Source: Spinellus fusiger
Lineage: Eukaryota > Mucoromycota > Mucoromycetes > Mucorales > Phycomycetaceae
Assembly (NCBI GenBank): GCA_025094145.1
Contig: JALLLS010000013.1
Coordinates: 248,001 to 312,000 of the forward strand
DNA: 64,000 nucleotides
Reading direction: 5' to 3'
Part shown: piece by piece, positions 1-64,000 of the stretch
Position numbering within the stretch: the first letter of the stretch is position 1
Layout: every line of letters begins with the position of its first letter
The notes under the pieces: model-generated
Database searches by the model: none
Told to the model about the DNA's origin: nothing
The model's input: only the letters and a program-made list of their open reading frames with translations
Position numbers and translations under genes: made by a program

Positions 1-2718
1 TCGTATATCTCTTTGGCCAAGAAATCTCTATTGTTCAGTCCATTCTGAAGACCATCTGCCGTAGTACATCCCCAAACGTACCTTCAAGTGGTTATTTACT
101 GTGTCCGTAGCAACCTCATACTGAGACTTACTAGCCTCCTACGATCTAATATTGCCCAAAAAATACAATACTATTAATTTCAAATAAAACAATAGTGGTG
201 CTGTCAGTATTATAACTTTCGTTTCTGGCTATATTATAGTTGGTAAAGGGATCTTTCATCTGTAAGAGTATTGTAATATGCACCTTCTTTCTTTTTGCTT
301 ATTCATAATTCATAACCAACGTGTAATTTACTAGTAGAAATAAATACCCCTATATCTTCAGTATAAACAACAGATACTCCACCTACTCTTTGACAGCCTA
401 TAACATTCACTTTGTAATAGTACATTAATTTAATCTGTTCTATTAATATCAGTCAATGTTTATATATTAAGCTCTATTTCTGAATGTCTGTAGGAATTCA
501 ACATGGATAAACATAAATAATAAGTGATGATGCATCAACCTTGTGTCCCATCTATGAATTCAACTTTAATTTCTATCAAGGCCAAATAGAGTGCAATCTA
601 CATATTTCATCTCTTAATATTATTCAATATGTCTCTATCTATTCATAGATTCAATTTAATTAATGCATTTTCATCGCCCATGATCATCAACATGAGGCTA
701 TGTACAGTATTTATAGTGCGCCTGTACTCGTTCTTTTTGTAAAAGGAAAAGAAAAGAAAAAATCAATAATTTCTCATTTATTGGCATGAGCAAATAATAC
801 AAAAAAAAGTGTGTAAATGTATAGCACATTTATGCCAAATTATGTTAAGGATTTATCATTAGCCTCTTATCTATCATCTCGAGCAATGATGACAGCTACA
901 CAGCTACCTTTATAAATTCACTATGGGTAACATTTCAGTGTCAAAGCTTGAGAAGGTTATCGAGATAAATTCAGACGCTTGTTTGTAGCTTAATTAGGCC
1001 AAGAGAAATTTAAATTGGTTTATTTAATCTGAGAAATCGTATTCCCCAATCATAGCAGCATAAATTAATGAAAGATACAATGCTTGTCTTTCATATCGCT
1101 ACTATCTCCTGGAGTTAATGGACTTGAAGTTTAAAGAGATAAATAAGTTAGTGCCGGTGTGTCACTTTCTCATACTTCATAGCACTAGCAATAGAGTTAA
1201 GAACAATGTCTTGTACCTGAGCATATAATTTAGGATGGAGTGAACACTAAAGTCTCATTATAGTAGAGTACACTATAATACAAAGCACAAAGACTAGTTA
1301 TAGTTTTGATTTGATTTATTGTACAAAAACAAGTTATAGTTTTGATTTGATTTGTTGTACAAAAACAGTATTATCACACAATTAATATCACAACAATAGT
1401 AATCATGGTAGGAGAAGAATGAGATAATAACAAAATAATAAAATGATAATTATCAGAATAATGACAAAATGGTGTTTAACCACTTTACTCACTTTGAATA
1501 CCGCCTTTTTCTCAGACAATATCTCTTCCCCCTAGCAACCTTACAGTAGAAGAATGTTCTCACTTTCGGGACAAAATAGTCATCCACTGTCAGGTATTCA
1601 TCTTTCATATACACCCAATAGAAGACTGTATTGGACTTTATATCTGTTTATTTTAAAAGAAAGAAAAAACGTCCATTTGCTTATATAATAAATGGATCTA
1701 AAGGGTTATAGAAAGGGTTTATTTGATAAAGATGTGTTTACTACAGAATACATAACCTTATTTATTTCAAGAAGAAGGAAGAAGGGTTCCCTTTTCTATT
1801 TCTAAAGATGTTGTGTTATCTCTTACTCCAGTGTCCGAGTTCTAGCTTGATATGATTTTATATTCCGAGACATAAACAGGGCTAACAACAATAGGCAGAA
1901 GAATGGTATTGATTGCATGTTCTATTCTGGTTTCTAACTGTCTTCTGGGCTGAGGATCTGTCAATGTCTGCTGCCTTGTATAAAGCAGTAAGAGAGATGT
2001 CTTTTTTACTTTTATTAATAGTGTTTCTCTGTCAATGCAGTGTCAGGAGATATTCCAAATCTCTTTTCTTCTCCATTATATAGTCGATGAGTTATTGAAT
2101 AGTGATAGTGATAGTGATAGTGACGATCATAAGGATAGTCATAAGAATAGAAAAAAAAATGGCTGTCTTTGTAGTTTTGTGTGTCTTCTTCTCCCAGGGT
2201 GAGTAGACATGTAGAAGTTGTACAAAAGAATATTGGACCTTCTACCCTTCTCTGAATGGCAACAATCTTTGACATAGGACGTATCGATGGGTCAAAAGGT
2301 ATTTGTAAGTATTTACCATTCCAATGAGGATGACTAGTAGAAGAGTACCTCTTACACTGTTAGTCCTAGTAAGTGCTACTATTATCTGTATTCTACTGAG
2401 TATCATTTGTACTAAAGTGATTCTTCTTGTTGTAATTCTCTTCTATTCTCTCTTTTATCACCCAATAAGTGTTCTTCTATCAATGACCACTGAAGACTAA
2501 GTAAATCTATAAACAAATCACCGAGATATCAAGCCAAGCCTCAGTAGCAAGTGTGTCTATTCTGGGCAGCGGGGATGATGCTCCCTTATTATTTCTACTA
2601 CCGGTGGATGATAGCTCTATAAATACAATAGATATCAAGGATTCTACTTTCTACTCTTTTATTAAGCTATTCAACTGTAGCTGTAATTCCTACTTACATT
2701 AAGCATACCTTCTCTAGT
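1..2718. other. AT-rich spacer, no gene recognised
   Basis: No open frame here reads like a protein. A short minus-strand frame at 2015-2275 is driven by a GTGATA-type repeat near 2098-2125 and is not credible. The stretch is AT-rich with scattered pyrimidine runs, and its last part presumably holds the promoter of the gene starting at 2719. Confidence 0.6.
1295..1367. repeat. Direct duplication of a ~36-bp unit
   Basis: Two adjacent copies of a ~36-bp unit, beginning AGTTATAGTTTTGATTTGAT and ending TTGTACAAAAACA, differ at one position. It is a simple tandem duplication in spacer DNA. Confidence 0.85.
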
Positions 2719-4690
2719 ATGAAGTGTGCTTTATTTTTATCTGTTACTCTTTTGTATACCTGGGGCTCTCTTGTCTATGCACAGAACTCTACTAGTGCGA
2801 CCGCCACTCTTGTTGCACCCAGCATAACCCAGGCTGCCATAACAACCACACTAGCTGCTGCCATAACAACCACACTGGCTGCTGCCACTACTACTACTAC
2901 TACTAGTACTAGTAGTAGTATACCTCAACCCACCATATCAAGTGCACCCAAAGGATCCTTCGAGGCATGTTTCTCAGATAGTGCCTTTTCAACTACAGAC
3001 TATTTTGCCAATAGCAAGTTCTCTGATGCCTTTTGTAAGCTCTATATGTGTCAATATGACTGTATGTATGTGTATGAACTAATGATCAATGCTCGATAGT
3101 AAATCCAACCATGTTCAGTGTGGTTTATTCCAATACCTATAAACTAGTACATAATCTGGCCATGGACGAATATTACATTCTACACTGTACTCAGAATAGA
3201 CCTAACTTAACAGATGTTCAGTCCAAGACATTTATTCATATTCCAGTCACTAATTTTGCTGCTGTTGATACCCGTGCCATTGGTTTCTTGGATGTAAGTA
3301 GCAGCAGTAGCAGCAGTGTGTTGTTTGGTCACTAGATGGACACATTGACTCACTTAATATTTGCCGCTATAGCTTCTTGGTCATAGTAATACTATTGTCT
3401 ATTCTGGTAATACCACCAATGTCACCTCTCCCTGTGTATCCCCCATGCCCGCCTTCTTTGACCAGAGTGGTACTATTGATCGCACAAAATACGATCTAGC
3501 CATCTATCCCCAGTCTGCCTTGAATGATCCTAATGGTGTGGCCCTGGGTATGGATTACAGTATGAGTCCTCTTCAAGTAAGTCACACTTCAAACACAAGA
3601 AAGAGAAGAGAGAATAGGAGAGGTTTCTTATGCTAATACAAATGATGGAATAGCTTGCTGAGTGGGTCAAGTACATTGCTCTGTTCACCAACCAAGAGAA
3701 GGAATCTGAAGTCATCTTCAACAAGATCAGAACCAACTACGAGTCCTTTAAGACAGGAATGACTCAGGCCACCATCCCATGGAAGCGTAATATCACTGTC
3801 ATGTCGTATGATCCTTCTTCTACTCGCTTCAATGTCCTCCAGGATGTGTACTTTAAGAATCTTACAGCAGATGCCGGGGGCCTTCTTACTGTGCCATTAG
3901 TAGCTCAGCCAGGAGATCCTTCTACTATGAAGGGACAACTGCAGAACTCTTCTCTTGTTATTGATATTACTCCCTTGTGGTCTGTACAGAACTATGGCTA
4001 CTGGCAATCCTGGTTAGGGTACTCTGACAGCGATGTTCAGAATGCGGCGGATGCTGCTTTTACACTCTACAAGACAGTGAAGCCCTATCAGAATGATCCA
4101 AATGCACCTCCCTTTGAGCGTAATAACCAATTGTGGCGTCTTGATCTAGTGGCTAACAATGGGGCACCTGGTAAGTTGTAGACTGCAATGGGATATAAAC
4201 CCTACTTTCCTCTATCTTAGACTGGTGGACACGCGGGTTTGCTCGTCCTGATCTACTCTTACAAGACTTGATCCAGGCACAATTCCCTGACTTCTTTCAT
4301 AGTCGCAACCGTATGTTTATGCGCCACTTTTCTGATAATGAAAACAGCCAAGTCGCTACTTCTGACCTCTATGGCTGCACCGTCAACGCACTTGCCCCAG
4401 TCACTGTTCCCCAGTACACCAATGACAGTTCGGATGTTCCTCCCTTGGACATCGATACTTCCTTCCCACTGGCAGGTATTATTGCCCTGGGTGTGGTGGG
4501 TGGATTTATTGCTCTTGCCTGTATAGCAGGTGCCATTGTACTGTTCAGACGCAGAGTAAGAGACCGCCGCAACAAACGCTTCTCTCTTCTCCAGGACCCT
4601 TTTGATTCTCGGATAGACAGTGAGCCTATGATGATGAATGACAGTCACGTTATGCAAGAAGGGATCAATAGACACCGAGACAATGCATAA
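2719..4690 (+). CDS. Secreted/type I membrane protein, periplasmic-binding-protein-like
   Basis: Five exons were inferred (2719-3065, 3119-3293, 3373-3576, 3654-4170, 4221-4690), giving about 570 aa. It begins with a signal peptide (hydrophobic run ending near VYAQN), then an Ala/Thr/Ser-rich linker of the O-glycosylated type. A large extracellular domain with many N-x-S/T sites follows, then one transmembrane helix near the C-terminus (around LAGIIALGVVGGFIALACI) and a basic cytosolic tail (RRRVRDRRNKR). The middle part (HSNTIVYSGN, then EWVKYIALFTNQE) resembles the helical-backbone fold of TroA/siderophore-type substrate-binding proteins found in some fungal and oomycete membrane proteins. 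That assignment is from memory and only moderately secure. It converges with the next gene, about 200 bp away across a pyrimidine-rich tract. Confidence 0.7.
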
Positions 4691-4889
4691 ACAAGGACAT
4701 TGCACAAAAAGACATCATATAAAGAGACTATCAGTGTGACAGTCTTCTTCTGTATTTAGACCCATCAATAAAACTATCCATCTTTATAGCCCTATTCTCT
4801 CTCTTTCTTTTTCTTTTTCTTTTTCTTTTTTCTTTTTCTTTTTTCTTTTTTACAGTTCATGGAGGAGATAAAGAGGTAGAAAAGGCCTT

Positions 4890-6346
4890 CTAGGAATGCA
4901 CACCAAATCCAACCAAATCCTCCCCTAAACATCCCTTTTCCCGTTCAATGCCAATGGTGGACCACTCCATCCCATAGTTATGGCCTGGGTAAACCACCAC
5001 CCGATCATCCAGACTGCCTAGGACTGTTCTGAGAGTGTGCTCCATGACCTTGCGATTCCCACCTGGCAGATCTGTCCGCCCACACAATCCACACAGAAGA
5101 GTGTCCCCTGCTAGTAATCGACAGTCATTGATGATGATTGACTGTGATCCCGGGGTGTGTCCCGGAGTGTGTAGGAATCGGAGCACTGTACGACCAATCG
5201 CCAGTGTTTCTGTGACAGCAGTGCATGTGGGAGCAATGCGATTGGGCAATAGAGAAGGGTTCTGCTCCAGAAGCTGATCAATGTCGCCTGCATGAACATA
5301 GGCTTTGATGTGGGGCACTTTCTTAAGCAGTCGTGACACACCGGATATTTTAATTGGAAGCACATATGGAGCAGGGGGTGATCCACCTGCATGATCAAAA
5401 TGGGAATGGGTGACGATGCATGCCACCAGAGTCCAACTATGTTCCTGGAGAATCTTTAAGATGCCGTCAATGTCCCAGCACTAATCAACCCATTAGCCCA
5501 GTCTGTAAGCACTGTAGTCTATACTGTAGTCTATACTGTAGTCTATACTGTAGTCTATTCTGTAGTCTATTCTGTAGTCTATACTTGCCGCATCCACCAC
5601 AACACACTGCTTGGTGTCATTGTCCACAATCACATAGATAATATTCCGCATCTGTTGGGCAAATTCAAAAATAAACGTCTGAATGGGGTTGCGAAGATGA
5701 CGCTCAATACAAATATCCTTTCCTGGCATGATCTGGAAGATGGTAAAGCCCATCAGTGCATTGTCCTGATCAATCAGTGCCTTTGCAATACGTGCACTAA
5801 TGACTTGTGCATTCTCAGGTGCCTGCCCAATAGGAATAAGTCCATTGCACACTCCACAATCCATAGTGTGAGTACCTTTTCCAGTGCCTGCTTATAGAAT
5901 CGGGTGGCTTCTTCATAGTCACCCATCTTAGCACTGGCTTCTGCATATCGAAAGTATCCCTAAACCATTCAACCGTCACAGAGAACCCACCCTGCAATGA
6001 GTCGAATGAAAACATAATAGACATAATAGACATAATAGACATAATAGACATAATAGACGTACTGCCTTTCTACCTCTTCTTATTAAAGTACCTTTGACCA
6101 CATGGGTGCCAGCTGAATAGACCGAGTGGCATCTTCCTTGGCGGATGGATAGTGATAGCAGTGGAGAAGACTGGCACTTCGGTTGGCATAGAGCATAGCA
6201 AGGTAATCTCGGCTGGCATGAGTTGACTCTTCAATGGCCTTGCTGTATTCAGTGGCTGCGTCAAGATAGAGATGTCGTTCATACAAGTCATTGGCTCGTG
6301 TTGTTATTCGATAACTCTTTGCATGAGGAGCAGGCGGCAAGTCCAT
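4890..6346 (-). CDS. TPR domain fused to metallo-beta-lactamase-fold hydrolase
   Basis: Four exons (6346-6092, 5959-5876, 5822-5589, 5480-4890) give about 387 aa. The N-terminal ~110 residues form tetratricopeptide repeats of the STI1 style: ANDLYERHLYLDAATEYSKA, then LYANRSASLLHCYHYPSA, then SKGYFRYAEASAKMGDYEEA. The C-terminal part is a glyoxalase II-like metallo-beta-lactamase domain. Its zinc motif is THSHFDHAGG, with later metal ligands in HTPGHTPGS, GDTL and YPGHNYG. The exact substrate is unknown; the closest class is hydroxyacylglutathione hydrolase-like. Intron 3 uses a GC donor (GCG|GCAAGT) and introns 1 and 3 contain short tandem repeats. All exon phases agree, so the fusion is one continuous reading frame rather than two genes. 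It is divergent from the gene at 6814. Confidence 0.85.
5513..5585. repeat. 12-bp minisatellite inside a GC-AG intron
   Basis: About six copies of TAGTCTATACTG (some with TAGTCTATTCTG) lie wholly inside intron 3 of the TPR-metallo-beta-lactamase gene. The intron still ends in a usable AG after TTGATT. It is not a CRISPR: the units are contiguous, without spacers. Confidence 0.9.
6011..6058. repeat. 9-bp minisatellite inside intron 1 of the TPR-MBL gene
   Basis: About five tandem copies of ACATAATAG lie between the first and second exon of the TPR-metallo-beta-lactamase gene. Copy-number change here would alter intron length only. Confidence 0.85.
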
Positions 6347-6492
6347 ACTTGCTAACAGCCAAAACCAACCAATAAAAGAAGAGAGAAAAGAGAAAAGAGA
6401 AAAGAAGAGAAGAGAAGAAATCTCTTATGGCACGTGTGGCTTTCTTTACTTACCCACCCACCCAATCAGTCTGTGGTGTGTTGTCGAGTGAG

Positions 6493-6690
6493 TAAGAAAT
6501 AATAATACTTGTAATAATACTTGTAATAATACTCACAATAATACTTGTAATAATAATCACAATAATACTCACAATAATAGTCACAATAATACTTGTAATA
6601 ATATTCATAATAATACTCACAATAATACTTGTAATAATACTCATAATAATATTCATAATAATACTCATAATAATACTTGTAATTATAACG
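6493..6690. repeat. Degenerate AATAATACT-type tandem array
   Basis: About 200 bp of AATAATACTTGT / AATAATACTCAC units lies between two divergent genes. It is followed at 6720-6800 by a pure polypyrimidine tract that ends in CTGTAAAG. The array accounts for the Tyr- and Ile-rich frames read across it. Confidence 0.9.
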
Positions 6691-6813
6691 ATAAGAATTC
6701 TCACCTATTCTTACTGTAGATACTTCTTTCTTCCTTTCTTTCTCTTTCTCTTTCTTTCTCTTTCTTTCTTTCTTTTTTTCTTTTCCTTTCTTTTCCTTCT
6801 TACTGTAAAGGAC

Positions 6814-7266
6814 ATGTACCTGAATTGGCCCCACCGTGCACAGACAGCAAGTCAACTAAAGTGGTACAAATTGACAGATCTGTTGGATTACTGCCATGAG
6901 CTGCGTTCTTTTATTATTGATGCACCTGGCAAATTGTCCGCTTGCTATGTACCCTTATTAGAGGCCACAGAAAGCCTGATGGATCAACACAAAAGATTCC
7001 CAAAGGAAGATATCTATATATCCGAGGGCTATGGAGATTGGTGTCTGCAGATTGACCAACTCTGTCTGACGGTGGCCATTGTGCTGTATCCCAACAAACT
7101 AGTGAGACAATACCCTACCATTAAGACACAGGGAGAAGCAGAGGTGCATGTGTTGAGTTGCATCGACACTCTTCTTAAGATGGCAGAGAGACTGGAGTGC
7201 GTGTTTGATCAGCAGCTGTATGAGACACGCTATGGACTTCACTGGGAGACACATGAGAAGGAGTAA
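6814..7266 (+). CDS. Small protein of unknown function
   Basis: The frame from 6814 encodes about 150 aa with normal composition and no recognised domain; predicted helices dominate (for example YKLTDLLDYCHELRSF and ESLMDQHKRF). The N-terminus is uncertain, because the long polypyrimidine tract just upstream looks like a 3' splice region. An alternative start at ATG 6428, with a GTGAGT donor near 6490 and an acceptor near 6850, would replace the first ~13 residues and place the tandem array in an intron. It converges with CCT1, whose stop lies only about 90 bp away. Confidence 0.6.
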   Translation: MYLNWPHRAQTASQLKWYKLTDLLDYCHELRSFIIDAPGKLSACYVPLLEATESLMDQHKRFPKEDIYISEGYGDWCLQIDQLCLTVAIVLYPNKLVRQYPTIKTQGEAEVHVLSCIDTLLKMAERLECVFDQQLYETRYGLHWETHEKE

Positions 7267-7356
7267 TAAACGAGTGTCCTTTATGTACACATCCCAAAAA
7301 TGCATTTATTCAATAGAGGATAGTTATTATTTATTATTTATTATTTATATAGGATC

Positions 7357-9571
7357 TTAGTGTCCATGGCCATCGTCTGGGTTGCCCTTTGGCTCTGTTG
7401 CAACTATAAGAAGAGAATGAGAATCCTCCTTGTCTTATCACAACACCCCCTTACCTTTGATAAAGTCATCAATTCTGAGAATAGCAATGGCAGCCTCAGT
7501 AGCACTCTTGAGGGATTTGATCTTGGACATGGCAGGCTCTAATACACCTGCCTTGAGGTTGTCGCGGACACTGCCATGGATCAACTCAAGGCCATAGTAC
7601 TTTAATACTTTCTTGCGCTCATCTGTACTGTCATTGAGTGCAGCATTATGATAGGCACGCATCTTGGAAACAAGCTCAGTGGAATCTAGGGATCCATAGT
7701 CAGTGGGGTCCCTTTTCCTCTGTGTGTCTTTACCTTTGGCAGCATTCACAGCCAGTGTCTTGGGAATCACCAACAGAGCATTAGCGAATTCTGCAATGGC
7801 CAGTTGTTCACGAGAAGCCTAGGAACAGTGAGCCAACAGTGGCAATAGACAGGGCTTACCACACTCGTAGCAAAGTTCTCCAGGTAAATACTCAGGGCAG
7901 ACTCTACTGCACCTCCACCAGGCACAACACTGTTGCTCTCCAATGTACGCTTCACTACACACAAGGCATCATGAAGAGAGCGCTCCATCTCATCCAACAT
8001 ATAGTCATTGGCACCACGCAGGATAACAGAAGCAGAGTTCTGGATCTTGGTGCCCTTGACCAAGATACACTCATCATCTGAGATTCTCTCTTGAACTACT
8101 TCCTCAGCATACCCCAAGGAGGAGGCCTCAAAGGTCTCGTCGCCATCAAGATTGGCCAAAGAAGAGATGAAAGTGGCACCTGTGGCCTTGGCAATACGCT
8201 TCAAGTCCTCCTTCTTGCAACGACGCACAGCCATAGCACCTGCCTCCACAAACATCTTCAAGCACATATCATCAATGCCCTTAGTGGTAAGAATCACATT
8301 GGCGCCTGTATCGAGGATCTTTTTGATGCGCTCGGTAGTAATATCAAACTCTCTGTCCATCGTCAGCCCTCTACTGTCCCGATGCCTTTCTGCCGCTGCT
8401 TACCTCTTGCGGATGTCCTCCAATTTATCAGGGTCATCCACAACAATATTCACACCAAGATGCATACGTGCCTTTTGTAGATTCATGTCCAAGACAGCAA
8501 TCTTTGCATTCTGGATTCTTGTCTTCATGGCCTGAGAAGCCACAGTGCAATTGAGAGCATAACCACGGACAAACACTGATTCACGGCCTGATTTACCATG
8601 GGCCTTGAGGATGTTGACTGCCTTGACGGGGTATTTTGTCTCGCCACGTCCATTGGTGGTCTTTACTGCCAACATGGATTCCACAGCCAGGTTGGCAAAA
8701 AAGTCAGAATCCCTATAGCCTAGGCATAAGTTTCTCTTTATTTCTCTCTCTATTTCTCTCTCTTCTTCTTCTCTCTTCTTCTATAGATGGTTGAATAAAT
8801 CAGCATCCTACTTACGATCCAATGATCTTGGAACTCATAGAGGTCTTTGCTGCATTCACAAGACACTCCTTGCCCAAGGAATCCACTTTGACTGCCATTT
8901 GATCTGCAATGAATTTACAGGCTACTTTCGAGGCGAGTCTGTAGCCAGTAATGATGGTGGTGGGGTGGATCTTGTTCTTTACCAATTCATTGGCACGCTT
9001 CAATAGTTCAGCAGCAATGATCACCACAGAAGTAGTGCCATCACCCACTTCACGGTCTTGTTGTTGTGCTAGTTCCAACAGCACTTTGCCAGCAGGGTGT
9101 TCAATCTCAAGCAGCTGGAGGATAGTGGCACCGTCATTGCTAATAGTGACATCCTAAACATATTGAAAAAAGAAAAAAACAACAACAACAAAACAACCCC
9201 GGATGTCTACGCATAAGTCGCTTTTCTTCTTAACATAACAACATATAGATGTATATATGTGTGTATAAAAAAGAAATACTTGCTCCAATCTCATCCACCA
9301 TCATCTTGTCCAGACCCACAGGTCCTAATGAACTCTTTACAATATTGGCAATAGAAGCAGCAGCAAGAACTAATGACAGAATAGATAGGTACAGCATTAG
9401 TACAGGTATTTGTTTGTTTCTTGTTTGTTTCTTTGTCTCTTTGTTTCTTTTTTATTTTGCTTATGTATTCATGTTTATTCTTGCGTCCTTACCATTACTA
9501 GAGCGTACGTCTTGTCCCGTGGTACGCTGACCTCCCAAGAACAGATTTGAGTTTTCTTCGCGTTGAAACAT
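7357..9571 (-). CDS. TCP1: T-complex protein 1 subunit alpha (CCT1) of the cytosolic chaperonin
   Basis: This is the group II chaperonin subunit that folds actin, tubulin and other clients inside the eight-subunit CCT ring. Eight exons (9571-9493, 9369-9284, 9153-8816, 8712-8404, 8352-7860, 7818-7734, 7685-7455, 7403-7357) sum to 1668 nt, 555 aa, matching the usual ~556 aa. Visible signatures are [11 protein letters not shown], the nucleotide-binding NDGATIL and [33 protein letters not shown] and [18 protein letters not shown], with a C-terminal INDD-like IRIDDFIK. The last coding exon (47 nt) is short and Gly/His-rich. Intron 2 has a GC donor (ATTGGA|GCAAGT); every other donor is GT. The upstream 9572-9894 holds its promoter and no other credible gene. 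Confidence 0.97.
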
Positions 9572-9894
9572 AAAAAGAACAATTAGACAGGAAAGAGAGT
9601 AAGACGGACTCGACGACTCACTGACGGAGCGACCGACAAAGCGACAAAGCGACATTAAATGCAGTCACAGACTTCTCCTGCTGTCTGTTCTGATAACGAG
9701 ATCCGCTCTATAAAAGTAGAGGCTCAACATGTTCTTGTGACTGAAAAGTACACTCTGGACAAGTCAATGAAGGTTATATTTATAGTGCATAAAGAGAGAA
9801 AAAGAGAAAGAAACAGAAACAGAAGAATACATATAAAATGTACATTGATGTTCCATAGATCCATAGACTAAAGACACACACACATCTATAGCGT

Positions 9895-12093
9895 TTAATC
9901 CACTTTAATACTATCAAATATCTTGCGCAGAAACACAAGGCAGGACAAATACCCTACAGCACCTGTCAGTGTCGCAAGAAGAATACTAATCAGCATGGAA
10001 TAGCCAAAGTACAATACAGTACTAGTGAAGCTATTGATATCGAGTTTTGTCATATAATACATCACAGAATACAGCAGAACATAGGCTCCTGTGGCTCCTG
10101 CAGTGAAAAAGGCACGCCAAGACCAGTGGTAATCCTCATTGCAGAGATGGAAATAGCACATGAGAACAGTCACCTGGGAACATGTCAGTAGTAAGACACC
10201 AAAGACCAAGAACAAGAATCCAATGCCATAGTAAATGCGATGGAACCAGATACTGTTCATAATATAGTAAATCTCAATAAAGATAGCACCAAAGGGAAGA
10301 ATGCCTCCCATGAAAATAGTTGACAGACTGCGAAGGTATATGGGCTGGTCTGGGATTTGACGAGGGATTTGGTTGGTGCGTACAGGTTGTTCAATGCGTG
10401 GTTTGCGTAGACCGTAGTAGGAGCCCATGGTGCTGAGGGGAAGAGAAATGAGCATCCAGAGACCCACAAGGGCTAACATGGTGCCAAAGGGAACAGCCCC
10501 AGAAGCATCCGAGCCAATTAAGAAGAAGTTGAGGCCAAACATAAAGCCAAAGATGATGCTAAAGAAGAAGAGATGAGTCTCTCTGCTATGTGCGAGGGTT
10601 GTCTGTGGATTACCCAGGGAAGAGAGTGGCATTCAGAAGAATATTGAGCTTCCATGATTCACCGCCATTCATCTTATAAAGACGAGATGATGTGAATCCA
10701 GAGATACAACTAAATACCATGAAGAATACCACCATCACAGTGGCAAGAGAACCACGGTTGGAAGGAGAGAGGAAGCCAAGCACAGCAAATACTACTCAAA
10801 CAAACAAATAAATAAATAAATAAACAATTAAGAAAGAGCTACGTGTATTTACCAAGGGTCAATGCTGTCATGGCTATCAGTTGGGTACCACTTCCTACAG
10901 AGACAGAGAGGAGCATAGGATGATGAACAGGAGGACGGAATACATCACCGTGGACTAACTTCCATCCATAGTCTTCCTGTACATCTTCCTATAGAACAGT
11001 ACACACAAAGTAGAGAGAACAGTATCAGATAAGAATGCCTTGAGAACAGCAACGCCTACTTACATGGGCTTCTACTGCATTGTAGCGAGAGATATCCTTG
11101 TGCAGTGCCCTCAATAGAATCATAGCCACCATCCCTGTAAGAAACAGAACAATAACAATAGAATTCACCAAAGAGAACCAGTGAATCGAAGGATCCAAGA
11201 TATGCAAGTAGTTATCCCATCGTGTGGCCCAGGATGTGCTAGAACGCTGTATTCAACAAACATAATGCCTGTTATAAGAACACTCTCTGTAAGGTGTATA
11301 GGTAAGGTATAGGCAGATCTACTTACATGCCAATAGATGCTGTAGGTATACACTATTTTATCATTTCCGTCTGCCTTGAGATAGACGGGGGCATTGCTTC
11401 TATTACATACAGGTGCTCCATCTGCACCCAGCTGGGTGAGTTGACTTGAAGGACGCACCACCACTCCTACGACACGGTATTTGGAGGAGGGACGCTCGTG
11501 GTAGTAGACATTGATGTCATAGTGGTTGTTGATGTAAGGAGAATGGCCCTCCACATGGCCTAGATTAAATCCAATGTTATAGTAAATCTCACCCGTGTTT
11601 CTGTCGATATTTTCATGAGCAGCTGGTAACCCATCCACCACCCAATTCACAGCATAATTATCGATAATACGGTCATTGATGAACTCAGCATCGGCTATAG
11701 GCAGTGATTCTACTTGGCATAGCAATTGGCATGTCTGATTCTTCATCATAGACAGCTGTGGTGGTGTTAGCTGCAGTATTTGGCAGGTGGATTTACCTGG
11801 AAGGGAGAGGTAAAGATACGATCTCCAAACAGCACACTGCCAATACTCTCAGACTGTTTCTTGGGCCCGTCGCTGGGTTGGCAGAAGTGGAAGCGTTCAA
11901 AGTAGTAGTCATAAGAAAGAACAGACTTCACTTGTTGGTTGGACATGGGAGTGAGGGAGTTGACATAGAGAGGAACAGTGTCACCCGCCTTGTAGTCTTG
12001 AGGAGCCACACCAGGAAGATAGAATGCATTAGAAAGAGAAACAGCAACAGTCATAAAGATCACTGCCTTCAGGCTTCTTGACCTGAGCACCAT
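9895..12093 (-). CDS. Transmembrane 9 superfamily (EMP70-type) protein
   Basis: This is a nine-transmembrane endosomal/Golgi protein of the EMP70/TM9SF family, involved in endomembrane sorting and cell adhesion in other eukaryotes. Six exons (12093-11797, 11755-11327, 11246-11064, 10988-10853, 10791-10614, 10558-9895) give about 628 aa. It has a signal peptide, then [20 protein letters not shown] at the start of the lumenal domain, with a HFCQP motif. Later come WLWR-class spacing around [10 protein letters not shown], the GSGTQL loop, LFPG and SGAVPFGTM. The protein ends in KVD, fitting the KxD/E COPI-binding Golgi retention signal of this family. The FPG/IIF exon junction removes an in-frame stop, which supports the splice. 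Copy A of the Fanzor-type transposon begins about 195 bp upstream of the start codon. Confidence 0.95.
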
Positions 12094-12287
12094 GATGAAG
12101 AAGTGAAAGAGAAAAAGAGTGGCAGTGATAAGAATACTACGTACTGGGACGGAGATTGGGCCAAACTTGGACACACTGATATGGGAGCACGCGATAGCTG
12201 TGTTCTCTGTGGGGTCACCATGACAACCCATGCTTTCAATTCAGTTGAGTCCTCTATGCCAGCTGGGAATGAAATAGTCATTCATCC

Positions 12288-14970
12288 TACACACCAGGAG
12301 ATTTTTCTGGCTTTTGGGCGGGGATATCTCCTTCCCTTTACGTCTAAAAATTTCTTACCTCTTATGGAACTGTGTTTAAAATCAAAAGGTCTGAAGTATC
12401 TAAATTATTATTTCCTTTTGTGGATATCTCAATATTAAATTGTATTATCAATAAAATATATTGTTTATGGATAAAATTGTTTATTATAATAGTATAGGTA
12501 ATACTATAGTATGACTATAGCTACTGCCCAAGTGTATTCCTTCATAGCAATAGAGTCTATACCCTAGAAGCCTTGTGCTTTATACTTGGAAGATAGATAA
12601 ATATGCTCAGGATTATACCATAGACAGCCTAGACACCTTAGACAGTATAGAAGGAAAAAGACCACCTGAGACTGACTTAAGAAAGAGTCTTAACTTATCT
12701 AATAACAGAAGAGTGTATTAGTAATAATTCAATCGAGAGAGATAGTATGCTTACCTTGTACTTCATACTTGTCTTGAGAATAATTATTCATATATCATCT
12801 ATTAGAAGAAGAGTCAGTACTATGTCTTGTGGATTACATTGAACTCAAGCCCAGATAAAGATACTGCTTACCTTTTTATCTCAAGAATAGAATTTGGTGG
12901 TGCCTATCACCTTTTATTGTTTCTCTTTGTTGATAATAGTACAATACCTTGCTTAGTTATGCCCATCTTAACAAGTACTTAAATATTAAGTTGTATGTGT
13001 AGTGTGAGAAATAACAGAATAATAACAGACCAGAGAATAGAAAATATTTTCATTCTGGTGAGGTATCACTTTAGCCTTTACTTTCCTATAATTAAGTCAA
13101 AATTCATAAGTTAGATTTACAAGTCAAACAATTCACACTCTATTTGCCTTGAGCCTAAAGCCCAGTATTATAAATAATACCTTGTTGTCATCAAGTACTA
13201 TTGTTAATACCAATTACAATAAGATAGTTACTGAAGTGATTATGAATATTGAGTCAATGAATGTCTATAATGCTCTTAATATAAGTAAGCTTGGTTCTAT
13301 TTTATGGACAATGACCACTAAAGTTAATTCCGTGTGAGTCCTACAATAAATCTTTCTTAAGCAGTGTCATACTGCAAAAAGTATGGGCTTATGGATAGCA
13401 CATGTTAAACATTAAATGCAGTGATTGAGTTACAATGTCAGTTTTGCTTCTTCCTTTTCTCCAACTTTATAGTGTTTAATTACACAGTCCATAGTCAATG
13501 CTAAGACAGACAGGCAGTGAAAAGGTTCTTTTCAAACACATTAGCCAACCAAAGAAATAATATTATTTCATTGTTCATGTATTTCCCTTTATATCCCAAA
13601 AATATTCTGTTGCTATGAGATAAGAGGCACGTAGGACCTCTTAAGACTGGTCACTCATACGGAGATTAAGAGAAAAGAGAAGGGTATGGAGTGACAGAAG
13701 GCAAACTTGTGATTGGAATAATAATGGCACCCTATGGGAATACAGAAAGAAAACAAGTCGAGAACAAGAAACAGTTAGCTACTCAAGTACTTAAAGCCTA
13801 TCTTAGTACAAAGGCTGGTCTAGGGAAATCAAAGAGGGTACATGAACAGGAACATAACATACAATTTGAGCACAACTGGTAACTAGGCAACTGTTCTTTA
13901 AGCAACTCTTTTCTTTCTAGAATGTTGTTGTAGTCTGCATTACTTTGGTAGTTCTGATTAAGCAAATGACTTGTGAAATTTCGTATTGTTCTCTTCTGTT
14001 CGGATATTAATATCTGCTAATTACACTGTCTGTTGTTCTTCATAACTTCTACCCTCTTTAACTTGTTTGTTTTTGTCTGGCATATAAACCAACAGTTGTG
14101 ATCTAGTGAGTATATGTTTATTATGTCTGACATGTTAGTCAGTTTCTATTGTATATTATTTTACTATAATAAACCCAGTGAATCTGTTACAAAGACAAAG
14201 GCAAGAAGGTGCTAGTACAAGGGTAATACGATACACACATAGAGTACGTTGATACATCTCGAACTAATTGTTTTTACTATTATTTTATTAGTGAAAAGGG
14301 GTATTAGCACCTAAAAGGATTGGAGTATGATCCTACCAAACTGCCTGTAATTGCTTATGGCACAGGAATGAAGGTAAAAGATGCTACCAAGTTTAAAGGT
14401 CATCGTGTTGATTTACTAAGAATTTTATATCAATCATTGAAAAAAAGAGACAAAAGAATGGTGATCTTCTTATGGTTGATGTTGATAAGTTCCGAACATC
14501 GAGGGTAAACATGATTGACTTCTCACCCAATATGAAAAGCTCTTCTAACAGCTACTCTTATTTTTGTTCTCAAGATCTTCCACACTTATAACAAAAAAAA
14601 CCTCACCGAGGTATTAGTGAATTTCAACAATATCCACACTTGCCAAAGTTGCGGAATTGTTTGGAACAGAGATGTGAATGCATCAAAGAATATTTATACA
14701 ATCACAGAAGAGGGTTTAAAGGGTCACTACAGACCAGTTCTATTCTTTTCTACATAATAGATATTTGTATTCATATTATATATCACCATATCCAAAGCGG
14801 TTTCCTCTGGGATTCAGATATTTACAGGTAAATCTACATAATAATATTTATTTAAAAACTAGCATGAATACATCTCAATTTATTTTTTCTCCTTTTCAAA
14901 TCAATGTCATTTCTTAAACAATTGTAGTCTGACTATTTCCTTTTATATCCTAAAGATCTCCTGGTGTGTA
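12288..14970 (+). mobile_element. Fanzor-type Tc1/mariner-like DNA transposon, copy A
   Basis: The element is bounded by TA dinucleotides and inverted ends: left TACACACCAGGAGAT, right ATCTCCTGGTGTGTA. The left terminal region continues TTTTTCTGGCTTTTGGGCGG and recurs at copies B, C, D and E. The first ~1.3 kb (to about 13600) aligns by eye along its length with copy B, including an internal copy of the right-end motif near 13531-13600. The last part carries the Fanzor C-terminal fragment. No transposase for its own mobility was recognised. It lies between the divergent TM9SF and MPDU1 genes and has no intact long ORF. Confidence 0.8.
14319..14745 (+). pseudogene. Fanzor (eukaryotic TnpB-like) nuclease, C-terminal fragment
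   Basis: Read across one frameshift near 14458 and stops further on, this fragment shows the C-terminal order of Fanzor/TnpB proteins. First comes a VIAYGTGMKVKD block with KFKGHR, next DKFRTSRV (the RuvC-adjacent D-[EK]-[FY]-[KR]-T-S motif). A zinc-ribbon half CQSCG and the RuvC-III signature VWNRDVNASKNI follow. The first zinc-ribbon cysteine pair expected just after TSRV is not visible (VNMID instead), another sign of decay. Fanzors are RNA-guided DNA endonucleases carried by eukaryotic transposons and viruses. This copy lacks the N-terminal wedge/REC and RuvC-I regions, so it should be inactive. The family call rests on motif order recognised by eye. Confidence 0.75.
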
Positions 14971-15063
14971 AATGAGGTGAAGAAACGGTCATTGGCCAAT
15001 GAAAAAATAAAAAATAAAACGTTGGTCTCTCTTTGGATATCGCTGTGTTGATGGGGGCAAAAG

Positions 15064-15975
15064 GTGAAACATCAAAATAAACACCGACAAATCCAAAGGG
15101 ACTTGCAAAACAGCGTCCCCTCAAAAAGCATGTCACAAATACATTCTTCTTTCTCGTTCTCCATGAAGCAGTGGATAGCACTATCTGTCTTGTGGAGCGT
15201 ATCTGAAGCCACTCCGATTCCTTATGCCCACTATTTCGATAAAAAGATGATGCTGCCTTCGCTGCTGATGGATCCACTGGTGGCCCTGATAGGCGAAACA
15301 TGCTATGGATCATTAATAGAGGATTTCCATATCACAGACTGGCATTGTATCCGATATGCTCTTTCCAAAGGACTGGGGTTTGGTATTGTTGTTGGAAGCT
15401 CAATTGTCAAAGTGCCCCAGATTCTGACTATTCTCTCAAAGAAATCCTCAGAGGGACTTTCCTTGGCCTCCTTCTTCATTGAGACCATGGCTTACTGTAT
15501 TGCCCTTGCCTACAATGTACGGCAGCACAACCCATTTAGCACCTTTGGAGAAGTGGTTTTTATGACCCTACAAGACATTGCCATTACTGTGCTTATTCTC
15601 TACTATACGCAGCAAAGAGGGCTGGCTGTAGTGACTGGACTTGGGTTCTTTTTCATTTTATACTCTCTCTCTTCACCATGGATGCCTTCTTGGTGGATGT
15701 CGGGCCTGTATGCGACGACCATCCCCCTGAGTCTGGCTAGCAAAGTTCCTCAGATTTATGCGAATTGGCAAAACACGTCCACAGGTCAATTGTCGGTGTT
15801 TGCTGTTCTCAACTATTTTGCAGGCAGCACAGCACGCGTTTTTACAACATGGACTGAATTAGAAGATCCTCTCATGTTAGGAGGCAATGTGTTGGCCAGT
15901 CTATTGAATGCTGTTCTTGTTCTGCAGGTGATTCTTTACTGGAACAAAGAGAGCAAGGTTTCCAAGGCAGACTGA
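15064..15975 (+). CDS. MPDU1-like PQ-loop membrane protein (dolichol-phosphate-mannose utilisation)
   Basis: This is a single-exon ER membrane protein of the MPDU1/Lec35 family, needed for use of dolichol-phosphate-mannose and -glucose in N-glycan and GPI synthesis. Two PQ-loop repeats are visible: LSKGLGFGIVVGSSIVKVPQ with KKSSEGLSL, and ASKVPQIYANWQNTSTGQLS. ARVFTTWTELEDPLM is the conserved segment before the last helix. The tail is WNKESKVSKAD. The frame starts at 15064 (303 aa), but ATGs at 15130, 15163 or 15247 give lengths nearer the ~250 aa family norm and are more likely starts. The right end of transposon copy A lies 94 bp upstream of 15064, so its promoter is partly transposon-derived. 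Confidence 0.9.
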   Translation: MKHQNKHRQIQRDLQNSVPSKSMSQIHSSFSFSMKQWIALSVLWSVSEATPIPYAHYFDKKMMLPSLLMDPLVALIGETCYGSLIEDFHITDWHCIRYALSKGLGFGIVVGSSIVKVPQILTILSKKSSEGLSLASFFIETMAYCIALAYNVRQHNPFSTFGEVVFMTLQDIAITVLILYYTQQRGLAVVTGLGFFFILYSLSSPWMPSWWMSGLYATTIPLSLASKVPQIYANWQNTSTGQLSVFAVLNYFAGSTARVFTTWTELEDPLMLGGNVLASLLNAVLVLQVILYWNKESKVSKAD

Positions 15976-16846
15976 TCTTATCTGCTTGGTTATGATCTTA
16001 TCTGATCTGATCTTATATTAGATATGAAAAGATGAAAAAGGTAGAAGAATATAAAATATAAATGAATAAATAACACTAAGAACACCAAGAATACTGCATT
16101 GACTCTGTTGAGGGAGTGTCTTTTACACTGATAGGCGATGACTACAGTACAGAAAGACTGTCTTTATACTGGTTATACTATTAATATATGGCTCAGCCCT
16201 TTGTGACCATAAGCATCTTCTCTCTGTTGTACCTGTCTCAAGAGATAAGGTTCAATGGAACAGAAGCTTCTTATACAAGTCGACTTGGTTGAGTAATTAG
16301 GCTTAGTTTTTCCGCTGGGTTGTGATACACATTGTCTCTGCTTATTAATAAGAACCCAGTCTCCCAACAAATCAACAGGGCAAAGCCAACAAACAGACAA
16401 ACTATAATAAGTAAAGAAAGACAGAAAGAAAAATAAGAAAAATAAGAAAAATAAGAAAAATAAGCCTATTACTTTTAGGTTATAGACTCAATAAACCCTT
16501 GTCCTCTATCGCATTGTTCTTTCATACTATAGAAAACAGAACTATACCATTTACAAAAGAAGACAGGATTTTGTAAGGCCACTTTACTGTCTAATGAGAT
16601 TGAACTAGAGCTGACTACCCTTTGCTATTCTATAACAAACAATGGAGTGTCTTCTTCTGTTGTTCACTTGTCATTGATTTCATCTGCAGTGTGAGAGTGA
16701 ATATCTTTACTTTGGCATACACTCTTTGGATAACCAATAATATAGAATACATACAATATCACTATAGATAGTCCGCTTAGTGTGATGATAATTCTCTTCC
16801 CTAACCACAATGTCTCTTATGATAAGGACCAACTTTGTTTAATCTA
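15976..16846. other. Spacer, no gene recognised
   Basis: AT-rich DNA with short AATAAGAAA repeats near 16427-16462. A minus-strand 75-aa frame at 16173-16400 has no recognisable features. Confidence 0.55.
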
Positions 16847-18276
16847 TACACCCAAAGATGTTTGGGATATAAAAGGAAATATCTTGAGAATGAAATTATA
16901 ATACTATTATGATTGGCTAATGTGTTTGAAAAGGCCTTTTCGACATCTGCCTATTTTAGCAATAGCTGTTGACTGCAATTAAACGCTGTAAAGTTGGATA
17001 TAAAAGGAAGAAGTAAAGCTATTATTAAAACACAGTTATTGAATCTATTGTTTAACATAATGTTATTATTAAGCCCACAATATTTGCAATATGACACTGC
17101 TTGGGAAAGATTTATTACAGAACCCATATTGAATTAATTCTAGTAGTCATTGTCCAAAAGAGAAAAGCGGATGTAATTGTATTAAGAACAGAGTAGCCAT
17201 TCATTGACTTAATATTCATAATCACCTCAACTATCTCATTGTAACTGGTATTAACAATAGTACTTAATGATAACAAGGTATTGTTTCTAATGTTGCCCTT
17301 TAGGTTCAAGGCAAATAGAGTGTGAATTGTTTGACTTGTGAATTTCATGAGTAGAAGCTAAAATGCATACATCACCAGGATAGAGACAAAATCATCATTT
17401 GTTTTGATATTCCCCTCCTTTTGTTATTTCTTACACTGTCCATACAATTTGATATTTATGTATTCGTCAAGATGAGCATAACTAATCAAGGTATTGTACT
17501 ATTATTAACAAAGAAAAACAATAGAAGAAAGTGATAGACACTACCAAAGGCTATTCTAGTGATAAATAGATAAACAGTATCTTTATCTGGGCTTGATATC
17601 ATTGTAATCCACAAGACACTCATTGTATTATTAAAAAATAAAGACTCCTTTCAAGTCAGTCCCAAGTAGTCTTCTATACTGTCAATACTGTCTAGGGTAT
17701 ATTACTAAGCATGTATATCTATCTCTCAAGATCAAATCACTAGACATTTAGGGTGTAGATTCTATTTCTATGAAGGAATGCACTTAGGCGGTGGTTATAG
17801 TCATAATATAGTATTAGCTATATTATTATGATAAACAATTTTTTTTTTACTGATAATGTCATAAAGACATCTTCTATCATTGGAACTATAACCCTTTGTT
17901 GGGAATGATAATTCCTACTACTAAGCTGAGAAGGAGATGCCATCGAGTAGTAAGGAACAATGATAGTTTATAGTATTCAATAACATACTCATGAAGCTAA
18001 ATACTATTAGTAGAAAAGTATAAAACATGTATAAATAATAAATAATAAACATCAGAGTTTAACTGTCTATTAACTGATAAGTTTTTCTTTGGACTAAAAG
18101 GCTATTGACGATAATAATACAATTTGATATTATGGTATTCCATAAAAAGAAATAATAGCTTGGACATCTGCAAGCCTTTAGATTTTAAACACAGTTCGAT
18201 AAGACTCGAGATCGAAAATATCACAAAAGGAAGGAGATATCACCGCCTAAAAGCCAGAAAAATCTCCTGGCGTGTA
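16847..18276 (-). mobile_element. Non-autonomous derivative of the Fanzor-type element, copy B
   Basis: Inverse orientation to copy A. The left end is TACACCCAAAGATGTTTGGG and the right end AAAATCTCCTGGCGTGTA, both at TA. It matches the first 1.3 kb of copy A along its length, including the conserved right-end motif GGCTAATGTGTTTGA (16915-16929). It has no Fanzor or transposase remnant and so behaves as a deletion derivative. A 260-bp MITE is inserted inside at about 17855-18118. Confidence 0.75.
17855..18118. mobile_element. ~260-bp MITE-like repeat, copy 1 (nested in copy B)
   Basis: This block interrupts sequence that is continuous in copies A and C (TTGTATTATCAATAAAA). Related blocks occur at 39912-40172 and 44206-44464 in reverse orientation. 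Ends carry GTCRTAAAGRC at one side and GTCAATAGCC/GTCGTCTTTGG at the other. No coding capacity. Confidence 0.6.
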
Positions 18277-18604
18277 CAGAACATAGTCATGGAAGATGGA
18301 GATTTACGGACTTTGTATATATAGACGCCTATTATATTTATACCAATCATACTCGATTGGAGTTTATAGCACTGACATATTCACCACAGAGGCAGTATCA
18401 CTAATTCAAAGACAGCATTCCCCCATAAGGTAGAAGAGTAGTCTTCTCATTTTATGGGGAGCACGTGCCTCGATACAATAAGTTGAGTTAATTACAAAGC
18501 ATAAAGCACTTTATCTTAACTTATAGAGTGGATTTGTTTATATTCTCTTGTTCTTTTATTACCCTTTTTCTCTTTATTTCTTCTCCAGTCTACAGTTAAC
18601 TCCT
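18277..18604. other. Spacer upstream of the thioesterase gene
   Basis: No gene recognised. The pyrimidine-rich stretch near 18540-18600, just before the start codon, is typical of promoters here. Confidence 0.5.
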
Positions 18605-19566
18605 ATGGGAATAGAACAACAGGAATTTGATTCGAATCATGAATTGATTCATGCAGATAAGCAGCAAGATTCTGCCTTGACAAGTGCCAAAGCCTATTTA
18701 GATGCTATGTCATTAGTGAAGGAGTATCGTTCCAATGAAGAAATGATTGAAATAGAAGCCTATAGCCATTTCAAGGATAGTGCAAAAGCCTGTTCTTTAA
18801 CTGCTACTGTAAGTTCTCGACTGTATTTTATTATTTATTATTTATATTATTTATATTATTTATTATTTATATTATTTGTTATTATTTATTATTATTTTTA
18901 TTATTTCCATTTTGATGTTTATATCCATGTTCTATTTTCCATGTTCTGTTTCTAATCTTTCTAATTTGCTCATTCTTTTTTAACCCTTCTCCATGCTGCT
19001 GGGTGGCTTATTTATCCTAGACACTCCGAGGGATTGGAAAGATTGTCATTGCACCTATAATGTTCTTCAACAAAGCCATGACACAAGTCACAGTGATTTG
19101 CCATTTAGGGAAGAACTTGTGCGGTCATCGTGGCATTATTCATGGAGGTTTACTAGCCACCCTTCTGGATGAAGTGCTTGGCTGTGTAGTAAGTACAACA
19201 CACAATGAAGAGGAGGGGGAAAGAGAATACCATGGCATTCTGACTCAGAAGATGAACATCTAGGCCTATTCTTCTATGCCTAGTAAGACTGGATTTACTG
19301 CCAATCTTAATGTTGACTATCGTAAGCCTGTCTTGGCAGACCAATGGGTTGTCCTACGTGGCGAATTGGAGAGATCTGAGGGTCGCAAGGCCTATACTAA
19401 GGCATGGGTGGAGAGTGAAGAAGGTGTTGTGTATGTAGAAGCCAAAGCATTGTATATTTCTCCCAAGGTGCCAAACACAGCCACCAATACATTTATACCC
19501 GAGTCCTTCCATAGTAGTGATACTGTGGATTCTGCAAAGGATGAAACTATCCCAACCCTTGGATAG
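18605..19566 (+). CDS. Hotdog-fold acyl-CoA thioesterase (PaaI/4HBT, THEM4-like)
   Basis: Three exons (18605-18808, 19021-19188, 19264-19566) encode about 224 aa. The catalytic hotdog segment is in exons 2-3: CGHRGIIHGGLLATLLDEVL carries the HGG-x-x-x-x-x-x-D/E signature of the THEM4/PaaI thioesterases, followed by TANLNVDYRKPVLADQW, the paired beta strands of the fold. The N-terminal ~70 residues are acidic and may be a leader or regulatory segment. It is expected to hydrolyse acyl-CoA thioesters; chain-length preference and compartment cannot be read. An upstream in-frame ATG at 18548 adds a Phe/Tyr-rich stretch that looks non-coding, so 18605 is preferred. Confidence 0.9.
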
Positions 19567-19984
19567 GCAGGCTGTATTGTTTTTCTAGTTTGATCTTATG
19601 CTTTACTTACATCAGTTATGACGTCTGTGCCATTCGAATGACACTACATAAAATAACTATAGAGACTGTTCTATTGTAGCTATAATCTGACAAATATTCT
19701 GGATCAAATCTAGCCTATCTGTGAATAAGATAAATGTTCTTTCTTCATTCTTTTTTCTTTTCATTTTCTCACTCTTTATAATTACTCATTCTTTTTGATA
19801 TATCTCTATTTAATCCTTCTTTCTCTTTTTCAACTTTTATAATATATCCTATATATCCTATATATCTTATATTATATATCTTATATTATATCTACATCCC
19901 ACTGAATGCTGCTCTGATTCTCAAGGCAGATCCCATCTATTGTTTTTATCACTGTATTATTATTGTTATATATTTTATTTTCTC
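19567..19984. other. Spacer between thioesterase and glycosyltransferase
   Basis: AT-rich with TATATCCTATATATC-type repeats near 19845-19890; no gene. It likely holds the terminator of the first gene and promoter of the second. Confidence 0.5.
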
Positions 19985-21847
19985 ATGTCCCACCTGTCCT
20001 CCCCCTCAGAATGGGTTGCACCTCTTGTCCCTCTGCTATCCCTGGCGGTGCTTCCACTAGGTCCACTGTTCTTTCCAAAGGCCTATCTTGGTCTTCTCTT
20101 TGTATATTTCACTCTCTTTCTGTACACACAGGCCAACCATGTATGTAAGTTCTGGATCACATCCCGCAAAATACAAGCAACCATCCGCAAATGGAATGCT
20201 AAGCAGCCTCGGTACAAGTCAACGCATACCATCTATGAGGAAGGGGTGTCGGAAAATGAAATCGAGATGGAGATGGCTCTACAGAGTCATTTACCATTCC
20301 ACTACTCCTATGCCTTTATTGTGCCGAATTACTGTGAGCCAGAAGGACTGTTACGAGACACAATTGAACGTATAGCAAGTCATTCGTAAGTGGAAATTTA
20401 TATAAATATAAGAGTACAAGTGTTCTGTGTGGGGAGAGGAAAGGAGATTTCTCTTCTTTTTTTTTTTGCTATTATTCTAGACTCCCATAGAATCCCATAG
20501 AAATAGAGAAAGGATAGGTAATTGACTCAATGGATGACTCACCTGTTCTGTCTCCTTGATAGTCATGCAAGTACTCATTATTACATCCTGCTTGCCATGG
20601 AAGCCTCTGAACCAGACTACCAGGAAAAGGGGCGTCGTCTTCAACAGCATTTTGAAGGGAGATTTGCCCATTTTATTGTCACTGGTCATCCCTGCAATAT
20701 TCCTGGTGAATCTCGAGGCAAGGGATCCAATGTTGCCTATGCTGCACGGTTTGGTTGCAAGGAGTTGGTGGAGCGTGGTGTCGATAAAAGTAGAGTCATA
20801 CTGACAGTGACAGATGCTGATTCTGCTATTCCTGAGTTATATGTTCATGAAGTGGAAGAAGCCTTGGTCCGGTCCGATGATCCTTACTGTTTATTACTTG
20901 CCCCTCCCATCTTCTTTTCTCGCAACTGTTTCCATGTCCCTGCTGCTGTCAGAGTGACGGATATTACATGGTCTGCTATGGTCATGTCCAATCTCAGCAA
21001 CAGTTGTGGCATGTCGTTTCCTTGTTCTACCTACAGCCTCTCCATGGCCCTAGCCGAGCGTGTGGATTACTGGGACACGGATGCCGATGCTGTGGGAGAG
21101 GACATGCACATGTGGTTAAAATGCTTCTTCAAGACTAATGGAAAAGTCCGTACTGCTCCCATCTACGTTCCTATCAATCTCACCAATGTCCAGGCCGATG
21201 GCTACTTCTCCAATGTCAATGCTCGCTATGTCCAGGCCAAACGCCACTACAATGGTGTGGCCGATGTGGCTTACACTCTCAAGTCTGCCTTTGCTACTCT
21301 CGGCCAGTCTGAGGGTCCATACCTGGAGCAGGAAGAGGGCTCCTTTCTTGACTTGGCATCTGCAAGTGCCAACTTCACTTCACTTGCTTGGGACGATAAG
21401 TTGCGTGTTTGCTTTTTGATCTTGGAAGCCCATATGATTCCTGCTACTTCAGGATGGCTTATGTTTGCTGCTGTGCCATTGATGCAGTTTCTTCTTTTTC
21501 CGCCCTTCCATACCTTGGCCTTTGTGGATCCCTCACAGAATCCAGTGCTCACCTCCGAATTATTCGGCCAGCTGTGGTCCATGGTGAGGATTGTCTCTCT
21601 TCTCCTTCCCTTTCCTTTGTTTGCTACACTTGCCATTTATGAGCATCTGCATCGTACCATTGATCATGAGTTTCTGCAGAAGAAAGAGTCAAGACGGTGG
21701 AGACATTTGCTGGATTATACAATGCTACCTGTGGCTGCTTGGTTGTTTATGACTCTGCCTTCTACACTTGCTTGTGTAAAGCGGCTACTGAAACGCGAGG
21801 AACGTTATATTGTCGCCAAGAAGTTCTTTGAGGAAACACTAGCCTGA
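19985..21847 (+). CDS. Membrane glycosyltransferase, family 2-like
   Basis: Two exons (19985-20385, 20563-21847) encode about 561 aa. Two hydrophobic helices near the N-terminus precede a cytosolic catalytic domain with RGKGSNVAYAARFG, the DxD-like VTDADSAIPE and a downstream VGEDMHMWLKCF (the acidic ED pair used by inverting GT2 enzymes). Three or more C-terminal membrane helices follow. Sugar donor and product are unknown; the layout recalls fungal GT2-like proteins acting on cell-wall or secreted glycans. The start at 19985 (MSHLSSPSEW) is preferred over an upstream ATG at 19940 that adds a Tyr-rich, probably untranslated stretch. Confidence 0.88.
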
Positions 21848-22353
21848 TGTTTCTCCTGGTAGGATTCTTCTGATAGAATAGAGCCTTGGGAGGAGAGGCA
21901 CAAGAGTGTCTACACTTGAATAGATTGTCTATTATTATTATTTTGAATATATCCTTTATTATTTTCTGGTTCTCTAGCAAAGTAGCAGACAATGGAAGTC
22001 CTGTGTTCTCTCTTTTTATCATTGGGTGTGAAAATGTAGTTTAAAAGGAGAACAGGGTTGCTCAAGACACACCAATATGTCATGTAGAGTCATCTTGTGA
22101 CATTATTGGCTGGGTTAGTGAGTAGAATTGAGTTTTAGGCAGGAAGTGTTGGAAATAGGTGTGGAGATGTCTATAACATAAAGGATAATTTCATGCATGG
22201 TAGTTATTTATAGCACAACAATTATAATGGTAAGTTATAGGAGATATTATATAAATACAATAGGTGATGTGGGTAAGTACGAGTGACTCAAGAGCAGTGG
22301 TGATGAGTGCAGCGATAGTAAAGATAATAGTAAAGATAAAGATAATAATATAC
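21848..22353. other. Spacer before transposon copy C
   Basis: Contains the 3' region of the glycosyltransferase gene and AT-rich DNA with GATAATAGTAAA repeats; no gene recognised. Confidence 0.5.
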
Positions 22354-23013
22354 TACACACCCAAAGATTTTTCTGGCTTTTAGGCGGTGATATTTCTTTC
22401 CTTTTACGTCCATCCCTAATTTTGCCCTTTTATGGAATTGTATTTAAAATCAAAAGGTCTGAAGTATCTAAATTATTATTTCCTTTTGTGGATATCTCAA
22501 TATTAAATTGTATTATCAATAAAACATATTGTTTATGAATAAAATTGTTTATTGTAATAGTATAGCTAATGATATAATGACTATAGCTACTGCCTAAGCA
22601 CACTCCTTCATAGCAATAGAATCTATACCCTAAAGTCCCTGTGTTTTATCCTTAGGAGATAGATAAATATGCTTAGGAGTATAATCTAGATAGTATTGAC
22701 CTTGTAGAAGACCACCTAAGACTGACTTGAAAGGAGTCTTTACTTGCCTAACAACAATACAATGAGTGCCTTGTGGAATACATTGAGCTCAAGCTCAGAT
22801 GAAGACACTGCTTACCTTTTTATCACTAAAACAGTCCTTGGTGGTGTCTATCATCTCCTTCTATTGTTTCTCTTTGTTAATAATAGCACATTACCTTGCT
22901 CAGTCATGCTCATCTTGAAGAGTATTCGGGTGTTAAGTTGTATGTGCAGTGCGGGAAATAACAAGATAATAACAAGACCAAAGAATAAAAAATATTCTTA
23001 TTCTGGTGAGGTA

Positions 23014-23478
23014 TACAGTCCCATACAATAAATGAGTGGACAGAAAATCAATTTTCTATTTCTATTTTACAACTTATTCAAACAATGATTCCAAACAATA
23101 GAAATCAGCCAACTCTTAAACAAGAACATGAAGATAGTCCCATCAAAAGAAGAGAGTATGCTATGTTCATTAGAAGTCAAATCACAGGACAATGGAAAAG
23201 ACATGTTACTTACCAAGAGATTGCTGATTATCTTGATATCCCAAAGAGCACAATGGGTAAGAGTGTCCTATTGTATAAAAACAAAGACTCTGTTACAAAG
23301 CACTGAGCAATATCTTTATAATAAAAATGTAGACAATCAGTTAAAGAAAAACTATTCCAAATCCCGTGTTATTCAATGAACCTTTTATTATGAACATCTT
23401 AGACTGATAGATGTATCTTTATTTTTCAAAAAAAAAAAAAAAAGAATTCTGTCCACTCACTTATTGTATGGGACTGTA
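23014..23478 (+). mobile_element. Nested Tc1-type element, internally deleted (465 bp)
   Basis: Perfect-looking ~28-bp terminal inverted repeats begin TACAGTCCCATACAATAAAT and end in the reverse complement (GTATGGGACTGTA) at TA. It keeps only the N-terminal helix-turn-helix coding part of its transposase. It sits at the same host-element site as the larger nested element in copy D. Confidence 0.85.
23085..23306 (+). pseudogene. Tc1 transposase, N-terminal HTH remnant
   Basis: About 70 residues remain, including ITGQWKRHVTYQEIADYLDI and PKSTMGK, a homeodomain-like Tc1 DNA-binding region. The catalytic DDE/D part is deleted. Its neighbour copy in element D continues into the catalytic region. 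Confidence 0.75.
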
Positions 23479-23655
23479 AATATGCATAGAAAACCGATGG
23501 AATTCACAGTTTCCATTGATAGATATACAAGTTTTATGCTTTGGCACAACTTCTTGGTTTTCAAATCACGGATTGAATCAATGCCATGTGAAAACCAATT
23601 ATAAAACAGAAATAGTATAAAAAGAAAAAGGTCAACTTGTCTTTTATCTTTTCTT

Positions 23656-24751
23656 CATGGAACCTGCTCTAAAGATTATAGCAGTGAAATGTTCAATCAC
23701 TGGTATTGGATGGAAACCGCAGTATCTTTTTTGTCGCTCAAGACACTTGTATCTACTGTCCGTATTATTGTAACGCATACATTCGCTTTTCTAAAGTACA
23801 TATTCATTCAAGAATTAGGAAATAACCCTGCCTTTGCTCTAGAGGATTTTGCCAATGTTGATTTTTACAGTGAAGTCTTTTTGTCGCTTCTTCAGAGTTA
23901 CAAGCCAAATAGACAAGCAAATTCTTCAAAGTCAAGAACCAACCGAGAACTTATCAACAGACATCGAGACATGTACTTTCAACACAGTCTATATGAGCCA
24001 GTCAGCTTAAAGTATACCCATCAAATAGCCATGTAGGAAGCAAGGAAAATAAATACAACATACCTCAATGGTATCTCATTACACTTTGGAAACAAGCTGT
24101 GCATGTTCTTAAACATACTTTTGAAGAAGAATGAACGAATAAAAACAGTAAAGGATGAAATGAAGAAGAAAGGCACCACAGAGATGGAAGTATCAGCTGC
24201 AGTAAAGGATATTGTTGAACAATGCAGTAGAATCAAAACAGTCATTTTGTCTGGAAGAAGATTTAGCAGCTAGTATCGGCAAGTGTGTATTGATTGAACC
24301 TGGTCGTCGTGATGTACTTTATTGTATGCATGAAGATAGCATTGTAGAAAACAAAAGAACATATCGATACACTAGCAATCAAAGTGCAATTGAAAACAAG
24401 TCAAGAAAGTTCAGGAAGCTCCGTGAGAACTTGAAGCCTGATGAAGTGAAAGCAGCTGAATTATCTCTGTCAGGAAATACATCTTCAACAGTCAATTGTG
24501 AAAGGTTTGCAAGATACCTTGAGGAGAGAGCCAGAGCCACCCCAATGTTGCATAATTATTATTCAAATAAAGGTGCTCCTGCTGTGGAAAAACATAATAT
24601 CAATAGCTTACTTTTATATCTTAGAATGAAGCTTTTGATCTTTATTAATCAACAACAATCAGACAAACGGTTAGCTATTAGTAGCCGATCCACTAATATA
24701 TATATAAGAATCCGGTGTAATTATCGCTGCACTACATCCAGATACACGTAA
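23656..24751 (+). pseudogene. Fanzor (TnpB-like) nuclease, N-terminal and middle fragment
   Basis: Frames change after ~23760 and again near 24240. In order it shows LKYIFIQELGNNPAFALEDF, a helical segment with INTTYLNGISLHFGNKL and LNILLKKNER, then GRRDVLYCMHED with YRYTSNQSAIE, then SGNTSSTVNCERFARYLEER and FINQQQSDKRLA. These match remembered fungal Fanzor1-like proteins in order. The reading stops before the RuvC catalytic core (no GNWSA-like, DEFRTS or NRDVNA motif here), so the gene is C-terminally truncated as well as frameshifted. It should not produce an active nuclease. Confidence 0.65.
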
Positions 24752-24975
24752 GTCTCTTTTGAACCATACTACATTTCTATACTATATTTTCCCCAAAGAT
24801 GCACCAATACTTTATGAAGATAGTGTAGCTATTGCTAGAATAGGCAGATAGAGTTTGAAACAGTTCATTCAGACAGCGAAAATACCTTTTTTAAACACAT
24901 TAGCCAATTAGAATAATAGTGTTATTTTATTGTCCGTGTATTTACTTTTATATCCCAAAAATCTGTAGGCGTGTA

Positions 24976-25465
24976 CTAAAGATACTATTATTATTAGTTA
25001 TTATTATTATTAGTGTTATTGTTAGTATCAGTATCAGTATCAGTATCAGTATCAGTATCAGTATCAGTATCAGTATCATTATCATTATCAGCATAAGCAT
25101 CAGTATCATTATCAGTATCAGTATCATTATCATTATCATCACTATGGGTAATTGCTATCAGTAATAATGTCTCCCAACACACACTACTAACACAATTACT
25201 TATTCACTACCACTGACCACTCACCGCATTAGCAGAAAGACACATTCCCCTTGCTTTGATCTAAAGGGAATAGGGTGATACACGCCAATCATTAATAAAA
25301 ACCATTTATGGTGTGCCTCTACAAAAGCTATAAGACAGCCCCAATGCATTCTATTATTTTATTTGAATTTTTCCTTCTTGTTATGCTTCTATTTATTTGC
25401 TTCTTTTCCTTCTTTCTTTCTCTTTGCTCCAATTTTTGTACTATTTGCCACGAATCTTATACTGT
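24976..25465. other. Spacer with microsatellite, promoter of the PWWP gene
   Basis: No gene. It holds the ATCAGT/ATTATC microsatellite at 25019-25141 and a pyrimidine-rich stretch before the PWWP start codon. Confidence 0.5.
25019..25141. repeat. (AGTATC)n / (ATTATC)n microsatellite
   Basis: At least eight perfect AGTATC hexamers, then mixed ATTATC/AGCATA units. It reads as Ile/Ser or Asp/Thr repeats on either strand and is not coding. Confidence 0.95.
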
Positions 25466-27477
25466 ATGAGGCAACTAGACCCAGCAAAACACACACCAGG
25501 CAATCTAGTATTTGCAAAGCTAAAGGGCTATCCATGGTGGCCTGCCAGAGTAAGTCAGAGAAAGAAAGGAAAGAAAGAAAGAAAGAAAGAAAGGGGAGAA
25601 GGATCAACTCAACCATAGTGTAGATTGAGAACGAACAAAATGTACCAGCAAAGGTGCTCCAGCAAAAATCAAGAACAAAAGGACCTCTGTGGACCGTTCT
25701 CTTCTTTGGTACTGGAGACTAGTAAGTCATGGATAAGAACACCCATGGAAGAGAGTATACGTTAGAGAACAACACATCTAATCTATGGGTCTACATGGCT
25801 CATTTCTCTTTCCCTGATTTGTTTTCTTACGCTCTACGCTCTACGCTATCTATACACAAAGTGGGTTTGTTGGATCTGATAACATCCGATCCTTTGAAAA
25901 AGAGGATGTTGAGCGCGACCTAAAAGATAAGAAATTCAAAAGTAAGGATCTTGAACATGCTGTACGACAAGCCTTGGATCCAACATACTTAGAGGATGAT
26001 AAGAAGGATACGTCAAATAAATCATATAAGACTGGGGCACCAAGCACAAAGAAGAGTGTGCAGACAAAGACATCTGTCAAGAGAAAGCTGGATAAGGCAC
26101 ACCAAGATCCACCACGAAAGAGATCCACTCGTAAATCCACCAAAGATCCTGATGAGTCGACGGATGAGAAGATTAAAAAGGTAAACAACTTTTTCTTATT
26201 GGTAACAAGGTGCGTGTCTTTCTTTCTCTATGTACATAGCTTATTCTGTGTAATAAGAGTATATGCATGAGAAAGGAGAAAGAAAGAGAGGAAAAGAAAA
26301 AAGGGAAAAAATAGATGAGTGTGTGTCTAAGTGGATGTCAACGCATTAGCAAAAACCAGTGATAATTGAGAAAGCAGCAGAGAACCATTGTCGAGAAAGT
26401 CCAAGTCTCTCTCCCACCACCCCTCGTAAGCCTGATGAAGTCCATCCTACCGACAAGCTACTGGTGCAGGAAGACTGCAAGCCTCAAGATTCAAATGTTG
26501 ACCCTGCAGATACGATTGACAAAACCGCCTTTAAGAAAGTATACCATGCTAGACACAGGCTACAGAAACTCGTCTATGATAAAAAGGCAGTAAGTAGAAG
26601 TAGATAGATATAAAGGGCGCTTCTTGATGTGAACTATGAAATGCTAAAAAAAAGTGGTTCTACGCGCTCTTTTTTCTTTATGTAACAAGGGAGAAATACC
26701 AAAAGAAGCCTATCCACGCATTGCCAGTATTATTCAGGAAGTGGAGCAATTGCCTATGACTTATACTTTACTCAAGGTAATATTTATATTTATATATATA
26801 TTTATAAATGTATATAAGAATATATAAGAGGTGTAGTTAGGCGGGTATGTCTATATGTACTGATGAAGTTATGCAGGAGACCAAAATTGGAAAAGTGTTA
26901 AAGGCTGCCTGTTCTTACAGTTATGAGAATGATACAGACCACAATATCAACGACAAGTGTCAACAGATACTCAAGACATGGAAATCCCTGTTTCTTAATA
27001 GCAATCCCAGCAACACTAGCCCTCATCCTGGTCATGGTCAGCCTGGCCTTACTCCTGAAAATAGACAAACTGTCATGTTCAAAGATAGTGTCGAGAATCC
27101 TCATATTACTTCTCAACAGCAACTTACTACAGCCAAGGAAGGTGTTCTAGTGACTTATACAAGCCCAAAAGCTAATAGGCAAGTCCAAAACACCACACCA
27201 CCAAAGGTAGATTACAACGAAAAAAAGCAGACAAAGAAGATGGCATTGTTGGTAGGTTGTAAGGATTTAGTTGCATAGAAAAAAGTGTTTGGCTTGTTGA
27301 TAGCAACAAACACAAACAAACACAAACCCCATCTACCTTTTGCTTTCTCAATTCTCCTACTTGCGCATCTATCTATCTATCTTCTTACCTATCTATCTGT
27401 CTATTTCTCTACTTTTATGTCTATTATCCATCTACACACATACACAGGAGCAAGTGATAAAAAAGATAGACAAGTAA
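25466..27477 (+). CDS. PWWP-domain chromatin protein with LEDGF/TFIIS-N-like helical domain
   Basis: Seven exons (25466-25549, 25624-25721, 25862-26180, 26350-26589, 26690-26776, 26877-27251, 27448-27477) give about 410 aa. The N-terminal PWWP domain starts GNLVFAKLKGYPWWPAR and continues WTVLFFGTGDYG and SFEKEDVE; such domains bind methylated histone H3 tails and DNA. A Lys/Arg/Ser-rich nuclear-type linker follows (KKSVQTKTSVKRKLDK). Next is a helical domain, HRLQKLVYDKKAGEIPK through LKETKIGKVLKAAC and ILKTWKSLF, of the TFIIS N-terminal/LEDGF integrase-binding type that docks elongation factors. Domain order parallels animal HDGF/LEDGF proteins. The last exon codes nine residues. Confidence 0.85.
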
Positions 27478-30400
27478 AAGACACTGTTCTTTGTTTCTTA
27501 CCTCGTCCCATTACTGCATAATACCTGCTTCTTTCCCTTGACATCTGCTTTTCAATAACACTCTATTCTACCGTTCTGTTTCTTCTGTTTCTTCTACCTG
27601 TTTTCCTTTCTTATTTCTTTCTTATGCTTGTTTTATACTCAGCTTATTGGCTCGTTTATACAATAGTAAAAATTAAAAGAATCAAGTAATAAGAAAGAAA
27701 GAAAAGAATCTTTGCTCATCTACCCTCCACCCTAAGAAATATCATAAACTATAAGGGAGAAATACATTCTAGAAAGTGGAGTCTATCAATGATCTATACG
27801 TTATGAATGTTTTGATTTATTAGGATCATTTGAAATATATTTATCTTGAGGCTCAGGCTCATGATCGATCTTTGCATTTCCAACATTGGATGTATTCATT
27901 TGTATGTCTATTCTATCAATATTATTGCCAGTAGGACTTTATTGTATATCTATTTGTCTACAGTAGAATACAGCATAAGATTATTAAGTTGAATAGATGA
28001 GTATTTACTGTAGTGTGTTCTCTTATTCTTTATTTATAAATACATTAATATATAGCCCAACTTCCATGACATATGCAATACTACAATGATAAAGATGTCT
28101 GATTATGACCATGTGTAGTTCTCTGTTGAAACACATGGACCTCATACTAGTGATAATGGTAGTGAATATAAATGATCAAAAATCCAGCACAATCCCAATG
28201 ACCGTGTCTTCATAAAGTCATCCATAGATAATACATAACACACTGTGAATGACTTGTAAACAGTACAACAGACAAATGTGGAGTGTATAAACTCTATATC
28301 TTGTGGATGAGGTATTCAGCACAGCGATATACCACTCACTATAGTAGATACAAGAAGAAAACTATGTAGATTTTAAAGGTGCTTTTGTTTGATGCTTTTG
28401 TTTATAAAAGAGAGTATCCATTGAAATGGCACATGAAATATAAGTGTAGCTTCATTCGTGAGATCTACTTATATGCTTTGTTGATATAGACATTCCTTTG
28501 TTATTACTGTTAATTTCCAATAGCACATTCAACTTCACAGGATTACAATGACTATCCCTCTATATACATATTCTATATAACTGTCATGGTACTTTTCCAT
28601 ATTCACTCTAGCATTCAGTATTACTATCTCGACCCTAATAGCGGATACATATCAATGGAAGACTTAGTAAAATGGAAATACAAAACAAAACAAAAAAATT
28701 ACTGAAATATTTCTATCAAGACAGAAGGATAAAACACATCTTAGTATTCATCTATCAAAATACATGAATGATAAACGAGCTTTTATTTATTGACTCTAAA
28801 AAAGAAACGGAAATCGACTACCTGTTGTTAGCTCACAAGTTTTCTTTATCTTTATTCTATTTCAACTGACACCTGCATTTAAAGTACTTTTTTTTTCCAT
28901 TGAGTAGTATGCATAAGAAACATCTTTATTTAACTCTTATGATACAAGTGGAAAGACAGTGTGGTTAAAGGCAAAGATGGTTATTGAGTCTATTTCTTGA
29001 GCACTAATCAATGCACCGTATTATTTGCTTATTAGCATAGTAGCCATCTTATAAATATGTTTGAGTCATTAGATTAGGTAAAGAAGTATACTATCATTGA
29101 TTATACTCTTCCCAATAATGGGTTACAGAGAAAGGAAGAGGAGGAAGAATTCAGTTTTATCTGTATCGGTTCCTTTGTAGATAGTATGTTCTCTGCATAC
29201 TTCCTTATCCCTTTCTCATTATACTAACTGTAAAAGGTAAAGCATTCAATATATCTTCTTCATCATCTCATAGACAACAGGTTATGCCAGAGTACAACTC
29301 AATAAAAGTTTATAAACAGGGGCTGCATACATTTTTATATTGATTTTTCTGCTTTCATTTCAAGAGCAACACCCCATTCAATGAAGCCTTACTATAGCAT
29401 CCCAGCTTATAATGTCTAGTAATATCAAACTGAATAAAGAAAATTAATCGTTAGTCTCTACAACTTACCTAGGGTGGGTGATTTATAATCAATGGTTTAT
29501 GGTTTTTATAACAGTCATTATCTAAAATTACTGAGAAATAGAGTCAGTAGGTTATACTTCAATGATAAGTGAAGAAATAACACCAAGCTATTGGATTGGC
29601 TTTGAACATGGTTCTGCTTAGTTAGTTGTTTTGAGGCCATGTGCTCATTGAATCCAAAAGAAAGACTCCCCTTAATGGAGAATGCATCGGCTAAAGTCAT
29701 AAAGATCCATTCGATGGATTTTAAGTGTCTTTGTTTATAATTAGAAATACGTTGATTTCAAGGGACCTTTCACTAACTACCTTTTTTATCATCCATAGTT
29801 AAAAGTAGATCATCAACATACCCCACTGCATCAACACAACTTTTATCTTTCTTCTTTATTAGTAGATGTCACTGGTTTGAATTAGATTAAGGCCTGATCC
29901 TATATTCTTTTCTTTCTTTCTATTGACATATTGTTATCAGCACATTCCACATGTTATCTGTCCAAGAGGTGTATGTGGGTTATGCTTTTTATTATGACTC
30001 ATTGTTAGATCAAGTTTTCTTTGAGTAAAGAATCAGGCTGTGTACATGTTGTCTTTATGTAATAGTATAAATATAAAACGAGAGAGTTACAGACCACTTA
30101 ACAGCTCAATTCCTTGTAATATCTACGGATTTATAGTTCATCAAACCAATAATAAAAACCTTACTCATCCTATTTATGCCACTTACCCAGACCAAGAGTT
30201 ATAAATTAAAGCATCAGATAAATACGTTTAGGATAGATCGTGAAGGTTTGATTTCCGAAGTCCAATTTATAGTTGAATATGGATATACTCTCCAAATACT
30301 CTTTTTTATGAACTCTATTCACATTTACATCTTCCTTTCATGTAACTTTATTTAGTTATACAGTCAGATTGATCGATCCCTTGATCTAACAAATGCAATA

Positions 30401-30496
30401 CGTTCATATAATAACCCCACTAAATATAAAAGAAATAGTATAATTTTCAACAGACAAAAAGACAAATCAAAGAAAGGGGAAAGGGGAAGAAAGTGA
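27478..30496. other. Gene-poor AT-rich spacer
   Basis: About 3 kb with no frame that reads as protein. The 60-aa minus frame at 29518-29700 has no recognised feature. No terminal repeats or transposase motifs were seen. Confidence 0.55.
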
Positions 30497-31034
30497 TACA
30501 AGTAGTGTACAGTTCAAAGTATTTTTTATTTGTGGGTGTTGATTGCTATTCGCGCATTGGGCATGTTAGCCACCCTATGAGAACTTTTGAAAAAATAGAA
30601 TAAACATTAAAACACTTCAAATACGAAAGTGAAAAAAGAATGCAAATGAATGGGAAACAGAAGGACCGAGAAATACAAAACCTCAGATGAGGGAAAAATG
30701 ATGAAAAATGAGAAATGATGGTAAAATGAGAATTATGAATAGACATCCAAAAGGCCATAAAGTCAGCAAGGAAACCAGGACACCAAAAAGATAACCGTCA
30801 TCCTGTGGCGATTCGAAATCCAACGAGGGATACTTAGAGCAACTCGGACAACCCTGGGGACACAAATACAGCAACTACACTAGCAGCTTCTGGCTTTGCT
30901 AAACGGGTTAAGAATGGGTGGTAGAGGAGATATCGGAGGAGAAGTGAGGATACAGCGTCTGTTGCTGCAGGAGTCTTTGCACTCTATGGCGGCGTTGGCG
31001 TTCCCGCTCAATTTTTCTTACAAGTAGTGTACAG
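30497..31034 (-). mobile_element. 5'-truncated LINE copy with target-site duplication
   Basis: The interior matches the 3' end of the full LINE at 47426 onward (shared CTATTCGCGCATTGGGCATG and GATAACCGTCATCCTGTGGC). The match stops at CCCGCTCAA. Flanks are the 16-bp direct repeat TACAAGTAGTGTACAG at 30497-30512 and 31019-31034. Eight extra bases (TTTTTCTT region) sit at the 5' junction. This is the classic result of incomplete target-primed reverse transcription. Confidence 0.92.
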
Positions 31035-32452
31035 CATCCATAATGAAGTCATGGTATTTATTATGACTCCATTTCATAACATACAGATATTTATGCTTAT
31101 ATTTTTATGCACAGAGAAGAAAATAGGACCTACAACCAATAAAAACTGAGGTTTTTTTTTTTTGCTATTAATTTAGAAAATAAATAGACATACACTTATC
31201 TACTATGACACTTGTGCCTAAAACAGACAATTTATACTATATCATGCATCTAAGATGGTATTAGAATAACACTGTTTCTATATATTAACAGTAAGGTTAG
31301 AAATTTGGAGAAGAAAACCTCGTCTTGCCACTCTCTCATATTCTGTAATTGCATAAACATGTATTCTCTTTTTTCTTTTCTTTTCTTTAATATTAATGAA
31401 CACAAGAAAAATAAAAGGTTATGATCGATGTTTAGTATTGTTTTAGATAATAGTCGTTACCTATAGATACTTAACATCAGTGCATCTCTTCTTATGATAA
31501 TTGGGAACTTTGTACTCCATGAAGACGCTGTGATCTGGTGGAGAGTTGAAAACATGGTATGTGTTGCTTGAAGTATGAGAGACTTGTGGAGTTATAAATA
31601 AAACTAATGTAAAGTGTAGCACTTTTATAGATATGTGGGTAGTAATCTTTTTCTTATTTTGCCAATTAAAAATATATATAATACACCTATTAAAATAATC
31701 ATTACATCATATCTACTGGTATAGACTAAATAGATGATGACCTGCAGATAGTACAGTGAGGAATCAAGTCACCTTAGTGTTATGGTGAATGGTCACTCTA
31801 CCAATGTGTTTTGTATTACGCTCCACACCCTTTTAAATGAGAGACAATAATTAAAGCATGAAGAAAATAATCCATGTGATGTGTCAGACTATCAGAAAAA
31901 GTATCAGAAAATGAAAATACGACTAAACTTACTGTGAAATGACTAACATTGAATTCTTCCTTTCTCTCTCAAACGGCAGTGACTCCATGTCCTTGGATTA
32001 GCGATCTGGATTCAGATGGATCTATGGCTTGTTTATTATAATATTTTCATTTTTTTATTTTAAAGAAAGATTCTCAGTGTCTTTAATATTAGGAAATTTG
32101 GAAATAGTCCAGCATGTATGGTCATTGCTTGTTTTAATTCAGAGATACTTACTGAAATTAAAAGAAAAAAGAGTTAATGTGTACTAGCCATTCATAAGGG
32201 AGTAAGTAAATAATAACATATACTTGTCAAATAAACCCTCATAGCATAAAAGCAGAAATTGTGTAAGATATTATAGTATATTTACAAGTGCAGTCGTAAA
32301 ACTATTCCAAAGTATTTATAATGTAAATTTTATATGTAGGATGGTAAATAGTTTATCCCAAAAGTTGATGTTTATAACAGTTTTTGTTTGACACTGCTAT
32401 ATATCTAAATGAACACATTCACTCTAAAACTAAAATGAATAATAAATGGATT
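31035..32452. other. AT-rich spacer, nothing recognised
   Basis: No credible ORF or repeat was seen between the truncated LINE and the composite element. Confidence 0.5.
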
Positions 32453-32542
32453 TACAGTGCTTCCAAAAAGCAATGTCGCTTTGCTTGAGATGATGTCATG
32501 TCACCATGATTTCTTGGTACTCGAAAAAATATAAAACAAGAC

Positions 32543-33105
32543 CGCATGTTTCTTGACAAATCTGCTTTTGATATAAACATTAAATGTTCAAGAGCTTGGT
32601 CCAAAAAAGGTACCTGTGCTATTGTTACCAGGCCTACTACAAGAGCAAACACAACGTCTATATTGGGTGCTATCTCTGCTGCAGGTTTGATCACGATTGG
32701 CATAAAAAACTAAGACCTGCCAAAAAGCAAAAGGTCAATGGGTATATAAACTCAGGGACTGTAACAGGCCACTACATTAGTTTCTTAAAAACGACTCTTG
32801 ATGAAATGAATAAAAATCCACATATGAAAGGTCACTATATAGTTATAGATAGTGCACCCATTCACACGAATAAAAACATAAAGAAATATATTGAGTACTG
32901 TGGTTATAAATGTGTGTATCTTCCCACTTACTCTCCTGAGCTTAACCCAATAGAACAACTCTGGGCAGTGGCAAAGAGTAAGGTTAAGTGCCACCTATTT
33001 TTGCAGAAAGACACTTTATCAAAAAAGAATCACAGAAGCCTGCAAAAGTGTAGAGAAAGGTCATCTCAATGGTTTTGTTTCGCCTTCTTACAAGTGTTGG
33101 GATAA
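32543..33105 (+). pseudogene. IS630/Tc1-type transposase, left arm
   Basis: The first catalytic Asp region (MFLDKSAFDINIK) and SKKGTCAIVTRPTTRAN lie in one frame. After a frameshift near 32700 the rest follows: GTVTGHYISFLKTTLDEMNK, then VIDSAPIHTNKN (second Asp) and YLPTYSPELNPIEQLW (third acidic residue). The N-terminal DNA-binding domain is missing. It belongs to the IS630-Tc1-mariner DDE family and is very probably inactive. Confidence 0.85.
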
Positions 33106-34411
33106 ATGTCATAACAAAATGTCCCTATAATGGCCAATATGGACTTCATTAAAAGCCAAACAATTAGGCCATAAGAATAAGGCAAGCAACAAACACAAAG
33201 CAAAAAAAAAAGGTTGGCAGCCAACTACACTTTTCTTTCACTCAATTCCCATCTATTATTTGATTGGGTTATGTGGCGGGTTATGTGGGTTATGTGGTGG
33301 GTTATGTGTGTGTTTTTTTTTTTTTTTTTGCAAACGCTCCTTATTGTGCATTTGTCCCCCTGATTTCTACCCATCCACTGTTCGGCTATTGTTCAGTTGA
33401 TGCTCAATTATTTTTATTTGGCAGAGGAAGTCCATTTCTGTTCAGTCTCACGAATTCAAAATGATTATCGCGTTTTTTCATCCATGCATCTTTGGACAAC
33501 CTTCCAAAGGTACTTCGGCAACCATAGCAAAAGTTTGTGAACCATATCAAATAAAAAAAAGAGAAGATAAAAGAGGTTGATGTCTGGCCAATATGTAAAA
33601 AACAAAGAGGCATTATATGCAGTGGTTATGATTCTTTATTACTATGATAATGGAATCTGGGAATAGCACTTGTGTAATATAAAGATTCACAGAGGAAAAA
33701 AAAACTTGAGTAAATAAAAAGAAAAGGGTAGAGTATAGTGTTCAGAAGGCAGAGGCAAAAGATGTGCTTGGAAAAATAGAAAGTATATTCTTCAACTTGT
33801 AAATGTTTGCTTCTATGCTTACTTATATACTATCTATTTTCCTATGAATATTCAGGGGCATGTATAGCCATCCTGTTTCTATAGTTTCTATATTAGTACA
33901 TGAAAACTTCTTGTGACAGTAAGAATACAGTGGGTCCTCATGCTTCAAGGGAAGCACCACCATATTTCCGACAATAGTAATGAAATAAATAAAATAACAG
34001 TCTTATGATTGATTAATGGTTATTTCGTTGAAGTGGGCATAAACGTTTTCGATCTTGAGATGAAGAGAATATTTGGTTAAAGCTTGATGTGTGTAAGGGA
34101 CCACAGATAACAGGTAGGAAAAGAGTACTAGGTGTTGTGCGTATAAGACAAGATATGGTAGATAGTATAGCTGATAGCAGATATCAGAATACAGAATTTA
34201 TTATGACAATTGGATAAGTATTTATACTGATTTCTCTAAGCTACTATCTAATTGCTAAGCAGAATATGTTTGTACGGAAATAAAGGAGTGTATAATCAGT
34301 GGCAGGGAAGTGATGAAAATAAAGGAGTGCATGATCAGTGACATAGGTTTGATGCGAAATAAAGGATTGGCGGGGAAAATTGAGAAATAAAGGAGTGTTC
34401 ATATTTGGTCA

Positions 34412-35608
34412 TCACAATGTGTCAATGGTTGGGCGATGTCGGTCAAGATTACCCATGTGGGCTGACGGAATGCAAAGTCTCTCGAATACATCAATGATGA
34501 GTAGCAAAAGAGAAGCATCCATCACCAATTTCGTCAAATCTTGCACGTTGTTTGGGACTTGGACTTTACCAAGTTCAAGAAACACGTATACCCCATTTGC
34601 CGGTAACATCAAGATATAGAAATAAATTACTCGACCAATCGCTTGAATTCCAAGTACAGCTTCCATGTTGTGAGTATCCAATGCATCTTTACAGAATATT
34701 GCCACCCGTAAAAGATCTTTGCATAAAAGGAAATGGTTGCTGTCGTATGCTGCCGACTTGACCTCTCCGAAACCATGGTTGGTTGAAAATTGACTGCTGC
34801 AGAGACTGGTAATGCAAATGTCAGGTCGGTTTTTGTTCACCAAACCATCGTTCTTTCTGGCCTCCAAAGTGATTTCGTTTGTCCATCGTAAGTACATGCC
34901 GCAATCAGGATCATCAGAAAGACCACATAAAAATGGATCAATATATCGAGATCCAAGTTCAGATTCATTGGTGTCATCACTGATTGGCTTGCGAGGCAAT
35001 TTACCCATTAATTGGATGATGGACTTGACAGACCTGGTTTCTTGTGATGGGAGATCAAGATCAATAAGCTGCATGATACCTTTATCGCGACTGATGATTT
35101 TTGTTGAAACATCTTGAATGATACTGAGGATCTTGGTGATGATGTCCATGGGGAATTGAGGCTTTTTGATTTCATATATGCCTTCGATAGTTTGGATAAT
35201 TGTAGCATACATGGTTTGATTAAATTTTTTAGATATATCATCATAACTATGTTGGTCCACTGATAAAAAGAGAATTGAGTGTACTGCCATGGCGGAATGC
35301 ATGTGGTCTTCAAGAGTTAATTTCCATTTATTGTTAAGGATTGATCGTTGGAAATTGAAAAGAGCAATGCTCACATCGAGAGACTGTACCATAAAATGAT
35401 CTTGAGGATCTGGAGTTGGAAAAGAAATGCAAGTCGGATTCAAGAGCTCGTTTTCGATAGAATCGTTGCAGCTAGAACATTTCTTGTTTTGTTCTGTACT
35501 TTGTTCTATCTGCTCTGTTGTTGGTACACCATCATTGCTGGTTATGATTTCCTGGTGCTCGGCCTCGGAATCATCACTGGTGGTGGCTTTCTTTTGCCTG
35601 TGGACCAT
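34412..35608 (-). CDS. Cargo protein with possible PD-(D/E)XK nuclease motif
   Basis: An intact 398-aa single-exon frame. Residues 1-60 are polar and low-complexity; the rest is a mixed helical/strand domain. Around residues 216-225 is NESELGSRYIDPFL; residues 261-263 are RPD (NRPDICITS) and 281-284 are GEVK (GFGEVKSA). The E - D - ExK arrangement fits the PD-(D/E)XK restriction-like nuclease fold. Similar multi-copy proteins of unknown function are recalled from Mucorales. The reading frame is open a little further 5' without an ATG, so a short upstream exon is possible. It is flanked by the two inverted transposase arms, which suggests it is mobilised as cargo. Confidence 0.7.
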   Translation of the reverse strand: MVHRQKKATTSDDSEAEHQEIITSNDGVPTTEQIEQSTEQNKKCSSCNDSIENELLNPTCISFPTPDPQDHFMVQSLDVSIALFNFQRSILNNKWKLTLEDHMHSAMAVHSILFLSVDQHSYDDISKKFNQTMYATIIQTIEGIYEIKKPQFPMDIITKILSIIQDVSTKIISRDKGIMQLIDLDLPSQETRSVKSIIQLMGKLPRKPISDDTNESELGSRYIDPFLCGLSDDPDCGMYLRWTNEITLEARKNDGLVNKNRPDICITSLCSSQFSTNHGFGEVKSAAYDSNHFLLCKDLLRVAIFCKDALDTHNMEAVLGIQAIGRVIYFYILMLPANGVYVFLELGKVQVPNNVQDLTKLVMDASLLLLIIDVFERLCIPSAHMGNLDRHRPTIDTL

Positions 35609-36510
35609 GGAATCATCATTGTTGGTGATCTGACGTTGTTGTTGATAATGATATGTTGCCGGTATTGTCTCTGGATTGTCTGAATAATAATGATTTTTTA
35701 GTTCATGTATGAGGGATTATTACTATCAAATATATCTGGTATACAGGTTATCCTAGATTATATGTTGTGATATTGTCTAAAAATATTATGTAAATAAATA
35801 TTGAGTTTTATGTCATAATTTTATATCTAATAATACAATAATAATACTTCAGATATAATGGAGTATATAGCAACATACCATCAACAGTTAAGATATACCA
35901 AAAGAGTTGGTGATATAATAGACATTCTAGCAATACACCAATTTATAGGTATTTGTATTAGCCTATTTCTAGATTGAAAAGCAAAATAACTGTATTAACA
36001 AGATGTATAATATATTCATTTAAAATACTTTGCATGTTTTAAATAGCAATTATTCCTCTATTATTGCATAATGTTGGAGACAAGCCGGACAGCCAAACTG
36101 CTCTTTGATAGAATCGTGTGCGGCAGATGTCTTAATGTAGGTAAAATTGTGGTTGTTGTGTTGTCAAACTTTTGTTCTCTCTGGAATTATAATATGCTGA
36201 ATTACTATGCTTCCTGAGCTATTGAGGTTGAATAAATGTCTTGTTGCATTCAAAGTAAGCATTTATAATTATGATGAGCTTGCCATCAAGTTTAACAATG
36301 AAAGAAGCAAAAAAAAAACACATAACCCACATAACCCGCCACATAACCCAATCAAATAATAGATGGGAATTGAGTGAAAGAAAAGTGTAGTTGGCTGCCA
36401 ACCTTTTTTTTTTTGCTTTGTGTTTGTTGCTTGCCTTATTCTTATGGCCTAATTGTTTGGCTTTTAATGAAGTCCATATTGGCCATTATAGGGACATTTT
36501 GTTATGACAT

Positions 36511-37078
36511 TTATCCCAACACTTGTAAGAAGGCGAAACAAAACCATTGAGATGACCTTTCTCTACACTTTTGCAGGCTTCTGTGATTCTTTTTTGATAA
36601 AGTGTCTTTCTGCAAAAATAGGTGGCACTTAACCTTACTCTTTGCCACTGCCCAGAGTTGTTCTATTGGGTTAAGCTCAGGAGAGTAAGTGGGAAGATAC
36701 ACACATTTATAACCACAGTACTCAATATATTTCTTTATGTTTTTATTCGTGTGAATGGGTGCACTATCTATAACTATATAGTGACCTTTCATATGTGGAT
36801 TTTTATTCATTTCATCAAGAGTCGTTTTTAAGAAACTAATGTAGTGGCCTGTTACAGTCCCTGAGTTTATATACCCATTGACCTTTTGCTTTTTGGCAGG
36901 TCTTAGTTTTTTATGCCAATCGTGATCAAACCTGCAGCAGAGATAGCACCCAATATAGACGTTGTGTTTGCTCTTGTAGTAGGCCTGGTAACAATAGCAC
37001 AGGTACCTTTTTTGGACCAAGCTCTTGAACATTTAATGTTTATATCAAAAGCAGATTTGTCAAGAAACATGCGGTCTT
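36511..37078 (-). pseudogene. IS630/Tc1-type transposase, right arm
   Basis: The reverse-oriented twin of the left-arm pseudogene. The inferred protein over 36511-37032 is identical to that of 32584-33105, including the same frameshift. Shared damage means the duplication (or gene conversion) came after the frameshift. Confidence 0.85.
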
Positions 37079-37420
37079 GTTTTATATTTTTTCGAGTACC
37101 AAGAAATCATGGTGACATGACATCATCTCAAGCAAAGCGACATGGTTTCCAAAAATATAACTTCCATTTCTGAAAATGTGAAATTGATTTTGATTGGTCG
37201 GCAATACTGCTATTGACTTGTCAGCGATATCAATTTTGATTGGCTGCAACATTGCTTTTTGGAAGCAATGTATATGCACACAAATGTTGATGTGTATCCG
37301 TATGTATGTATTCAGTCATGCGATTTTTTAATTACTTTCGGAAGTTTAGTTTATTATAAGCAATACAATGTTAGCTCTAAAGCACAGTGACTCATCCATT
37401 TAAACACTGGACAGGTTTCA

Positions 37421-37428
37421 TATAAATA
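37421..37428 (+). promoter_or_regulatory. Candidate TATA box
   Basis: TATAAATA lies 143 bp before the small ORF at 37571, followed by a CT-rich stretch with TCTTCTCTCTCATC. A plausible core promoter, just outside the right end of the composite element. Confidence 0.45.
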
Positions 37429-37570
37429 CTCGACTATTTCTTCTCTCTCATCATTCAAAAACGTATTCTTATCTCTTACACACACACACACATAAACACA
37501 TAAACACTTTTTATTTGAATCTTCACAAACTTAATTCTTTGATATTGTTCTACCAATAACAACACATAAA

Positions 37571-37825
37571 ATGGGCTACACATTCAGATTCTGCAAGCCC
37601 AAAGAACACACTAATTCTCAAGAGAAAAGTAACTCTGTCTCACCCATTGCTCTTGCCTTACCTGTGCGTGAAACAGAGACTAAATTGTCTTCAAAAATGA
37701 AAAAATACTACCATGATCCAATGCGTATTAACAAGAATCCTGATGTCGTTGGTCAATTCTATGATCCTATGGGTGGTCGATCGACTTATTCTCGGGGTGT
37801 TGATCCTACCGATACTGGTGCCTAG
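37571..37825 (+). CDS. Small hydrophilic protein, unknown
   Basis: An 84-aa frame with ordinary composition (YYHDPMRINKNPDVVGQFYD, then PMGGRSTYSRGVDPTDTG). No signal peptide, membrane segment or known domain was recognised. A TATA box and pyrimidine-rich leader precede it, and A-rich DNA follows, supporting a real small gene. It lies 300 bp outside the composite element. Confidence 0.5.
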   Translation: MGYTFRFCKPKEHTNSQEKSNSVSPIALALPVRETETKLSSKMKKYYHDPMRINKNPDVVGQFYDPMGGRSTYSRGVDPTDTGA

Positions 37826-38201
37826 TTTGATCTTTCTTATTCCTTCTTTTGCTTACTGTATCTGATAGTATTATAAATATTCATATATATTAGGTGTATC
37901 TTACAAATTTTACATCATTTGTATTTTTTTAATATTAAGAGAATAATCATTAAATAATAACATACCATCTTTTTTTTTTCGTTTAAAAAAACGAAAAAGT
38001 TAACATATATTTAATAAAAATAAAAATGTCAACCATTGTCATTGTCATTGCTTATTCTATTCATATATCTTATAAAGTGATGAAAGAAATGTAATTGATG
38101 GTTTCAAATTCAGGGCTATCTCTATACCAAAGAATAACACACTATTTCTTTTCTCTTTTCATAGAACCACTTTATCTATAGTGTCTTAATCATCCAACAC
38201 C

Positions 38202-39225
38202 ATGAACCTCTTTGCTAAGATCTCTGAGATGTATGGGAAATATACCAGCTTCGAGACTTGTTCAACCCTTCTACACAAGATACTAAACATAAACACTACC
38301 ATGGTCGAGGCATCTTGTATGTTTAACATGCCTGCTTCCACAGTGAGAGACATAGTGAAGCACTACAAGGAAACCACTCAAGTTGAACTCTCACCCAAGA
38401 GTGGCAGAAAAAGAAGGTTGGACAACAGGGTTATCTGGTGGTTGAAGAGAACTGCTGTGAATGATCTCCAACGGACCAAAGAGGCCATTAGGGTAGACAT
38501 GGCTATCAAGGTATCAGAAAAGACTTTAAAGAATTAACTAAATGAAATGGGCTTTCATTCATTCAGACCAGTGATGAAGCCTCTTCTTACCAAGAGAAGC
38601 GTGGAGTCAAGACTCCAGTGGGCCCCTGAGCACGGCAACTGGGCTCATGAACAATGGCAATAGATAGTCTGGTTCGATGAGTCTAGACTAGAGCTCATGA
38701 GCCGTGACAGGGGCATTAAAGTCATTAGCCAACATATTACAGTCTTTGATCCCAAGAATGTTCTAGAAACAAAGAAGTTTGTAGGTGTGGAGTAATGGCA
38801 TGAGGTTGTTTTAGTGAGGAGTGTGTTGTGATATGGATCGTAGTGGAGAGTAGGATACACTATAACAAGTACAGCAATGTCTTGGGAGATGTCTACTGCT
38901 ATACACTCAAGCAATTCTGTCTCTTATACACTCTGGAGTCAGTTACCACCTACAGGAAGACAATGCTAGACTCTAGATGAGTAAAACAACTCAATTAGAG
39001 AATAGCTAATGGTATAGTAATGACTATTTAATGGCTCTCTCAATCCTGATCTCAATCCAATGGAGTATCTGTGGGCTCATTTCAAAAAGGTAATTAATAA
39101 GGACAGAAGGTTACATTCTACCAAAAAGAAGTTAGAGGCAGCTCTGATGCTGGAATAGGGCAAAATATCAATAGAAGTGACAGACACCCTCATTGCCAGC
39201 ATAGGGTGGATATGCTAAGGGTGGT
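38202..39225 (+). pseudogene. Tc1/mariner transposase, decayed
   Basis: The first 111 residues form the N-terminal HTH pair (VEASCMFNMPASTVRDIVKH, later SPKSGRKRRLDNRV). After stops and frameshifts the catalytic motifs are still legible: IVWFDESRLEL, a QEDNAR block, and LNPDLNPMEYLWAHFKK. Several nonsense changes make it inactive. Terminal repeats were not located. Confidence 0.8.
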
Positions 39226-40172
39226 CACAGGGGTTACTAAACAACCTTACAATAAAACCACTTTTATGTATTATAAACACTATTCTATGTATCTATTGAA
39301 ACTTTTATGTCTTTGGCTAATGAATTCATGAAATTATAACACTATTAAGAAAAGTATATTTAAAAGGAAATCTACATTTGAAAAAAAAAAGAAAAGTTAC
39401 TTATTGAGGGTCACTTTATAATAGCCTCAATAAGTCAATGACCACTAAAGTAATCCAACAAAGACCTACGATTAAATTTGTTGGCTATAAGATAATGAAA
39501 ATGAGAAAAGGTAAGAAGTAGGGGGTTTGTTTTCACAAATCTTTGTCGCACTTCCCTTTAAATATTTGTCACATTTTTACATAAGAGAACTGTCTTATAT
39601 TTAAGGATTTTTGTCAAGAACCTATAAACTTTGTTTTTCTTTCTATTCAAGATGTCCTGTATAGTTATCGCTATACTGCTCATAATACTTTTGTAGGTCT
39701 TGATACATTACTCCATAAAATGTACTAAATTGTTTTTTCTTTCAATTTTATCTCTTACTCTTGCTATATTTGAATGCAAGTGGGTCAATAAATATTCATT
39801 GTCTTTTTTACTAATTTTTTACATGCCAATTTTTTTGCTAATCATATGCCAATAGTTTATGAATAAAGTTATTATAAAGAAATATACCGACTATTAAAGG
39901 TTTGCTAATTGTGTCGTCTTTGGGTTTTTAGTCCAAAGGTATACGGAACAGTAAAACGTTTAGTTAAACTCTGTTGTCTATTGAATGAAATCACTACGTC
40001 TTTTATACTTTTCTAATGGTATATATTCAGGGGTTAACTATCGAAATGCTATGAACTATCGACTCCCCTTAATATTCGATAGAGTCCTCTTCTCAGTTTA
40101 GTAGTAGGAGTTGATATTTCCAAAAAGGGTTCCAGTTTCAGTTATAGAAAATGTCTTTACGACAACTACACG
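39226..40172. other. Repeat debris including MITE copy 2
   Basis: No gene. Positions 39912-40172 are a divergent copy of the ~260-bp MITE seen at 17855-18118, inverted. It abuts the truncated right end of element copy D. Confidence 0.5.
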
Positions 40173-40289
40173 GAAAATAAGATAACACTATTTCTATAAT
40201 TGGCTGATGTGTTTTAAAAAAGATATTTTCAGAAAGTATTGGTGCATTTTTGGGAAATAAAATAGTATAGAAATGTAGTATGGTTCAAA

Positions 40290-40670
40290 AAGACTTATGT
40301 GTATCTTAGTTTAGTGCAGTGATAACTACACTGGATTCTTTTTTTGATGTTTTGGTGGATTGGATAATACTAGCTATATGTTTGTCTGATTGTTGTCGAA
40401 TAATAAAGATCAAAGGCTTCATTTTACTAAATTAGAGCAAAACATTGGCATTCCAGCTTTCCACAGCAGAAGTATCTTCATTTGAATAATAGTTATGCAG
40501 TACTGGGGTGACTCTGGCTCTTTCCTCGAGATATATTGCAAACATTTCGCAATTGACTGTTGAAAATATATGTCCTAACAAAGATAACCCCGTTTCTATC
40601 CAATACCAGTGATTGAACTTTTTACTGCAACAATCTTTAAAGCAAGCTTCATGAAGAAAAGATAAAAGAC
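40290..40670 (-). pseudogene. Fanzor fragment with large internal deletion
   Basis: Minus-strand reading starts with a MKLALKIVAVKSSITGIG block, then jumps to a region matching TVNCE..YLEERARVTPVLHNYYSN of copy C. The middle is deleted, with several stops. Its boundaries show an independent history from copy C despite a shared Tc1 insertion. Confidence 0.6.
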
Positions 40671-40825
40671 GAGTTGACCTTTTTCTTTTTATACTATTTC
40701 TGTTTTATAATTGGTTTTCACATGCCATTGAATCAATCCGTTATTTGAAAACTGTTGTGCTAAAGCATAAAGTTTGTATTTCTATCAATGGAAACTGTGA
40801 ATCCCACGGGTTTTCTATGCACATA

Positions 40826-42090
40826 TACAGTCCCAATTAATAAGTGAATGGACAGTAATTTTATTTTTTATTTTTTATTCTATTTTTATTTATTTTTTGA
40901 AAAATAAAGGTATATCTATCAGTCTAAGATGTTCATAATAAAATGTTTATGGAATAACATAAGATTTGGAATAGTTGTTCTTTAGATAACTGTCTAAAAT
41001 TTTATTAAAAAATATTGCTCAATACTTTGTAACAGAGCCTTTATTCTTCACCACAGTGGAGCACCTCCTTGGCATGCTATCCACTAAGTTTTCCATAAAT
41101 TCATTTGGCATCTTCTCCCACTCACTACGCAGACATCGTTCAATATGTTTTGCATTGGTTATACCTGTTTGATGTGGCTCGATCTTCTTTTCAAGATAAG
41201 CCCAGATATGCTCTTGTGTGACAAGGAGCACCGTCTTCTTGGAAGAACATGGTTTCATTGAGGTCCTCTTGTAATTTGTGGAACCAGAGAAGAAAGTATT
41301 TAGCAAGTACATTGGCCCACTTGTCTTGATTAACTGATCCCTCCAAGAATACAAGAGGTCCTACACCTCTACACAAAAGCCAACCCCAAACCATAGCTCA
41401 GTCCTTGCCATACTTGTATGTTTATTGTGTATGACGCTCCTCGTACCTTTTACCTTTCTTTCTAATCACTCTAGTTCTATTATTATTGCCCACAACTGTA
41501 AAACGGGACTCATCAGACCAAACGATGTTACTCCACCTCTCCACTGACCAATCAGCCTTGTTTTTACACCATTTCAGTCGTCTTTGTTTGTGAGTAAGTG
41601 TCATACCAGGTTGTCTTGATGGTGAGCATGAAAAAAACCTGAGTTTATTCATGTATTTTAGAAATGTGCTACGGCGAATATCCACGCCTGCATCATTCAT
41701 ATTTTTCAAATCATATGCAATTGTTTGTATAGGGTTTCTGCGAATAGACAAAATGATAGCCTGTTTTTAGGTAGATGACACCTTTTTAGTTCTTTTTCTA
41801 CACATTTTGGGTCGATTTGTGCCTTTGTTTTTATACAATTGAACACTCTTGCCCACTGTGCTCTTTGGGAGGTCAAAAGTGTCAGTAATCTCTTGATAAG
41901 TAGCATGTCTTTTTTATTGTCCTATGATTTGACCTTTAATAAACATAGCATGCCCTCTCCTTTTGATAGGACTATATGTTCTTGGCTAACATTTGGCTAA
42001 TTTTCATTGCTTGGTGTCATTTTTTTTAATAAGTTGTAAAATAAAAATAGAAAATAGCTTGTCGTTTACTCATTTTTGAATAAGACTGTA
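40826..42090 (-). mobile_element. Nested Tc1-type element, near full length (1265 bp)
   Basis: Ends TACAGTCCCAATTAATAAGT and the inverted TGAATAAGACTGTA at TA. It is inserted in the same host-element site as the 465-bp derivative in copy C and encodes a damaged transposase. Confidence 0.8.
41019..41920 (-). pseudogene. Tc1 transposase, frameshifted
   Basis: In several frames the reading gives a PKSTVG-like HTH remnant, then FSCSPSRQPGMTLTHKQRRL and WSNIVWSDESRF (first Asp). Next come VWGWLLCRGVGPLVFLEGSV, FFQEDGAPCHT (second Asp) and EHIWAYLEKKIEPHQ. The third catalytic SPDLNPIE-type stretch is missing, by a short deletion between CHT and EHIW. Inactive. Confidence 0.85.
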
Positions 42091-42862
42091 TACCTCACCA
42101 GAATAAGAATATTTTCTATTTTTTAGTCTTGTTACTATCTTGTTATTTCTTACACTGTCTATATAAATTGATACTTAGGCGCCTGTTGAGATGAGCATAA
42201 CTGAGCAAAGTGATGTGCTGTTATTAACAAATTAGAACAATAGAAGGAAGTGATAGACACCACCAAAGGCTATTTTAGAGGTAAAAAAGTAAGTAGTGTC
42301 ATCATCTGGTCTTGAGTTCATTGCAATCCGCAAGACATAATACTGACTCTTCTTCTAATAAATGATATATGGCCTGTTATTCTTAAGACAAGTATTAAGT
42401 GCAAGGTAAGCATACTATCTCTCTTGATTGAACTATTACTAATAAACTCTTTTATTATTAGGCAAGTTAAGGCTCTTTCTCAAGTCAGTCTCAGATTGTC
42501 TTCCTTCTATACTCTCTAGGGTGTCTAGGGTATACTCCTGAGCATATCTATCTATCTCCCAAGAATAAAGCATAAGGATTTTAGGGTATATATTCTATTG
42601 CTATGAGGGAATACACTTGGGCAGTAGCTATAGTCATACTATAGTATTAGCTATACTATTATAATAAACAATTTTATCCATCAACACTATATTTTACTGA
42701 TAATACAATTTGATAGTGAGGTATACTACAAAAGGAAATAATAATTTGGATATCCGCAAACCTTTTAATTTTGAACACAGTTCCATATAAGGTGCGTTTC
42801 TTCTTTTACGTAAAAGGAAGGAGATATCATCGCTTAAAGGCCAAAAAATCTTTGGGTGTGTA

Positions 42863-45265
42863 GTTATTTTTCATAAATATAGTTGACTCTTTGTCGAATA
42901 TCAAAATCACCTATTTGATTATTTTATTTTATTTTATTTAGTAAAAATTACTCCTAAAAGAAAAGTCAGAGTCCATCCTAAACATAGGCCCTGCATATTC
43001 AAGAGTGTTTTTTATCTCTTTCTTTTTAAATGACAAACCAACTCTATTGTATCAATGTACTTTGAAAACTGTAATATTTTTGCCACAAAAAAGCTTAAAC
43101 CTTATCCATATATGGAAAAGACGTCATTTTTTAAGAAAATTGATCTATTGAAAATTTGATAATATCTCTTTATAAAGAAAACGCAATAATCATATGAATA
43201 TCACCATCTAAAAGGTGAGATTCCGAAATAGAAACTAATATGATCTGCTCTATCTATTGGTATCTTTTATTTAGGTATCTATTAAGAACATCTGACTATA
43301 CTGACTAAGTTTAGTCAAACAATGCAGAATATTTCAGTAGTAAAAATACAAACATATATCAAAAATAGTAAATTAAAATACAAAAATCAATGAGACTTTC
43401 AATGCCGATTCTTTTCTCTTTTCTATTTATTTATTTTATTTTTTATATGAATGAATGGATTGTATTTTCCAATGACTTAAACTGTATAAAGTCTCCATAC
43501 CAGATCTTTAGATATTCAATCAATAAACTAACATGAATATGTTGAACTTGATAGTATATTTATTACTTTAATTAAAACATTCATCCAGATGTATTCGTAT
43601 TCATATGAAATAACGCTAATAATAAATTGTGGGTTTAAGAGATCTCATTACATTATAATTTCTATGATTATTAGACTTATGAGTCGGTTACAGGGTGTAT
43701 GTATAACAGTTTTATTTCATATAAGCAGGCAAAACTCTTTTATATATATACATTGCAGATAAGGCTACAGACATAGACCTTTTTTTTTGTACTGTAGTGT
43801 CCATTTCAAACAGAGAATAGGCAGATGGGAAACAAAAAATAGCAGATAAGACTGTTGTACTCTATTATAGTCTCGGAGAATGATATATGCTTTTCTTGTT
43901 GACTCACCCATACAGTATAAGTGCGCGGAACTCTTCATAAAAAATTACTAACCTTAAATTAATTTACACTATAAAAGAGGATACTGTTTAACAGGTATGC
44001 TTAACAAAAGCTACTCATCTGTAAAATATATTTAATTTTATAAATCTCTTAAGTATAATAGTCGAGGTGTAACATTTAAAGTTGAATCTGCATCTTATAA
44101 TGAGTACAGGAATACCAGATACTTTGATGATCATCACATATTAGAAAATAAGGCCTGATTTTATCATTAAAAAAAGAGGCTGTATCTCATTTTCTATGAG
44201 AGTATCGTCAATAGCCCCTTAGTCCAAAGGAAAACTTATCAGTTAATAGACAGTTAAACTCTGATGTTTATTATTTATTATTTATACATGTTTTATACTT
44301 TTCTACTAATAGTATTTAGCTTCAGGAGTATGTTATTGAATACTATAAACTATCATTGTTCCTTACTACTCGATGGCATCTCCTTCTCAGCTTAGTAGTA
44401 GGAATTATCATTCCCAACAAAGGGTTATAGTTCCAATGATAGAATATGCCTTTACGACAAAAGATAATTAAAATCATTCAACTGAAATACCACTATATAG
44501 ATATACTATTCCCTGAATACTAAAATTTAGGCCCAAGACAAATCATAAATAGTTTGAGATGACAAAAAAGAAAATATTTCAAGATCTTATTGTTTCTACC
44601 CAACTGATGGATTTTCAAATTAGTTATACCTCATTATGTGTATTATATACAAACTATTATAATAACCCTCTTATAAATCCAAATCTAATGTTTTTTTTAG
44701 GTCCATGACATCAATGAATCGATATCTTGAATATAACATGGGCGGACACCAAGAAAACATTATATTGCTGTTCAATCGCCAACTGAATAAAAGTAAAAGC
44801 ATAAACAAGGGTTTTTTTCATGAAACAATACTATCAGTAGAGTAAAATACCAAGATTAGATCGGTTACATCTGTATCTATCTATCTATCTAGTGGTGGGT
44901 TACTTATTAATTGGTGTATGACTAATATTTATGTCTAGAGTTGTTTCTGTCACTCAAAGATAAAAAATGCCTTTTTCGTTTAGAACAGTGAATGTGCGTC
45001 GTATATATTTAAGTCTATATGCATTGATGTGTATATGCATGTATAAATTTATATATGAATCGATGTTTTTTACATTAATATAAATATCGAAATGGATCAA
45101 ATCTCTTCATGTAGAGATCACTTTTGAATATATATATATAAGTATATGCTTCTACTATAAAATAGTACTCGGTCTTTTTTTTCTTTTCTTATTTTATTAA
45201 TTATTATATTTTTCTAATCGAGCATTTCCCACTCGCTTATTTTACATGAAAAAAAACTTAAAACA
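42863..45265. other. AT-rich spacer with MITE copy 3
   Basis: No gene recognised over 2.4 kb. Positions 44206-44464 are the third ~260-bp MITE copy, closely matching 17855-18118 in reverse. The last 100 bp is the promoter of the MFS gene. Confidence 0.55.
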
Positions 45266-47224
45266 ATGACTCTTTCATCTTCAAATACCACTATATCTTC
45301 AGATACCACTGTATCTTATTTAATACATGAACTCATAGCATACCCTGTTTTTAAACCACTTGTCGAAAATGATCCATATACATTAAAGCCACGGAAAAAA
45401 AGTATTATTCTCATTTGCATATGTCTTGCTGCAAGTGTTTCTGGATTTACCAGTACCATTTATTTTCCAGGTAAGATACAATAGACCTCATAAAAACAAG
45501 CAAAGAGTGTCAAAAAGGCGCCATAGTATAACTCACAGTGTTAACCCACAAGTGCTATATCTGTTATGTCACTCACATTATCGTATTCTATCTAGGATTA
45601 CCTTACATTACCGAAGATTTACAGGCCACATCCATTACCACAACATTGACAGCAGCACTTTTTATCTTGATGATGGGTGTTGGATCCATTATATGGGCAT
45701 CTATTTCTGATTATTATCAAATCCGCCGATACCTATTTTTAATCTCTACTGTCATTTTTTCTGTTTCTTCACTTGGAGGTGTTTTTGTGTCCAATATCTG
45801 GACGTTGGTGGTTCTTCGTTGTATTCAGGCGTTGGGTTGTTCATCCGGTATTTCGATTGGGGCAGGTAAATGTTGATTGTTATGATTTTCTGTCAGTTTC
45901 TAATACCCTATATTGATTCACTAGGTGTTATTGCAGTAAGTAAATAGACTATTCTCGAAGGCAGAAGAAGAAAGAGTCTTATAGAAAAAGAAACTAAGAG
46001 AATGGTAGGACTGTTATCCTATAGAAAAAAGAGGTTCAGCCTTTGGAAAGTTTAATTCTGGCATGATGTTTGGACCACTTTTTGGTGAGTTTTGATGGTG
46101 TTTTCTATACTACTTTATTATTCTTACTTAATGTCTTTATATATTTATAAACCACAAAAAGGCCCTATTATTGGTGGCTTCCTCATCTTAAGTAAGAACA
46201 CATGGAGGGCAACCTTCTGGTTCTGTTTTGCTTTTAGTATCTTTATCTTTTTCTTAATCTTCTTTTTCTTACCGGAGACATATCGTTTAAACGATATTTG
46301 GGATCATCTTTCCAATGAAGTACTACCTTCAAATTCTTCCATGACGACATTGAATGAAGTGGAATTAGAAAATGGAAAAAATGAAAAGCTTGAAAAGCTT
46401 GAAAAATTCGAGGGGATAGAAAGAACTATAGCTCAACCGCCATACAAGACAGAAAAAAAAAATATGAATCCTATTGCTGCCATCCTGCTTCTTCGCCATC
46501 CTTTTGTGCTAATTTCATCTATCGCTGGTGGTATCTTCTTTGGCTGTATGTTCACTCTCGAAACAATTATTCCTGGACAACTTGTAGAGAAATACAACCT
46601 TTCTTCATGGCAAATAGGTAATGCCTTGTTAATCAAACTTTTGCTTCTCTCTCCGCTCCCCTTCTCTCTTTATAAATAACTGCTTTGATTTGCTAACCCT
46701 AAAGCTGTCTAGGGTTGAGTTTCTTAGGTGGAGGTGTTGGTAATATTATGGGCTCCATTATGGGAGGTTATCTCTCAGACTATCTTTTATTACGTGCCAG
46801 ACGTCAACGTGGAGGCAGAGCAATTATGGAAGATCGTCTTAGTTCCAACATTTGGCTTTGTGGCATTGTCATCACTCCTCTGGGGACACTTCTCTTTGGC
46901 ATATCTCTTGCCTATAATATGTCCATATGGGTCAATATTATTGCTTACGGCATTAATACTTTTGGCATGATTCAAGTCACTTCCGCATGTTCTGCTTACT
47001 TGGTCGATGCCATGCCAGGCTTAGGTGCCTCTGCATCGGCTGTTTCTAATTTAATACGTATGATAATTGCTTGTATTTTAACTATTATTACAAGTGCCAT
47101 GGTATCTGCGCTGGGTGTAGGCTGGTCCTCTGTATTATTATCAGTAATGCTATGGGTAGGAATGGCGTTACTATTTATCTTGAAAGTGAAAGGAGAAAAA
47201 ATCCGTGCCTATAGTGGATATTAG
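45266..47224 (+). CDS. MFS transporter, DHA1 drug/polyamine:H+ antiporter type
   Basis: Six exons (45266-45470, 45596-45865, 45925-45935, 46009-46084, 46162-46617, 46713-47224) encode about 509 aa with about 12 membrane helices. After an N-terminal tail come the first helix (SIILICICLAASVSGFTSTI) and GLPYITEDL, and the MFS signature region WASISDYYQIRRYLF. VLRCIQALGCSSG follows, then the DHA1 segment RGSAFGKFNSGMMFGPLFGP. A charged loop separates the two six-helix halves. Exon 3 is only 11 nt (G-V-I-A junction), supported by frame continuity on both sides. It probably exports small toxic compounds or polyamines; the substrate is unknown. A LINE inserted ~200 bp downstream. Confidence 0.92.
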
Positions 47225-47410
47225 AGTCTATCTATCTAAAGGGATGGGGCGAGAGTAATTAGTTTTTCTAAAGACAAATGTTCTTTAAATGTATATTCTT
47301 TATCTTGATAGTGTTGGAAAACCTAAAATAATGATAAGAGGTGTGTTTTGTTGAATTAAAGGATACCTCTCTCAAAGTTACATAGTATGAATTTTGGTCT
47401 ACTTATATAC
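47225..47410. other. 3' flank of the MFS gene
   Basis: Short AT-rich spacer before the LINE target-site duplication; presumably the MFS terminator. Confidence 0.5.
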
Positions 47411-48033
47411 ACATCTTTTCTACAGTTTAAAGTTTTTATTTTATTTTGGGTGTGGTTTGCTATTCGCGCATTGGGCATGTCAGCCACCCTATGAGAACTT
47501 TTGAAAAAAATAAGAATAAACATTGAAACACTTCAAATATAAAAGTGAAAAAATAATACAGAAGAATAAGAGACAGATGGACAGAGAATAAAAAACCTCA
47601 AATGAGGAAAAAAATGATGAAAAGTGGGTAATGATTGTAAATGAGAATTAAGAATAGACATTCAAAGAGCTATAAAGTCAGCAAGGAAACCAGGACACCA
47701 AAAAGATAACCGTCATCCTGTGGCGATCCGAAATCCAACGAGGGATACTTAGAGCAACTCGGACAATCCTGAGAATATATGTAGCAACTACACTAGCAGC
47801 TTCTGGCTTTGCTAAACGGGCTAAGAGTGGGTGGTAGAGGAGAGATCGGAGGAAAAGTGAGGATAAAGAGATTGTTGCTGAAGGAGTCTTTGCACTCTAT
47901 GACAGTGTTGGCATTCCCGCTCAACACACCCATCAGCAGCCTCGATGAGCAAGCTACCAGCTGATGGCTCTACCTTAAAGTCTCTAGTAGACGTGGCTCG
48001 ATCAATGGCTTGCAGCAGTATTAACAAATTGGG

Positions 48034-51000
48034 CTAAAGATCTCGCCATTTAACAAAAGACTTAACCGTGCGCGGCAGAATATTTAGACAATAGTCAATT
48101 GGATGAACGTCTTGTGGTGGTGCAGGAACTAGGAAGAACAAGAACGTAGAGCGTTCATGATCAACGAATGTGCATATAAGGAAGTGGTCCCTGTTAGCAG
48201 ATGGGTGGCCACATTGGCAAGGAACTGAAGGTGTTGGTGGTAACCAAGCAATCCTCCATTTTAGCAGACGATGTCTTTCTTTGCGCGTGCACGGTAGTAG
48301 AAGAATTGGATCCCAAACAGGTCTACATAGTCCACGGGCTACCGTCACCAGCGGATTCTTGCCACGTACTAGACTAGTAATTTCACTTTGAAGACGTTCA
48401 AGATAAGCTACTTTTAATGGATATTTAGGAGGGTTGTGAGCCCGTCCTATTCTTTGAGCATTTTGCCAGAGTACATTGCCACGTAGCTTAATCCATCTGG
48501 CTTTACTCTGGGGTGCTTCAAGCTGCGGGACAAGGCACCAGAGGAGGGTGTCTTCAGGAAGGGTAGCTGCGCGCTCAACAAATTTGGCTTGCAGATAAAG
48601 AAAACGAGAGTATATGTTAGGGAGGGCAGCTAATTGGGCAACCTGGATCGTTCCAAACCTAGCAGTAGCAGATCTAGCAAGACAAAGTCTCAGACAAGCA
48701 GACTGACAGATTTGTAGCGGGCGGATGCCTAGTCTATTGACATTACAAATAGCCAACCCATACTCAAGGATAGGCCGAACAAAAACAGTATACGCTCTTA
48801 GGGCTGCTGTAATCCCAAAGCCATACATGTTTACACCCATTCCTCTCAGCTTTTGCATTACTGCAATTGCCTTGACTTGTGAGTGTGAGAAAAGTGCGTC
48901 TTGGTTAATACCTTGACGTGAAAAGGGGATACCAAGGTACTTGAAAGTATCACAGGTTGGAAGCTCGTTGCCATAGAGGTAAAACGGCACATTGGCCGGG
49001 GCATTGAGTACTTCACATTTGGAGGGACTCCATTTGTAACCAAGGAGGGTCGAGTGAATTTCGGCAAGTGCCAGCATTCGATGTATATCTTCTGGGCAGC
49101 CCATAAGAGCCACATCATCAGCATACAACAAACAATTCACAGGAGCCCAAGTAACAGTGACATGAGACGGACTGTAAGAGGAATCTGACAACTCAGAAGA
49201 GTCATCCGAAACTGTAGAAGTAGGAAAAGGATTGTGAAGGGAATTCTGTAACTCGTCAAGCAATGCGTGAACAGTTGCCTGTGGGGAAGCAAAAGAGAAA
49301 GGATTTCGAGCACAGAGATTAATGGACCGTCCCATGGTAGGTGGGTGCATACCAACCAGTATTGGGGATACCGAAGCAAACCTCAAGAAACGTGGAAGAG
49401 TATCAATGAAAATAGAATAAAGAAATGGAGAAAGAATACTACCCTGTAAGACTCCTCGTTTAGGTGCAATGTCCCGGGATGCTACATTTTTCAGAATCAC
49501 ATTCACCACAATGTCATCAAACAAATTCTGTAGTAGCAAGAGCAACGGCTGAGACACGAAGGGCATCAGCGACTCCCATATGACAGAGCGTTCCACACTA
49601 TCATATGCAGCTTTAATATCTAGGAAGACGACGACTGGAGGTTTTGGATCTTGCTCTCCTGATCCTTGGGCAGCGTACAACCCCATAAGTTCGTGGAGAC
49701 AGAGGGCCTGGTCTAGAGTTCCACGACGAGCGCGAAATCCACCTTGAGCCATGTCCAATGCAGGCATGGTCGAAAGGAGCTCCCCAGCTATACATCTTTC
49801 TAAGAGCTTACGAAACACCGATGTCAAGCTAATAGGCCGATAGTTACTAGGGTCATCCTGCTCTCCTTTGTTTTTGTAAATAGGTACCACCTGTGCTGTT
49901 CTCCAGGCCACAGGCGTCCACGACCATCTCCAACACAATGTGAAGATCTGATGTAACAGAGGCACTAGCACTCGAACTAGGGGTTTGAGCATTTCTGCTC
50001 TAATATGATCAATGCCTGGTGCTTTTCGATTTGGCATCTTTCGAATAGCAGAGTGAATAAAGTCTACGTCCCATGGGACTGGATTGTCTTGGAGAGTAAA
50101 CTCCTGACGCTCCTGTCTTTCCGTAGATCCGCCAAACACTCTCTCTAGGTGGTCAATCATGCGATTGGCAGCATGCCGAGGGCCCTCTGGAGATGACAGG
50201 GAAATTGGCGAACGTCTCCGCAGCCTCATTCCTTTCACAGCACTTGTCATCTCTGTTAAGCCCTTACGGACTTTATCACAAAATACATGCCAGGTTTGTC
50301 GTTGTGCTTGCCTTATAGCCTTTTTCAAAGCTAAACACGCTTCCTCATACAAGCGGTGGGCTTCAATGCGTTCAATATCATTGCCTACCCGTCGTCTAAA
50401 ACGATAAAGTTCTTGACGACGGTCAGCTAACTGTTGTAGATCAGCATTCCAGTAGCTTTTCCAAGCTTTTGGATGGGATTGTGCGCGCCCTACGCTATCA
50501 TCCAGGGCCTTGTAGATTGACTCATTGAGTCTCTCAGCAAAGTCCTCCATCTTAACAGAGCACAACGGGGTTTTGTCTTCCAATATTTTTTGGATCTCTC
50601 TTTGCAGTTCACCTGTGTTCTCTGCAAAACATCGCTTGTACTGGTCACAGACTGTTTGTTTGTTTAAACGTTGCAGTCTCCAGAGGCGACGGACAGCTGT
50701 TTCTGTCATGAGCGGTGGCATGAGCACCGGCTGAAAGGACAGCTCACACAAGTGGTGGTCTGAACCTAACGTCAGATCGTCCCTAATGTGCAAGCACACT
50801 TCGGAGAAGTTGTAGCTTCTTGACAGGAACAGGTCAATAATGCTAGCAAACCGACGACCATCTGCTAGAATTCGCTCATATGTAGGCAAGCCAAATGCCA
50901 ACTCTGAGTTCCACAAGGTTAGATCCTGACGGCAGATCCAGTCTTCAAATCCCACATGTCTGTCGTTTATGCCATGATCTCCAGTCAGGCGGCCTAAACG

Positions 51001-51414
51001 TGTATTCAGGTCACCAAGGACGAGTGTGAAGTCGTCTATGGGTAGTGAATTCAACCTTTCCGCAGCCTCACTAGACGACAGCCTCGGAGGTAGGTACAGA
51101 CCATGGAGTGTATATGGGCCAATCCTACAGGAGACCACAAAAGGATTAGTAATTGGTAAGGAATGTACATGGTAAGGAAAGTCAGGACGAATAAAGAACG
51201 AAACTCCATCAAAACCTCGTCCAGCATCACCATGGGCTGTAGCATAGTTGTGTATTTGTATCCAGGGGCACCTCAACATTTGCATGTCTTTGGTCAGGAA
51301 AGTCTCTGTCACTAAAAGTATATCAATATCATTCTGCACACACACATTCAGAACGTTCACCAGTTTGGGCCTGATTCCACAAGCATTCAATAGACCAATC
51401 TTCAGTCTATTCAT
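48034..51414 (-). CDS. LINE ORF2: endonuclease-reverse transcriptase
   Basis: An intact 1126-aa frame. The N-terminal apurinic-like endonuclease includes IGLLNACGIR, VTETFL, LVLGDLNTRLG and the catalytic SDHHLCEL. The reverse transcriptase includes VVPIYKNKGEQDDPSNYRPI, VVFLDIKAAYDSVERSVIW, RGVLQGSILSPFLY and the active-site LLYADDVALMG. The C-terminal end has a CQCG..H....C cluster (near PCQCGHPSANRDHFLIC), typical of LINE cysteine motifs. It nicks target DNA and copies the element RNA at the cut. The start ATG overlaps the ORF1 stop in ATGA, suggesting termination-reinitiation. Confidence 0.95.
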   Translation of the reverse strand: MNRLKIGLLNACGIRPKLVNVLNVCVQNDIDILLVTETFLTKDMQMLRCPWIQIHNYATAHGDAGRGFDGVSFFIRPDFPYHVHSLPITNPFVVSCRIGPYTLHGLYLPPRLSSSEAAERLNSLPIDDFTLVLGDLNTRLGRLTGDHGINDRHVGFEDWICRQDLTLWNSELAFGLPTYERILADGRRFASIIDLFLSRSYNFSEVCLHIRDDLTLGSDHHLCELSFQPVLMPPLMTETAVRRLWRLQRLNKQTVCDQYKRCFAENTGELQREIQKILEDKTPLCSVKMEDFAERLNESIYKALDDSVGRAQSHPKAWKSYWNADLQQLADRRQELYRFRRRVGNDIERIEAHRLYEEACLALKKAIRQAQRQTWHVFCDKVRKGLTEMTSAVKGMRLRRRSPISLSSPEGPRHAANRMIDHLERVFGGSTERQERQEFTLQDNPVPWDVDFIHSAIRKMPNRKAPGIDHIRAEMLKPLVRVLVPLLHQIFTLCWRWSWTPVAWRTAQVVPIYKNKGEQDDPSNYRPISLTSVFRKLLERCIAGELLSTMPALDMAQGGFRARRGTLDQALCLHELMGLYAAQGSGEQDPKPPVVVFLDIKAAYDSVERSVIWESLMPFVSQPLLLLLQNLFDDIVVNVILKNVASRDIAPKRGVLQGSILSPFLYSIFIDTLPRFLRFASVSPILVGMHPPTMGRSINLCARNPFSFASPQATVHALLDELQNSLHNPFPTSTVSDDSSELSDSSYSPSHVTVTWAPVNCLLYADDVALMGCPEDIHRMLALAEIHSTLLGYKWSPSKCEVLNAPANVPFYLYGNELPTCDTFKYLGIPFSRQGINQDALFSHSQVKAIAVMQKLRGMGVNMYGFGITAALRAYTVFVRPILEYGLAICNVNRLGIRPLQICQSACLRLCLARSATARFGTIQVAQLAALPNIYSRFLYLQAKFVERAATLPEDTLLWCLVPQLEAPQSKARWIKLRGNVLWQNAQRIGRAHNPPKYPLKVAYLERLQSEITSLVRGKNPLVTVARGLCRPVWDPILLLPCTRKERHRLLKWRIAWLPPTPSVPCQCGHPSANRDHFLICTFVDHERSTFLFFLVPAPPQDVHPIDYCLNILPRTVKSFVKWRDL

Positions 51415-52355
51415 AATTCTTCTCGGTGGATGTTTTGGGCGTCTCCCTCATCTTCTTCCATAGCTGAGCCTGATCCAAATGCCTGGATGGCCTCTTCTTC
51501 AAGGGTGGCGGGGCGGCTGGCAACTGGGGTCTTGGCCTTGAGATCCGCCAAGAGCTTCTCAAAGGCAGTGGCAGAGAGGCGGGGAGTGGCATTACCAGAG
51601 CCAAAGTGGCGAGCAATGCTGTACCCTAAGTGGGTGGGGGAACGAAGACAGGTGTTTGACACTCTCTGGTCAAAGAGTTCCTGGGCCTTTGCAGCCTTGG
51701 TACTGTTGGTTTCCCCTTGGAGCTTTGGGTCTGCAATGACTGCAGCGGACACAGGGTTGAAGTCCTTCACTGAACTGATCTTAAGCTTCTCGAGGTGCTC
51801 CTCGAGTTCCTTCTTGTAGCTGCTGTGGACCAGCAGCGCAACTATTCCCCTTGCCGGGAAGTGGATGTCAATGATCCGTGACTGTTGGATCTTCAACGAT
51901 CCCAACATCTTGCGGACCTGGCCGTACTTAAGGTATCGGCGGCAAGGGACGTATACGAATTCGTACACTGAGGGTCCAGTGGGCTCCTGCAAGGCACGTA
52001 CTGCTTGTGCCTTAAGCACTGCTTTGGCCTTTGTAGGCTTCTTGGCCTGGGGGTTCTTCTTTGCCATGCTGGCGTAGGTGGTGGGTGTGGGTGTGGGTGT
52101 GGAGGTTGGGGCATGCTTTGAAGCAGCAGTCGAGTTGTCCTGCTTGGCAGGGGTGGCAGGGGTGGCAGTGGTGGTGGTGTTGGTGGTGCTGGTAGTGGCC
52201 TGAGCCTGGAGGGATGCAATCATTGCATCCTTGGCCTTCAATTGGGCCTCCAATTCCTGGATACGGAGTCCAAAGATCTCCATCTGTTTTTGGATTGCCG
52301 CCATCATCTGCAGCATTTGTTGGGCGTGGGTGTCGGCCTTTTCCACCTCGGACAT
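51411..52355 (-). CDS. LINE ORF1: coiled-coil RNA-binding protein
   Basis: An intact 314-aa frame directly upstream of ORF2. Residues ~1-55 form a coiled coil (heptad-like MLQMMAAIQKQMEIFGLRIQ), then a Thr/Ala/Pro-rich linker, then a basic region AKKNPQAKKPTKAKAVLKAQ. A mixed alpha/beta domain follows (around VYEFVYVPCRRYLKYGQVRK), plausibly RRM-like. This layout matches ORF1 proteins that coat LINE RNA. No CCHC knuckles were seen. Confidence 0.85.
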   Translation of the reverse strand: MSEVEKADTHAQQMLQMMAAIQKQMEIFGLRIQELEAQLKAKDAMIASLQAQATTSTTNTTTTATPATPAKQDNSTAASKHAPTSTPTPTPTTYASMAKKNPQAKKPTKAKAVLKAQAVRALQEPTGPSVYEFVYVPCRRYLKYGQVRKMLGSLKIQQSRIIDIHFPARGIVALLVHSSYKKELEEHLEKLKISSVKDFNPVSAAVIADPKLQGETNSTKAAKAQELFDQRVSNTCLRSPTHLGYSIARHFGSGNATPRLSATAFEKLLADLKAKTPVASRPATLEEEAIQAFGSGSAMEEDEGDAQNIHREEL

Positions 52356-52632
52356 TTTGTTCTCCTCGTTGGTTCTTGCTCGGGTGCGTTTGGCAAGCAG
52401 TTTTTCTTTTCTGCTTTTAGGGACGTCGTAGGTGGTGGGGACGTCGGTAAGGCCAAACTCGAAGGGTTTGGCGGGTGGTGCTGAGGTGGGGTCCGTGGTT
52501 AATGGATCCAGTGTGATATAGGTGGCGGGGGGTGTTGGTGTTGACGGATGGGTGATTGTAATGTTTGCTGTAGATTTTATTATAACTCTTTGGGGTAATA
52601 TTTATTACGCGAAAGAGCCTCTACATCTTTTC

Positions 52633-53992
52633 TACAGTGGAGGTCAATAAAACAAGGATAATTTCAAATTCAGACCATAGTTTTACCCTTGAAGTTTTTT
52701 TTTAAAATTAAATATTCTTTATTTATCGCTTTTCCACTCTAATGTCTACCACATCTAACACCACTGAACAAGCCAAAAAATCTATTGGAAACAGGAAAAG
52801 AATATTGACGACTATAATCGTTGTCTTATTGATCAAGAGGCCACTGTCAATGGGACCAGTCAGTCTGCTATTTCTGCTAGGTTTGAAATTTGTCAACAGT
52901 CTGTTTCTCGTATCGTAAAGAGATACAAGGAAAATGGATGCCCCAAGGCCAAGAAAAGCACGGGAAGTAAGACTACTATTAATTAGAGAGACTATAAAGA
53001 GATCGGATACACATTAGAAAGAGATTCATTTCAGATAATAGCTCAACTTCACAGGCAAATGACCACCAAAGTGTGTATGAGCACCTCAAAAATGATGAAG
53101 AAGCTTGGCCTGTTTTCTTGCAGGGTGGTCAAGAAACCTTCTCTCACTACTAAGCACAAGAAGTTGAGACTTGCTTGGGCCAAGGCCCACCTCCACTGGA
53201 CTGAGAAAGACTGGAAGACAGTCATCTGGTTCAATGAGTCAAAGTACCAGTCGATGAAGACAAACAACCACAACAGAGTGGTGCGAAGAAAGAAAGAGAG
53301 GCTATTCCAAAAAAAAAGCCAAAAATGAAGTTTGGAGTTAGTAGTGTAATGGTATAGGGTTCTTTCTCTGGTGAAGGTGTTGGAAGGTTGGCACCTGTGA
53401 CGGGCAGTATTGACAGTAGAAGATACATTGAGATCTTAAAGGAAAACTACTGCCCTGAGCTGGCTCAACTCAAGGCACTGAATTCAGTGGTATGTTGTGT
53501 TATTCAATAGGAAAATGCCAGATGCCACAAGAGTAAAGAGTCCAGGTTGTGGAAGGCAAACGAGGGCATTGTCACTATGGAGGGGTGGTCCTCACAAAGC
53601 CCCGACCTCAACCCAATAGAGTATTTATGAGAGGAGCTTGACAGGGCAATAAGAAAGAAGATGACCCTAAAAAGTACTCTTCAAAATTTGGAGATGCTCT
53701 TGTTAGAAGAATAGAATAATATTCCTAAAGATACTACAGATAGCCTCATTGCCAGCATGGGACGGAGATACAAGGCTGTGATAGAGGCCAAGGGTGGAAA
53801 CACCAAATACTAAAGTTTTTCGCCCAATAAACTTTTATTTATTATCCTGCTGTCCTTCTTTAGACTCCATCCAATTTTCAAGTCTCTACTGTGTGTTTAA
53901 TGTATGTTTTTATGACAAAGAATAAGTATTTCCTATTACAGAAGCATATCGGAATGTAAAAGGTTATCCTTATTATTTTGACACCTACTGTA
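52633..53992 (+). mobile_element. Tc1-type transposon, 1.36 kb, interrupted at its left end by the LINE
   Basis: The left end is TACAGTGGAGGTCAATAAAA and the right end, inverted, is TACAGTAGGTGTCAAAATAA; both continue AAGGATAA and sit at TA. It carries a Tc1-like transposase pseudogene. The LINE's duplicated target includes its first 5 bp, giving a relative age order: Tc1 first, LINE later. Confidence 0.85.
52742..53813 (+). pseudogene. Tc1 transposase with altered catalytic residues
   Basis: Frames shift at least twice. Legible parts are an HTH region (MSTTSNTTEQAKKSIGNRK onward), then LRLAWAKAHLHWTEKDWKTV and IWFNESKYQS. EGVGRLAPVTGSID, QENARCHKS and WSSQSPDLNPIEYL follow, with the C-terminal KAVIEAKGGNTKY. 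The first catalytic Asp position is Asn (FNES rather than W-x-DES) and the second motif reads QENA, so it is inactive even apart from the frameshifts. Confidence 0.85.
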
Positions 53993-54072
53993 GAACACTT
54001 TACATTTGATTTAGAAGTTTCAAACTTTCACACACCAAGGCTCAACATATTTATTGAAAATAATAAAAATAA

Positions 54073-54381
54073 TTAGAATTGATACTTTGTATGGCCTCCT
54101 TTGGCATCAATGACTGTCTGGTATCTATTTGTCATATTCTGAATTTGTTGTTGTGCAAGTTCAACATCAATATTCTCATTCTGTTTTTCAGTCAAAGCTA
54201 GCTTGTGGTCTACAGAAAAAGATTCGAACCCCAACTGATTGCAGAAGCTGACAATAGTATTTATACATACATTAACATCGAACATCAATATTTCTAATTT
54301 TAGTTGAGTATATGGGGCAAATGAACCCTTTCTAATAACAACTTCCAATGTCTCTCTCATTCGCCTTTTTGAGTTTTCCAT
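54073..54381 (-). pseudogene. Tc1 transposase C-terminal fragment
   Basis: The frame ends NMTNRYQTVIDAKGGHTKYQF-like, the usual Tc1 transposase tail, preceded by unrelated-looking sequence. It lacks the catalytic motifs. It lies between two other elements and has no clear ends. Confidence 0.6.
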
Positions 54382-54439
54382 GGCTCTTCAAATGTAGTAG
54401 TGATATGTATTCATTGATATTTCAAACACTACTTTAAAC

Positions 54440-55736
54440 TACACTCTTTCCGGAAATTATTGGTGCAAAAATAAAAATGAATTTGGTGCATTCCATTTAT
54501 GCACTAAGTGCACCAAAGAAATGAATTTATTATAAACATATTCTTTCTAAACAATCGTCAAATCTAGACTGGGTGTATCTACAGAATCCTTGCAAGTCAC
54601 TGAACAGCACCTTATTACAAAGAATATGAGATCGTTAAGGATAATGTTTCCTCATCCAAAAGAGCTTCTCTTTTGAGTCTACTCTTTACAACTGACCAGA
54701 GCTGCTCAATAAGATTAGGTTCAGGCAAATAAGGTGGAAGATAAACGCAGCCATATCCTCTACCCTCAATGTAAAGCTGAATGTCCCTCATAATAATAGG
54801 GGCATTATCCATGATCAAATACAGTCCCACCCTTACCTTTTTGACTCTGGATGGGACCAATTACTAATTTTCTTTTCTTCAAAGCTGCTTTGTCAATGAA
54901 AACACAGTTGCTCAAAAAATCCATGTCGGTTTCCTGCCAACGAGTAACCCAGTTGTACCTTTCTTCAATCTTTTCGGGACTGTTTCGCTCTACCGAATAG
55001 AAATGAACTCTCTTGAGTGTGAAATGACATTTCTTGGTAGGGAAGTCATACAGAGTAGATTATTTGATTTCAAGACTCATAAACTGGGCATTCAACCGCT
55101 CCATTATTTCCTCCAGGACACTACCTGGCTTTTCATCTACCATGTCAACTACAAAATCCCTGTGTTCATTGAAAAGTTTAGGTGGTCATCCAGCCGAATT
55201 ACTATTGGAACTGCTACCATTTCTCCTGTGAGGTAAGTCTTTATCCTTATTTAAACTCTCTGTTCCTTTTTTTTGAACCAGTTTTGACCAGTGCTAGGAG
55301 GTATATTGACCTTTCTGTAAGCAGTACGGACACTAAGTTGCTTCTCATACACCCAATAAAAAAACCCCTATCCTTATCCTCTTCTTTATATGAATAATAG
55401 CTTGCTTTTGCAACCTGTTCATTTTTGATGATGCCATCATCTAAGTTGTCAAGTTTATTGTCCTTGACCTACTTTTCTGAAGGCTTCAGTTCCATGTAGT
55501 GTCTAAAGTTTGTGGCGTTGTGCAGCGGGTATTGCTCATTGTCCACTTCCATATCTAAAACAGCAACTGAACCTCTCTCTTCGTTGTAAAGATTTCCACT
55601 TCCATCTTCATAAATAAATTGATCCGTATTTAATGTTGAATGGTTGTTTTTTATTTGATTTTTTTAAAAAAAATCAGTATAAAGGTGCACTTAATTTATT
55701 TTTATTTTTGCAACAATAATTTCCGGAAAGAGTGTA
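54440..55736 (-). mobile_element. IS630/Tc1-type transposon, 1.3 kb
   Basis: Terminal inverted repeats TACACTCTTTCCGGAAATTA (left) and its mirror TTTCCGGAAAGAGTGTA (right) continue TTG-TGCAAAAATAAAAAT; both are at TA. It belongs to the same broad transposase group as the composite element's arms. It adjoins copy E of the Fanzor-type family and may interrupt it. Confidence 0.85.
54615..55010 (-). pseudogene. IS630/Tc1 transposase, broken
   Basis: The minus strand reads RYNWVTRWQETDMDFLSNCV, FIDKAALKKRK (first Asp), then after a frame change LIMDNAPIIMRDIQLYIEGR (second Asp) and YLPPYLPEPNLIEQLWSVVK (third acidic residue). Stops and frame shifts interrupt it, and the N-terminal part is not clear. 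Confidence 0.8.
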
Positions 55737-56880
55737 TAACAATGTTTAAAAAAGATTCATTATAGGACATACTGAATTAACTCTATTAATCATTGTTCAA
55801 AATGAGAACCAAACTTGTGTTAAGAACAGTATAGCCATTCATTGACTCAATATTAATAATCACTTCAACTGTCTCATTGTAACTGGTATTAACAATAGTA
55901 CTTAGTGAGAACTAAGTGTTGTTTCTAATACTGTCTTTTAGGTCTAAGTTAAATAGTGTGTGAATTGTTTGACTTGTGAATTTTATGAGTGGAGGCTAGT
56001 GTATACATTACCAGAATAGAAAGAAAGATTATTATTTGTTTTGATAATCCCCTCCTTTTGTTATTTCCCACACTGCACATACAACTTAATACCCAAGTGC
56101 TCGTCAAAATGAGCATAACTGAGCAAGGTAATGTGCCATTATTAACAATGCAAAATAATAGAAGGGAGTTGTATATACTATCAAAGGCTATTCTAGTGAT
56201 AAAAAGGTAAGCAGTGTCTTCATCTGGGTTTGAGCTCACTATATTCCACAAAAAACTCATTGTATTGTTATTAGGCAAGTAAAGACTCTTCTCAGGTCAG
56301 TCCCAGGTGGTCTTCTATACTATTATTGAGAATTAGGAAGCCTCTTACACTCAACATGTTAATGTAATGGAAAGGCTTGGCAATGTTTCAGAAGAAATTG
56401 CTCTAGTATTTTTAGATAGACTATTATGATAAGTAGAAAAGGTATGAAAGCTAGCTATTCATTAGACATCAAAAGCCTTGCGAAATATACTTACATTACC
56501 AAACATACCTTTTGTATCTATATTCTGAACACTATCTAGGGTCGCTATGGTATAATCCTGAGCATAGTTATCTATCTCTTAAGGATAAAGCACAAGGCTT
56601 TTAGGTTGTGGATTCTATTTCTATGAGGGAATGCACTTAGGCAGTAGCTATAGTCATACTATAGTATTATCTATATTATTACAATAAACAATTTTATTCA
56701 TAAACACTATATTCTATTGATAATATAATTTGATAGTGAGGTATCCACAAAAGGAAACAAATATTTGGATATCCGCAAACCTTTGATTTTAAACACAGTT
56801 CCATATAAGGTGCGTTTCTTCTTTTACGTAAAAGGAAGGAGATATCGCCGATTAAAGGTCAGAAAGTCTTTGGGTATGTA
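55737..56880 (-). mobile_element. Fanzor-type family derivative, copy E (partial)
   Basis: Ends at 56880 in AAAGTCTTTGGGTATGTA at TA, and carries the family's left-terminal region in inverse orientation (CTTTTACGTAAAAGGAAGG, then GATATC). The other end is cut by, or lost near, the 54440-55736 element. The nested Tc1 site is empty here. A 109-aa frame (56278-55949) parallels one in copy C at 22744-23031. Confidence 0.65.
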
Positions 56881-56984
56881 GGATGGTTATTTTAGGAAGA
56901 GACAATAAGTTTTTCCTTTTTATTTTATTTGTAGTGAATGGATTTGCTCTCCTATCAAGAAAGAAAATAATAATAATAAATAGC

Positions 56985-56988
56985 AGTA

Positions 56989-57070
<82 letters not shown>
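56985..57070. repeat. (AAT)n microsatellite
   Basis: More than 25 near-perfect AAT triplets. It explains poly-Asn, poly-Leu and poly-Tyr readings in neighbouring frames, which are not genes. Confidence 0.97.
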
Positions 57071-57075
<5 letters not shown>

Positions 57076-57610
57076 AGAAGTAGTAATAATAATAAAACAA
57101 GAATAATAAATAAATAAATAAATAGCTGGTGAGGTTAGATTGAAGAAATACATTGTAAAGTGAAGAGTTACTGGTGTAAGGTAGAAGCTGCTCTTAGATA
57201 ACAATTGCCTTTTTATTAGACTACCTTGTGCTAACCTACCCCAACCAAATAAAAGTAAGATGGTGTACCCTTTGTGACTACCCATTAAAGAGGATAGTAC
57301 ACGTTGGATCTCTCTTGCATGGTGTAGCTGCAGGAAAAAGATAAAGCAAAGATATGTGTCAATGATATTATTTTATTTCAGAGCCATTATCATGGTTACT
57401 ATACTAGATTGATTATTCTATCATAACACTTTTGTTTGTTTGATCTAATGATTGTACATAGCCCTGATGGTTGGTTAGGTGGATGATTTGTAGTATCGAA
57501 AATGAATGGGATATTATTGCAATTAATAAAGTCCTTTTGCCAAAGGATGTAAAAGATAGTGTTGATATGATATGCCTGAATTATAGTTGAAGTAGAGTTG
57601 AAGCTGGCTA
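57071..57610. other. Spacer, 3' flank of the Rho gene
   Basis: No gene recognised; a minus-strand frame continuing past the Rho stop (57399-57701) is a different reading and not used. Confidence 0.5.
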
Positions 57611-58400
57611 TTATTGGATAGTACATGCTCCTCTTGATGATTCTTGGTAACCTCCCTTGACTAAATAGTATGTCTTTATGAGTGTCTCTGTCTTTCATCA
57701 CTTACCAGAGATAGCGACTCGAGCTGCTTGTTCAAAACACTCCAAAACCCCTCGATTGTATTTTGCAGAACATTCAAGGTATCTTACGGCATTGATATTG
57801 CGTGCAGCCTCAAGGCCCTTGAGTGATGTATTTAGTATGTATGTTTACACTCTTATCTATTCTTATCTACTCTTATCTACCCACTTCTTCATACTGAACA
57901 TTGTCGGGCTTGTTTAGTGCTGCTTCTTCTCTCAGATCACATTTAAGTGCTACTAGCACAATTTTGGCATTTGGACAGTGTTCTGTCACTTCTTCCAGCC
58001 AACGACTAGGAATATTACTCAGAGAATCCCTTGAATCTACCGAGAAACACAACATCAAAACATGTGTATCCACATAAGACAGTGTGCGTAAACGGTCGAA
58101 TTCCTCTTGGCCTATTGTGACATTGAATATGAAATCCAGCTCCATTGTTATCTATTTACCTGCAGTGTCCCACAAAGACAGCTCCACATCTTGACCGTCT
58201 ATCACCATCTCTTGCACATAATTTTCAAACACCGTTGGCTCATACACCTAAAAGGTCAAAAATAGTTGACTTGGGTGTCTTGCCTGTGGGAAGTAGCCCC
58301 GTGTGAAGACGTTTAATAGAGAGGTCTTTCCACACGCACCATCACCACAAACCACTAGTTTGCGACTGATATTCTTTTTACTCTTGCCACAAATAGCCAT
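57611..58400 (-). CDS. Rho-family small GTPase, Rho3-like
   Basis: Five exons (58400-58284, 58247-58160, 58111-57885, 57817-57706, 57660-57611) encode 197 aa. G-box motifs are [14 protein letters not shown] (P-loop), YEPTVFENY (switch I), [14 protein letters not shown] (switch II), LVALKCDLR (TKxD-equivalent) and ECSAKYNRG (SAK). [18 protein letters not shown] is characteristic of fungal Rho3. It ends CTIQ, a CAAX prenylation box, preceded by few basic residues. Rho3 acts in polarised growth and exocytosis at the plasma membrane. Intron 1 is only 36 nt with a GC donor (CCACAG|GCAAGA), and the donor of intron 3 is GTGGGT. It lies in tandem with cullin-4, 270 bp away. Confidence 0.95.
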
Positions 58401-58671
58401 GGTCCGTAGTGTGTTAAAGAAGTACAAAAGAAGAAGAGGAGAAGAGGAGAAGAGGAGAAGAGAAGGAAGAAGTAGAAGAAATGCCTTGTATTAAAATAGA
58501 AGATGATGACGGCAGCATTCATCCTGTTGACCTGTATCTGTATCTTTCACCCTATCTTCACCGCTTGTGCTATGTTTATGCAATAACAATGCGTGTCCTA
58601 CACAAAAAAGACTATAGACAGACAGTTTATTTCTTTATTGAGTTTGTGATGGAGTGGAGCGATAGGTGTGC

Positions 58672-61600
58672 TTAGTCTAAATAGACATAGCCGTCTTTAT
58701 CAGTGCGTTCAAGAAACTCCCTAAAATACATCTTATTCAGCAACATTTCGCTTTATATATAAACATATATATATTTATATTTATATACTTACTTTTCTAT
58801 CAACACTTCCACACGTTTCTTGACTTCTTGAGCCTAAAAAGAATTATAGTTGTAATTATTAATACATATCCACTTGCATCAATCTACATCTACATCTACA
58901 TATATTTCCATACATATCTGCATGCAGATAGGTATATTTAGATATTTACAGTCACTAAAAATCGCACTTGTCGCATGACTTCAGACATTAACAGTGTATG
59001 AAGAAGGGTGCGTTTTGACTTCATCGTTCTCACAATAGCAGCATCCACCTTGTTGTTTATCAGTCTCTCATTGCTATCTGTTCAGACCTACCTGTTGTTC
59101 CCGAGAGATCAATACTGTCTGGTGCAGGGTAGCATTGCTCTCGATCACTTCATTCAGGGTGTTTGTATTCATTTGCACTCTGTACTGTTCAGATACAAAC
59201 GAAGCATTCCATGTAAATGTATCCGTGGGCTCAACATCTTCTCCCTCGGGCATCTTTATCAGCACCTTATGAGGCCCACACGCCAATGATTTGAGAGTAC
59301 GAAGCAACTCAAGCTCATCTACACATGAGTCCATCTTCTGTGGTCTTGGTATTTTCTTACCTAGTTGTGTAGTAGCAAGGATGTGAGAAAATGATAAAGT
59401 GGTGGCTTCATGATTAAACAAGAGAAGAACGACAGTTTGAAGAAGAGTAAGCACTAGTTTTTTATTTCCCTGCAGTATTAGTGATGCCTCGTGTTCTGTA
59501 GGGTTAGGCTCACCAGTGGATAATGCGCAGACACTTCACAGACACCCAAAGCATGTTGCCATGCTAAACGACGTCCTGTGAATTTGGTAGTATAGAATTC
59601 TTGGTAGAGTTCTTGTACTCTGACAAACTAGAGATGCTCTTGGAGATCAGTACTACAGATCTAGGAGAAGTTATACCAACTACCTCTTCAGGCAATAGAC
59701 TATTAACAGGAGAATACGAAGGCCAGAATCCATGGGTCAATATATTGGCCTTGAACTCAAGTGTATTGACTTCATTCTCGTTTATTTTTGTCTGTTAGAG
59801 TAGTGAGCTTTGTTCTATTATCTCTTTATGATGTAGGGCTTACCTTGAACTCATGCATTAACTCATTGGAGCATTTGATATCACGTAGCATGCCCTCCAT
59901 CTTGGAAGTATAAGCAGCTCCACATTCTACTAGGAGTGAGTGTGCATTGTCAACCAAAGACTTGCCTTTTTTTAAATGATTCAGCATAAGTTTCTCTGCA
60001 TTTCTGTTCGTCATCTCCAACAAAAGACGTTTGGCAAGATCTCGCTTGTACAGTTCCTCAAACAGATCCTTGCCTTTGTAGATAGAAATAGTTCCTCAGT
60101 CCCATATTTCTTTTTGTTGCTGTTGCTGCTGTTGTTGTTATAAACTATTGCGCTTACCCTGTAGTGCTCTATTAATAAAATAAATAATAATAATAACAGT
60201 CAGTCATAGACACCCTTCTCCCTTTTATAAATCACCTAAAGAACGGCATGCCTTCCAGCAACTTTTCGTCTGTCTAGTATGGATAGATTTCCCCCCACCA
60301 CCACCACCCACTCCTTATGAGTACACAGCATCCCCTGTGTGGATAAAGGGAACCTACCTTATTATTGCGCAACACAGCATCTGTGTGGCGAGCCAATAGT
60401 TCAATGACATTGTTTTGTCGTAGATTCACATAGTATTCTACTCCATCCTTCATGCCACTCATGATCCGTTCATCTTTCTCAAAGCTGTGATGAGCCATGC
60501 CTACAATTTTACGATGGAAGTTGGCTAGTACAGAAATGGGGTCTTTGGTGACCGAGTGGTGTTGTAGAATAAAAGTTCCCTTTTGCTATCGTTAAGATAT
60601 AAGACACTGTTTCTTTTCTTTTCTTTCTTATCGGTTACTTGCCTTGACATAGTTAATAAAGTATTTCACACACATATCAATCTTGTTGACCTTTTTAAGC
60701 AGTCGATAAAGAAGAGACACATCATCCTCAAGATTGTTTTCCATAAAGTATTCAAATCCTGACCCATAAACAATGTTTAATTTCCATTCACTCTTTCTGC
60801 CTTGAGGAGGATAGGAAAAAGGAAAAAAAAAAGGAAAAGAAAGCCTTTCTCCCCACTACCCACTTACCTTTGTCTAAAATTGAAGAGACACGCTTGGACA
60901 AAAGCTCTTCTTCTACAATGGTAGTGAGGGCTGCCTTTGAGGATTTATTAAAGTACTTCTTGACACGTAGACTTGACTCTTGGTGGACTCGTTTTGAGCA
61001 ATGTTCCAAGTATTCAGACATGGGCATGGTCTTTAGCAGACGATCTCCCTCTGTCTGGTAATAAAGACGCGTTTCCTGTAATAGACAGTCCTCCAGTTCA
61101 GAATGATAGAGAGAAAGATCCATCAACATTTTGATCACTGACTGCAAGAGTGTAGTATTGATTGCTTCCTGATCTCTTGGGTTCTGGTTACATTTCTAAC
61201 AGAGTAGCATTTCTTACCTTTCTTGTTGAATCTGTAGTAATATATTCCGAATGAGTTTTTCACGTACAGTAGGATCGCCGAGGTAACTAGCTCTGAAGAG
61301 TTCTGTTGCCATGTTCCTATGACAATGTTTTTTTTTTAGTTTTAGTTTTAGTTTTTTAGTTTTAGTTTTCTTTTATATATCCCTAATCCTATCCTATCCT
61401 TCTCTATCCAAAATGACTTTACCAAATAGAAGCTGTTTTTGTCATGGAGCTAAGATACATTCTGTCCATGCTTAGAAACAGACATCGCAATTGAGACTGT
61501 AAGCAAGTCAATTGGTTGTTCTACTGATATAGATCTAATCCAATTCACTTACGGTTTGGTCACAATGGTCTGTCCATAGCTTATTGACAGTTTCCAAGAA

Positions 61601-62177
61601 CACTACGCCCTCACACTCTTTTCTATAATACAATACATATATAGTGTGTTATTAGCTTATCCATTTCTGATCCCTCCACTATTTCTCCATAAGACTTGCT
61701 TTGATAAATCAGCAAATTCATTCTCCAAGTGTGTCTGACATTCCAAGCGTAGGCGTTGATACAGATTCTCTACTAGTTCATACTGACACAGATTCTCTGA
61801 TAATTGATACAGCACCTCCAAACTCTCTTCACAGGCCTTGTGTTGTTGAATACAGTGAATAGCATACTGAAGTCGACGCCATGCATTGTCCTCATAACCT
61901 GTAGACAGAGGAGGTCTTTCCACTAGCACTCTGTTAGTCCACTTTTTCCTTCTTCTTCCCCCCCTTGTTCTTGCTCTTTACCCTTATCATAGACCATAAG
62001 CTTCTTATCAGAGAGTACTGGCATACGCTGTGTTCTGTGCATAGAATTCGACAAAAACGTACTAAATGGTAGGCTGGGAGTAGGAGGTTCACTTGACATG
62101 GTGTCGGGTCGTGTGGTGCTTATAGAGAGAGGCGCATCTTTACGGGCTCGTTTGGTGGGTGGGTCTTGCCAGTCCAT
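58672..62177 (-). CDS. CUL4: Cullin-4, scaffold of CRL4 ubiquitin ligase
   Basis: Eighteen exons were inferred: 62177-61982, 61922-61700, 61622-61553, 61496-61423, 61316-61218, 61175-60868, 60758-60643, 60579-60358, 60273-60236, 60168-60158, 60073-59844, 59791-59684, 59627-59546, 59495-59361, 59318-59092, 59048-58950, 58833-58793 and 58720-58672. They give about 775 aa, near the family norm. Visible parts are an N-terminal NLS-like TKRARK, cullin repeats (YLEHCSKRVHQE) and GKDLFEELYKRDLAKRLLL. Others are ECGAAYTSKMEGM, LKSLACGPHKVLIK and the neddylation region DAAIVRTMKSKRTLLHTLL (Lys in MKSKR). It nucleates DDB1-DCAF and RBX1. Exon 10 is an 11-nt microexon. Introns 2 and 7 have GC donors, and a further 36-nt in-frame GC-AG segment lies within exon 11. 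It is divergent from RPB8. Confidence 0.93.
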
Positions 62178-62335
62178 GGAGAAAGAGGTGAAAGCATGGA
62201 TGTGACTGTCTCCCTTGGATTTTCTTAGGGAAAAAAAAACACACACACACAAAAAACACAACATCCCTTTATAGCGTACAAGTTGCTCTTATTTTATTCT
62301 TTTTATTCTTATTTATACGCATTTCTACCTGCATC

Positions 62336-63036
62336 ATGTCCCAGGATAACGTTTTGTTTCAAGATTTGTTCGATATCAAAGACATTAACCCTAATGGCAA
62401 GCGATTTGATAGAGGTAAGAAAACACAGTTGGAGGGACTCGTGTTCTTGTTGTTCTTATGCAGAGACAGTCTCTCGCCTTGTTGCCCGATCTGAGAACTA
62501 CGAAATGGACTTGACGCTGGATTACAACTCTGAACTGTACCCATTGGAAATCACAGACAAGGTGTCTCTTGTATTGGCTTCTTCCCTGTCACTAGAGGCT
62601 GTGCAGGAGGTTGTGCCTAGTACAGGCGCTGGTGCTGGTACTGCTCCCGAAAAGAGAGAGAGCTGGCGTGAACGTGCACCTGGAGAGCGTGACCTGAGTG
62701 ATGAGTATGAGTATGTTATGTTTGGCAAGGTGTACCGTTATGATGACGCTGCCAGTGGTAGTGGTGCCACTGCCTTGTCTGTGGGCCAGAGAGTGTAAGT
62801 AGCCATGAGCCACAAGGAAAAAGAAAAAAGGAAAAAGAAGATAGAAGATAGAAGATGGAAGAAAAGACTCCTTCCCACTGCCAACAACCCTTTTAACATG
62901 CATGCTATGTATGCTGTCTATGCTTAGATCTGTCTATGCTTCCTTTGGCGGACTGTTGATGTGCTTGGAGGGTGATTATCGCCATTTGCAGAATATTACT
63001 GTGGGCGAAAACCTGTACTTGCTGATGAGAAAATAG
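62336..63036 (+). CDS. RPB8: RNA polymerases I, II and III shared subunit RPABC3 (RPB8)
   Basis: Three exons (62336-62414, 62464-62794, 62928-63036) encode about 172 aa. The start is VLFQDLFDIKDINPNGKRFD, then VSRLVARSENYEMDLTLDYN and LYPLEI, with DEYEYVMFGKVYRYD and the C-terminal YASFGGLLMCLEGD and LYLLMRK. These are the conserved OB-fold strands of RPB8. The Ala/Gly/Thr-rich insert around VVPSTGAGAGTAPEKRES is longer than in yeast (146 aa), as in many other species. It is divergent from CUL4 with 158 bp between start codons, a probable shared promoter. Confidence 0.96.
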
Positions 63037-63138
63037 ACTTAAATAGTATACTGTACATAACCTACATAAATACAAGCAACTCAGCACGTGATGAGTTGGT
63101 AAAGGGGAGGAGGGAATTATTTTGGCTTGTTGTTTCCA

Positions 63139-64000
63139 ATGGTAAGAACACAAGGAGAAGGAGAGAAAGAGTGAGGAAAGGATGTTCATGGGCTCATGAG
63201 ATGAGTTAGGACTTTTTGTTTGGGCGTAGAAAGACTCCTGCCGAGATGCTGCGTCAGCATCAACGCTCCATCACCAAGGCACAGCGTGAGTTGGATCGCG
63301 AAAGAACTAAGCTAGAGAGACAAGAAAAGACACTCATTGCCGATATCAAGAAGTCTGCCAAGGCCAACCAAATGGTAATGGCGTAGGGTTGGCGTTGGCT
63401 TATGTTCTTACTGTTCGAAATAAAAGGGAGCATGCAAAGTGATGGCCAAGGATTTGGTTCGTACACGACGCAATGTCCAAAAGTTCTACCAGATAAAGAC
63501 ACAGCTCCAGGCGGTGGGGCTGCGTATTCAGGTGGGTGGACTCTTGACGCGTTCTCAAGCCAACCCTAGCATTAGACACTAAGGTCCAATCAACAAATGG
63601 CAGAGGCTATGAGGGGAGCTACCAAGGCCATGTCGTCTATGAACCGACAGCTGAATTTGCCAAAGATACAGCAGATTATGATGGACTTTGAGAGAGAGAG
63701 TGAATTGATGGATATGAAGGATGAAATGATGGGGGATGCCATTGATGACGTTGTTGATGAGGAGGATGATGAGGCTGAGAGTGATGAGATTGTGAACCAA
63801 GTGTTGGATGAGATTGGCATTAGTCTCCAGCAAGAGGTAGCTTGTTTCCTAGTGTTGTGTGCACGTGACTAAGAGGTGTGTTGTAGCTCTCGGATATTCC
63901 TACTGGCTTGAAGCAGGCGTCTGTTCCTGTTCCTACACACGAGAGAGTGGCCCAAGCTGAGGGAGAGTTATCTGCTGATGACGCAGCTCTCCAGGCACGG
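63139..64000 (+). CDS. VPS2: ESCRT-III subunit VPS2/CHMP2A (runs off the window)
   Basis: Exons 63139-63141, 63210-63374, 63427-63531, 63576-63836 and 63887 to beyond 64000. Motifs are FLFGRRKTPAEMLRQHQRS, LERQEKTLIADIKKSAK, KVMAKDLVRTRRNVQKFYQI, TLRSNQQMAEAMRGATKAM and an acidic C-terminal helix (DEMMGDAIDDVVDEEDDEAE). It polymerises on endosome and other membranes for inward budding and scission. The first exon is apparently just the ATG (AATG|GTAAGA), joined to GAC TTT TTG, giving MDFLFGRR as in other fungal VPS2 proteins. The C-terminal MIM1 helix lies beyond the window edge. Confidence 0.93.

Follow-up and report, generated by a model that had tools for sequence, protein, structure and literature searches.

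Organization of the locus

The stretch of DNA considered here (the window: 64,000 nucleotides of a Spinellus fusiger contig) holds at 12290-14968, on the + strand, a TA-inserting and non-autonomous transposon that carries the remnant of a Fanzor gene and that we call element A; it was delimited by its terminal inverted repeats (TIRs), by the adjoining TA and by comparison with related copies. The left TIR (CACACCAGGAGAT, 12290-12302, + strand) and the right TIR (14956-14968, - strand) match perfectly over 13 bp, and a TA target-site duplication stands outside each, at 12288-12289 on the left and 14969-14970 on the right. An earlier note on this DNA had proposed a TA-flanked element at 12288-14970, and these boundaries hold. 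Across loci L001-L028, which include the window copy itself (L001) and a pair that is 99.98% identical over 5.6 kb (L002 and L003), TA also stands 3' of the right end in all but L018 and L024, hence in 26 of the 28. TA duplication and TIRs, the criterion for the Tc1/mariner superfamily, are thus both present, and it is these two features only that suggest a Tc1/mariner affiliation for element A; no transposase match was found within it.

Several parts can be told apart in element A. Its left arm (12290-13066, + strand), outlined by blastn alignments that stop at q781, is common to Fanzor1-bearing sister elements and ends at a TA, which is the position of a nested Tc1 in those elements. Because alignments halt at q781 in occupied copies and extend to q826 in others, element A appears to preserve this site unoccupied, free of the Tc1. 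Farther in, repeat comparison reveals the fossil of a sister-element right end (13511-13606, + strand; q1226-1321), and given this internal end element A is a composite. Its right half (13807-14968, + strand), recognized in a whole-element DNA search, is common to many copies; in a short form of ~1.28 kb (element bases 1-114 plus 1520-2683) it is joined to a left end of 114 bp.

Elsewhere in the window, a non-LTR retrotransposon occupies 48034-52355 on the - strand, with overlapping open frames of 314 and 1126 aa, the longer of which encodes endonuclease and reverse-transcriptase domains and is uninterrupted. Two inverted arms (32468-33296 and 36319-37148), made of 744- and 95-nt pieces that are 100% complementary, lie about 3.0-3.2 kb apart; each bears the same 173-aa frame, which matched DDE_3 in the one arm tested, and a 398-aa frame between them has no Pfam match. 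Long simple-repeat stretches are found at 6499-6701, 24978-25150 and 56986-57090.

A nuclease C-terminus split by a predicted intron

By Pfam search, 14320-14757 encodes a TnpB/Fanzor C-terminus (PF07282, 30.2 bits, E 5e-7), in agreement with the earlier note; the last piece of the block suffices for the match, scoring 30.2-30.8 bits alone against a cut-off of 26.3. The two earlier pieces of the block, each alone, matched no Pfam family. The four motifs that had first drawn attention, KFKGHR, DKFRTSRV, CQSCG and WNRDVNASKNI, are all present in that order at 14319-14745; DKFRTSRV is read in frame 14202+3k and the other three in frame 14200+3k. Two coding blocks on the + strand account for them. 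The penultimate block (14320-14504, its 5' limit putative; LEYDPTKL...FRTSR), defined by translation and alignment, is frameshifted in an A-run, and the last exon (14575-14757; PF07282, 30.8 bits) comprises the zinc ribbon and the RuvC-III WNRD and runs to the stop codon.

Between the two lies a predicted phase-0 intron of 70 nt (14505-14574, + strand; GTAAAC...CTAAC...CTCAAG), whose signals are kept across 38 aligned copies: every copy has the acceptor AG and the branch point (CTAAC or TTAAC), and 32 have the GT donor. The predicted intron varies from 70 to 81 nt; by its length the copies divide over the three phases as 24, 7 and 7, and the spliced frame leads into the zinc ribbon despite this variation. 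Joining the exons yields FRTSR-ICHTC...CQSCGIVWNRD, which fits the published TnpB/Fanzor motif [TS][TS]-X-X-[C4]-X(5,50)-RD (PMC3627910). Copies such as L019, L025 and L027, which retain the GT donor, satisfy this motif once joined. Joining lifts the PF07282 score of the window copy from 30.8 to 39.2 bits, that of L025 from 30.8 to 49.2 and that of L011 from 34.3 to 50.9, the last being among the six copies that have no GT donor; joined L019 scores 49.9. The shift of frame that separates FRTSR from the zinc ribbon is therefore better explained by the predicted intron than by a lesion.

The decay claimed in the earlier note is borne out with one amendment: the second of the two frame changes is probably the predicted intron, so that part of the decay would be apparent, but the A-run frameshift and the lost cysteines stand. 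The first cysteine pair of the window copy has been lost (FHTY) while the second (CQSC) is kept, which leaves F and Y at two of the four cysteine positions of the published motif. Ahead of NGDLL the frame shifts at the A-run of exon 1, and this shift is a lesion; a stop codon lies shortly upstream. For these reasons the window copy is dead, with two of four ribbon cysteines gone, exon 1 frameshifted and no upstream catalytic domain found; the element in the window holds a nuclease fragment, not a nuclease.

Could the block belong to an unrelated zinc-ribbon family that merely resembles TnpB/Fanzor? Weak matches below cut-off to zf-C2H2_3, ADK_lid and others might hint at this, but the joined exons exceed the PF07282 cut-off by a wide margin in the window copy as in L025, L019 and L011 (49.2-50.9 bits in the latter three), and joined L019 also matches the TnpB models guided_TnpB (E 2.5e-8) and IS607_TnpB (E 2.2e-7), though short of the full-length cut-off of either model, as well as solved TnpB-like and Cas12-like chains. 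Profile searches thus refute such a family, and we consider it scarcely credible.

Comparison with solved chains also bears on the clade of this TnpB/Fanzor block (hereafter the A-block). The last exon alone retrieved a Cas12m chain first (E 1.1e-4) and mimivirus TnpB-like L79 second (E 0.0022); joining the exons moved L79 to first place (E 5e-5) among matches that are mainly TnpB-like or Cas12-like nucleases. We take L79 to be a Fanzor2, and the L79 and TnpB-model matches together lean towards Fanzor2 for the A-block.

Search for the upstream part and for intact relatives

The earlier note took the nuclease to be truncated, and this agrees with the lack of upstream Fanzor1 homology in 32 A-type loci (tblastn, two Fanzor1 queries, E up to 0.1), a search in which a divergent N-terminus of the A-block gene might be overlooked. 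Most of these loci, among which L001 is the window copy and L002 and L003 are near-identical, hold ~1.5 kb upstream of the ribbon. The same Fanzor1 tblastn of the 32 loci gave no catalytic D of RuvC-I at 125-275 residues upstream.

Family models were also run on the genome. None of 41 scored candidates matched IS607_TnpB at E 0.001, a weak test in that the model also missed known A-blocks. A single match to TIGR01766, below cut-off, was rejected as an A-type relative because it falls in an open frame that presumably encodes methionine aminopeptidase. Among viral contigs, 21 stretches matched a pattern and none was confirmed as an A-block relative; phage records likewise gave none. As to the intact relatives foreseen in the earlier note, none of the A-block lineage was found in the genome with these rather insensitive family-model searches, but Fanzor1 genes with long open frames, of a different lineage, do occur.

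Abundance of the element

The genome searched comprises 38.08 Mb in 197 contigs. A 30-mer from the right end has 625 matches in it and a 24-mer from the left end 701 (each with at most 3 mismatches), while the reversed control patterns have 0; the sister-type right end has 506, which may overlap slightly with the 625. For the C-terminal block there are 643 candidates, and all 150 that were scored matched at 72% identity or more; a PF07282 profile search gave 457 candidates, with 147 of the 150 scored above cut-off. The block also recurs as DNA (42 matching stretches from 40 scored of 684 candidates), which, with the PF07282 match above cut-off, speaks against a chance resemblance. Searching the genome with the DNA of the whole element, as the earlier note had advised, turned up further copies: among 40 scored of 1780 candidates, about ten are near-complete, the window's included, and many are of the ~1.28-kb short form. 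Copies of the remnant-bearing transposon number at least 150 and probably several hundred. The 5.6 kb shared by L002 (contig C143) and L003 (C85) is probably a duplicated or redundant assembly segment, and copy counts may be slightly inflated.

Sister elements and the nested Tc1

Three further elements with related ends lie in the window. At 22356-24973 (+ strand; alignment and tblastn), sister element C carries, between related ends flanked by TA, a decayed Fanzor1 gene whose RuvC-I region remains at 24212-24751 (+ strand); phmmer places this remnant with Fanzor1, at E 1.5e-22 to the solved Parasitella parasitica protein (9cf0) and 8.9e-10 to 8gkh. Sister element D (40357-42860, - strand; alignments) combines a related left end, a Fanzor1 remnant and a nested Tc1 (about 40826-42090), of which a Tc1-family transposase remnant is recognizable at 41019-41751 (- strand; PF01498); no right end was found for it. 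Element B (16849-18274, - strand; alignments) has related ends and no Fanzor match in the tblastn of the window.

Elsewhere in the genome, Fanzor1 frames of 479-663 residues remain open. The longest, in L059 (663 residues), matches Parasitella parasitica Fanzor1 (9cf0) at E 4.1e-159 and has a frame change near its C-terminus; no CACACC-type ends were found around it in the 5-kb piece examined. A frame of 479 residues in L060 (contig C110) lies between related ends, the right at C110:204201 and the left at C110:208106. Elements with related ends thus appear to carry two distinct nuclease lineages, Fanzor1 and the A-block, in one genome.

A Tc1 transposase within sister elements might be thought to be their own. 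A compact Tc1 element at L076:703-2087 has its own inverted ends and an open 364-aa DDE transposase, a Tc1 relative that matches PF13358 above cut-off and an IS630 model below it; decayed relatives are nested in Fanzor1 elements. The Tc1 ends (CAGTCCCACGTAATAAG) differ from the CACACC ends, and the Tc1 was rejected as the sister elements' own transposase. Because the relative in L076 has different ends in a compact element, we take the Tc1 of the sister elements to be nested, its ends being of another kind. Among the best 150 Fanzor1 and best 150 Tc1 matches, 11 of the Fanzor1 matches lie no more than 3 kb from a Tc1 match, with both on one strand in 8 cases, where chance predicts about 3.5 pairs in either orientation; this proximity fits nesting as well as shared coding. 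The Tc1/mariner carriage that had been suggested thus keeps its footing in the TA duplication and inverted ends, but not in the Tc1 of the sister elements, which reads as nested, with its own ends.

Divergence among copies and what the remnant might still do

Besides the window copy, the 38-copy alignment takes in 37 other loci, each with one BLAST piece that runs across the block. Of 39 loci that satisfied this filter, two were removed, one because it was the window copy again and the other because it was an exact duplicate; loci in split pieces were left out. It is a non-random sample, many copies having entered through the best PF07282 or DNA scores. Copies diverge from the majority sequence by 0.084 in coding sequence, 0.071 in the intron, 0.056 in the 5' part and 0.068 in the 3' part, so exon and intron are about equal and evolution is near-neutral. 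Divergence by codon position is 0.077/0.075/0.099, a borderline third-position excess (permutation p 0.052) that may reflect weak past constraint on source copies.

Such an excess would also fit a short protein, made by the two last exons and under selection, such as a zinc ribbon that binds DNA and either regulates transposition or acts as a block to the full nuclease. The frame is uninterrupted through both exons in 11 of the 38 copies, and in 5 of these (L013, L015, L016, L019, L027) all four cysteines are present as well. However, the remaining 27 copies are not open across both exons, exon 2 has no third-position excess (0.078/0.092/0.079), and the first cysteine pair is gone in 21, all four cysteines being retained in 17; the exon-1 frame is kept in 15, the window copy not among them. 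We therefore hold a selected short protein to be very unlikely.

The retained DNA could instead matter as RNA: a Fanzor guide RNA might be encoded by the gene's 3' end together with the right end of the element, and the copies would then provide guides alone and depend in trans on an intact Fanzor. TnpB/Fanzor guide RNAs lie on the right (3') side, and of the two sides this is the one better preserved in the short form (about 1165 bp, against 114 bp on the left). Against this, the 228-nt 3' region of the window copy folds no better than shuffled sequence (z +1.21; 175 of 200 shuffles fold as well or better), compensatory change is seen in 1 of 20 consensus pairs across 31 copies, Rfam gives no match up to E 1, and divergence of the 3' part falls between that of the 5' part and that of the intron. 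Nothing here supports a guide RNA, and one could still exist in the face of the fold, covariation and Rfam negatives; we rate the idea as highly improbable.

Mobility and proposed history

One pair of copies speaks to how the family has spread. L006 and L007 share 99.2% identity across 2563 bp ending at the element ends, and their flanks do not match each other at E 1e-20; both have a TAA within the block and neither keeps the exon-1 frame. As judged from sequence, these related composite units moved as a whole. Since they share a lesion and are near-identical between their ends, with different flanks, fragments that were already broken have transposed, and the movement of dead fragments therefore presumably required a transposase in trans.

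Very probably, then, element A is an inverted-repeat transposon that inserts at TA, is non-autonomous and has as its cargo, now a passenger, the final coding blocks of a TnpB/Fanzor gene. Its history can be envisioned as beginning with a full element that had a complete Fanzor-type gene; a deletion inside it would have spared both ends and the 3' part of that gene, and a DDE transposase with its gene at another site may then have recognized the CACACC ends and moved the remnants by cut and paste, so that the fragment today would be a passenger with no nuclease function.

A dead Fanzor fragment, it appears, can spread far once it rides active transposon ends. What look like frameshifts in the TnpB-like genes of eukaryotes may be zinc-ribbon introns, and given such introns, counts of "intact" Fanzor genes from raw open frames can be underestimates. 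The long-open Fanzor1 genes of this genome, at least one of them between related ends (L060), are places to seek natural guide RNAs.

Comparison with known systems

MITE-like elements are internally deleted DNA transposons, and like them the short form keeps both ends and lacks the middle; unlike them it is strongly asymmetric, with ~1.17 kb including the exon remnants on the right. Within this genome, L059 and the element C remnant are close to Parasitella parasitica Fanzor1 (PDB 9cf0), whereas the A-block falls outside that lineage so far as two queries against 32 loci at E 0.1 can tell. PF07282 scores point the same way (49.9 bits for the A-block, 16.4 for L059), in an uneven contrast, the L059 query having no last exon.

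The A-block resembles IS607-type TnpB/Fanzor2 (L79, PDB 9b0l) in its best solved-structure match. Fanzor2 elements with a recombinase are described in PMC3627910 as IS607-like with neither TIR nor target-site duplication, whereas the A-block sits inside an element with TIRs and TA. That paper places compact TnpB/Fanzor2-like nucleases only in IS607-type elements without inverted repeats. It is conceivable, if rather doubtful, that a single family of mariner-like ends captured two lineages in this genome, Fanzor1 and a compact TnpB/Fanzor2-like nuclease, and that the last exons of the latter, split within the zinc ribbon by a spliceosomal intron, were then multiplied into hundreds of copies.

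Mariner-type Fanzor elements as such are already known: Bao and Jurka (2013, PMC3627910) place Fanzor1 in Mariner elements with TA duplications, some with no transposase. Element A shares with those Fanzor1 Tc/mariner elements the TA duplications, the TIRs and a TnpB-like passenger. It differs from them in that here a 3' fragment alone has been amplified (at least 150 scored copies) and related ends carry two nuclease lineages in one genome; copy number, the predicted intron and the two lineages on related ends are what set the element A family apart.
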